Shown piece after piece: positions 1-64,000 of a stretch of DNA of 64,000 nt. The DNA lies in assembly GCA_016946835.1 (NCBI GenBank), contig JACVTC010000001.1, forward strand, positions 1,442,501-1,506,500. The letters run 5' to 3'. This DNA comes from Neocallimastix lanati (nom. inval.). Its lineage: Eukaryota > Neocallimastigomycota > Neocallimastigomycetes > Neocallimastigales > Neocallimastigaceae. Under the pieces are notes generated by a model that worked only from the letters and a program-made list of their open reading frames with translations, was not told where the DNA came from and ran no database searches. Numbering within the stretch: the stretch's first letter is position 1; each line of letters begins with the position of its first letter. The translations under genes were made by a program, and so were the position numbers.

Positions 1-1135
1 TTGATAAAAACAAAAATATATTTTATCAAATATTAATATTATAAATATTGTTTTTTTCATAATAAAAATTGATAATACAAAGTAATATAGATATAGATAT
101 AAAAATTTTGAAATTTATAATTATTTTGAATATTTTAAATTTTAAATATATGAATATTTGAATATTCATATATTATTCTTAAAGTATATAATAAAATAAT
201 AAAAATATTTATATATATAAATAATCAATTAATTGTTAAGGTTAATTATTTAAATTTTTTAAATATTTTACTTGTTAAAAAGTTTAAACCTATATTTATT
301 AATCCTTATTAAAAATTAATTTTAAACCAAAAAAAAAAAAAAAAAAATAAAATGAATTTGTTTTATTTTTTTTTTTTTTTTATATTTTATTTTATTTTAT
401 AATTCAAATGGTCATTTTTTAAAATATGAATATTTATTATAATTAAGTATATATATATATATATATATATATACATTATATTAAACTGAAAGATGAACCG
501 ATATTAAGTGGTAATTAAATAGATATTAGCATTATTAATTGTCATTAATAATAAGATACAACATATAATATTGAATCTTTAAAATTAAGATTGTTATTTA
601 TATAATAATAAAAAAGGTTTTCTATTAATAAAAAAAGGTTTCTATTAATATTGATTATAATTACCGAATTAAAATTGTAAAAATTTAATCTAATACAATG
701 CTTTTTTCATGTAAAACTTTTTTATTTTTTATTTAACTTTTTTTTTTTTTTTTTAAATTAGGAAGATAATTATATTTTCGTAATCGGAATCTACCGGAAT
801 AAGTTTTTTTTATATTTTTATATTTTTTTTTATTTTCCTAAAATTTTTAATTTTTTAGTGTTTCAGTAACAATAAAATGTAAAAAAAAATAATAAATATA
901 TATAAATATATATATTAACAAAATAAGGTTTTAAATATATATATATTTAAAACTTTTTTTTTTTACTACCATTTTTATATTTATAACAAAATTTTTTTTT
1001 ATTTTTATGTTTATTTATTGATATTAAAATAAAAAAAAAAAAAAAAGGAAATAGAAAATAAGATATTTTATGTTGATATTTTTATATTATGAGTATATAC
1101 ACTTGAATGTTTTAATAATAAAATTTTTTGTGGAT

Positions 1136-1168
<33 letters not shown>

Positions 1169-2980
1169 TATTTTTAACTAATTCTAATTTCACCTATTTA
1201 CCTATTTATGATATGTAATTAAAATTGTATAAATAATAATTATATCATTTTATTAATATATATATTCTAAAAATAATTATTTAACTTTTTTTTTTTTTTT
1301 TTTTTAATTGTTTATTTTACTAAAAATGGTATATTACTATATTTATTTGAAATTGAAATTTCCTTATATATTTGTTTTTATTAATATTTATTTAATATAT
1401 TAAATCATTTAAATAAAGAATTATTTATAAATAAAATTTTCGGTATTTCTCGGTTTGAAAAAAAAAATATGGTTACACTTAAAATTTGAGAGGAATTTAA
1501 TATATTAAAATTGTTTATTATAATATATTTCTATTTTTATAAATAAAATAAAAAATATGAAAAATAAAAAAATATGAAAAATAAAAATATATATATAAAA
1601 AAAAAATTCTTTAAATGTATTATTATTTATTATTTAAACATATATATATATATGAAATAAATATATTATTTATTATTAATAATAAATAAAAAAAATTTAG
1701 ATAAATATTTATAAATTCTATATTTTTCCTTTCAAATTTTATCAATAAATTTTTAGGAAAAATCTATTATTATTATTATTTTTTAATAAATTACAATAAA
1801 CTTTTTTTTTTTTAATTACAAATTATTATTAAGAGATATATTTACAAATATAAATATATTTAATTATTATTTTTTTAGAATGATATAATCGTTTCATTTT
1901 ATTGATATTATTATTAAGTATTTTTTTTTTTTTTTTTTTTAGGAAAATATATATCTTTAAGAATAATATAACTTAAATATAAAATATAAATATATATATA
2001 GAAAAAAAAATATGAAATATATATATATATATATAAAATAATACAAGTTCATAATTATTGCTTATATTATCAATTAAGAAATGTAAGACATTATTTAAAA
2101 TAAAATAGATATATATTTTAAAACTTTATATATAATGAATAGTTATTATTTGTTACCCATCTTAATTAAAACCATATTTTATATTATTTTATTTTTGTGA
2201 TTTTATACATATTAAGAAATATATTTATTTATTTTATTTATTATTTATTTATTTTTAATGTTTCTGTATTATTAAAAATTGACAAATTATTATAAAACAA
2301 ATTTTTCAAAAAAAAAAAAAAAAAAAAAAAAAAATAAAAGAAAAAAATATTTTTAAAATAGATTTGAATTATATATATTTATATATGAATAATTAATTAT
2401 TTTGTTGTCCATTTTCTAATGTTATTTGTACTTTTATTATTATTACAATATGCTTTGTTATATATAAATTAAAGTTTCATATAAGCGAAAATATATATGA
2501 AAATAATTAAATTGATCTAAAATTTACGGATGTGTATTCACTAAATAATTTTCGTTAAGCGATTTTAATTTAAACATTTATAAATGATATATTTTATTTA
2601 TATATATATATATTTTAATCATTTTTTTATATATAATTGTTTATATATATTAATTATTATATAATATATTTAATGAAATTGCATAAACTTTAAATTTAAA
2701 ACTTCTTCCTTAATTTTCCTATCTTTATTATTTTTTTTATTCTTTCTAAATTAAAAAAAAAAAAAAACTTTAATTAAATAAAATATCTTTTCCGTCAAAA
2801 ACTTAGATGTAATTTAACTATAATAATTAAAAAAATTTTTATAGTATTTTTTTTAAAAAAAAATCATATTCATGTATGCAATTATATATTAAATATTATA
2901 TATTATTATAGTGTGAATATATATTGTATATAACTATATTTTGATCTTATTAAAAATAATTCTTATTTTTTATATATAAG

Positions 2981-2982
<2 letters not shown>

Positions 2983-3029
<47 letters not shown>
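2983..3029. repeat. 47-nt poly-T tract
   Basis: Uninterrupted run of T within the intergenic desert. It could be the tail of an old minus-strand retrotransposon, but no element body is recognisable beside it. Confidence 0.9.
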
Positions 3030-3033
<4 letters not shown>

Positions 3034-3537
3034 ATTAATATTAAATCAATTGTGGAGAGCAACTTATTTTATTTTTATATTGTTGCCAACAACTGTTTTT
3101 TACTGTTTTTTAAAAATAATTATTAAATTTTATTTTTATTATAATAATAATTAGATAATATATTCATTATTCATTTTTTTTATGGCTAAAAGTACTTTAA
3201 AAATTAGAATTATAAAATATTAATATATATATTTAAAACATTTTATTTTTTTTTAAAAAAAAAGAATATTAATTGCATTATTTTTTAATATGATTATTTA
3301 ATAAAATATGCATATATCTTAATTCTATGTACATTCCACTTTTTTATGATAAATAGTTTATTATTATTATTATTATTATTTTTTTTATATTTTTAATTAT
3401 TTTTCTAATTTTAACTTCAAATTGAATTAATTAAATTTTATTTTGAATATATTCCATTATATTTATTAATATATTATTATAAAAATATTATTATTCCTTC
3501 CGTCAACAAATAAAACATATCTGTTATTATTTAACTA

Positions 3538-4091
3538 TTTTTGTCCTACTTCTTTTATATATATGATATATATGAATATACTTTTAGTCATATTAATTTA
3601 TCATTTATATATTATATTTATTCTTATAATTATTTTTTATATATATACAACTTTTTTTTATTTTATATCTATAATGTACTTATGTATTTGCCGTTTTATA
3701 TTTTGATTTTAATAAATATGAATTTAATAAATAATTATATCAATGAAACTTTTTAATTAATGTAATCATTATGTATTTATTTAAATATTATTTATACCAA
3801 TATTGTATTCAATGTTTAATTTATATAATTATATATATTTTAATTTTAATTTCATTAATTTACTTTAAAAGTTTTCAAAAAATATAAATTAAATGAAAAA
3901 AAAAAAAAATTAATTATGTCATCATATCATAAAACTTATGAATATATAAATATTTATTATCATTTAAATGATTTTGTCCTACATTTTTTTTTTATTTATT
4001 AATTAATATTACTTATTAATTTATGATCATTAATTTATATTGAAAATATCTATTAAATAAAAAACTTTATAATAAAATGATTTTGTCCTAC
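3538..4091 (+). repeat. Three copies of a TTTTGTCCTAC word
   Basis: The word ATTTTGTCCTAC ends at about 3549, 3982 and 4091. The last two copies share a longer context (AAATGATTTTGTCCTAC). In a region with few G or C bases, three copies within 550 bp are noticeable. They may be remnants of a diverged tandem or dispersed repeat. Confidence 0.5.
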
Positions 4092-4616
4092 GTATTCTGT
4101 TTAGTTTTTAATTTAATATATATATATAAGTTTATACAGAAATGAATATGAATAATAATGTTTATTATCTAAAGAAAAATATCTCATATAATTATGGAAT
4201 GATGCAATGATAACTTAATTAATCGGAAGTGCTTATAAATTGATTAAAAATAATATATTATTATTACTGAAATCATTATAAATTTTCCATAGTCTATTCG
4301 TATATTAATTTGTCATAAATACCGAAATATTCAAGTTACATTTAAATTTGTTTTTGTTACTAATGATTATTTTTAATTAATATAAGAATTAAGATATTTA
4401 ATAAAGTTTCTTTATTATATTATATATTTTCATATATTTATTTAATTTTCTATGTTTCCAGTATTAATGATATATTAGTTACATAAATTTATATATATAA
4501 AACTTTATTATTATTATAATAAAAAATTTTCCTATTTTTTTAAATTCATATGTACATATATATATTTATGTACTAATATTTAAATTTATAAATATAATTA
4601 TTAAATTAAACCTACT

Positions 4617-5244
4617 TCAATACTTATTTAAAGTAAAAAAAGAAATATTCTTTACATTATCTTTAGATTCATTAGATTGTGAAGTATCCATATATTTAAA
4701 ATATTAATGTAATATATATTTTAAGTAGTTCTTTTCAATATATTAATATAATTTTATAATATTAATTTATTTATCGAATATCTTCATTAATGAGTTTTTC
4801 CTTTTATCTTTTACCATATATAAGAAATCATTATATATGAGATATACTATTGTTAAAGTTTATAAATTAATCCATATTTCTTATAAGATGTTTATTCCAA
4901 TGAAATAGCCCAATAATATTGAAAGAATAATCTTTAATATAAGCCACATGAAAAATAATTTATTTACATAAATTTAAAAAATTTTCAATACTCTTATTTA
5001 AGCCACATTATCAAATTATATTAGTATCATTATTTAATATCGAAATATTCAATTTCTTTTATAATTTGTATTTATATATGAAAACACTGGCTCAATTATT
5101 TCCTGAACTTTTATTTAGTACATTATTTGATGTATCAATATTTTCTTTTTTTATATTATATTCATTATTTTTTTTCTTTATCTTCGAATTTAAATAATGT
5201 TCCGCATACTTAACCACTTCAAAATCTGGGTTATTTCTATTTTT
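4617..5244 (-). pseudogene. Coding-like scraps of a decayed gene
   Basis: On the minus strand, 5244-5092 is open for 50 codons and reads Asn/Lys-rich with varied residues (it includes NPDFEVVKYAEHYL). A second stretch at 4691-4617 reads MDTSQSNESKDNVKNISFF and then stops. Between them, about 4950-4890 can be read as one hydrophobic helix (LILKIILSILLGYFIGINIL). The composition is unlike random AT translation. No splice-consistent joining was found. These pieces lie downstream of the ABC-like relic on the same strand and may be its linker and membrane part. That link is inference only. Confidence 0.3.
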
Positions 5245-7443
5245 TCATTTTATAAATATTCTTATTAAAATAGTTTTAAATAATATATTTATATTGAATA
5301 AAGCAATGTAGTAAAAAAACATTACTTAAACTTTTTTAAAATTAACGCACTTAATTAATATATTTTTTGTTTACTTTCCTTTTAAATAAATTATAGTAAA
5401 TGCAATATTATATAAATTATAGTTAAATGTAATATTATTAGAGATATTAAATAAGTAATTATATTAAATGTATAATAATTAATTTATATAAATATCAAAG
5501 ATAATTTACATTTATCATTTTATTTTTCTCATAATTAATATTAAAATAAATAATATAAATAATAAAATAAATTTTAGATTTAGATTTCAAAAAAAAAAAA
5601 AAAAATTGAATTACTAATTTAATTATTTACTGCTATTAAAAATATGTATTATTATATAAATTTCATTTTAAATATAACAACATATTTATGAAATAAATTT
5701 TGTTTAATCATTTTTATTTTTTATTTACATTTTACTCTTTTTTCTTACCTATATTAATATCCTTTGTTTCGTATTTAATAAATAGAATGGAGTTAAAAAG
5801 AAAGTTTTTTTTTTTTTTTGCTTGACTAATATAAAATAAAGGTTTAATTAAAATAAAAAAAATGTAATTTGCAAATACAATATGTAATGTATTTAAAGTA
5901 ATTGTATATTCATTTTATATTATTTATTATTATCATGAAATTAAATCAAATCAGATAAAAATCAAATCAAATCAAATCCAATTAAATCCAATTAAATGAA
6001 ATATAGGGTGTATAATTTATAATTTTATAATTTTAATTATAAATCCAATGTAATTAAATATTTAATTTTTGATTAAAATATATTTGAATTTTTTTTTTTA
6101 TTTTCTATTTTCTATTTATAATAAAAGATTACATAGATTTTAAAATATGTGGATTAAGCATAAACCTAATAATATTTTCATTTATATATTTATTATTGCA
6201 CATAATATATTTAATAGTTAAATTTATTATTATAAAACATAAAATTAAGTTATTTTCATTATAAATTAATCATTTTTATATAATTATTTCAAATATTTAA
6301 AAGACAAAAATCATAAATTATTATTATATTAAATATATAATAATTTTTTTCATTATAAATAAAATATATTATAATAATGTTTTAAATATAAATAACAATA
6401 TATAAAAGTTTAATAATTTAATATATAATTATATATTATAAATATTAGTGATAATATATTATACTAAAAAATTCTTAATAAAGGTTTTTTAGGGTATGAT
6501 TTAAATAGTACTAATATTTTTAATCCAGATATTTAATTTTTCTATTGGAAGTTAAAAAAATCAACTCAGCATCAATACTAATAATATTAATTTAAATGTG
6601 TAATTATCATATTATTTTTTCTTAAATAGTAATATTTCATATTATATTTAATTATAGATAAATATTATACTGTTATATATATATGTATATATTTTTAAAA
6701 TAAAAAATATCTTATAATAATAATTTAGTTCAAAATATTTATTATTATTTTTTTTTTTTAAATATAAATATGAAATAACACAGTAAAATTTATTGTTTAA
6801 TAAATATATATATTTTTTAAATTTTACAATATAAAATTAGGCAGTTTAAAGTTTATTATATAAATAAATTAAATTTTATATATTATATAATATATAATAT
6901 TAATTTATTGGAATAAAGTATAAAATATTTATAATATATATAAAATATACTTCAAAATAATACAACATAATAAAGCATTTTTAATTATCAAATTTAATTA
7001 TTAAATATTAATATAAAGTATTATTATATAGGAAATAACAAAAAAAAAAAATTTTTTTTAATTAATTTAAATTAATTAAGAAATATTTATGAAATCCATT
7101 ATATTATTAAATTAAGTTTTATATGGAGATTTAACTAGATTAAAGTTTCTTAAATTTTTAAATATTTAAATGGTATATATTTCCTTATAATGAAAAATTT
7201 AATAATTAATTATTCAAATAATTCTAAATTTATTTTTATGAAAAAAAATTCTTTTTTATTATAATCATGATTATTAACAATCATGAATAAATTTATAAAG
7301 GTAATTTTAGAAGAATTATTATTAATGAAGGAAAATAAGCAAGTATTACTACAAGAATATATATTAGTATAATAAAATAGAATTTTAACATAAATAATTT
7401 TTATTTTATGTTATTTTAATCAAATATGCGTTATGAACTCATT

Positions 7444-7557
7444 TTAATGTAAATTCAAAGGTCCATGATGATTATATTTATTTAGAGTCTCCAATACATC
7501 ACTTTTTTCTAAAGTTATATGTAAAAATAAATTGTAATTATCTTCCAATAACATCAT
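7444..7557 (-). pseudogene. 37-codon coding-like scrap, possibly ABC-linked
   Basis: Minus-strand frame from an ATG at 7557 to TAA at 7446. It reads MMLLEDNYNLFLHITLEKSD and continues with a Lys/Asn/His segment. The segment GY/NY-hydrophobic-LTI-Lys-Ser-Asp resembles what follows the nucleotide-binding domain in ABCA-type transporters. It lies about 500 bp downstream of the NBD-like relic on the same strand. The identity is weakly supported. Confidence 0.3.
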
Positions 7558-8041
7558 ATATCTTCATATTAGTTCAAAATAATTTAAAAAAAAATATTAT
7601 TAACAATTTTATTTAACAATATTTTATAAAAATTGATATATAAGTACTTACAATGTATGTAATTATGAGTCTTAATATTAGAACAGCTTTTAAGAATATT
7701 AATAAATTTTTAATAGGAATATTTAAGTATGAATTAAATATTACTTAATGATTAATAAATATAAAATAATAATAAATAAATCATTATTTATTATAATTTT
7801 TTTTTATTATTATTATAATTGATTTTCTTATTGTATTTAATGAAAATTCATTCAAATATTATATTATTTTTTTATTATTTTATTTTTAAATTTACAAAAC
7901 ATTTTATTAGTTTAATAAATAAGTTCTATTTATTTTGAATATATATATTTTGGGATCTATTAATTATATAAATAATGTTAATTAGAATTTATATATATAT
8001 ATATATAATTTTTTTCACAAATTTAAATAACACAAATTAAT

Positions 8042-8360
8042 TTACCAGTTGTTAGTGCTATAAGTTATCATAGAAGGATCATATGAGAATATAAAGATAA
8101 GAACATCTAAATAGTCAATGACCAGGCATATTCTTTCCATTGGTAAATAAGCAGTAGTATGTTCTCTTTATTTCTTTTATGATCCCATTAGATAACAATT
8201 AATAAATTATCGAGATAAAAGCTTTCATTACCTTTAGCCTTAATTGTAATCTCTCCTTGATAGTAGTCTAAGCTCTCTTTTTTTTTTATTAATCTTTAAA
8301 TGGTACCTTACCGACACCATTAGTCCCACCTGAGATAATAATTAATATTTCAACATATTT
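8042..8360 (-). pseudogene. Decayed ABC-transporter nucleotide-binding domain (ABCA-like)
   Basis: This island has clearly higher GC than its surroundings. On the minus strand 8360-8289 reads a hydrophobic beta strand followed by SGGTNGVGK, a Walker A (P-loop) pattern with Val where Ser/Thr is expected, then a stop. Next, about 8275-8180 contains QGEITIKAKGNE, matching the Gly-Glu-Ile strand that usually follows the P-loop. Finally 8159-8042 reads MERICLVIDYL followed by LIFIFSYDPSM and a terminal Trp. This is the place and spacing of the post-signature helix, Walker B strand and D-loop of ABCA ATPases, with the Walker B and signature residues degraded. Stops and frame changes separate the three parts, so the gene is dead. 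Order and strand agree with a single NBD. The family call rests on motif order, not on a search. Confidence 0.4.
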
Positions 8361-8365
8361 TTTTT

Positions 8366-9448
8366 AATAATTATTAAAATCTCTTATCCTTTTAGAATTT
8401 AGTATTATTAATTAATGATAGTAAAGAATAAATTTTTAAAATTTCTGTATATCTGCATATATTTGGGTCGATTAATTGTAATTTTTGGAGATTACTAAAT
8501 TGATTAGTTTTTTATCCTAATTGTGTATTATATTAATATTATGTAATGTAATATTAATAATTATAAAATATATTAATATTTAAGTTTAAATATGGAAAAA
8601 TTTTAATTTTAATTTTTTTTTTTATTATTATTTTTTCTTTTTTTGTGTTCAAAGTCAAAGAATGTCTCAGTTTTACCTAAATTATTGCAATAAATTAAAA
8701 AATTAAAATATTTTTATTTTATTTATAAAAAATAAATGAATAAATAATTTATTAATAAAATAATAAATAACCATATATTAATCAATTTATTTATATATTT
8801 TAATTTATTTTTTATATTTTTTATATTTTTTATTTTCTATATTTCATTGATAAGAATGTGTTATAAATATTTAATAGTTAATCCTGTATTGATAAAATTA
8901 AAAAATAATTTAAATAATATAAAAATTCATTTAAATCTTTTATTGTATAGCATTCAAATATATATATAACAAATAAAAATATATATATATATAATTTAAC
9001 AAAATATTTATAAATTAAAATGATAATTAAAACAAAAAAATAAAATAAAATAAATACATTTTATTCTATTGTTAAGCTAAAAACTTCAAAATATAACTCT
9101 TTAAAATTAAAAGTTAAATTTAATATATTAATATTATTTCGATTTATATTTTTTAAAAAAATAAATCTATCCAAATAATAGTAAAATAATTTTAAAATTT
9201 AATATTACTATATTTTTATTTATTAAAAAATCGTACTTTCTTTGAAATATATATATTTATAATTTAAGTGAATATAATTATTTTTTATAATTAATATTAT
9301 GAGTATTTTTTTTTTTTTAACATTAGAAATTAGTTTTTGAATTTTATTAATAATGTAATAATAATACATCGAATATGAATAGTTTTTGTATGTTTTTATT
9401 ACAAAATTGATTTATTAAAATAACAATAGTATTAATAATTTCAAAAAA

Positions 9449-9500
<52 letters not shown>

Positions 9501-10209
9501 AGATTTTATTATTATAATTATCATAAAAAAGAATTAAAAGTTTCATTTAATTAATTATTATATAATTACTTTAAATTGTAGTAGGAGTTTTCATTATTGT
9601 AAAAAACTGTTTTATAAAATTCTTAATACTTCTTAATATACTATTAAAAAAAAAAAAAAAAAAAAAAGAATTAAATATTATATATAATTTTATTAATTAC
9701 TGCATACAATAATTAAATTCTTTTAATAATATAGTCTTTTGATCAATACAATAACTATATAAAATATTACTAAATAATAATCCTTTTATTAATTTTATAT
9801 GTAATAATCAAATTATCAATGTTAATAATTATATATAATAATTAAATAGTAGTTTAGATTTTCATTAATGTAGTAATTTCTAAATATTTAAATACTGTAA
9901 TTAATTATTGTATTAAATTTAAAATTATTATATTTATAAATTATATAAAAGTTAAAATGTATGATACATACTTTAAATGTAACATTTAATATTTCTCTCT
10001 AAAAGCCACAACATTTTTAAATTTTTTGAAAAAAATTATGTACTTAATGTCAATTTTTATAAATTGCCATAAATTATTTCTTTTATCATTTTAACATTAA
10101 TATAGATAAATGAAAAAATAAAAATAATTGTAACTATAAATAGTTTAAAGTTAAATTGTAAAAAAAAAATTTTTTTTTTTTAATAAATTAAAATAGATTT
10201 TTAAATTAT

Positions 10210-10244
<35 letters not shown>

Positions 10245-11428
10245 TTTTATTTTTTTCTCTTTTTATTTTAATACTTTAATTAAATAATATTTTAATATTT
10301 TTATATATATAATAAAGATTTTAAAGATTTTCAATAATCATGTATTATATATTACGTATTGCTGAATTACGTTCTTCATTTTTTATATTTTTATTAGTAT
10401 ATACCGCATCTCAAAATAAGTGTCTTAAAACTTTAATAACCTTTATTATTTAAAAACATTTTTTTAATTATCACATTTTATGACAAAATATCAATTATGT
10501 TACTGATACTTATATCATAATTATTAAAAGTTTGATATAAATCAAAAAACATTATATTTATCACAAATAATTATAATATCAATAATGTTCATATTATTTT
10601 TATCAATACTGAACAATACTGGGTAAATTCAATGATATTAATTGAATTTAATATAATAATAAAATATTTATTTTTTATTTTTTATTTTTTTTTTTTTTTG
10701 TTATTAGATATAAGGTATAAATAATAAATAAAATAAAAATTAAATAATATAACAATTGAATATATTAATTTTATAATTCTATATATTAATATTTAGTTTT
10801 AAGTTTTTAATTATCAATTTTTATTTTCGTTTATATTAATAGCACCATATATTAAAGTATAAAGGTTAATATATTTCAAATACTAAGAATCTTTTTATTT
10901 TTCATCCTATAATATTTACATATTTTAATTTTATATTAAGAAAAAAATTTTTATGATGTATTTTACAATTAATGTGGACCAATAAAAATAGCTGATTATT
11001 TATTCAATTCGGAAATACACGTATATATTGATTTGTATTAAATATATTATTAAATGATAAATTTAATATATTAGAATATAATAGAAACACAAATATAACT
11101 TTATTATTCCATAAACAATTTAATAAAACAAATCTATTATTTTATTATTATTAAATAATTATAAAATGGTAAAATAATAAAAAAAAATTTTTAAAATAGA
11201 AATAAGGTAACAAGAATCATAATTTAATCATTCAAATTATATATTCAATAAAAATTATATTCTTATAATATAATATATTATAATATATTCATATATATAA
11301 ATTATATAATGAAAATTTTAAATAAAAGGAGCAAGTTTTCCTTTGATTTCTTTTTTCTTCACAAAAATTTAAATCTAAAAATTAGTTACTAAAATTTATA
11401 TTTAAGTTTGATTGCCATCCCAATTATT
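8366..11428. other. AT-rich intergenic, no gene seen
   Basis: Contains poly-A, poly-T and TA tracts, notably T at 10209-10242 and an A-run plus TA array at about 9443-9495. No supported coding exon or RNA gene. The last few hundred bases before 11428 presumably include the malic enzyme promoter, but I recognise no specific element. Confidence 0.6.
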
Positions 11429-11831
11429 GTAAGTTTTATTTTTTTCAAGTAGAAAGAAATAATAATGTAACAATAATGAATAGTAATATTAGAGGGAATA
11501 GTAAAAGTTAAATTTGTTAAATTATGTTGAAGGAAGTAAAACAAAAATAGATTGCAGGGATAGTACAATGCGAATTTTATAGAGTATTGTTGAATACAAA
11601 ATTACTTATAGAGTATATTGAAAATATGAAAAGAAAAATATAATTAGGATAAAGGAAATTAGAGCTATTATAAAAATTAAATTTAATATAAATTTATTAA
11701 TAAGTGAATAAAAGAGACAATATAATAAAATTTTGGAAGGAAATAAATAAATATAAATAAATAAGTAAATAAGAAAAATTGAAGAAAACTAATAATAAAA
11801 TTTGTAATAATTAATATATAAATATTTATAG
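11429..11831 (+). other. Possible 5' leader intron of malic enzyme gene
   Basis: A consensus donor GTAAGT starts at 11429 and an ATTTATAG acceptor ends at 11831, three bases before the malic enzyme ATG. A CTAAT branch-like word lies about 40 bases upstream of the acceptor. The interval is unusually purine-rich and G-rich compared with the surrounding DNA, which is compatible with either a transcribed leader or a leader intron. The intron is inferred only; transcript data would decide it. Confidence 0.4.
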
Positions 11832-11834
11832 AAA

Positions 11835-13613
11835 ATGCTCGCTCCAATTCAATCTATTGCTCGCCCAGTATCTTCAATTCTTCCAGCTACTGGTGCTTTA
11901 GTTGCTAAGAGAACTTTCTTCGCCCCATCTGAGGTTTACAACAAGAAGCAAGTCATTATTACTAAGAAGACTGGTTTAGATATTCTTAATGATCCAAAGT
12001 TAAATAAGGGTTCCGCTTTCACTGCTGACGAAAAGGATCGTCTCGGTATTCGTGGTTTAGTTCCACCAAGACCACAAACTCTTGAAGCTCAATACAAGCG
12101 TTGTAAGACCAACCTTGACAAGATTTCTGATCCTCTCGAAAAGTTCATTTATCTTAACCACCTTCAAAACCGTAATGAAACTCTTTACTACAAGATGATT
12201 CTTGAAAATTTCGTTGAACTTGCTCCAATTATTTATACTCCAGTTGTTGGTGAAGCTTGTCAAAAGTTCCACAAGATTTTCACCCAAACCAGAGGTATGT
12301 ACTTCTCTACTGCTGATCGTGGTCAAATGTCCGCTGTTGCTGCTAACTGGCCATACGATAATGTTGATGTTATTGTCGTTACTGATGGTTCTCGTATCCT
12401 TGGCCTTGGTGACCTTGGTGCTGGTGGTATGCAAATTCCAATTGGTAAGCTTACTCTTTACGTCTGTGGTGGTGGTATTAACCCACGTAACGTCCTTCCA
12501 ATTGTTCTTGATGTTGGTACCAACAACAAGGAACTCTTAAACGATCCACTCTACCTCGGTATGCAACACCCACGTCTTCAAGGTGAAGAATTCCATGCTT
12601 TCGTTGACGAATGGGTTTCTGCCATTACTGACCGTTTCCCAAAGGCTGTCATCCAATTCGAAGATTTCATGATGCCAAATGCTCTTGACTTACTTCTTAA
12701 GTACAAGGACCAAATCTGTATGTTTAACGATGATATTCAATCTACTGGTGCCATTACTCTTGCTTCCGTTCTTGCTACTATGAGAGCTCGTGGAGGTACA
12801 TTCGCTGATATTAAGAAGGAAACCTTCTTATGTCTTGGTGCTGGTTCCTCTGGTGTTGGTGTTTGTGAAACTATTGTTGACTGTATTGTTGCTGAAGGTG
12901 CTACTCGTGAAGAAGCCTACGCCCAATTCTACATGTTCGATCACAAGGGTCTTTTAGGTAAGGGTCGTGACGATTTATTACCATCTCAACAAGTCTTTAT
13001 GCGTAAGGAATATCCAGGTGGTAAGACTCCAGCTGAAATGTTAGAAAAGATTAAGCCAACTTGTCTTCTTGGTCTTTCTACTTGTCCAAAGCTTTTCACC
13101 AAGGAAATGCTTAGCTTCGTCTCCTCTTACTGTGAAAAGCCAGGTATTTTCCCACTTTCTAACCCAACTTCTCGTTCTGAATGTACTGCTGAAGAAGCTG
13201 TTGAATTCACCAACGGTAACCTTATCTTTGCTTCTGGTTCTCCATTCGATCCAGTTGAATGGAAGGGTAAGACCATTCAAACTAACCAATGTAACAACTC
13301 CTACTCCTTCCCAGGTATTGGTTTAGGTCTTGTTTCTTCTCGTTCCACTCGTGTTCCATTCGAAACCTTCCAAGTATGTGCTCGTGTTATTGCTTCCCTT
13401 GGTACTCCAGAAATGCTTGCTACTGGTAAGATCTTCCCAGATCTTGACAACCTTCGTGCTGTTTCTCTTGAAGTCGGTATTGAAGTTGCTAAGATGGCCG
13501 AACGTATGAACATTGCTACTCAATTCCCACCAAAGGGTATGGACTGGAGAGAATGGTTAAAGCACAACATGTGGCAACCAGAATACCCACACATTGTTGT
13601 TAAGAACCTTTAA
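11835..13613 (+). CDS. Hydrogenosomal malic enzyme (NAD(P)-dependent)
   Basis: Oxidative decarboxylation of malate to pyruvate and CO2 with reduction of NAD(P); in anaerobic fungi this feeds pyruvate and reducing power into the hydrogenosome. The protein has 592 residues and no intron. Residues 1-27 form an amphipathic Arg/Lys/Ser/Ala presequence without acidic residues (MLAPIQSIARPVSS...AKR-TFF), matching the mitochondrial-like hydrogenosomal leader described for Neocallimastix malic enzyme. Family motifs in order: YTPVVGEAC (134-142), GLGDLGAGGM (190-199), metal-site QFEDF (274-278) and FNDD (297-300), Rossmann GAGSSGVG (335-342), PLSNPTSRSEC (440-450), and the NQCNNSYSFPGIGLG region (484-498). 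Codon use is extreme: Lys is essentially always AAG, Gly GGT and Pro CCA, unlike all other genes here, which favour AAA. This implies very high expression. The first ATG is chosen because it begins the leader. Confidence 0.97.
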   Translation: MLAPIQSIARPVSSILPATGALVAKRTFFAPSEVYNKKQVIITKKTGLDILNDPKLNKGSAFTADEKDRLGIRGLVPPRPQTLEAQYKRCKTNLDKISDPLEKFIYLNHLQNRNETLYYKMILENFVELAPIIYTPVVGEACQKFHKIFTQTRGMYFSTADRGQMSAVAANWPYDNVDVIVVTDGSRILGLGDLGAGGMQIPIGKLTLYVCGGGINPRNVLPIVLDVGTNNKELLNDPLYLGMQHPRLQGEEFHAFVDEWVSAITDRFPKAVIQFEDFMMPNALDLLLKYKDQICMFNDDIQSTGAITLASVLATMRARGGTFADIKKETFLCLGAGSSGVGVCETIVDCIVAEGATREEAYAQFYMFDHKGLLGKGRDDLLPSQQVFMRKEYPGGKTPAEMLEKIKPTCLLGLSTCPKLFTKEMLSFVSSYCEKPGIFPLSNPTSRSECTAEEAVEFTNGNLIFASGSPFDPVEWKGKTIQTNQCNNSYSFPGIGLGLVSSRSTRVPFETFQVCARVIASLGTPEMLATGKIFPDLDNLRAVSLEVGIEVAKMAERMNIATQFPPKGMDWREWLKHNMWQPEYPHIVVKNL

Positions 13614-14339
13614 ATAATTTGAAGATGTGCAATTTTAATAAAATAATATAAATTTTACTTTTTTTTAATTTTTAAATTTAAATATTTAGAATAAATTGTA
13701 TTAATGTTTTTTTTTAATTTAGAGAAAAAGTAAAGATTTTATATTTATATAAATTTATCAAAAAATTAAATAATGAATAATTTTTCTTTATTATGAGAGA
13801 AATGAACCTATTATTTAATTGAATTTTAATACATAATTTAATATATTTAATAAAAAATTAGAAGTAAATAAAAGTACAAAAGGAGAATTTATGAATATTT
13901 TTGATAGGAAATAAAACATAATTTTTTTTAGTAAAAACCATAAAATAACAATAAAAATAGTAAAATAAATTAACCAAATTAGAATTATATTCCCCAAATT
14001 AAAAAAAGAAAAATAAAACAAATAATAAAAAATAATAATAAAAAAAATATTAAAATTAATAATTTGAAGTTTTTTTTTTTTCTTTTTATATATAGTTTTC
14101 ATTTTTTTTTATAATTTTTAAATTTAAATTATTTATTATTATATTATCATTTTAATTAGTTACATTATATGTGTGAGTTAATATTATGGAGAAAACTTAT
14201 GGTTGAAAAAGATGAAGTAAATAAAATAAGAATTTAAATTTTATTTATTTAATTTTTTTTTTTTTTTAAATATTTAATGAATGAGTATTAAGAATTTTCA
14301 ATTAGTCGTGCTTAAAACAACAGCAAAAGTAGATAAATT
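13614..14339. other. 3' flank of malic enzyme, AT-rich
   Basis: Contains the presumed 3' UTR and polyadenylation region of malic enzyme. The minus-strand open frame at 13815-14102 is Phe/Ile/Tyr/Lys-rich low-complexity and is not credible. Nothing else is recognised before the first LINE fragment. Confidence 0.6.
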
Positions 14340-14494
14340 TAAAAATATGTCAAATTCTCCAATATTCGGAATCTTTTAATATTATGAAAGGAGTTAGACA
14401 AGGTTGCCCACTATCACCAATTCTTTACAATCTTTTTATTAATGACATTTTTAATGATGTTTCAGAGCGTCGACGTCGTACTGATAAGGCATAA
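14340..14494 (+). mobile_element. LINE fragment: RT box joined to terminal box
   Basis: The frame ending at TAA 14492-14494 reads FNIMKGVRQGCPLSPILYN then LFINDIFNDV. This is the reverse transcriptase block just before the catalytic FADD. It runs without interruption into SERRRRTDKA, whose DNA (14464-14491) is the GC-rich terminal box found at the ends of the other copies. Everything between the RT block and the end of the ORF, several hundred codons, is missing. It is read in a different frame from the box in the longer copies. Confidence 0.7.
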
Positions 14495-17266
14495 TGATAA
14501 TACAGGATCGTCCTCTATATCCTGCTTATATTAAGAAATTATCACATGAAAAACATTTATTTTATAAAAGGATTAAAAATTTTAAACTTAGTAATGATTT
14601 GTCTAATCTTCAAGAATTTTGTGATCTCTCAAAAGAATATAGAGTTCTTTCTGATTATATCATTAGTATTAAAAGAAATATTAGGATTATTAGATTTAAA
14701 AATTTGATTCATTCCATCGGCGAATGTTTCTTAAAAAATGATGCCCAGCGTGGTTGGTCTGGACTTAAGAAAATCTCTAAACCTTCTTACTCTCCTTCCC
14801 AATCACCTGTATACATTAAAGATAAAGAAGGTAATGTTCTAGTATCTCAAGAAGATCAACTCAATCGTTTTGCAAAACACTATGAAGAACTTGCTTCTGA
14901 TATAACTGGTCACAGTCTTAATGAAAATTATTGGAAAAGAATACTTAATAATTCTTCTACTCCTCAGGAATCATGGGATATTAATCAACCTATTTCCATG
15001 TCAGAAATTCATTCAACTGTTCTTTCAATGAAAAATAACAAAGCACCTGGTCCTGATGGTATACCTACAGAATTTTTTAAAGCATTTTTTAATTCTGAGA
15101 GTAGTACTTCTTCTCAGGATGACTCTAATCAAGAGGTTACTTATTCCGATTGTGCAAAGTGTCTGTTATTACTTTTTAATAAAATTTGGGATGGTGACTT
15201 TCCTAATGAATGGAACTCTGCTTCTATTGTTTCTATTCCTAAAAAAGGGGATCTTTCAGATTGTAATAATTATCGTAGTATTTCACTCATCAATGTAGGT
15301 TTAAAAATTCTATCAAAAATTGTCACTAAAAGAATATCGGACTATGCTTTTTCTAATGGAATAATTAGACCTGAACAGTTTGGTTTTAGAAATAAAGAAG
15401 AATGTATTAGTTTATTTGTATCCATTCGTGAAATTTGTCAAAGAAGAAAATTTAAGGATAAATTTACCTTTCTTGCCTTTCTTGACTTTAAAAAAGCTTA
15501 TGATTCAGTTCCAATTTACAATATACTTACTAAACTAAATAATCTTGGTATTCGTGGTAAATGCCTTCAATTCATTACTAATCTTTACCTTACCTCGAAA
15601 GCTCGTGTAAACTTTAATGGTAAACTTTCAAAAGAATTTCCAATACACCGTGGTGTTCGCCAAGGGTGTCCTCTCTCACCTATTTTATTCAATATATTTA
15701 TCAATGATATTTTTGATAAATGTAAAAGTTAGGGTGTGATTACTGAAAAGAAAAAGTGTTGTGGTGGATTATTTGCTGATGATATTGTATTATTAGCTCC
15801 TACAAAATCTTCACTTAAAAACCTTTTGAATATCGCTCATGATTGGGGTATTAAAAATGAAATGACCTTTGGAATCAATAAATGCGCTACACTAGTTGTT
15901 AAACCAAAGAATTTTATACCTTCAAGACATTATGAAAATCCTACTTTTAGACTTGGTATGAACTATATACCAAGCACTAATCAATATACATATCTTGGTA
16001 TACCTTTTAATGAATCGTTGGATTTAAAACCTATTATTGCTAAGATGAATAATAAAATTAATTATACAGTTAACTCTTTCTTTAGATTTTTAACCAATAG
16101 GAATGTTCCTTTCTACTTTAAAACTCGTATACTAGTTTCTTTTGTCCTTAGTTCAGTTCTTTATTATGCTCCCTTACTTGGTTCAAATAAAAAGAATACT
16201 GAAAAAGCTCAAACTGCTTTTAATCGAGGTTTGTATTGGAGTTTCGGGTTTAAAAATAAAACCTCCAATACTTCAATTTACAATATGTCTAAGGAACTTT
16301 CTATACCTCCTATAGCTAGTCTTTGTGCTAAGGCGATGATTCGATGCTTTAAAAAGTGGAAAGATTCTTCTTGTATTATTTCTCATTTAGTCAAAAATAT
16401 ACCTACACTTTTTCACTATTCATGGACGAAAAAAGCACGGAATTTAGCAGTACACAAGCACAATAATAAACTTCCTGGAGAAATAAGGAAGTTTTACTGG
16501 GAAAATATTCATTACTCAAGCACTCCTGCGATCAGATCTACAAAATACAAGAAATTTAAATATGGTTTTAAAAAATTTATTCAACGTCTATCACTTAAAT
16601 ATTCACAATTTTCTCTTGGATTTTTTTGGATTGGACGAATTAAATGTGGATTCAAATTTGATGTAAAAACGTATGTTAAAAGTAATCTAGTATAAAAAAA
16701 TTGCCCAACATACTGCCCTTGTTGTGGTGAGAGTAACAGCATACCTAGTTTTACACACTGGATACTTTTATGTCCTAAATTTGAAGAATTTAGGCAACAT
16801 TTCATTCCCTTTGTTGATGAAATTTTTATTAATTTTTCTCTAATTGTTCATGAGAAATCATTGAACATTCCTGATGATAAAGAGGAAGATTTTGATGATA
16901 ATATCAATTTTTACGTGCTGTGTCTCCTTCTTGGCGGAAATGCAGTATTTGAAATCTTAAAGATCGGCTCGGGGGAAAGAAGGCGATTTATTAATAATAT
17001 TTTTCAATCACCTTCGAACGAGTCTTCTTTCCCGATTTCATATTTTGTGGGGCTTGCGGAATTCCTTACTAACGTTATGCCTATTGTGATTGGAGATTTT
17101 TACACCATGATCGATTTGTATAGTGTTAGACCTACCGTTGTCAAGAGCGTCGACGTCGTAACGATAAGGCAAAGAAGAAATTCTGATACAGATTCGAATG
17201 ATAAGAGTTATCTTCGATGAATGGGAAGAGTTAGAGGCCTTTTCGTCCTCGAATCTCATAACGTAG
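14494..17266 (+). pseudogene. LINE reverse transcriptase ORF, broken by two stops and a frameshift
   Basis: The longest copy. One frame runs from 14494 to 17220, interrupted by TAG at 15730-15732 and TAA at 16693-16695. It then shifts by one base near 17200 to reach the matching C-terminal end (EEW-type block) at about 17266. Content in order: linker and thumb-proximal region, NNKAPGPDGIPTEF, SLINVGLKILSKIVTKR, PEQFGFR, FLDFKKAYDSV, HRGVRQGCPLSPILFNIFIN, catalytic GLFADDIVLLAP, TYLGIPF, a CCHC zinc knuckle Cx2Cx10Hx4C at about 16714-16773, a LLGG block, and YFVGLAEFLTNV. The 3' UTR ends in a 38-base poly-A at 17369-17406. The N-terminal endonuclease is absent; the apparent start ATG at 14494 is simply the first one after the junction. 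Non-functional as it stands. Confidence 0.88.
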
Positions 17267-17363
17267 TTTTTTAATATTAATATAAAAAAAAAAAAATTTC
17301 ATGTATTTAAACTTCATGTATTTCTTAAAAAAAAAAATATTATTAAATAAAGTTTATTCCTAG

Positions 17364-17406
<43 letters not shown>

Positions 17407-17409
<3 letters not shown>

Positions 17410-18322
17410 CTGAGAAAACTAGAGAATATCTTAAGCTAAATTATAAATATCCTGAATTTAGCATTGGCTTCCGATGGGTACTTCGTGCCAGATGTGGATA
17501 TAAATTCGATGCTCGTGTTGCCAAAGACGCCAAAATGATTGAAGAAGACTGTCCTGAAAGGTGTCCTTGTTGTTATTGAAAAGATAGTAATCCTCGATTG
17601 GAACATTGGTTTTCTAAATGCTATCTTTTCCGTGAATTTCGAATGAAATATTTTAAGGATATTGAAATTCTTTATGAAATATTTTATATTATTTTAAAAT
17701 ATTGTCCAATATCTAATAGTAATGTAGACACTTTTATCACAGATATGATTAATATAGAATTAAGTTCTGATTCTGATAGTAGTAACGAAGTATATAATAT
17801 TAATAATATTAACAATAGAAATAATATTGTTAATAATAGTAGAAATAGTGATAGTGTAAATAGAATTATTAATATTAGAAATAGTGAAAATTATAATATC
17901 GTTACTTCTAATTCAGTGAATAGTTCAATTGGTGAAAATCGTGGTAATTTAAGTAATTTTCTGAATAATGAGTGTGTAAATATATATGTGACGTGTTACC
18001 GATTGTATAACTTTCTTCTTGGTGGAAGGGATGCAGATATAATAGATTTAAATTATAAAAAGGAATGGAATATTTTGTTTAAGAACCAAATTATTTCTGG
18101 TGATTATTCAAAAACGCCGTTCTTGGTGCGATCTGTGGCTCTCTTTACAGAAATTATGCCTCGGGCTAGTACTCGGTAAGGGTTACTATTCCGAAAGTAT
18201 AAGCCCAAACTAACCAGGAGCGTCAACGCTGAAAATGCAGTAAGACAGGCTAGCAGGGCCAATGCCTCTGAAGGAGAAGACCATAATTTCTTTAAAAAGA
18301 TTATTCTCTGAAGAATTTTCAA
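17407..18322 (+). pseudogene. 5'-truncated LINE C-terminal fragment, second subfamily
   Basis: It begins directly after the poly-A of the preceding copy. It reads SEKTREYLKLNYKYPEF, then FRWVLRARCGYKFDA, then a CCHC-type knuckle (CPERCPCC... HWFSKC) with a TGA at 17577-17579. An Asn/Ser-rich insertion follows, not present in the other copies, then YNFLLGGRDADII and PFLVRSVALFTEIMP. After a TAA at 18177-18179 the same frame continues TRSVNAENAVRQASRANASEG to about 18294. The knuckle, LLGG block and terminal SVNAE box match the other copies in order. No poly-A follows; it is joined directly to the next fragment. Confidence 0.75.
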
Positions 18323-20098
18323 TTAATCAGGATGCTAGACAAGGATGCCATCTCTCTCCTATTTTATTCAATTTGTTCATTAATGATGTACTGGATAATT
18401 GTGATAAGTATGGTTGTATATTTAGATTCTCAATACTGTTGTAGTGGACTTTTTGCGGATGATATTGTTTTAGTTGCTCCATCTAAACAAGCTCTTAAGA
18501 AAATTTTGAATAAGGTTTATGAATGGGCTATTAAAAATGAAATGACTTTTGGAATTAATAAGTGTGCTACTCTTGTTGTAAAACCTATTAACTTTGTTAA
18601 ACCGATAAATTATGAAGATCCATCTTTCTTTATTGGTAGTAACAAATTACCTAAAACTGACAACTATACTTATCTTGGTATTCCTTTTGATGAATCTTTA
18701 TCATTGAAACCTATACAATCCAAATTAAACAGTAATTTAAATGTTAAGTTAAATTCGTTCTTTCGATTTCTTATTAATAAATCTATTCCTCTCTTATTGA
18801 ATATGTTTTAATTTCCTTTATTCTTAGTCTTGCTTTATATTATTATGCTCCTCTCTTTGGTTCAAACAAGAGCAGATGCTCTAAAGCTCAAAAAAAAAAA
18901 ATTACTAATCGAGGACTTTATCGGAGTTATGGATTTAAATCTTGTAATTCTTATGTTAGTCTCTATGATATTACTCTTGAATTGAGAATACCTCCTCTTT
19001 CAGCTATCTGTGCTATATCTCAATTAATGCTGCTTTAGAAAATGGAAAAAATTCATCATGTATTATTAATTATCTCATTAATAATATTCCAACTATGTCA
19101 CATTACTTATTGGACTAAAGAATCAAGGACTTTAGATAAGAAATTAAATGGTAAAAAAACAAGTGAAATAAAATAGTTTTATTGGGAAAGAGATGTTTTT
19201 CAAACCCTCAAAAGCTAAAAAAGCAATTATTTACAAGGAGAATGATTTTGGATTTATTTCAGAAATCAGAAACTTAACTTTTCAATATCCTAAGTATCAA
19301 TTGGGATTCTTTTGGATTTCTCGAATTAGGTGTGGTTTTAAATTTGACATTAGTATTTCCATTAAAAGAAAAATCGTTTCAGAAGATTGCCCTAAATGTT
19401 GCCCTTGTTGTGGTGTTAGTGTAACTAGCTTTTCTCATTGGATCTTTGCCTGTAAAGAATTGGAAAATTACAGAAATAAATCTTTACCTTTTCTAGATGA
19501 TCTCTTTTTGAAGTTTGCAATGATAATTGAACAAAAATCCTTGGTTGTTTCTTTAGATTCAGAAAAGGATTATGATAATAATATTTATTATTATATATTG
19601 AGTGCACTTCTTGGTGGGCGTTCAATATATTCAAAAATTAAAGTTAATAATGGGGAACAAAGACAATTAGTTGACAATATTTTTAAACAAAGTTCAACTT
19701 CGTCAACTGTTCCGTATTTTGTGGGGATTGCGGAGTTTCTAACAAACGTAATACCATTAATTTGTCAATCTTTTAGTTTGATGATGAAATGGTATTCCGT
19801 TGAATCTACCGTTGCCAAGAGCGTCGACGTCGAAATGATAAGGCATGGATTTTCACCTCCAGATACAGATTCGATTGATAACACTAATACTGAAATTATT
19901 ACTCACAATAATGGACGTGGTGTTATTATCGAGGAATGGGAAAAGTTAGAGGCTATTGCTTCTAACGCACTTTTCTAATTTTATAATATATAATATTTTA
20001 TTTCATGTATTTTATTTGTTATTTTTTCATTTAATTTCATGTAATTTTATTATTATTATAAATTAAATAAAGTTTTCTCTAAGTCCAAAAAAAAAAAA
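18295..20098 (+). pseudogene. 5'-truncated LINE with RT, zinc knuckle and poly-A
   Basis: Starts inside the RT domain (EEFSINQDARQGCHLSP, ILFNLFINDVLDNC). It shifts frame near 18435 to CCSGLFADDIVLVAPSK and is further shifted and eroded between 18811 and 19190. From 19193 to 19978 it is open, with YQLGFFWISRIRCGFKFD, the CCHC knuckle CCPCCGVSVTSFSHWIFAC (Cx2Cx8Hx4C), LLGGRS, VPYFVGIAEFLTNV, AKSVDVEMIRHG and EEWEKLEAIASNALF. The 3' UTR ends AATAAAGTTTTCTCTAAGTCC plus poly-A at 20098. The RT half is a pseudogene; the C-terminal 261 codons are intact. Confidence 0.82.
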
Positions 20099-20289
20099 AC
20101 TTTTGAACTTATTTTTTATTCTTTATTACATTACATTAAATTTTTATGATTAATTAAAATTTGTTTTTTTTTATTATTATTTTTTATTTTAATCTTTTAC
20201 TTAACATTAAAAAATGTAATACATAAAAATATAATTATCTATTTAATAAAGTATTGGAAGTGTATTCTCTTCCTAGTCTAAAAAAAAAG
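20099..20289 (+). mobile_element. LINE 3' end only
   Basis: A short AT-rich segment ending in the shared 3' signature CTCTTCCTAGTCT followed by an A-run. No coding sequence survives. It is interpreted as a severely 5'-truncated insertion of the same LINE family. Confidence 0.55.
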
Positions 20290-20673
20290 GCTAGCAGGGC
20301 AAATGCCTTTGAAGGAAAAGACTATAATTTCTATCAGATAGTCAATTCAAACTCTAATCCATAAAGAATTGAAGGAAAAGACTATAATTTCTATCAGATA
20401 GTCAATTCAAACTCTAATCCATAAAGAAATGAGGTTCGTTGCATATGAACTTTTTTCTAAATTTATTTATACATTTAATTTTGGATATTACTTTTTATTT
20501 AACGTAATTTATTTTAAATATTATTAAGTTCTAATTAGACAAATGATATTTACTTTTTTATTAATTCTTTGTTTTTAATTTTAAAATTAAATATATTCAT
20601 GTAATTAATAAACTAATAAATAAATAAAAATTAAAGTTCCCAATAATTGCAGCTGTAAAAAAAAAAAAAAAAT
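20289..20673 (+). mobile_element. LINE C-terminal tail plus 3' UTR
   Basis: Begins with KASRANAFEGKDYNFYQIV, which matches the C-terminal tail of the 17407-18294 fragment (QASRANASEGEDHNFF). It then stops, carries a 60-bp tandem duplication, and ends in a poly-A at about 20656-20673 preceded by GTTCCCAATAATTGCAGCTG. This 3' end differs from the CTAGTCT tails, consistent with a second subfamily. Confidence 0.6.
20309..20428 (+). repeat. Perfect 60-bp tandem duplication
   Basis: 20309-20368 and 20369-20428 are identical. The unit carries the codons for the tail EGKDYNFYQIVNSNSNP and its stop, so the tail is encoded twice, with the second copy after a stop codon. It looks recent because no base differs. 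Confidence 0.95.
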
Positions 20674-21365
20674 TAAAGAAAAAAAAAATAGTGGATTTTT
20701 AGCTTTAGATGAGCTACAATTTAATACTGAGGAACTAAGACATTTAAAAAGAACTTCTATTAAAGAGTTCTCTGTCTATATAGTTAGTCTCGCGGATTAA
20801 TTAAATAGTACTAAACCAGCAATTAGAAGCTTTTTTGAGTTATTCTTTCATTAGTTATAGTAAAAAAAACCCTTCACAACCAAGAGAGTCAACGTCGAAC
20901 TGACAATGGAAATGAAGAACCTTTACTACTAGCCATTCTAGTACATCAAACACAAATATTATTATTTTTTACACAATAAATTAACGGAAATTGAATTTCT
21001 TGAGAAGGAAATAAGGTAAACTTCTTACAACATCTTTTGATAATATTTCTCTTGGTTTGAGGGAGAGTTTAGTGGTTTCCACACTATCTACTTTACTGAT
21101 GTTACTTCTTTGCTTTATTTTTATTAAAACATTTTGGAATAAAATAATTTCTATTCGTATCATGATACCATAATAACTTTTAAGTTTTCTCTTTAATTTC
21201 ATTATATTTAATTTTATTTTTTTATTAAATTTTATTTCTAATATTTTTTTATTTGATATATTTTTTAATATATATATGTACTTATTTATAATGCATTTTT
21301 GCAATTAATATTAAATAATTAAAAATAAAGAAATATAAGTGTAATCTCTTCCTAGTCTAAAAAGA
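20674..21365 (+). mobile_element. Eroded LINE 3' fragment
   Basis: Contains a GC-rich box AGAGAGTCAACGTCG at about 20883-20897, in the frame TKRVNVELTM, like SVDV in other copies. Several frame breaks are present. The 3' end is CTCTTCCTAGTCT followed by an A-rich run at about 21345-21365. The minus-strand open frame at 20981-21304 is not supported as a gene. Confidence 0.55.
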
Positions 21366-23788
21366 AAAAGATCAAAATTGGTTTGATATTGTAATAAAAT
21401 CATATATTGAAGAAGCTAAGTATTTATAATATGATTAAGGTAATAAATCATTTATTTATTTGATATTTAAATGTCCTCTTTTTTCAAATATTAATTTGAA
21501 ATATTTCTATATTATCAAAGACTAGTAAAATTTGAAAATTTTTCACCATATAGGCTGTATGTTGTCAAATTTCATAAATATTAATTCTTTGTATTATTAT
21601 ATCATGGTAATTTTGAAATATATTTTCATTCTATTATATTAACTTTTTTTTTTATAAAATTTATTTTTAATATCATTCTATTTTATTTATATTATTTTTA
21701 ATATATTTTCAAACTTTTCTATTTAATTTAAATTTATAAATATTTAATAAATATTTTGTATAGAATGTATTAAATATATATAATAAAATATATAAATGAA
21801 AAATTCCAATTTAAACCTTTTTCATTTAAACTAGAAAAAAAAAAGAACAATTTCACAGTTTTATAATGTGAATATAAGTATAAAATAACTATTACTATAC
21901 GAAGTTATTAAAATGTAGATAATTGTTTCAATTGCTATCATTTTTTGTAAGAAAGGTGATTAATTTTTCTTTGATTGAGAAAATTATCTGTTTTACTTTC
22001 TTCATATGATAGATCAAGATTTTATTTTAGTTGGAGACAAAGAAAGGAATTTATCTTTTATTTTAATTAAATCAAAGAATATCTTTATATGATCTTTCTT
22101 GGTTGAAATTCAGTTTAAAGTAAGATATACCTTAATATTGAGAACAAAGAATTTTATATAAAACTTTTAGAGTGTAATGCTTTGTATATAGTTAGATTAG
22201 TTGATTACATAACCAAAACTATTAGTAGTACTCTTTATGTATTTAATATTTTTTAAAATTTTAAATGCGTCTATAGAAAATCTTTTTGAACTAAAAGAAT
22301 CAATACTATATGGATATAGCTTCCATTAGTAGATTACTAGTTCTTTTGCTCTCACAATAAAACATAAAAATATAATTATATGATAATAATTATGTTGATT
22401 TTGGGGATTCTTAGTAGAAAACAAATTATCTTGGTTTAGAGTATATTATATTTATTTATTTTTTATTTTTTTTTTATTATTATAATTCAATATTATGAAT
22501 TTTCATTTTAAATTGTTATATATATTTTTTATAAATGATATATCTTATTAATATCATGAAAAATAAATAAAAAAATACTGCATTAGTTATAACTCATAAT
22601 AATATGAAATGAATTCTAAATTGAGAATTGAATTAACCGATTTCATATATATTCTGATGCAATATCATAGTTATTCTAATGTTATTTTAATTTATTCACT
22701 TTCATTAAAGAATAAATTTACAAATTTATAACAAATATAATAATAGTTTCTGTATAATTTCAATAATTATAAGACTATTATAAATAAATAACGAATCTCA
22801 TATTGTAATCTATATAAAATTAATTTATATATACTTCATTAATTTTTAATCTAATTAATTAAACTACTTTGGTAATATATATATATACATTTTTTTTTTT
22901 TTTTTTTTTTTTTCTTCTATAAATTTTAGTTGTATAGTAATTTGTATTTTGTTAAATATAATAAAAATATCTTTTGGATAATTGATTTTCAAATTTTCTA
23001 TACAATATAAATTGTAAATTACTTTTATTTGAATTTAATACAATGTTATATTTAAGTTTGTACTTATATATATATATTTATAAATAGAATAATACTTTAT
23101 TATATTTATGATTGTACTTTTATATATATATATATTAATAAATGATTAATACTTTATTATTTATTTGTATAATAATATTTATATAAAATTTTATAATATT
23201 GATAAAAATGATTTATAAAAATGATTTAATTATAAAACAAAAATTTAATAAAAAATTAGAGATAATGTAACTATAAATAAAACAACATCAACAACAAAAA
23301 TAAAATTTATAAATTGATAATAGATATAATTATTATTTTTAAATTTATATCATTAACACATCTATTTTATTTTTTCTTATTTAAAAATTATTAATGCTTT
23401 TTTAATAACTTTTATTACTATTATTACTATTATGATTATGATTATTATTATTATTATAATGATGTTATTGTTGTTCTTGTTTAAAATTTTATTATGATTT
23501 ACATAACAAAAATATAATATGAAGAAAATAATATAAAGTGATACTGATTGTATCTATGTCAATATAATTTTTGCGATAGAAGAATAGAAAGAACAAAAAA
23601 GGAAAAAAAAAGAATAAAATATATGAAATTAAAAAAAAAAAATACTTTCTGATGTATAAAAAAAAAAGAAAAAGAAAAAGAAAAAAGAATTAAAATTATT
23701 TTATAGTCTATTTCATTGTAGTATTATTAATAATAATATTATTATTTTTATCATTATTATTATTATTATTATTATTATGATTATCATA
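21366..23788. other. Intergenic, with possible eroded repeat remnants
   Basis: Between about 21860 and 22420 the base composition is less extreme, and short coding-like stretches occur on the + strand (for example MIDQDFILVGDKERNLSF at about 22003). They are cut by stops within 30 codons and I cannot assign them. 22890-22915 is a poly-T. 23400-23470 and 23700-23780 are ATT-rich simple repeats, the latter at the 3' end of the GPCR gene. Confidence 0.5.
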
Positions 23789-25820
23789 TTAATCATAATG
23801 ACTATTATTAATATTGTTAATAGTAGTAGTACTAGTATTATCTGTTGCAAAATGATAACTTAAAATTTTTGATTTGAAAACAGGTAGTTTATTTAAAGAT
23901 TTTGAAGTTTTATTATCATGCTCAGGATCATCAATTTCAAATGTTTTTAATACATCAACTACTTGTGAATTATTATTATTATTAAATAATTTATCAACTA
24001 ATTTATCTTCCATTGTTTTTTCCTTGTTTGACGCATAAAACCATATTCTAATTATGAATATGTAGGTGTGATTTGTTATTATGAATAACAATATTACACA
24101 TGTATGTAAAGAATAATAAATAACATAGCTATTTATACTTATGAAGCTCAAGATAAGAAATAATAATAACAATACTCCATCTAGACCCATATTGATAGTG
24201 AAAGCTCTTATATCATTAGAAGTTTCCTTAATATTCCATTCTAAAAATAATAAAAAGATTATACATAAATAAATAATTACTTTTGTTGAAACTTGACACC
24301 ATAAAATAAATCTTCCAAAAGTTTCAATTAATTTACATTTACTAAAATTTCTGCTATTTTCATTATATATATTTTTAAGAGTAAATGGTGAAATAAATAA
24401 TAATATATTAAGCAATATTTCAATAAAAATAATAGTATATATAAAAAAATTTTTTCTACATTTAATCCATTCTGAATATTTATTTACTTGTGGGAAATTT
24501 ATAATTAATTTATATAATAATGGGATCATAATCATTGTATATCCAACAGTTAACATAGCTTGACATAAATGGCATTTAAAAAGTGTCATTCTTCCGAATT
24601 TTGATACTTCTGAACATATTAAAGATAAAGATCCTATTATATAAATTATCCATAAATCTTTACTTAAAAATTTGAAATATGGTTTAAATTTAGGAATACA
24701 TATGATTACTGTTGAAAAAAGGATTAAAAAAAAGGCAATCATAAAAGAAATAAATATTACTAAACTAAAAAGATTTGAAGTTATTGAAAAATAATAGATT
24801 TTAGTAATATCATTAATTTTTGTTAACGTATCATATGCTGATAAATTTCCATCCAAAAATTTATGAAATAAATTTATAACTTTTACTGAATATGCATCAT
24901 AATTATTGGTTATAAAACTAGGTGTATTAATACTTTGTACTTTTTTTATTAATTGACAATCAATATATAAACAAACTTCATCATCATCATAAAGGCTTGT
25001 TAAACCAGTATACACATGAAATTTTTTTATTATTATATTTTTTTGAACTTTTTCTGAAGTAATAAATTTTAATACTTCTAATGATGCCTTTTTTTTATCA
25101 TTAGATATATATTTACTAATTCCAATATTGAATCCTCTTAAACATGATCCATTTAAATCTTTATTTCTTCCTGGAAATGTTGTTATATTATAATTTGGAA
25201 TTCCATATATGTCCCAATAATTAGAAAATAGTATTGTATTATCTAATAAAATTTTGGAATTGAACGATTCATCTGATTTAAATATTTCATCTATTTATAT
25301 ATAATATAATATATTTAATCATTTTATATTAGGAATAATTATATATATATATTTAAAATAAAATAAGATTAATATTTTACTAGAAGAAAGTGTATTTCTT
25401 ATATCTTTCATCATATTTAACGCATTTATTGAATTTTGACTGATTAATTCAGGAAAAGAAGAGTTTTTATTATCTCTGTAAGAATAAATTAATTGATATA
25501 ACGAACACATTGTATTTTCATCTTCTTCATATATAAATAAGCAATAAAATTTTTATTAATTAGTATATATTTATATATTTATATAAATAATTATAATATT
25601 TATTACTTGGAAAGAAACCATTATAACCAATTATATTGTTGTTATTTAATTGTTGTTCTTTTTGTAAAATATAATTTCCGGTTTCTAAAAGCTCATCCCA
25701 TGATAATGGTATATTTTTATTATATTTTTTTAAATATGAAATATTTGAATACAATACCATATATTTTATAAATATAGGCTTGTTATTTTATATTAGAATG
25801 AGTAGTTATATATAAAATAG

Positions 25821-25859
<39 letters not shown>

Positions 25860-26298
25860 TTATATAATATAAACATACTAATCCAACCCATTTATCATTA
25901 TATATGCAAATTTTAGTAGCGTCTCCTGAAATATATAAATCTAAATGCTCTTTGGATATCCATTCTTTTAAATCTATTAAATAAGGTGAATATCTTCTTG
26001 TATAAAGAGAATCAAAAACATATAAATCGTACTTTTTAGATTTTTTTTTAAGAAGCAAATCAATCGTTGAAGCATAATAATCTCTTCCAAGTGTGGTATT
26101 TTTTTCCGAAAATAAAATAAAATTTAAATCAATATTTAAATTATTTAATTTTGAATAATTATTAAATTCTCTCTTTATTATTGGATATATATCTGAATAA
26201 TTATAGAAGGAAAATACAATTAAATTAACGTTTATAGCATTTAAACATTCTATAAATAATATAAAAAAAGATATAATATCAATAATTTTCATTTTCAT
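23789..26298 (-). CDS. Class C-like GPCR with solute-binding-type ectodomain
   Basis: Hand-built four-exon model on the minus strand: 26298-25879, 25778-25607, 25524-25381, 25290-23789, about 745 residues. Donors are GTATGT, GTAATA and GTAAAA; acceptors end AAG, AAG and TAG; phases 0, 1, 1 close. Exon 1 starts with a signal peptide (MKMKIIDIISFFILFIECLNA). The ectodomain (about 20-340) has the layout of family 1 extracellular solute-binding proteins: YDLYVFDSLYTRRYSPYLIDL, an NDKWVGLP hinge, PLSWDELLETGNYIL, YGIPNYNITTFPGRN. Seven hydrophobic helices follow at about 418-675, with the paired-Cys FKCHLCQA segment before TM3, as in the 7TM_3 (GABA-B/mGluR-like) family. The cytoplasmic tail is Asn-rich. 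The likely role is nutrient or sugar sensing at the plasma membrane; ligand unknown. The third acceptor is ambiguous by one codon. Confidence 0.8.
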
Positions 26299-28152
<1,854 letters not shown>

Positions 28153-28295
28153 GTAATAATAATTAAATGACTCGAGTTTCGTCATCAGTAAAGCAAATAT
28201 AATTCAAGTTTGTATTTATGTTTCCTTTGGTAAACAGCCATTAAAAATTAATATATAGATAAATAAATAATAAATTTTAACTAATGATAATTTAC

Positions 28296-28500
28296 AGTTT
28301 CCAGCTCCTCTAGGATGGCAAGGAGGTGACCCATAGTGGGCTTTACTTTCCCTTGAGGATTGCCTAGAGTGCTTCTATACTGGTGTTTCTTTGTTTATGG
28401 GGGGTTGCGAGAGTCGACGCTGTACCGGTATGGCAGTTAAACATTCACCCATATTATATGGGGGAGACATAAGTCTTCAGTCTATAAAATAAAAAAAAAA
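28296..28500 (+). mobile_element. GC-rich poly-A-tailed island, probable retroelement 3' end
   Basis: About 190 bases of near-balanced composition between simple repeats, ending CAGTCTATAAAAT and an A-run at 28485-28500. This resembles the LINE 3' ends of the 14-21 kb array (CTAGTCT plus A). It contains GAGAGTCGACGCTGTACCGG at 28410-28429, matching the GC-rich terminal box of those LINEs. One frame is open across the whole island except for a single TAG, reading FPAPLGWQGGDP, stop, WALLSLEDCLECFYTGVS, then MGGCESRRCTGMAV, and closing at TAA before the A-run. Interpreted as a 5'-truncated LINE tail or a short non-autonomous (SINE-like) derivative. Confidence 0.6.
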
Positions 28501-28526
28501 TAATAAAAAAATAACTAATGATAATA

Positions 28527-28660
28527 ATAAATAATAAGTAATAAATAATAAATAATAAATAATAATAATAAATAATAAATAATAAATAATAAATAATAAA
28601 TAATAAATAATAAATAATAAATAATAAATAATAAATAAGTAATAAGTAATAAATAATAAA
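28527..28660. repeat. (TAATAAA)n heptanucleotide array
   Basis: Heptamer TAATAAA repeated with a few phase slips and A/G changes. The same unit recurs at 57641-57888 (opposite orientation) and 61517-61710. Confidence 0.9.
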
Positions 28661-29314
28661 AAATAAATAATAGATAATAAATAATAAATTGTAAATAGTA
28701 AATAATAAATAATAATATAATAATAATATTTAATAATATAAAATAATTCAAAATAAATTAGTAAATTTATTATTAACAATGAAGATGAGATTTTATTTGT
28801 ATTATTTACAATTGAAACTTTTGAAATAAAAATTTAAAATACATTATATCAGTTTTGAAAAAATATTTTTTCAAATTCAAAATTATTACAAAGATCTTAT
28901 TAAAAAAAAATAAAATTATTATAAACTTTATTTATTAATATTCCTTTTTTTTTAAAAAAAATAAAAAAAAAAAAAATATTCAATTTTCCTTATTTTGTAA
29001 TACTTAATTAATAAATAATAAGAATTATAATAAATAAAATTCATTAAAAATTACCGAAAGATTTTTAATTATTATAAATTAATATAACTATAGAGATAAT
29101 AGTAATAATATATATAATGTAAAAGGTTACTTCGGATTTTTGTCTATCAAAATTAAAGACTAATTTTTTTTTTTTAAATTATTATTGTAAAATATTTACA
29201 TTGTATATAGTGTATAGAGTTATTTTATATATTTTGATAAAATAATAAAATAATAAAATAATAAAATAATAAAATAATAAAATAATAAAATAATAAAATA
29301 AATAAGAGGGTACA

Positions 29315-31145
29315 ATGTCTGGTGCATTGAGAATACAAAGCTTCAATAGAGAAGAACCATTACCTGGTATTAATGTTTCATCACAAGATATATTGTCATG
29401 TTGTGTTAGAGATCTTTTTTTACATGTAGGCAATATATAAAATAAATATTTAATATATATATATATTTATTTAACAATAATTTTAAATCAATATATTATA
29501 ATTAATATGATAACATTTAAAAGATAAAAAATTATAATGAGAATGAAAATGGAATAAACAAATTTACAAATAATAATAATATAATCGATAGTCCAACAAA
29601 GATTAGAATATCTTTAGAAAAAAATGATAATTTTGAAGAAAATGCTAATAATAACAAACCTAATGAAAAATTATCAAAGCTTTCTAATATATCTAATGAA
29701 GATAAACAAATTCAATTTTCAATTCTTTTACCAAAGCATTATAGGGAATCAAAAAATTGTAAAATCCAGTTTTCCATGGATATGAATATTTGTACTGATA
29801 ATAATCAAATAAATGATATTAGTAATCTTCAGTCAAAAAATACAATTGCCAATTCTGTGTCTTCTGTAAATAGTAATAATAAAATTTCAAGTAATGGATT
29901 AATAAATAAAGAAAAAAACAGTAGAACAAATGTTAAAAGAAGTATAATTGATAATTTAAATAGTTGTGAACCTCTTAAAACAAAAAGAAGCCATAGTAGT
30001 ACTTTAGACAGTAATTCCAGTAAAAATAGCAGATTAAATAGTATATCAAATAATAGAAGTAATAATAATAATAATTATAGATCAAATAGTATATCAAATA
30101 ATAGTAGAAATAATAATACTAATAGTTATGGATCAAATGGTATACTAAATAATAATATAATTAATAGTAAAAATAATAGTGAATTAAATAGTACATTAAA
30201 TAATGATAGTAGTAATAGTAATAATAATATTGCTTTTTCAAACAGTGGCAACAAATTAAATAATGTAACATCAAATAGTATGAATAATAGCAATGAAATT
30301 ATTTCAAATAATAATTATAAAATGAACAGTGTAACATCAAATAGTGTAAATAATAGCAATAGAAGTATTTCAGATAATAACAATAGATTGAATAGTGTAA
30401 CATTGAATAGTAGAAATAGTAGTAATAATAGATTAACAGTCAATAATAGTAGTAGAAGAAATAGTTCTGCTTCATGTAATTCTTCAAATATTACTCAAAA
30501 TAATAATTCTAAAAATTTATCAAGAGGGAGTTCTACAGATAAAAATGAAAGAAATTCTAATTCAAATTCAAATTCAGGTTCATATAGGAATTCTAATTCA
30601 AATTTTATTCTCAAATCATTTAGTTTAACGGATTCATCGTCTTATGATAGAGATGAAGAATTAATGAAAATAAGATTATTAAAAGATGATATAGATAAAG
30701 TAATTGAATATGGAGGTCAAAAAAGAAAAAATTCTAGTTCATCTAACAATTCATCACATAAAGAAAGATCAAACCAATCATCTCAATCTTCTGTTAATAC
30801 AATGCAACAAATATATGATAGAAAAGATAGTATTAATTCAAAACCACCACTTGCAAGTAGCAACAAAAACAGTTCTAATGCTATAAATAATTCAAGTAAT
30901 TATGATAATAATGGTAAAAATGAATATTTAAATGATAATGATGAAGATGTTCTTAAAAATTTATATTTACCAAAGGATAGTAACAAAATTAAATGTAATT
31001 AAATGATATTAATAATTTTATTATTACATTTATATAATTAATATAAATAATTATTATCAAGAAATATTTTAAATTAATATTATATTAAAAAAAAATGGAT
31101 AATTACTTATATTATATTTTTCAACGTAATTTATATATTATTATA

Positions 31146-31217
<72 letters not shown>

Positions 31218-32681
31218 TTTAAATATATAGCTACTCAAGAACTGGAATATAATAATGATGAAGATGAAGATGAACTATATAGTCCTGTGGATGATAAAGA
31301 ATATAATTATATAATTGATTTAATTGAGAATGAATATACTGTAGATGAAAATAATGAGCCAATTAACTCATCAGGATCTAATGAATTAGAAGAATCGCAA
31401 GATAATGATGAAACTGTTTTGAGAAGAGATCCATCAATTGTATACAACGATGATAATAAAGAAAAATTAGAAAGATGTTATTCATCTTCATATGAGCTTT
31501 CGGGTGCATGGAAATATTTTATTATTCCATATATATTAGAGCCTGAAACTAAGATTAATTTTAATAAAGATTGTGTATGTATATGTTAAAATAACTTGTC
31601 ATGTTAAAAGATAGATACAAAAATTATTAAATAATAAACAACAAAATCCAAAATAACAAAATAAATTAATGTATTTTTTTATTATATGAATATAAATAAT
31701 TGATAAATTAAATTAAATACCATAAATAATAGACTTCAAGAGTATATGATGATTTTACAACAGAAGCTAAGATAAAGGTATATAATATACATATATATAT
31801 ATAGTATTAAATTATACTATTTTTTATTATTTTTTATATTATCTTTTATTAAATTATAAGAACTAAATGTATTTTAAATAAATATTATGTTGTTATGTTC
31901 AATTAATATAAAGGCTTATCATCATTGGGTTAAAGTGATGTTACCAGAGTATAGCTCATTTATATCTCATCATTCTTTGCAAACAGTTTGTGCTCAAAAT
32001 TATATTATTGCTGCGTTAATAGAAGTAATAAATTAGACTTTTTATAAATATTATAAAATGATTATTATATATATTTGAATTAATATAAATTTAATTGTTA
32101 ATAATGTAAAATTTTCATAAATATTACTATAACAGAAAATGTCATTCTTTAGAATGGCAGAAGAGGACCCAAATCCAATAATTAGAGAATCGCCACAATA
32201 TAATATTGAAAGACTAGATATTTGCTTACAGTATATAAAAAATATAATGGATCTCCCAATTGCGGTCACTCCATATGGTATTATTATATTCAAACATAAC
32301 TTTTTTGGAATAAAACATTATTTTATATTTTTTTTTTTTTTTTTTAAAAAAATAAAAAAATAATTATTAATTATTAATTATTATTGCTATTATTATCATT
32401 AATATAAATATTTTTATTATTAATATAAAGATCTCCATCTTGGAAAATTAGCATCAGTATTTTCATTATTAACGCAATTAATAAGATATTATAAAAGAGG
32501 AAAAGAAATAAAAGATAGTGGAAATTCAAGGAAAGAAAAAAGTTTAAATACGATAGAGGAAGGTGAACAAGAAGATGATGAGACTAATGATAATTATAAA
32601 ATAACAATGAACTCTAGTAATGACAAAATCAGAAAAATTTCAACATCATCATATTCAGATAGAAACAATTTTGAACAATAA
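29315..32681 (+). CDS. Calponin-homology-like domain protein with long Asn/Ser linker
   Basis: Hand-built seven-exon model: 29315-29425, 29524-30994 (a donor at 30979 is equally possible), 31231-31574, 31733-31777, 31914-32024, 32136-32277, 32431-32681, about 824 residues. All phases close and donors are GT-type (GTAGGC at the first is weak). Residues 1-37 (MSGALRIQSFNREEPLPGIN...) are of unknown function. A very Asn/Ser-rich linker of several hundred residues follows, then an acidic segment. The last 180 residues read like a CH domain: HHWVKVMLPEYSSFI, then NYIIAALIEKMS, then YNIERLDICLQYIKNIMDLP, then DLHLGKLASVFSLLTQLIRYYKRG. This is the W..LP / L.. LIE / NI..CL.FI / D...GKL..V..LL..L.RY pattern. 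CH domains usually bind actin or signalling partners; the function here is not known. Intron 2 contains an ATT array (31149-31216). Confidence 0.6.
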
Positions 32682-33242
32682 TTTTTCACAGTAATAAAAA
32701 TAATAATAAAGTATAAAATTATATCAATGTATAAAATATATAAAAATATATTGATACAGTTTTATATATATATCTTTTTTTAAATTTTATAATAATTTTA
32801 CATATATACTAGCATTTTTTTTATTAATATATTACAATATTCATACAGTTTTATTAGTATTATTTGGACTTTTTTTTTTTTTTTTTTTTTTGATAAATAT
32901 CATCCACAATTTTTTTTTCTATTTCGTTAATATATTACATTAATTGATTTTAATATACAAATGAAGTTTGTATTAATAAATGATATTTAAATACAGAATT
33001 TTAATATTATTCTTAACTATTAATTTCAAAGTCAATTTCATTATTTTATTATTTATAAATATGTATATATGTTTTTACAATTACTTGAAATGCATGTATA
33101 TAAATTTCAACGAAATGAAATCATTCATATTTATTACAATAAAAAAAATAAAATTTAAATTTAATTTATATATATATATTTTCATTATTATTATCATAAT
33201 CATTATCATCATCATCATCATCATCATTTTTATTATTATTAT

Positions 33243-33307
<65 letters not shown>

Positions 33308-33857
33308 TATATATATATTCAATGTAAAAATGATTAATATATTTTCACCATTTTTTATTTTCCCTTTTTTTATTATTATTTCTTTATTATATTATATTGC
33401 TTATAGTATAATTTTTTTACAGATTAATATTGTAAATATAGTTAATAACAATAATTGCTTTTCAAAACTTTATAAGAAAAATAAAATATGAGACTTTGTA
33501 AAATATATATATCGGTTTTATTCAAATAATTTTATATTTTTAATTATATATTTAATATCTATTTTTATGTTTATTTCTTTTTTTTTAAGTTTTTTATTAT
33601 TAAATATTATATTGTAATTTTATTATTAATTTATTATAGGTATGAACAAAATATATATAATTATATATATTATAAAATGATGTTATTTTTAAATAAATGA
33701 TGCTTAACAAATATTATTGCTATGAATATTATAATAATAATTATAATTGTAATTCTATTTTGGTATTAAAATTGTATATTCATATTTTACTATTAATATT
33801 AAATTAATTTAAATATCCATTATATATATATTTATTATTTATTATTATTATTATTAT

Positions 33858-33899
<42 letters not shown>

Positions 33900-34208
33900 G
33901 CTAATATTATTTAGTTATATATGTATTATATAATTTGGCTTATAAGTATTAATTTTTTTTGTCATATTTTATTCTTTATTATTTTTATTGTAATTTATAT
34001 TATATTTTTTTTTTTTTTTAAAAAAAGTAAAAAAAAATATTAAAGATTGGAATAGTAAATAGTTTAATAAAACAACAAAAAAAGTATGATACATATATAT
34101 TTTATGCTTATATATATATATTTGTCAAATTTGATTCTTTTCTTTTCTTTTTTTTTTTTTATTTTATTTTACTTTATTTTATATTTATATATATATATAA
34201 AAGATCAA
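32682..34208. other. Convergent intergenic region with T-tracts
   Basis: Lies between the 3' ends of two convergent genes. Holds an ATC/ATT microsatellite and a 55-base poly-T (about 33190-33300) and a second T-tract near 33861-33898. No gene seen; the Ile/Phe-rich open frame at 32980-33306 is a translation of these repeats. Confidence 0.65.
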
Positions 34209-37200
34209 TTAATAGTCTCTAGTAACTTTACCATGATCTCTATGAATATTTGTTGAATGACTACCAGTAAGAGAATTTAGTGTCATTGAAATTTTTCTTT
34301 TCATTTTTAATGGAAAACGTTTTTTTGAATTGGGTGAATATTGTGCACTATGGCAATTTTCATCACCTCCACTAGATAAAGTATAATATGAATCTTCTGG
34401 AGAGGCTACTGGTGAAGATGCCACTGATGAATAATTATTAGTACCTCCTTCAACATTAGTAAATATTTTTATAAAATGATTACTTCTAGTTGAATTTTGT
34501 CTAGAAACATTTACGTTTTTATTTTTTTTATTAACTGGATTATTAGTGTGATTATTCATTAAATTTAAACCTTCCGTTAGTGATATCAAATGATCGCTTT
34601 CATCTTCTTTCGAATTTTCATTATTATTATTATCAGATTCTATCATATTATGGTGACTATTTATGATATTTGAACTATTTGAATGTAAAGAATTTGAACT
34701 ATTGGTATTAAGTGAATTTCGTGAATTAGCATTTAATTTATTTGATGAAATGTTTAATTCGTTTAAAGATGAAGCATTTAATTTATTATTGGAAGCATTT
34801 AATCTACTATTGGAAGCACTTAATCTACCATTGGAAGCATTTAATTCTAAAAGTGAATGATTGGAATAGACACTCTTACTTTCGTAATCTTCCAATTTAT
34901 AATTATTATTATCATTATTATTATTGGGAGAAATATATATTGATGATGATGCTTTTTGATTAGTATTATATAAATCATCAATAAATGGTGAATACTGATT
35001 GAGTGACTTTTTGTTAATGGTATTTTGCCTTTTAGTGGTATCTTTCTTATTATATTGCGTTGAAAACCTTCTAATAGTAAATAAAATATTTTGTAATGAG
35101 TCATCCATTTCACTTTTAGTATATTCATCTGTGAGATAATTACTTAATTCTTTCTTTATATGACCATTATATGTTTCAGGTTCTTTATTACCTTTATCCA
35201 GTTCTTCCTCACTTTTATTTAATACATCATATAGGGACACTTCAGAATTATTTAATATTTTTCTAATAGATTTATCTTCTGAAGATATTTGATAGTTAAA
35301 TAAGTCTTTCCTATATTTAATATGTATATTAGATATATTTTGAACAATATCTAGCATCTTTTTATCATCGGGATCATTTTTACTAAAACAAGATTTAGAG
35401 TTACTTCTGTAAAATCTATAGAGCTTTTCATATTGACTACGAACATCATATTCAACTATGGCATTTTCTTCTTCCTTGTCAGGACTAATAGAAATTGCAT
35501 CAATGAAATATTTCATCTCACTAATATGATTTTTAATAAAATTATTACTTTCACTCATGTGAGGTTCTTTGCTTGCAAATTCCGTTAAATTTGCTAAATT
35601 TTGTAAAATTTTTGCAATTAAAGTCAATGTTCTTGCGGTTACTGGATCAGGATGTTGTTCAGAAAGACCAAATAGTTTTGGTGATAAAATGGCAGGACAA
35701 AAGAAACGTAAGAAAATAAAACCACTAATAGAGAAATATGGTACTACAGTTTCATTTTCAAACGTTTTTGAAACTTCTGTTTTAGTATAACTAAAAATTT
35801 CTTTTAATTTTGATGGACATTTACTAATACTTTGTCGAATGGATTCCCAGAAACTATTAACAAATGCTAATAATTTTTTCCAATGTTTTTTAATATCCTC
35901 CGATTTATCAATTTTTGTAGGATCGACTTCACAAGATTCTTTTAAATTATAAACATTTTGTATTTGTCTTCTTAATGTATTATTTAAATAACGACTACCA
36001 ACTAATTTCATATATTGATCAATTATTTTTGTGGTTAATGAATTACCTCTAAAAATAATATTTGGATCATCTGTATTTTTAATCTCATGTGAAACCAATG
36101 TTTTTATACCATCAATTTCTTTATTTCTATCCATTAATATATACAAAAGTGTTTTCGCAAATTCTTCTCGTTGTTGCACAACATTTCCCAATTTAATGAC
36201 AGGTTCCAATGAAGGTTGTAAAATATAATCTATAAATTCACTATAATCTTCATTTGGTAAAATATGTTCATCAATTAACGTAACACTAACTCTTATAGAT
36301 GAATTGAAATTATCATTATTGGTATTACTTAATGGTATTAATGGTATCCATTCTTCTACTTTTTTATTACTATGTAACTTATTGATTGGAATAACGATAT
36401 GACCAATTTCAGCATCATTACTAACACGATGTTGCTGACATACGACTAAATGGATATTATTTAAGCATGGTGAAACATTTTCAAAGTTAAATTCTTCTCC
36501 CCAGAATGGATTGGTACCAGGTTGTCTTAATGTTTTACCTTGAACAATATCATCAAAAAATATGTATGTACAGAATTCTAAATTCTTTTTCTTTTCATTT
36601 GGACAAAGATTTCTTGCCTCCAAAATAAATAATTTAATACTACGTTTAATAGTATATTTATTTTTATTATTTAAATATTCAAATAAATTATATAAATCAT
36701 CATCCGATGAACTATTTACTGTTGGAATTGAATATTGCGAAATTTTAGAAGGAGAAATATTACTTATGATAGAATAATGACAATTTTGATTAGTTGATTG
36801 TATAGTACCAGAAGAGATATCTTTTGAAAAGTTATCAATATTCTCATCTGATGTAGAATTAAATAAATTGATATTTTTCGCATTATTTTTAATTAACTTA
36901 AAGAATGAAGAATCCTTTTTTATTGTATTTCCTGTACTAATTTCTGAACTAGTTTCTCTTTTCATATTAGTATTGTTTAATAGTTTAGAAAATTCAATAA
37001 AACTAGTACTATATCTATTTTGTCTTTTATCTTTACCATGCTCATGAAATACTTGTACAAATGATGTATTTTTTGATGGTGTTAAGGGAGTTTGGTCATC
37101 ATGTTGATTTGACGTTACAAATGATTTTTGAGATTCCACTGGGGATTTACAAAGAATTTTAGTAAGAGATAATTCAGATGTATTTTGTGAAGACTTTCCA

Positions 37201-39135
37201 GATTGACTATGTTTATTATTGTTTTCTTTGCTATCTGAATTTAGAAATACTAATGGGTCACCCAAAGCTTCTTCAAATGTAATTAATGATTTATTTACTT
37301 TTGATAATTTATCTTGAGTTTCAGATGTTGTTGATATAGATTCAAATGATTTTTTAATTTGTTCAGTTATTGAAGTAGTATTTATTTGCTCATTTCCGTC
37401 ATTTATATTCACATAATTATTACTAGAATTACTATCACGATGACTAGTTGGTGTTTTAAAACTATCAGTTTCAGAATCATTACTTTCACTATTAATACGT
37501 GAATAACGACCATCTGATATTTCACTGTTTTTTCTATTAAATACTGAATTACTTTTATAATTAACCCTACGTCCATTAATTTTTTGATTATATTCATATA
37601 AAATCATTTTTGTTATATTACATGTTTGACAACAATAGGCTACGTCTCGAATATGTGAAAACCATTCTTCACGATCCAATGAAGACTCTGCAACAAAATA
37701 ATAACTAAAAACTTTTTTCCTTGTTTTTTCTTTTATATTATTATATACTACAATTTGAAATGAATTACTTAGATTAAAATAACTATCATCTAATAAATGA
37801 ATGGATACATTGTTTAAATCGATAATTTCCTTAGGTTTTTCTGACTGTTAATTATTATTTTAAATTTTATAAATTTTTATAAATCATTAATTTTTTTTTT
37901 TTTTTTTTTTATTTATTTATTTTTATTTTAAATAATAATATAATTTTAATATATACATAATAAATATAATAAAAAAATATTATAAATAAATATTAATATT
38001 CCTTTAAAATTATTTTTCTTTCATATTTAGATTAATATAAATAAACTATATATATATTTACATCTTCACTTTCAAAGCAATATAAACGAAAATGTTTTGA
38101 CATTAATACAAAATACCTAGATTTCCATTCCATTGATCCGATATCTTTATGGACATCCATTCTTCCTGCTTTTTCTGGATTAATTAAACTACGTACTGAT
38201 ATATCTGAATCATGATTAAATGAATACATCTATAAAAATGTTTATTTTATATCAAGAATTCATTAATAAAATAAAAAAAAATTTTTTTTTATTGTTTCAT
38301 TTTATTATTTATTTCGATATTGTATTAAAAAACATAATTATATAAAAATATATATATATATTTATTCCATTTAGAATAATTACATAATCATGGGTAAAAT
38401 CTTCAATATCACCTGAAACATCAATATCTTTTAATACTTCACCAACAGAATTATTTATATTTACAATATATTGAATTGATAGCTTCTCAATTTTATTAGC
38501 TTCGATAAATAATTTTTTCAAATTATGACACCTTTCTTCCTCTTTAGATTTTAAATTCTAATATTAAAATTTTGAAATATATTAATTTATTATATATATA
38601 TTAAAAGTAAAAAATTTTGGATAAATATATATATCATTTAAATTTTATCTAATTTTACCTCTAAAACAACGGGTAAGTCACTAAAATAATATTGCTCTTG
38701 TTGTTTTTTACATATATCTTCACAAATATTAATACTATCTTTTAAATGATTTACTTTCTCTAAACTTGCTTGATATTTAAGTGTTAACTTAATAAAATAT
38801 ATAAATTAAAGAAAAAAAATTATATATATATATATATATTTACATTAATTTTTACTAATATTAAAAAAAAAATGTAATAATTATTTAATATTAATATATA
38901 CTGTTGTTAGATATATTACCTTTTCCATTTCTTTATCCCTTATATTATAAGTATTTAAACCTTTATTATGTATTTCAGCTGCTTCTTTTGCAATATCTTG
39001 TGCTTCTTTATATAATTCTCTTTTCTAATAATTGTTTTCATTTTATTTTATTTTATTTAAGTTTATGAATAAAAAATTAATATTAACAAAATAAAATAAT
39101 ATTGAAAGTGCTATTAATTTAAATTTTTACTTATA

Positions 39136-39166
<31 letters not shown>

Positions 39167-40174
39167 TTTTAATATAATTTTATTATTTTTTATATATTAT
39201 AATGAGTTTTTTGAACCTTTTTTAGTTCAGTATAGGCATCTTGTAAAATTTTTACTTTCGATAAACCATTTTCAACAATCTATTTTTTTTTTTTAAAAAA
39301 AAATATTTGAAAATATATTAATTATTATTATAATTTTTATTTTAAATAAAATAAAAAAAAAATAATAAAATAAAATAAAATATACAATATTATATAATAT
39401 AATACAGTATAATAAATAAATAAATAAATAAATAAATAAAATATATTATATAAAATAATATAAAAATAATGATATGAATTTATTACTATTTTTTGATTTG
39501 CTTCCATTTCTTCAACATCATTTGTTAAAGGTTGAACAACTGAATCATCGTATGATACTGCTAAAGTTCTCTTTATTGTTATAAAATTATATATTTATAA
39601 TTAATAAAATAATAAATAAACGTTTATTGAATGATGTTACATATTCTTTTTAATTTATATTAATGAACTGTACATGGTATCTAGCAATTTGTTCAAATTC
39701 TTCAATTTGATTTATAAATGTTTTCCATAATGAACTATGTTAAATTATCATAATTTTTATACTCATTTAATTTTTAAAATTACTTTATTAATTTTAAAAA
39801 TATTAGTAATATTTAAAAATTAATACTTTTGTAATAAATAAGCTTTTATCATTAATTCCGGGGTATTTTGAGGTTGATTTATTATATTATAATATTGATT
39901 TTTATATGTCATACACAAATTGGCTAATATAATTTTATTCAATTTATTTTATTTTAATAAATAAAATGTTAAATATTTAAAATCAAAAACATATGTTGTT
40001 AATATTATAAAAAATTAACAAATCAACTTTATCCAATATATTTATTATTATAAACTTACATAATGATTTTGAATATTGAAGTTCAATATCTTTTTTTTTT
40101 TTATAAAAATCCAATACATCATAACATAAGATTATACTTTCAGTTGTATACCGATAAAAGTTTTCAAAAGACAT
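34209..40174 (-). CDS. F-BAR / PH / C2 / RasGAP domain protein
   Basis: Hand-built ten-exon model on the minus strand: 40174-40060, 39923-39827, 39734-39674, 39570-39487, 39279-39217, 39024-38920, 38787-38659, 38557-38384, 38229-38062, 37844-34209. It gives about 1543 residues and every phase closes. Exons 1-8 encode an F-BAR-like coiled coil (MSFENFYRYTTESIILCYDV, YSKSLSNLCMTYKNQY). Exon 9 and the start of exon 10 encode a PH domain (KAGRMDVHKDIG, WKSRYFVLMSKHFRLYCFES, AESSLDREEWFSHIRD). A C2 domain lies at about 732-835 (IKLFILEARNLCP, NPFWGEEFNFE). RasGAP lies at about 890-1120, with the arginine-finger segment FRGNSLTTKIIDQYM (Arg near 931) and the signature FLRFFCPAI (near 1042). It should stimulate GTP hydrolysis by Ras at curved membrane. 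The C-terminal 400 residues are low-complexity, including a degenerate LNASN-type repeat. The exon 5 donor (GTTCAA) is atypical. Confidence 0.88.
34690..34860. repeat. In-gene minisatellite encoding LNASN repeats
   Basis: Within the last RasGAP exon, a 24-30 base unit is repeated with variations. It encodes runs of LNASN, LSASN and LNANS in the C-terminal tail. The repeats stay in frame. No known function is evident. Confidence 0.8.
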
Positions 40175-41387
40175 TTTGCTTTACCTATTTTATTTTAAGA
40201 TATACCATAAATATTAATAGAATATATGGTATATGGGATGATTGGCTTTTATTTTATTTTATTTATTTTTGATATATCAGACTTTCAATTATACGCTACA
40301 TATATATTTATATATTAATTTATTTCTTTCAATTATATGTACATATATATTTATATATTAATTTATTTCCTTTTAAATGTTATTAAAATTAAAATTTACA
40401 ACAATATGCATTAACTTTGTGTTAAATTTTCGCATAATTATTTCAAAAATACTATATATATTTTATTTTTATCTTTTCAATATGGTAAATAACTTCATAT
40501 ATATTAATTATATAATTAAATTTTTTTAATTATATCTCAAAAAATAAAATTTTATTTAAAATTGCTATTTATTATTTGTAATACTATATATTTAAATAAT
40601 ATGAAAATTAAATGTTTTCATGCTTCTTTTATTTTAATTCTTCTTTTTTTTTTTTTTTTTATAATTTCATTTTTCAATATTATAAAATTTTAATGTGTAA
40701 ACTTGAAATTCATAAAAGTTTTTTAAGTGTACATATATACATTTATTATTGTATGTATATACAAATACTGATAATATTGATAAATAATATCATGAAAATA
40801 TATTAAATATATTTAACGTTTAATTATTCGAATTATTACTTTTAATCACTAAATTCTTTATTTTTTTTTTTTTTTTACTCATATAATATGTATAATACCG
40901 ATATTATAAAAATTTATTTAAAATAATAAAAAAAATATAAAAATAAAACAGAAACAAAATAGTAAAATAAATGTTAATATTTTTATTTAATATAATAAAT
41001 TTTAATGTTACATTAATATTTTAAGAAAATATTTTTATACATTTTATATATATAATTCAAAATAATAATAATTTTAAAAACTTTAATTTTTTATTTTTTT
41101 TTTTTTTACATAAAACTTTAAAATAAAAAAAAAAAAAAAAACTATAAATAAATTATGTAATTTAATATTACATGAATATATCCAATATAATAATATTAAT
41201 AATAACTAAATATTTTTATATATAATTTGTTTTTTATTTTATTTATGAACAAATTCATATATTTTTTATTTTTTTTTTTTTTTAGGTTATATTTTTTGTT
41301 TAATTTTAATTATTCATTTATTTTATTATTATCTAATTTGTAATTTCATATATTTATATAATAAATTAATAATTAAAAATTAATAAT

Positions 41388-41612
41388 TAATAGTTTATGG
41401 ATAATATTAATAATTAATATTAATAATTTATCAATAATAAGGAATAATTAAAAATAAAAATAATTAAAAATTAAAGCATTTAATAATTTTATTAGCTTGC
41501 AATAATAATTAATAGTTTATAATTAATATTAATAATTTATCACTAATAAGTAATAATTAATTATAATTAAATATTATACTTTTAATAATTTTATTAGCTA
41601 GCAATAATAATA
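41388..41612. repeat. Diverged direct duplication of about 110-120 bp
   Basis: Two tandem segments share AATAGTTTAT, then TTAATATTAATAATTTATCA, then AATTTTATTAGCT, GCAATAATAA in the same order (about 41388-41507 and 41508-41612). They differ by scattered substitutions and a short length change. Confidence 0.7.
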
Positions 41613-41621
41613 ATAATTATA

Positions 41622-41669
<48 letters not shown>

Positions 41670-42976
41670 CAAAATATATATATAGTTTTAATATAGAAAT
41701 TATAATTTTAATTAATATATAATGAATTTATTATATATTATTTAGAATTCCTTAATAATAATTCTTCATTATTAATTATTATTGAGAGTCTGTAGTACTT
41801 TAATATTTATTATAATTTTATATAATATTTAATATTTAAAAAATTAAAAAAAAAAAAAAAAAAAAAAAAATAGGATATAATAAAAGTAAAATAATTAAAT
41901 AGTAAAATTTAAAGATAAGACTAATTAAATATATATTACTTATAAATTTTAAATTACATTAATTAAAATAAGTAGATTAAATAGATTTATATTAGTATAG
42001 ATAAATAATTTTTTCTTTTAATACTAATAATATAATATAATAATAATTATGATAGTAAATAATAACAATATAAAAATAAAATAATAATAATACATAAATA
42101 TATTCCTTTTATATGGACAAGTGTAAATAACAATGATTATTTCATTTATAAGATTGAATTTTTTTTTTTTTTTAAAAAAAAAAAAGATTGTATTAAAAGA
42201 ACTAAATAAAAAAAATTTTTTTATTCCCCTCTCTTTCAATTATATGACTTTTTTTTATATATATAATGGATTTATTAAAGATTTTAATAGAAATAAAAAT
42301 TTTATTAATAATACGAATTATTATTAATGGAATCGAATTAAAAAAAAAATAGTATACAATAATTAAAATTAATTAATACAAATTTGATAATATAAAAAAA
42401 AAAGTTTATTCATTAAAAATAAAAATATTTAGTATTATTATTTAAATAAATTATTATAAATTTATAAATCCTATTAATAAACTAGTAGATAATATTAGTC
42501 TTTAATTTATATATGAAATGTAATAATTATTAAATGAGCTTTTTTAAAAATCTTGATAATAATAAATCCTGGGTTTATGACTTAATTTAAAATATATAAT
42601 ATATAAAATATTTATATATTAGTATTAAATATTTTAAAAATTTTTAATATTGAATTAAAATATTTTTAAAAATTCAAATAATATATTGACCAATGAAATA
42701 AATTGATTTCTTAAAATAAGTATACTTCGTTTAATAGTTCGCTTTATAAAAAAAAGACCTCCAATCTACAGTCACAACAAAAGTTCAGTTAAAGAGAGTT
42801 AAGAAGTCAATGATATCTATAAGCTTGGACTTTAATATATCAGGCGATCATGAAAAATAACTAATTGAAAGAGTATTATTAACTATGAATTTAATAATAT
42901 ATAATGATTATATATTAATATATAATCATATGTTAATATTATACTTCATTTTTTAAAAAAATAATTTATTTTAAGT

Positions 42977-43027
42977 ATAGTTTACCTAAAAGTAAAAATT
43001 AAAAATTTTTACTTTTAGGTAAACTAT
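42977..43027. repeat. Perfect 24-bp inverted repeat, 3-nt loop
   Basis: The left arm 42977-43000 (ATAGTTTACCTAAAAGTAAA plus AATT) is the exact reverse complement of the right arm 43004-43027, with a 3-base A spacer. It contains several G/C pairs in very AT-rich DNA. It would form a cruciform in DNA or a strong hairpin in RNA. Confidence 0.95.
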
Positions 43028-43730
43028 CTCAGAAACAGTAAGTTAGTATTGATTGAAAGTTTTAATATTAATTTTTAGTTTACAAAATAATAATAGTAGT
43101 AAAAGCAATATCCTTTTATTTTATTAATATTTTTTTAATTCTTTTATATATAAATGATATTTTTTTTAAACATATTTGCTACGTAAATTTTATTTTATAA
43201 AGATAATAAATTTAATAAATTATATATTTTAATATAAAATTTTGGTCTAATAAAAAATAAAATTTTATAAAAACTTTTATTAATAAATTTATCAATTAAT
43301 ATATATAATGATAAAAATTTTATTATTTTTTTAATTAAATTATTGATTAATATTTAATACAATAATAAATTTTTAAAATCAATTTTAATTATTAATATTT
43401 TATATATTATTTAAATTGATGGCCCGTCTCATTCTAAAATATTTCTTTACAACTTTATTAATATTTTATATGAAAATAAAAAATTACAATAAATAATAAA
43501 ATTTTTTTAAAAAAAATATTTGATAAAAATGATTTATTAATATTAAATTGATAATTATTGAATTTCTGTTCTTTGAATATATTCTGAAATTAATTTTTGA
43601 AATAAATATTCATAGCAGTTATATTATATTTTAATAAAATTTTTTAAATAAAAAAAAGTAGAAGCCTAATAGATTAATTATCAAATAAAGTTTAAAATAC
43701 TAATTAACAATTAACAATTTTTTAAATGAA

Positions 43731-43858
43731 ATGATGACTTCAATAAATAAGGATATAAGGAAGAGACGCTCTAAATCTCTCGGAGATACATTACTTACTA
43801 AAAAAAGAATAAAATCTTCATTAGCTCAAGTTTGTAGAATAATCAAAAATTTTATTTT

Positions 43859-43889
<31 letters not shown>

Positions 43890-44174
43890 AAAAAAACATT
43901 AAAGAAATGTAATTAAATAATATTAATTAATTAATTTTAATTAATTAATTCTTTAATTTAGTTGCCAAAAGGTTGTTTGAAATCACCAAGTAGGAGTATG
44001 ATTACAGAAGACGTATGTAAAATAGTAAAAATAAATTTAATATCTATGAAAAAAAAAGAATACTAAATAAAAAATAAAAAATTAAATTTTTATAATATTA
44101 AAAATTTTCTTAAAATTAATTATGAAATTCATAAGATTGATAATTCAGAATTTGGAATTACAATGTAATTATTA

Positions 44175-44209
<35 letters not shown>

Positions 44210-44527
44210 AAAGAAAAAATTGTATATATTCCTCATTTATAATATACACATATATGTATTCTTATTATTATTAAAGTATATTAAAATATATTAATAGATT
44301 AAAGTGATTTTATTAAATATTAATAAAAATTTTAAAATTTATTTATTTTTTTAATTTTAATTTTTGTTTTTATTTTTTTTTTAAATTAAATTTTTAAAAA
44401 TATTAGGAGTGAAAAGAAAAAAAGAAGAAGGTCAGTTGGACGTAGAGTTAGTTTTGCTTCGAAGACACATGTTAGGTAATTAAAAAAAATACTTTAATGA
44501 ATTGAAAATTATAAATAATTTTAATAA

Positions 44528-44561
<34 letters not shown>

Positions 44562-47026
44562 TGTTAATATTATAGAGTATTTGAAAAAAATCCAAAATTT
44601 AATTCATCAGAATCAGAATCAAAAAAACCGTCATTTAATGAAGACGATAGCTCCGAATTTCGTTTCATTTTTAATAATGAGTCACCATTAAAATCACAAG
44701 ATTTAAAATTTTTACCTAAATTAAAGTAATTTTAATTATAATCTTTATTTTTTAATAGTAAGTATAATTTATGAACCTTTTTTTTAATTTATTTTTATTT
44801 TTATTTTTTATTTTTTACTTTTTTTTTTTCATATATTTTTATTTATGAAGCTATAAAGAAAATTACATAGATCAACATGGAGTAATCAATTTTGATTCTG
44901 ACAGTGATAGGTAAATATATTTATTTATATCTTAATTTTAATTATTATTATAAAATATTATCAAACTAAATTTTCCTTTATATTTAAAAAATAGACAAAA
45001 TTCAAATTTAAGTTCAGAAAATTTAGAAAGTCATTTATTGGATAATGAAAATAGAGAAGAAATTATTACTAAAATTATGGATCGAATTGCATCTAAAAAT
45101 GAAAAATTAGAAACTGTTAATTCATTTTCTTCAAAATCATTTGAAAAAAATTTAAAAGAAAATAATGGATTTAACATTTCAAAATTAAGAAGTGATGATG
45201 AAATAATTGATAAAAAATTAAATAAAGAAAAAGATTCATTAGAAAATATCAATAAAAACGAAAATAATAGTACTAATAAAAATAATTTAAATAAAAATAA
45301 TGATGTAGATTTAAATAGTAATGAAAATTTAAATAATAAAGAAAACGAAAGTTCAAGTGAAAATGAAAACTCAAGTGAAAATAGAGGTGATTTATCAGGG
45401 ATTATTGTTGGAGTTGATAATAATGAAAAGGAACATGAAGAAAAGATGGAGAACGAAATTATATCTAATCAAGGATTTGATGATAATAATTTAATACAAG
45501 ATATTAATGATAATCCATATTCCGAAGAAGAATTTACTGCTACAATGGAGTTAACTCAACCATTTCCAAATTCAACAAATATTGAAGAAAATAATAAACC
45601 AAATTATAATGATAATATAGATATAGCAAATAATTTTATAAATACTGAAACAAATAGTCAAATAATAAATTTTAATAATTCTAATATAAAAGATAAGGAA
45701 TTCAAACTTTTTAAAGAAAATCAAGATGCTACACAAACAAATTCTATATTTAATAATTTACCTATACATGATGAAACATTAAATACAGAAGTCATGGATA
45801 TTGATCTCTCACTACCAAATAATAACAAAATAATGGAGGTAAATGAAAAAAATTTAGAAACAAATAAAAACGATGAAAATTTTGGTAATGTTAAATTATT
45901 TTCAAAAGATAAAAGTCTTAAAGATTTACTCCAAGGAAAAGATAAAAATGTTGATATTTATAATAACAGTAATATTAATAATGATATTAATAATAATAAT
46001 AATAATAATGATAAATTAAATTTGGAAGTTGGTAAAAAAAATAATCAAGATAGTTCTAAATCATTATTTAATAATAATAATAATAATAATAATAAATACA
46101 AGAAAAAACCAATATTATCTTTAGATAAAGATTTAAATGTAGGAAATAGAATTACAATATTTAATAATGATGATAATTATAATAATATACATACTAATAA
46201 AGAAAATAATGAAGGAATAACTGTAAAACAGATTAATAATAAAGATAGTAATAATACTGGAGAAACAAATGATAAAGATAAAAGAAAACCTAATCAAAAT
46301 AATATAATATTAAACAAATCATTATTCGATAAAACTAATAATGGTACAAGAAAAGAAAATAGACATCTTTTATTTAGTAGTCAACAATCAAATTTAAGTA
46401 CTTTAACCACTGATGATCATATGAATGATTCATATAATGATTATAATACTTATATTAACGATATAGTTAATTTAATACCTGACAGTCCAGAAACAAATGG
46501 AACACAAAGCGAATATATGTTAAGTCAGCATAATGATACGGGACCTTATAATAATAATAATAATTTTATTGATAAAAATAATAGAATAAGTGAGCTCTTA
46601 AAAAATCAAAATAACTCAGAAATTCAAAATTCAAATAAAGAAAATGAGAATGACAATTTTCAATTAGAAAAAAATAATGATAAAATAATAGAAAAACTTA
46701 AAGTTTTTGAAAATGTGGATAAAGATTTTGAAAATGAAGATGAAAGTTATAATTTTATGACTTCATACGGAAAGGATAGAAGAAAAACAATAGAAAATTC
46801 TGTTAATTTCATTTTAAAAAATAATATAAATGAAATAGAAAAATTGAATAAAAAAGATGATTCAATAACTGATAATGTAATTTCAAGGTTTAATAAAAAT
46901 ACTAACAATGATCAACAAGGGAGTCTAAAAACCAAAAGTAGTTATATCAAAAATTCTGAATATATAAATAGAAGATTATCTGAATTACGAAGAATTAGTA
47001 ATATTGGTATTAATGAAAAGGACAAA

Positions 47027-47078
<52 letters not shown>

Positions 47079-49573
47079 TTTTTAAAAGAAATGAAAATGA
47101 AAATGAAATTAAAAATGATGAAGATGACAATGAACAAACAATGGATATTACTGTTGGTGTAGGATCAATTATTTCTACAGCTAATATCAATATTAATAAC
47201 AATATAAATAATAATAATAATAATAACAACAATAATAATAATAATAATAATAATGTTTTTGATATAAAAAGTTTAGATAAAAAAAATAAAAAAGTAATAA
47301 ATAACGACTTTGTTTTAACTGAAAATGATAACGAAACTCAGACGAAAAGTGATAAAAATATTGATCCTAAGTTCATAAGACAAGAGCTCATAAATTCAAA
47401 CAAAATAATTAATAATAATAAAAATGAAAATAATAATAATAATAATAGTAATAATAATGACAACAACAACATCAACAGTAATAATGATAATAATAATAAT
47501 AATAATGAAGATTTGATGTTAATGAGAAATCAAAGCCAAAATTCCGTTATAAACGAATATATAAATATTCTAACTCCAATAAAAAATTCTTTAGTTAAAA
47601 GAATGGTTAATAAACAAATTCATAATAATATTCGTCAAAAAGAAAATAATGTCAACATAATTAATGAATATAGAAGAAATAGTATGAGGATGTCAATTCT
47701 AAATAAGAATATCAATAAATTTGATGATACATTATTTCAAAATCATACCTTGGAAGAACGAAATTTAGAGGCTAATGATTCAATAAAGTTATCAAGTACA
47801 ATTGATGTTTTACCTACTACATCTCCATATAGTAAGTTTTTTTTTTTTTTTTTTTTTTTTGTTTTGTTTTGTTTTGTTTTGTTTAATTTGTTTGTTTTTA
47901 TATTTATAAATAATAATTTTAATAATTTTTATATATTTTATATTGAAAAAAAAAATTTTATTATGTATTAAATACATAAAGAACATTATTCCATTCTTCC
48001 AACTAGAGCAACACCATCAAATAAAAGACGTTCTTCATCTTATTCTATATTCAATGAAATAATGCAGACTCCAAGAAAATTAAGAGAAAGAAAGCGACAA
48101 CAAGATTTATTAAATGATAGTATCAATTCATATAATAGTATATCATTAAATAAACCAATCAATGCATCAAATGAATCAAATTTAACAAATACATTGGAAG
48201 TTGAATCGCCTACCGGTTTTATAGGAAATGAAGGTAAGTGGTATTGAAATATTATTAATAAATATTATTATAATGAAATTAATAATTTATTAAATTTTTG
48301 AAAAAATTTTAATTAATTATATAATTCAAAATTTATATTAATAATATTATTATAAATATAAATAATTAAAATTAAAATTAAAATTAAAATTAAAATTAAA
48401 AAAAAAAAAAAAAAAAAGATATTGGTAATGGTAAGATAAAAAAAATTATTACATATACTTTAAATTATATTAATATATTAAATAAATAATAATATTAATA
48501 ATTAATAATATTTCATAGAGGAAAATCTATTAAATGAAGAATTATCAATTTTAGGTGGTGACATTTCATTATCTGAAGATGTAAGTTTTTATTTAAGTAT
48601 TTAAATACTATGTAAATATTTCTATTAACTATATCTAATATAATATAATAAAAATATTTTAAATATTAAATAGAATAATGAAGATAAATCATTAACTCTT
48701 ACAAGATATTTACAATTAATTGGAATTCAATTCAAAGACAATTTTGAAAAAAAGATTGAACGGAAATTACCTAATATTGAAATAAATAATGGTATATAAA
48801 AATAATTATTATTTTATTTATTTTTTTATTTATTTTATAATAATACTAAATTGATTAATACTATTTGTATCATTAAAAAAAAAAAAAATTAATAAATTAA
48901 AAAGCCCAATTATCAGAAGTTGAAAAATTAAAAGCAATATCAGTTTATCTTCAAGAATTGGAAGGGTTAAAATATGTAAATATTTATAATAATAAAACTA
49001 ATTTTCAAATTAATTATAATTTAATATTAATAAATATTGGAATAAAATATAAATATTTAATTGCTAATACCTATAATATTATATTGAACTATTAAGGAAT
49101 GTGTTGATATTCGAAAATCTATTAAAGAATGTCAAAATTCATTAGATAATTTTGATAAAGAATTTTTAAAAAATTTACCTACTTGTTTCAAAGATTATAG
49201 TAATGCTGTTGATGATCAAAGACGAGATTTACAAGTAATAAATCATATATTTAAAATAATAAAATTTAATATCTTAATAATCTATGTTCATAATTATATA
49301 TTAAATAAATGTATTAAAATTTAATTATAACAGCAAAAGTTTAAAACAACCCAAGAATATAGTAGATTAAAAGCAAAACAGGCATGGTATAGATGGAGAA
49401 CTTCTATGTGTAATGAAATGAATAAAAAATATAAAAAAACCATTGAGTTATTTAAAATGGTAATTATATATATATATAGATAGACAAAAATAAAGAAATA
49501 AATAATAAATAAACATAAATATAAACATAACAACAACAATAATAATAATAACAACAACAACAACAACAACAAC

Positions 49574-49627
<54 letters not shown>

Positions 49628-51662
49628 TTAAATTTATATAGGATATGGAAAAAATAAACAATTTTTCCAGTGAAGTGACAAAATATGTTCCATCAATGAA
49701 ACGTTATTATAAACAATTAATTGAAGCAATAGATTTAAATAAAAGGTATTAAAATATTTCTTAATATTTAAATTATTAAAAATAATAAATAATAATAACA
49801 GTTAATAAATTATATATATAAAATAGTCAAGATGTATTTTCAGAATCTTTTGAAGAAAGAATGTCATTATTAGAAAAGAAAACTCTAGAACAAAAGTATA
49901 TATTTAATAATATAATGTATTATTTTATAATTATTTATAATATATATATATATTAATAAATTTATTTATTTATTTTAGACAATATATATTAAGTTTAAAA
50001 ACAGATACATTATCATATGAAAAGGAAAAAGAAAATTCTTTAAAAAAAATAGAAGAATTAAATAGTACTATAGAGCAATTAAATAATGTAGAGTTTAAAA
50101 TAATAAATTAAAAATATTTGATATATATATATTATTTATCAAATATATTATATGATATATAATATTAATTTAAATTATAATGAATATTATAAAATTATTT
50201 TTTATTAGATTATTAAACAATCAGAAGAAAGGATCAAGCAATTAGAGTCAACAATATTTACAAAGGAAACACTTAAAAAAAGCAAAAGTATGTTAAAGAT
50301 TAAAACAAATAAAATAAACAGTTAAAATGTTAATAGCTATTTATTAATTTTTATATGATATATATATATATATATTAGATGAGTTTAATCTTGTTGTATC
50401 TATATCAAATTGGAAAATTAAGAATTTATCTCCTGATTTAATTTCATATATTCATGATGATATTCTTCAAGTTTCATTTAATCGTAGAAATCAGACAAAT
50501 TTAATTTATGATGTTAATATTGACTTTGTAGATATAAAGGTATAGCCATACAATTATATCAATAAATTATATATATATTCATTATTAAATTAATAATTAA
50601 ATTTACCTTTATTTTTTTTTATTTTTTTTTTTTTTTTTTATTAATTTAAATATTATTACTATTATTATTTTCCTAAATATTTAATTATTATTATTATTAT
50701 TATTATTTTCCTAAATATTTAATTATTATTATTATTATTATTATTATTAAAATGATTAACACTTAAATAAATATAGAAGTCTAAATTCAGAATAGATATT
50801 GAAAAAGTAAGTTTTTTATAAATTATTAATAATACTATTAAATATAATTAAATATTTTTAAATATATTAATTAAATTTAAAAATTTTAATATAATAGTTT
50901 AAACCTGTAATTAAAGGTATACAAAATAAAATTCCTATTTGTGAAAATGATAAAATTATTAGAAAGGTATAAAAATATAATAATTATCATTATAATTTTT
51001 TAAATTAAATAATATTAATTGATATTTATTTATTATTGTTAATACTATACAACAACTTTATACTATATAATAATAATTATTATTATTATTATTATTATTA
51101 TTAAATAAAAGACATTAGATGATGTAGCCTATTATTGGAGTAAATTAACAAAATTATTTCAAGATATTGAATTAGTTTTACAAACAAATATTGTTGAAAT
51201 CTATTCTGCTAACTCTAAGGATATTGAATCTAAAGAAATTCCGTTATCAATGCAAAATAATACAACTATTGTTAGAATTGTTTTCTTCGATGGTAAACAA
51301 AAATTCAGATATTTTGTAGACTTTTTTATAAATAGTAATTGTGCATACCCTTATGGAAAGTTAAATTGGAGATTTGTATATAAATATGGAAATGTTACGT
51401 GAGTTTCAAAAATAAATATAATAATAATTAATATTAATATTATGATAATGATTATCATTTATCATTATTATTTTAATTATTATAATTATTATTATTACTA
51501 TTATTAAACAATTTTTTTTAAAAAATTTTGAATTATTTAAATTTTATTTTTATTATCATAATATTTAGATATGATCTAGTTAAACAAATTATAAATGATA
51601 CACCAAAAGGAAAAAGAAGATTAGAAGAAATATGCAAAAACTTAAGAACTATCCAAATTTAA
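43731..51662 (+). CDS. Kinetochore scaffold KNL1/Spc7
   Basis: Hand-built 23-exon model, about 1677 residues: 43731-43829, 43962-44012, 44208-44221, 44407-44475, 44576-44725, 44851-44910, 44995-47831, 48009-48233, 48419-48430, 48519-48580, 48674-48791, 48905-48975, 49097-49234, 49334-49459, 49642-49745, 49827-49895, 49979-50087, 50209-50287, 50379-50539, 50777-50806, 50898-50966, 51112-51398, 51569-51662. All phases close and the total is a whole number of codons. Role: outer-kinetochore platform that binds PP1, Bub1/Bub3 and the Mis12 complex. Seen: RRVSFASKTHVR (PP1-docking RVSF near residues 68-71), MELT-like motifs FTATMELTQPF (near 331) and TMDITVGVGSI (near 862), an Asn-rich giant exon 7, then the Spc7-type C-terminus (LQLIGIQFKDNFEKK, LKAKQAWYRWRTSM), coiled coils and an RWD-like end (NWKIKNLSPDLISYIHDDIL). 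Exons 3 and 9 are only 14 and 12 nt. Confidence 0.9.
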
Positions 51663-52132
51663 ATAATAATAATAATAAAAAATAAAATATATATATTCAT
51701 TTATAAATAATTAATTATTTATTTTACCCCTATATATATATATAATATTCTAGTATTTATATAACATAATACATTTCTTTTTTATTTATATTTATTTATT
51801 AGTTTTATTGGTTAAACAGTCAGTTATTTTTTTACTAAAAATTTTTATTTACACATTTAATAATAATAGAAAATTTTTATTTAATTTATCTTTAAAAAAA
51901 TTTAATAAAACAAAAAATTTAAATAATTCATAAGAATAATAAAAATAATATATTTAAAAATTGATGAAACATTTTTATTTTTAATAGTAATGATTTATTA
52001 TATTATTATTTAAAAGAAAAAAAAAGTATATATTTATATATATATATATTTAATAATAATTTTGTTATAACATAATATATCATTTTAATATATAAATTTA
52101 TTAAAAGAAACAATAAATTATATTTGATCATT

Positions 52133-52187
<55 letters not shown>

Positions 52188-52240
52188 AAAATTTCTATAA
52201 ATTATTCAATTATTTTGTTTGTAATATATTTTTGTTATAA

Positions 52241-52271
<31 letters not shown>

Positions 52272-52668
52272 AATTTATTATTATTATTATTATTATTATC
52301 CTATTTAAATATTAATATTTGAACAATGTAGTTTTACAATTGTAATATTATGTTCCTAATCATGTTTCCTATTTTTTTTTTTTTTTTTAAAAACAAATAA
52401 TTATATTTTATATTATAAAATTAAATTAAAAATTATTCAAAAAAATTTCGTATTCTTAACATCATCTATTAAAAAAAAAAAAAAAAAAAAAAAAACAATA
52501 TTTAGTATTTTACATATTTAATAAGTTTTATATATATCTTTTTTTTTTTTTTTTTTTTTTTTTTTTGATATTTCAAATATATATATAAAGGATAATAAAT
52601 ATAAGTTAATATTATAAATTTATTTTATTTAATAATTAAAAAATTAAACCTTTAACTTCTTTAAATAA

Positions 52669-52708
<40 letters not shown>

Positions 52709-53156
52709 AAGAAAGAAAAGGTAATTTTAATATTATTTTAAATTGATTTGGGTGGTTTCAGTTTATTAAAAAAAAATATTTTTAATAATAAAATTTATAA
52801 TGGTATATTAAATTAAATAATTCATTAATACAAATTTGTTTATATATAAATATATATATATATTTATTACAATTAAGAATTGGTTGTTTTATAAAAATTA
52901 AATAAAATTTATTTTTATATATGTATTTTTTTTTTTTTTTTTTATTATTATTAAGTTAAAAAAAATAATACTATAAATAATAAAAAATATAATGAAATAA
53001 AATAAATTAGAAATAGAAATTGAAATAAAAAATAAAACTTATTAAAAACGGAGATAAAAAAGAAAGTGAAAAAAAAAAAAAAAAATAAATATTAAGCAAA
53101 TTAATGTAAGATACATTCAATCATAAAAAAGAAAAAGATTATTAATATTAACTAAC

Positions 53157-53187
<31 letters not shown>

Positions 53188-53457
53188 ATGAATATATATA
53201 TTAATCAATAAGCAAAAATAATAATAATTAATAAAAAAATATTATATAAAAAAAAAAAAAAAAAAATAATAATAATAATAATAATAGTAATAATAATAAT
53301 AATAATTGTATATATAAATAAATAAAAAAAAAAAAAAAAAAAAGAAATTTCATATTACTATTCAAAAAATCATTTCATTATTTATATATTAAAAATAAAA
53401 TCTTAAAGATAATAATAAATAATTTCAAATATAAATAATTATTATAATAGTGATAAA
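51663..53457. other. Intergenic, homopolymer-rich
   Basis: Between KNL1 and the PIG-M-type gene. Contains many A- and T-runs, including a 48-base A-run near 52138-52185, T-runs near 52539-52566 and A-runs near 52671-52706 and 53157-53185, plus an ATT array at 52278-52300. No gene seen. Confidence 0.7.
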
Positions 53458-55283
53458 ATGGATAAAACTATTAAAATATTATTACTTTTGGGTACCATTC
53501 TTAGAATTGGATTTCTTTTATATGGTTTATGGCAGGATAAACATATGTTAGTAAAATTCACAGATATAGATTACTCAGTTTTTACTGATGCTTCACGTTT
53601 TGTAAATCAAAAACAATCACCATATGAAAGAGCAACTTATCGTTATACACCCCTTTTAGCTTGGCTTTTAGTACCAAATATTACAGTAATTCCTGAATTT
53701 GGAAAAATATTATTTATTATTTGTGATCTAATCGTAGGCTATTACATATATGAATTTTTAAAAATGTTCAAAGTTACTAGTAAAGTTATGATTATATCTT
53801 TAACTTCCATTTGGCTTTTAAATCCATTTGTTATTACCATTTCAACAAGAGGTAGTGCTGAAAGTATATTAGATATGCTTGTTATGGCAACGCTTTATTG
53901 TTTTGCTACCAAGAGATTAATCCTTGGTTCAATATTATATGGATTTTCAGTTCATTTTAAAATCTATCCAATTCTTTATTCTCTTCCTATTCTATATATG
54001 TTAGATAGTAATTATCTTGGTGTTAAAGCAAAATTATTTAATTCAGCAAGAATAAAATTCTTTTTATTAAGTGCAGGTACTTTCTTTTTATTAACTGGTA
54101 TTATGTATAAAATGTAAGTACATTTAAATTTTGAAATAAAAATATGATAATTTTTAATAAGAATATTATAAATAATTAGTTTTCATTTTAATAAAAATTT
54201 TTATAATAATAAATAATATTAAATAAATAATATTAATAAAAATTATTAATCATAAATTGTTAATCCTTTTTTTTTTTTTTATTCATTTATTTATATGTTT
54301 TTATTTATTTATTTATTCATTCATTCATTATTCTTAAAATTTTATTATAATAATCTATAAATATAGCTATGGAATGGAATTTCTCAATGAAACTTACTTT
54401 TATCATTTAATTAGAAAGGATCACAGACATAATTTTTCAATTTATTTCTATCAAATGTATCTTTCAATGTCTGTTACTGAATCTTTCTTTTCAAAAATTT
54501 TAGGTCTTTTAACATTTATTCCTCAAATGCTTTTAATAGTTTTAATTGGTCTCTATTATTATAAGGATATCATTTTCTGTTGTTTCTTACAAACTTATGT
54601 ATTTGTTACTTATCAAAAAGTTTGCACATCACAGGTATTACATTTATTTTAATAGTTAACATTATTATAAATATAATAATTATTTGGTAATATATTTATG
54701 GTAATTAATTCAATATATATATATATTAACTTTTTACTTATACAAATAGTACTTTATGTGGTATCTTTGCTTCTTACCATTAATTATTCCACAATCAAAA
54801 TTAATGAAGAAACCAATTCAAGCTATTTTATTAATTATTGCATGGGTTGCTACACAGGTATTTTAAACATTATATTAATAATAATAGAAGGGAAATAATT
54901 GATTTATATATATATTTATATAATTATTTTTATTTTTATTTTTTATTTTTTATTATATATATATATATATTTTTTTTATATAAAAAATCAACAAAATATA
55001 ATAACTTTATTCATTTTATAAATAAAAACATAAATGATTATCATAATAATGATAATAAAATATAATAAAAAATTAGGCTATCTACCTTTCTAGTGCTTTT
55101 AAACTGGAACATCTTGGACAAAATAATTATATTAATATATGGCTTACGGAACTCTTATTATTTGTTGCAAATATATGGATTATATATTCCTTTATGAAAA
55201 ATAATAATAACACTCCAATATTTTCTGAAGGAAAAATAAATCCGAATAAGATAACTAAACCAATAGAATATAAAAATAAATAA
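53458..55283 (+). CDS. GPI mannosyltransferase I catalytic subunit (PIG-M/GPI14)
   Basis: Hand-built four-exon model: 53458-54113, 54367-54634, 54750-54857, 55077-55283; 412 residues, all phases close. It adds the first mannose (alpha-1,4, from dolichol-phosphate mannose) to the GPI anchor precursor in the ER lumen. Family features: short N-terminal helix, then the DID (DXD-type) motif in FTDIDYSVFTDASRFV, SPYERATYRYTPLLAWLL, NPFVITISTRGSAES, YGFSVHFKIYPILY, YGMEFLNETYFYHLIRKDHR followed by HNFSIYFYQ, QKVCTSQYFMWYLCFLPLI, and the C-terminal LEHLGQNNYINIWL. The length is normal for PIG-M. Multiple hydrophobic helices as expected. Each intron begins GTAAGT, GTATTA or GTATTT. Confidence 0.94.
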
Positions 55284-55393
55284 TAGAAAAATAAATAATA
55301 GATGAATAAATAAATAAATAAAATGAGATAACCACACAAATTATAAACACACGAGTCAAATGATAATACTAATTAAAAAAATATAAACAATAA

Positions 55394-55441
<48 letters not shown>

Positions 55442-55796
55442 AATAAAAAATAAAAAATAAAATAATATAAAAAATAAAAAATTATATAAATAAATAAATA
55501 TCATAAAATATAATAATAATTAATAATTAAAAAGATTTATTTAAAATTAAATATATATATATATATATTTTTATTATTTTATAATTAATGATTATGTATT
55601 TAATCAATTTGTTTGTTAAATTAACAATAAAACGTATAATACTTTATTAAATAAATGATAATTATTTTTAATGTATATTATCTGATTTATAAATTTCATA
55701 ATTAATATCTTTTTTTTTTTTTATTATTATTATTATTATTTTAAATAGTTTTTTTTTTTTTTTTTTTTTTTTGATTTGATATTATATAAATTTAAT
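55284..55796. other. 3' flank of PIG-M gene
   Basis: Simple-repeat-rich (AAT array at 55396-55432, AAAT-type stretches, T-run at 55750-55772). No gene seen; the minus-strand open frame at 55127-55339 is antisense to the last PIG-M exon. Confidence 0.6.
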
Positions 55797-56595
55797 ATGA
55801 CAGATGAAAAAAAGAATAGAGAATTAAAGAGCATTTTCAATTTATATGAAATGAAAATTTTATTGGATTTTTCCTTCAGTGTTAATATAACCCTTTTAAA
55901 GAATTATAATTAATTTGAAATTTACAAAGAAAATTAATTTGAAAAAAATTAAAAGATAACATATAAAGAAATGTTATAAGAAACATTTTTAAAATAATTA
56001 AAAATAAGACCTTTAATGTTATTGGTCTCAGCTTATGAAAAATACCAACAATAAAAAATTTGAAGTTATTATTATGGCTGATTTATTATTCAATCATTCA
56101 ATATATTACAGACTCGCAAAAAATATTTTAATCCAGATAGTATTGTATTATATAAATAATGAAAAATCTTTTTTATTAATTTCCTTTTTTCCTTTGAAAT
56201 TTTATGATATTTAATTAAATTATGAATTTGTAGATAGAAAAAGTTATAATTTCTTTAATATTTTGTATGAGTAATTTAGCTTTATGGTTGAGATGTTTGA
56301 TACAAAATTGAAAGTTATTTTTATATACATATATAATAATATTGATTATATAAAAATTAGACAAAAAATTCAATAAAAAATAAAATATAGTCAGATAGAT
56401 AAATAAAGAATAAAAGGCTAAATTAATAATAAATTTTAATAATATATTTTAAAAGATCCAGGATTTGAAGAAGTTGAATTAATTATTAATGCTTATTCTT
56501 TAAGAACGAACCAAAAAAAACTATATGAAACAACAAATTATTTTGATTCAAAATTTAAATTTTATGTCATTAATATTAATAGATATTTAATGTGA
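55797..56595 (+). pseudogene. Relic of a protein N-methyltransferase (Nnt1/Efm7-like)
   Basis: Three plus-strand coding-like pieces in less AT-rich DNA. First, 55797 (ATG) reads MTDEKKNRELKSIFNLYEMK and stops after 39 codons. Second, 56017-56214 reads CYWSQLMKNTNNKKFEVIIM then ADLLFNHSIYYRLAKNIL before TAA. The DLLFNHS segment after a FEVII strand is characteristic of the Nnt1/Efm7 branch of seven-beta-strand lysine/N-terminal methyltransferases, where it is normally DLxFNHSEH. Third, from about 56457 to TGA at 56595 reads DPGFEEVELIINAYSLRTN and ends FDSKFKFYV, compatible with a C-terminal strand. The S-adenosylmethionine-binding glycine motif is not visible. It could also be a divergent gene with unrecognised introns, but the stops make decay more likely. 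Confidence 0.45.
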
Positions 56596-57640
56596 AAAAA
56601 AAAAATGATAATTAAAAAAAATTTCTTGTGATGTATTTATATATATATATATATTTTTTTATTACAATTTATTAATATTTAATGTAATAAATAAAAAAGG
56701 CAAATGTAAATAAATTTAGTTAAATAATTTATTATTCATTTAAATTTTACTATGTTAATATATATATATTAAATTGTGTTATATTATATACTATATTTTT
56801 TATATTTTTTATAATGTTTTTTTTTTTTTTTTTTTTTAAAAAAAATATTGTGTTACTAAACTTGGAATCATTAATTTTTAATACATCAGATTGCTTAACA
56901 GTTTGATGATTAAATATATTCAATAATAAATAAAAAAAATTTTATTTTCTGTATTTTGTTTATGTTTCAATATCTTTATATAATAAAAACTTAGTATAAA
57001 TTAAAATTCATATAATAAATTATAATAAATTATATATTATATTGTAACTTGTAACTAAATCATAAATAAATTCATAAATATTTAATTTCAAATTTATAAT
57101 ATTAAATATTTTAATTATAAATAGTAGAACTGATATAGAATAACACAGTGTTATATATATATATATATATATTTTCATGAATAGTATCATGTTGAAAGAA
57201 AATCAATATAATATTTGATTTTTCTATTTACGAAATATAAATAATTAATTATAATACCTATATCTTATTTGAAATTATAATACCCACTATTAAAATTTTA
57301 TTATTTTTTATTTTTAAGGTATACAATAAATAAATTTTTAACAAAAAGAAACCTTGAAATTATGTATATCAAAATACTTTTATATATTATCTGGCTATAA
57401 AAATAAAAACTTTTACCTAATAAATGATATTAATATTATTTTAATTATTCAAATAATTATAATCTTCCATAATTTTTATTGTTATTGTATTTAATTTTTT
57501 ATTATAATTTTATTAATAGTATTCAAAATTTTCAGAACATTTTACTCGTAACTTAAAATTTTAAATAATAAATAACTATTATATTTTTTATATAATTATT
57601 TATTATTTATTATGTATTATTAATTATTTAATTATTTATT

Positions 57641-57888
57641 TATTATTTATTATTTATTATTTATTATTTATTATTTATTATTTATTTATTATTTATTATT
57701 TATTATTTATTATTTATTATTTATTATTTATTATTTATTATTTATTATTTATTATTTATTATTTAATTATTTAATTATTTAATTATTTACTTTTTACTAT
57801 TTATTATTCAATTATTTATTATTATTTATTATTTATTATTTATTATTTATTATTTATTATTTATTATTTATTATTTATTATTTATTAT
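57641..57888. repeat. (TTATTTA)n heptanucleotide arrays
   Basis: Two blocks of TTATTTA-type heptamers (57641-57760 and 57822-57888), separated by AATTATTT variants. This is the reverse complement of the TAATAAA unit at 28527 and 61517. Confidence 0.92.
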
Positions 57889-59679
57889 GAAAAAGAAATA
57901 AAAATTTTTTTTGATGAAGATATTACTAAATAATAAATGATTGGATAAATTTAAATTGATATCTTCTAAGTATTTATTTTGTGAAAAAAGATTCTAAAAA
58001 CATAAAAATATAGATTATTCATATATTTGTGATCAAAGTGTAATAGACTTTAATTAAAACCAATGTAATTTATCATATATTAAGATTAGATTATAATTGG
58101 AAATTAATCCTACTTTTTAATATTTTTACTAAAATAGAAATTTTATATTAAGAAATTAAAGCATATAATACATATTGAATATTTAAAATATTATATTATA
58201 TTATATAATATAATATATATGGAATATATTACCAATAAATGTATTTTAAAAATGAATAATCCATCTTAATAAATTTAGAAAAAAAAGAAAAAAATTATTT
58301 ATGTAAGATAGAGAATTGTAAAATAGTAAAAAATTAATTTTTTTTTATTTATTTATTAATCTATTTATTCATTTATTTAATTATAAATTATTATTTTTAA
58401 TTATAATTTATTGTTCTTTAAATATTAAAACTATTAATTATATATTTCTGATTAGTACTTAATATAAAGTAATAATATATATAATATATAATAAATAATT
58501 GTAAATAGTTTAATGATATTTAAACTGTTATATATAGTGTTATCTTACTGGTTTTGATATATGAATATATAACTATAATATTATAAAATAAACTGATTAA
58601 TATATAAATGTATGTATATATAAACAAAAATATATTTATCTATATATTTCATATTCTACTATACAATTTTATATAATTATATATAATATTAACTTGTAAC
58701 AATACAATCAAAGTTTTCACTTTTAAACTTTATATATATATAGGTAGTGTTAATTTTTGAATATATTAAAATAGAATAAATAAAAAAATACTATATTTTA
58801 TACCATTAAATACTTGGTATTTTTTTTTTATTTGTTCGATAGATCCAGTAATATATATTTTGAAGCTATAACTAAATTTGATCAATTAAACCTTAAAAAC
58901 TTAATATAGGAGAAACATATACTGGGTAAGAATTTATTAAATAATATATATAAATAATTTATATAATTTATATAATTTAACATATTTTTATTAATATAAA
59001 AAATACAATAATTGAATTTTAAAAAATAAAAAACGAATAATTAAAAAATCATATTTATAAAATGAATTTTATTATTTATAATTATTTTTTTATGAATTTT
59101 TCATTTTTTTTTTTCATGCAAACCCATTTCATTTTTTTTTTTAATTTTTTACTAAAAAAAAAAAAAAAAATTAAAATACCATTTAATATATTTATAATTA
59201 AAAATAAATTATTTCTTAATAATTATTTTTGATACCATTAAAAATATATATATATATAATATTTTTATTCCAATTAAGTGTTTTTGTGGAAAGAAGTTAA
59301 ATGAGTAACATAAATATAATATAATAAAAGCAATATTTTTTTTTTAATTTAAAGATATAACCATAACCATTTTAATATTCTTTATACATAAGAGTAGTAA
59401 TTTGATGTTAATGAAAATTTTTGATAATTTATAATTTATTATCATTCTACTATTAATTTATATCTTTTTTTTTTATTTTATTTTAAAGATCAATAATTGA
59501 AACTCAATATATTGAGTATTTGACAAAAAAATAGCCTTATATTAATTATTTTTTATTTGAATTTATAATCTACTTTTTTTTTCAAAAAATTTATCAAAAA
59601 TTTTTTAATAAAAGTCATGAAAAGATTATGTTAAAAATATTATAATATAATAATAATAATTGTTTAAATTTTATTATCA

Positions 59680-59710
<31 letters not shown>

Positions 59711-59895
59711 TAAAATAAAAAAAAGTAAATTAAAGAAACTTTAAATATTAAATATATAAGCAATATAAGAATAAAATAAATAGTAAAGTTAATATGTTAA
59801 TATATTTAACAATAAAAAAAATTTTTTTTTTAATTAATAAATAAAAAATAAAAAAATAAATATGTATTGTATTATACTATTTAAAAATTTTTTTA

Positions 59896-60022
59896 GCTTA
59901 ACTAATTGTATAGAATGTTTTTAAAAATTATTTATGTTCATTTGCTGAATTTAATTGTATAGAATGTTATTAAAAATTATTTATGTTCATACGCTAAAAA
60001 GTTTATAGATAACATTCTATAC
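59896..60022. repeat. 48/49-bp direct repeat with inverted 14-mer
   Basis: Two units starting GCT at 59896 and 59944 share TAATTGTATAGAATGTT, TTAAAAATTATTTATGTTCA. A third partial GCT follows at 59993. The 14-mer GTATAGAATGTTAT (59957-59970) recurs inverted at 60009-60022. Confidence 0.85.
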
Positions 60023-60209
60023 ATGTTTTATTATTTTATTAAATATTTTATAAAATCAGAAAGTCACGTCATGTCACGAAGTACAATTTAATATTTATAT
60101 TTATGTTTTTAAATAATTTTATGTACATATTATAGGAATAATTTAAAGTTAATATTAAACTATTTTGACAAGAATAAAATAAATACTAGAATATTAATAT
60201 AAAATACAG

Positions 60210-60288
60210 ATTAAAATAAAATAAAATAAAATAAAAAATAAAATAAAATAAAATAAAAAATAAAATAAAATAAAATAAAATAAAATAA
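60210..60288. repeat. (AAAAT)n pentanucleotide array
   Basis: AAAAT units in three blocks separated by single extra A bases. Confidence 0.85.
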
Positions 60289-60494
60289 TGATAATAATAA
60301 TAATATTTTAACTTTGATGTTAAAATAATAGCTTTTTTTTTTATTACAGAGTAAAAATATTCTAATTTTTCATTATAAAAAATAGCAAATATATTTATTA
60401 TATCATATTTTTTATATTACTTTTATATTTCTAAAACCATTAGAAAATTATAAAACAAAATGTTGGAAATCTTTTTTATGAAAAATTATTTATT

Positions 60495-60556
60495 AAAATT
60501 ATAGGAGGTTTAAAAATATACTTTTTTTCTTAAAACATCTTTACTCCTATAATTTT
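60495..60556. repeat. 13-bp inverted repeat
   Basis: AAAATTATAGGAG at 60495-60507 is the exact reverse complement of CTCCTATAATTTT at 60544-60556, with a 36-base loop. It could be a small MITE-like remnant or a chance stem. Confidence 0.7.
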
Positions 60557-61200
60557 TGGATGTTAAAAAATATTAATATATATGATATATTATATATACC
60601 ATTTAAGTACTATATAAATATATTGATTTATTTAATTTTGATATAATTTTGAATATAATGAAAATTTATTAGTAATGTGGATTTTAAAAAGTAATTTTAA
60701 ATAAATAGCTAATAGTTTTAATATTTTAAAATAAAAATAAAACCAAAATGAATTAAGATAAATAGTGAAGTAATATAAAATATTAAAGCTTTATTAAAAT
60801 ATAATTATTATAAAATAAATAGTAAAGTAATATAAAAAATTAATAACAAAAAAGTTTACAAAGGATATAATGCGAATTTATAATAATAATAATAATAGAT
60901 ATAAATATATAACTATTTAAAATTATATTTAAATAATAATTCTTTAATTTATAATAGTATGCTATATGAATTTGAAAGGATAATTAACGCTATATTTAAC
61001 TAAAATTTTTATCATAGATTCTTTCATTTAAATTTTAATCTGTAAAATTTCTATCTATAAAATCTATTTTAATGATTATTAATTATTAAAACTGAATTAA
61101 ATATGTAATATAATACATCATGTTATGCTAAACATTAATAATATTTTATTTTTAATGTGGTTTGTTTAAATTTATAGCATTCTTACTAAAAAGAAAATCT

Positions 61201-61231
<31 letters not shown>

Positions 61232-61516
61232 TCAAATAATACCAATGCTAATAATAATTATAGTATTTATTTATTTATTAATAATATATTAAATAAAGTA
61301 TTATATTTTACTAATAGATTAATAGTTATAATAATAATAATAGTAATAATTATAAAAATAAAAAAAGATTTTATCAATAATAAAACATAAATACTCCTAT
61401 TGTAAAATCTTTAATGTGTATATTAATAACTTCTATGATACATTTAAATATTATTTTATGTGGTATGCGATTATTTTAAAATATCCGTACCACACTAAAA
61501 ATTTTTAAAAATAATT

Positions 61517-61710
61517 GAATAATAATAAATAATAAATAATAAATAATAAATAATAAATAATAAATAATAAATAATAAATAATAAATAATAAATAATAAAT
61601 AATAAATAATAAATAATAAATAATAAATAATAAATAATAAATAATAAATAATAAATAATAAATAATAAATAATAAATAATAAATAATAAATAATAAATAA
61701 TAAATAATAA
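61517..61710. repeat. (TAATAAA)n heptanucleotide array, about 27 units
   Basis: Nearly perfect heptamer array, followed after a short break by an AAAT tetramer array (about 61744-61773). Confidence 0.95.
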
Positions 61711-61741
61711 AAAAGAGTATTTATTAATAAATAATAAATAA

Positions 61742-61772
<31 letters not shown>

Positions 61773-62703
61773 ATATTAAATAATTATAATAAAAAAAAAA
61801 TGTAATAATAATATTTGAAATTTTATATTTTAAGCATTTTCTGTTAAATTTAACACAGCTCTTAATAAAGAAATTTGGTTTTTACATCAATATATATTTC
61901 ATTTAATTAAATTTTAATTAATGCAATATAATAAAATACTAATAAAATACTTCATATATATAATAATTATATTGTTCGTAAATTATTATATGTGAATCTA
62001 TATAATAGAATTATAAAATTTTTTAAATCAAAAATTAAGATTAAAATGATTAATATATATTAAAATATGTTTATAATATATTTACAATATATTATTAAAT
62101 TTATTATATATATGAATAGACAACCATAGAATTTATTTTTTTTTAATTTATAATCAATATATTCTAATATTTAAGGGATATCAATATAATTTAAATATAT
62201 TTTAGTTATATATGAAGTATATATATACTTTTTTTTTTGAAATAAAATATAATATATGTAAATAAAGTAGAAATAATATTTGATAAAATTATGATTTTTA
62301 ATATAATATATAATATTATTATATAATTCCAATATATTTGATAGTCTTTTATAATATATTTAATATAGAATATGATTTTTTATTAATAATAATTTATGAA
62401 AAGAAATCTTTAATAAAAAAAGATATATAAAAAATAATTTTTTTCTTTCTTTTTTTATTAAAAATTTTTTATTGCAAATTTTTAAGGAATAATTAGAGAA
62501 AAGATAGTAATCTAAAAATCTTTTTAGAGTTAATATATATATATTATTTATTTGTTTTTTATAAAAGGAATATAAATAAATTAATAATTTACTTTAATAA
62601 TAAAAATATAAAAATAAAAAGAATATAAATAATATAATAGAAGTTTTTTTTTTTTTGTTAATAAGTCATAGTTTAATTTAAAATTTAATTAATATTAATA
62701 AAA

Positions 62704-64000
62704 ATGTTATCAAACACTGTTAAAAAATCTATTGTTGCACCAATAACAAGTGCTACTGGTGTTACTTTAAGCACTACCTGTAAATTATCAAATATAACTA
62801 AAACTAGTACTATTAAAAGGTATAATAAAATATAATGATTTATAAATATTATTAATTATCATATTCAAATAGTTTTAATACTTAAAAATATTGGATATAG
62901 TTATTTTACGCGTAATATAAATCTAATAAAAGCGAAAAATATATAATAAAATAGTTTTAATAAATATATTATTTATTTGTACATTTGCACTTATAAAAAA
63001 AAAAGAGATAGAAATATTAATTAGTAATAAAATGTATTATTAATTGAATATGAATATATTGAATAATAAAACCAATATAAAAATGATATAGTATAAATAT
63101 TATAATATTTAGAGAGAAATATTTAATATTTTAAAAATAATGTATTAATATCTTTTATTTTTTAAAAAAAAATATTAAAAATTATTTAAAAGATTATTAA
63201 GTACTACTTTAAAACCAAATGAATCAAAGTCAATAAATAGCAAAATTAAGTATCAACAAAATCAAAAATTAACTACCTCTGCTGCTGTTGCACCACAAGA
63301 TAAAGATGACGAAGATTATGAAGATGCATTCATTGGAATGACAGGTGGTGAAATTTTACATGAAATGTTAAAACGTCATAATGTAAAACACGTTTTTGGA
63401 TACCCAGGTGGTGCTATACTTCCAATTATGGATGCTATTTATGAAACAGATCAATTTGAATTTGTTTTACCAAGACATGAACAAGGAGCAGGTCATATGG
63501 CTGAAGGTTATGCACGTGCAAGGTAAATATTATTAATGTATTAACCTTTTTTTTCTTTTGTAATGTAGAAAAAATAAACTTAATAATATTAATAGACGAA
63601 ATTACTAATTTATTGGTGTAATATTAAATTTTTAAAATAAAGTGGTAACGTTGGTGTTGCCATTGTTACTTCTGGTCCAGGTGCAACAAATATTATTACA
63701 CCATTACAAGATGCTTATTCTGACGGTATTCCAATGGTTGTATTTTCAGGTCAAGTTCCAAATGCTTCAATTGGTACTGATGCTTTCCAAGAAGCAGATG
63801 TTGTTGGTATTAGTAGAGCTTGTACTAAATGGAATTGTATAGTTAAGGATATTCGTGAATTACCAAGAAGAATTAATGAAGCATTCCATATTGCTACTTC
63901 GGGAAGACCAGGTCCTGTTTTAATTGATTTACCTAAGGATGTTACTGCCGGAGTTTTAAAGAAGCCAATTAATGGATTTCAAGTTAGAATACCATCTATT
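62704..64000 (+). CDS. ILV2: Acetolactate (acetohydroxyacid) synthase catalytic subunit, 5' part
   Basis: Condenses pyruvate with pyruvate or 2-oxobutyrate in branched-chain amino acid synthesis; uses thiamine diphosphate and FAD. Exons seen: 62704-62819, 63193-63522, 63643 to the window end; the donors GTATAA and GTAAAT and the phases (2, 2) fit. The 268 visible residues start with a leader ([20 protein letters not shown]), basic and Ser/Thr-rich with no acidic residue. A variable linker with an acidic patch follows. The enzyme begins at [14 protein letters not shown] and includes [32 protein letters not shown] (catalytic Glu that activates the cofactor), [36 protein letters not shown] and [15 protein letters not shown]. 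The leader indicates import into a mitochondrion-derived organelle, here presumably the hydrogenosome (inference). The C-terminal half, with the ThDP GDG motif, lies beyond the window. Confidence 0.96.

Follow-up and report, generated by a model that had tools for sequence, protein, structure and literature searches.

LINE/SINE pairs that carry the same 3' sequence have been described in several groups. In the eel UnaL2 and zebrafish ZfL2-1/ZfL2-2 systems, the SINE and the LINE have a common 3' tail located in the 3'UTR; in such stringent-type pairs, the LINE protein reads the stem-loop of the tail, and tails differ among LINEs (PMC4176376). From the same source, mammalian L1 was treated as relaxed, reading mainly poly(A), and the way in which an L1-type reverse transcriptase (RT) picks out its own RNA (cis-preference) was, as of 2014, described as unknown (PMC4176376); a newer structural paper concerns human L1 template recognition (PMC10830416). 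For human L1 and Alu, a conserved 3'UTR stem-loop has been proposed as an RT recognition signal (PMC5135761). Maize ZmSINE2/3 and monocot L1, and likewise Chlamydomonas SINEX-3_CR and L1-1_CR, have their last 45-80 nt in common (PMC3747384).

Here we analyzed a 64,000-nucleotide stretch of the Neocallimastix lanati genome (the window), in which a short box recurs in LINEs and SINEs, and compared it with these systems. As in the UnaL2/ZfL2 pairs, 3' sequence is shared between partners (SINE1 with families A and B, SINE3 with D2; SINE2 is not above the null), and a stem-loop lies in the shared part, here backed by compensatory change and weak in folding energy; unlike their 3'UTR tail, the main shared hairpin lies within the LINE ORF, off the terminus (PMC4176376). 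The plant and green-alga pairs, whose LINEs are of the L1 clade, resemble ours, with their L1-like LINEs, in having a 3' hairpin with a variable stem and conserved flank, and poly(A) ends, but here a separate coding-region hairpin accompanies a short terminal motif (PMC3747384). The stem-loop common to LINE and SINE also recalls human L1/Alu, where, according to the paper's title, it is in the 3'UTR (PMC5135761). By description rather than by sequence, our elements can be likened to the L1-clade LINE Zorro3 as fungal L1-like elements (PMC3510499).

Searches of open-licence papers for work on LINEs and SINEs of anaerobic or other fungi, and for a box within a LINE ORF that SINEs also carry, gave no description of such a system. 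The host of Zorro3 is Candida albicans. In R2, the protein binds a 5' RNA that extends into the ORF; our box, too, is a predicted RNA structure of a LINE that coincides with coding sequence. The R2 element lies where the ORF begins and is not known to be shared with SINEs. These comparisons suggest that the coding-region hairpin is a variation on the stringent LINE/SINE shared tail.

Results

The box described in an earlier note on this DNA is real, and its sites were confirmed: AGAGCGTCGACGTCG is found at 14464, 17144 and 19818 of the window, with a 2-mismatch copy at 20883 (window shuffles gave a mean of 0.01 matches as good), and further versions are present at 18216 and 28410. The sequence CGTCGACG, with at most 1 mismatch, occurs 6 times in the window against 0.15 expected. 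A pattern scan of the whole 199-Mb AT-rich genome gave 2310 matches to the relaxed box form and 956 to GAGNGTCGACGNYGN{2,6}GATAAGGCA, with 0 in the reversed control each time, and 1647 to GCGTCGACG versus 41 in the control, palindromic GCGTCGACGC sites being counted twice within the 1647. Copy numbers are counts of places; since the assembly contains some stretches in duplicate (L049 shares its flanks with L057), not all places are independent insertions. The carriers are the ORFs of five LINE families (A, B, C, D and D2) and, outside ORFs, three SINE families, so that box copies outside LINEs, a point raised in the earlier note, do exist. Further GCGTCGACG places that were read resembled LINE variants in 7/8 cases, and the site is therefore tied to LINE-type elements. 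Exact-pattern scans for the A/B/C/SINE1 box gave 0 matches in IMG/VR and GTDB contigs, and an Rfam search of the window gave no match reaching the gathering score.

The features of the window are collected in the table. The claim that the box always lies close to where a LINE ORF ends does not hold at 14464, where it belongs to a displaced family A piece (locus L012, matching family A only over locus positions 1500-1557, at 96.6%). This rearranged fragment is also one of the two copies that had been said to use a different frame, which removes the frame-independence argument at 14.47 kb; the other, at 28.4 kb, has no frame because it is inside the non-coding SINE1 (412 nt long, poly(A) not counted, when complete). 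For the decayed copy, 39 other scored copies are 70-78% identical. The family B piece contains an RT domain (RVT_1, 1.3e-27), a CCHC-like segment recognized by eye, and the C-terminus. By similarity scores rather than a tree, the nearest solved relative is L1 ORF2p (7e-32, vs 1e-13 for R2). At locus L099, a match to an APE-type endonuclease N-terminal to the RT scores just below the curated cut-off (PF03372, 8e-5; 22.9 bits vs 24.5). The LINE families appear to be L1-like. The LINE copies shown end in poly(A).

Table. Features of the window, in window coordinates
Feature	Position	Strand	Basis or remark
Displaced 58-nt family A piece, starting at the box	14464..14521	+	Between RT fragment and family B ORF
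Box in displaced family A piece	14465-14491 (C1:1456965-1456991)	+	Genome-wide box scan
LINE family B piece	14522..17220	+	Start approximate; ORF broken by in-frame stops
Family B box hairpin, in frame KSVDVVTIRQ	17145..17171	+	Translation, codon positions, hairpin fit
Family B 3' end, CCTAGTCTA and poly(A)	17359..17407	+	
5'-truncated LINE family D piece	17408..18295	+	Directly 3' of B poly(A); 3' limit approximate
Family D box hairpin GAGCGTCAACGCTGAAAATGCAGTAAGACA, KSVN-type peptide	18218..18247	+	Box scan, hairpin fit
LINE family C pieces	18296..19978	+	Start approximate; upstream frames broken, last 268 aa open
Family C box hairpin, in frame KSVDVEMIRH	19819..19845	+	Translation, hairpin fit
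9-bp hairpin at family C ORF end	19945..19966	+	z -5.7
Decayed box, old family-A-like copy	20884..20910	+	A assignment by eye, from downstream sequence
SINE1 copy, 3' half of element	28290..28490	+	No long + strand ORF listed; ends AGTCTATAAAA
SINE1 box hairpin	28409..28435	+	Hairpin fit

Among families A, B and C, 0/10 third codon positions in the box are variable compared with 127/178 elsewhere upstream (Fisher 7.6e-6), while 5/20 first and second positions in the box vary. The concentration of variation at third positions expected for a protein motif alone is thus not seen in the box, and the codon-position check proposed in the earlier note came out on the side of the nucleic acid. Among 173 ten-codon windows the box is the only one lacking variable third positions, and a codon-usage simulation gave a minimum of 2 over 200,000 draws. 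In the conserved peptide VGLAEFLTN, about 30 codons upstream, 7/9 third positions vary. Rarer codons are kept in the box: AGC (7% of Ser), GTC (15% of Val) and GAC (18% of Asp). The peptide KSV[DN] is conserved too, with a related one even in D2, and, among the 11 loci of A, B and C that were translated, copies with upstream LINE sequence have KSVDV..IR in a common frame. Judged by its codons, the box is under nucleotide-level constraint, more than that of a peptide.

All ten representative boxes fit a common predicted fold of 27-30 nt, consisting of a 5' GAGC, an outer helix GNC:GNC, a 3x2 internal loop, a four-pair inner helix that starts with G13-U26 and is variable at its other three pairs, and a loop of 3-6 nt. 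Pairing in this 7-bp hairpin is complete in 8 boxes (56/56 cells) and in all ten (70/70), the pattern for the two added boxes having left the variable paired columns free but fixed three of the seven pairs. Compensatory changes occur at three pairs; pair 15-24, for example, is C-G in A/B/C, U-A in D/D2 and A-U in SINE3, and in the D/D2 change both sides are third codon positions. The covariation score is 0.524 vs 0.248 (0/500 shuffles as high; slid controls at most 0.079), and RNAalifold recovers the same fold unaided. Of 100 listed box places, 92 pair fully, and one broken-pair variant is seen at two places. The ten boxes are related, and the independent compensatory events, counted by hand without a tree, number only about 4. 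Two of the five measures are equaled by some shuffles: pairs changed on both sides in 22/500 cases, and further pair types in 400/500 (8 boxes) and 47/500 (10 boxes).

The support for the hairpin is comparative. The A/B/C hairpins are thermodynamically weak (-2.9 to -4.1 kcal/mol, z +0.3 to +0.9), as are those of D (-0.9), SINE2 (-1.6) and D2 (-2.4 kcal/mol), and SINE1 folded alone favors a different fold (z 0.0 and +1.2). Since the best arm of that fold, GYC(11-13):GGC, cannot form in D and D2, and all ten boxes form the common fold, the latter was adopted. With this fit and the compensatory changes, the hairpin suggested in the earlier note appears to be the likeliest form of the function. 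Terminal hairpins were absent in B and C and weak in SINE1 (z -1.5). Downstream of the box and before the terminus, an additional hairpin is evident in SINE1 and in LINE C and not in A or B, and is therefore not claimed for LINEs. Pairing of the box with 28S rRNA was considered but not adopted.

In the three SINE families, SINE1, SINE2 and SINE3, the box lies in the non-coding 3' part. The box is the top local match of SINE1 to LINE A and LINE B (scores 37 and 36, equaled in 3/1500 and 0/1500 shuffles); the match to LINE C is weak (63/1500 as good), and that to LINE D is below the null. SINE3 and D2 have a 41-nt block in common, scoring 50 vs a null maximum of 32 (1000 draws), and no match of SINE3 to SINE1 or SINE2 exceeded the null. 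SINE2 over its full length had no LINE match above the null; its box alone gave p values from 0.0005 (D2) to 0.06 (B), and between SINE1 and SINE2 only the box matches (31 vs 27, 300 shuffles). Copy-level conservation inside SINE1 is uninformative: in 16 copies the box (0.911) is not better conserved than the remaining sequence (0.935). Target-site duplications of 13-15 nt flank 8/11 SINE1 copies with an intact 5' start, against at most 9 nt in 108 crossed-flank controls; the other 3/11 have 8-9 nt, within the control range, and two of these are one insertion seen twice. Duplications were identified by eye for two SINE2 copies. The SINE heads hold separate B-box-like motifs, identified by eye (GGATCGACCCC, GGTTCGAATCC and GGTTCGACCCC), and the box was rejected as a Pol III B box. 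ARAGORN found no tRNA in 8 SINE1 loci, and an Rfam search of one copy each of SINE1 and SINE2 gave no tRNA match.

Box type pairs with the 3' terminus. One group consists of A/B/C and SINE1 with GTCTA-type ends (GTCTA in the A and B ends read, GTCTA and GTCCA in two C ends, AGTCTAT-An in SINE1); the other consists of D2 and SINE3, both ending in CGTTA-An (7/7 D2-type ends read). SINE2 falls outside this scheme: its inner helix resembles that of D, yet its repeats are GTCTA. The box precedes the terminal motif by 226 nt in B, about 365 nt in A, 73 nt in SINE1 and about 140 nt in SINE3. In the LINEs the shared hairpin is thus in the ORF rather than in the terminal 3'UTR segment, and only the short terminal motif lies at the end.

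Discussion

Based on our findings, we consider it likely that the ORF-embedded hairpin and the terminus together serve L1-like LINEs as a two-part signal for 3' recognition, and that SINEs have captured this signal. The putative hairpin would sit in the C-terminal coding region of the LINEs and the non-coding 3' part of the SINEs; together with the terminal motif (GTCTA-type or CGTTA-An), it would allow the LINE protein to select its own RNA for target-primed reverse transcription, and SINEs would be mobilized by virtue of a hairpin and a terminus that match those of the LINE. The presence of a related hairpin in three SINE families suggests that it marks an RNA for copying. From these comparisons, we infer that the box most likely folds in vivo, is bound by the LINE protein and is needed for retrotransposition; the RT may be the recognizing partner. 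More tentatively, and with somewhat less than even confidence, the hairpin could be a family-specific identity tag giving this L1-like clade its template specificity, with LINE/SINE groups matched by hairpin type and 3' terminus. Because such a tag would lie in coding sequence, a LINE could not easily alter it to escape its SINE parasites.

Could the box simply be a conserved peptide, KSV[DN][VA]..[IV]R[HQ], at the LINE C-terminus, with the SINE copies as relics of captured coding sequence? The common frame in A, B and C and the related D2 peptide would fit, but third positions are frozen while amino acids change, rarer codons are kept, a compensatory change falls on two third codon positions, a nearby conserved peptide has free codons, and the box is retained in three non-coding SINE families; we regard this explanation as very unlikely. 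These same observations uphold the earlier note's proposal of a function in the nucleic acid itself. An RNA element read by another partner, either an RNA-binding LINE protein distinct from the RT or a host factor acting in RNP assembly, export or stability, is unlikely rather than remote, since any RNA-binding protein could tolerate a hairpin whose distance to the terminal motif ranges from 73 to about 365 nt. However, the type of box and the outermost 3' end vary in concert (D2/SINE3 vs A/B/C/SINE1), which points to a single reader of the 3' end.

A DNA-level role, as a palindromic transcription-factor, silencing or integration site, would draw on the palindrome CGTCGACG of A, B, C and SINE1 and on the tie of GCGTCGACG to LINE-type elements. 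The palindrome is genuine, but the weight given to it in the earlier note was misplaced: it is absent from D, D2, SINE2 and SINE3, whereas a non-palindromic right half, TANGNCA, is common to all ten representative boxes. From this distribution, the palindrome is not essential, and RNA dimerization through it was rejected. With base pairs that covary, and with SINE1 entering ordinary A/T-rich sequence rather than boxes, we found no support for the DNA-binding or integration site once suggested, and a DNA-level role seems highly improbable. Less credible still, and rated lowest here, is a spread of the box among LINE families and SINEs by recent recombination or template switching. The 14464 piece is indeed a short fragment, starting at the box, that moved, and 2/17 family breakpoints fall at the box (up to 1500 nt upstream, 30 loci; simple count), too few for an RT stop or junction hot spot; against such a spread, flanks have diverged on both sides among A, B and C, and boxes of different groups differ in a compensatory manner.

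If the two-part recognition signal is correct, the box offers a short RNA that lends itself to testing and for which compensatory variants occur naturally. A group of L1-like LINEs appears to maintain, within the ORF, a specific tag with RNA structure that SINE families carry as well, and searches for LINE/SINE partners restricted to the 3'UTR may miss a shared signal.

Results

Occurrence of the box

Within a genome of 199 Mb and 762 contigs, the window (C1, contig JACVTC010000001.1, bases 1442501-1506500) is very AT-rich. Reading it confirmed, at the positions given by the earlier note, the sequences of the box, a conserved 27-30 nt GC-rich motif near the C-terminal coding end of LINEs. The original form occurs at 956 places genome-wide (reversed control, 0) and a looser pattern gives 2310 matches (control, 0); these are places, not independent insertions, as the assembly contains some stretches twice. 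A single GCGTCGACG occurrence in coding-looking sequence, LTR-element gene-like by eye (L097, C1:3824720-3824880), is probably a chance match. The window also encodes malic enzyme and, at 63179-64000, an open frame, interrupted by the window end, which we take to resemble acetolactate synthase.

Box-bearing families and where they were read (L016 is a locus read around a box match)
Feature	Position	Character
SINE1 copy	box at window 28409	non-coding element
LINE family A	example copy L016	box in frame
LINE family B	window 14.5-17.3 kb	box in frame
LINE family C	window 18.3-20.0 kb	box in frame
LINE family D (fourth)	box at window 18218	two more copies with the same box

LINE families

In A, B and C the box lies at the end of the LINE in one frame, the translated copies reading KSVDV..IR. 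The copy at 14464, previously read as an off-frame LINE box, proved instead to be a 58-nt piece of A among other LINE fragments. A fifth LINE family, D2, adjoins B and A copies in loci L067 and L021, with weak profile matches (1e-3 and 6.5e-3). The longest copies hold one frame of 1366-1385 aa; among solved structures human L1 ORF2p is nearest to the RT domain (7e-32, versus 1e-13 for R2), and the N-terminal region of the one copy read is endonuclease-like (PF03372, 8e-5, slightly below the cut-off). LINE copies stand head to tail at window 14464-20100 and in L016, L022 and L003; because the next 5'-truncated piece begins directly after the preceding poly(A), in the same direction, this arrangement suggests repeated insertion into LINE A-tails. 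In a fragment resembling C (L009:1490-1700), which begins at the box, poly(A) starts within the loop of the ORF-end hairpin (GTTAGAGGCTA-An).

SINE families

SINE1 has at least 374 candidate places, 40 of which were scored; a young group of copies is about identical across 202 bp and carries poly(A). Excluding poly(A), the element measures 412 nt. Of 11 copies whose 5' start is intact, 8 are flanked by target duplications of 13-15 nt, and 108 crossed-flank controls give at most 9 nt; the remaining three copies, two of them one insertion seen twice, have 8-9 nt, a range also met by the control (6/108 at 8 nt or more). The top local match of SINE1 to A, B and C is the 28-nt box, scoring 37, 36 and 26 (equalled by 3, 0 and 63 of 1500 shuffles, respectively); its match to D is below the null.

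A relaxed scan of the loci revealed SINE2 (box, GAGCGGCGAAGCTGATACAGTATGCCA), with 585 or more candidate places; the 40 copies scored show ~100% identity across 291 or more of 306 bases. The box is its sole match to SINE1 above the null (31 vs 27 in 300 shuffles). At full length SINE2 has no match above the null with any of the five LINEs; its box alone gives shuffle fractions from 0.0005 (D2) to 0.06 (B). Its 3' end consists of one to three AAGTCTA units where SINE1 and SINE3 have poly(A) (L090 minus strand; L061:2740-3045).

SINE3 surfaced via the looser genome-wide pattern (at least 150 candidates; 40 scored, 89-100%), and 47 of 48 matches in a further search were of its type. It has a 41-nt block in common with D2, scoring 50 (maximum of a null of 1000, 32; second-best match, 21), and no match above the null with SINE1 or SINE2. 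The head halves of SINE1 (L059) and SINE3 (L106, L107) hold an intron-like block with parts in matching order, CAG|GTARGTAT, then CTATATYTCTAA, then AG; the SINE1 copy L037 is without it, and the block match between the two families scores 27, below the shuffle maximum of 29.

Constraint on nucleotides and structure

Had the box been only a conserved peptide, its variation should gather at third codon positions, a check that the earlier note had asked for. With C-terminal codons aligned from one copy per family (A, B and C), no third position varies in the ten box codons, versus 127/178 upstream (Fisher 7.6e-6), and 5/20 first and second positions do. Conserved amino acids (Met and Trp excluded) keep an identical codon in 7/7 cases in the box vs 23/55 outside; 6 of these 7 box codons have G or C as their last base, and GC3 in the ORFs is 22.5-25.4%. 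All 200,000 random codon draws for the observed amino acids gave at least two variable third positions. The pattern is the opposite of a peptide-only signal. In the same one-copy alignment the longest stretch common to the three, 17 nt, lies inside the box, and mean pairwise identity in 27-nt windows is 52-61%.

Boxes from A, B, C, D, D2 and SINE2 have almost identical minimum-energy folds: an outer GNC:GNC helix, an internal loop and an inner helix of 3-5 pairs. The SINE1 box alone prefers an alternative fold, the common one still being possible, and folding z-scores of the boxes are mostly unremarkable. Eight boxes fit the common structure in 56/56 cells with three doubly changed pairs, and RNAalifold, unaided, gave the same structure. 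The looser genome-wide pattern, in which columns 8, 14, 15, 23-25 and 30 were free and three of the seven pairs were fixed, supplied two further boxes, that of SINE3 and that of a SINE1 subfamily seen at 3 of 100 listed places; with these included, 70/70 cells were paired. Eight cells were then doubly changed (0/500 shuffles) and covariation was 0.524 versus 0.248 (0/500 shuffles; slid controls at most 0.079); the three pairs changed on both sides were equalled by 22/500 shuffles, and the eight further pair types were attained by 47/500. At pair 15-24, A/B/C and young SINE1 have C-G, whereas D, D2 and SINE2 have U-A and SINE3 has A-U; both columns are third codon positions in the LINEs. Among 100 listed places of the looser pattern (25 distinct variants), 92 are fully paired and the other 8 each contain a single broken pair; one of these broken variants, of family A type, is seen twice. 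Broken pairs are expected in dead copies; there may also be a broken subfamily. A separate, perfect 9-bp hairpin (GTTAGAGGC/GCTTCTAAC, z -5.7) lies at window 19945-19966, at the ORF end of family C.

3' termini

GTCTA precedes poly(A) in A (5 copies read) and B (copies shown), the two C ends are GTCTA and GTCCA, and SINE1 ends in AGTCTAT-An. D2-type ends are CGTTA-An in 7/7 among the loci, with box and end on one copy in L067, and SINE3 ends in GGTCGTTA-An. Box type and terminus thus vary jointly, giving two groups, A/B/C with SINE1 and D2 with SINE3. SINE2 falls outside this scheme: it combines a D-like inner helix with GTCTA repeats, and none of the five LINEs emerged as its partner. One old D copy ends, by eye, in GCTGTA-An. 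Terminal hairpins are found in A (z -2.6), D (z -2.0) and, weakly, SINE1 (-1.5); those of B and C do not fold.

Discussion

That LINEs and SINEs share 3' tails containing stem-loops is well established (PMC4176376, PMC3747384). Compared with the systems described there, the present hairpin lies inside the ORF, apart from the terminus, and three SINE families in the same genome carry relatives of it. Among open-licence papers we found no description of an ORF-internal LINE hairpin shared with SINEs.

Going beyond the RNA structure, we infer the following scheme. Most likely, the LINE protein would recognise the hairpin and the terminal motif together on its own RNA and would then prime reverse transcription at its poly(A) end; any SINE RNA carrying both elements would be accepted in trans. 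Since the hairpin-to-terminus distance differs (73 nt in SINE1, ~140 in SINE3, 226 in B and ~365 in A), the two would be read as separate modules. Our confidence is slightly reduced because one broken-pair variant recurs and some SINE2 and SINE3 matches stay below the null. On balance, we consider it fairly likely that the hairpin and terminal motif form a two-part 3' recognition signal of the LINEs, which the SINEs have taken up.
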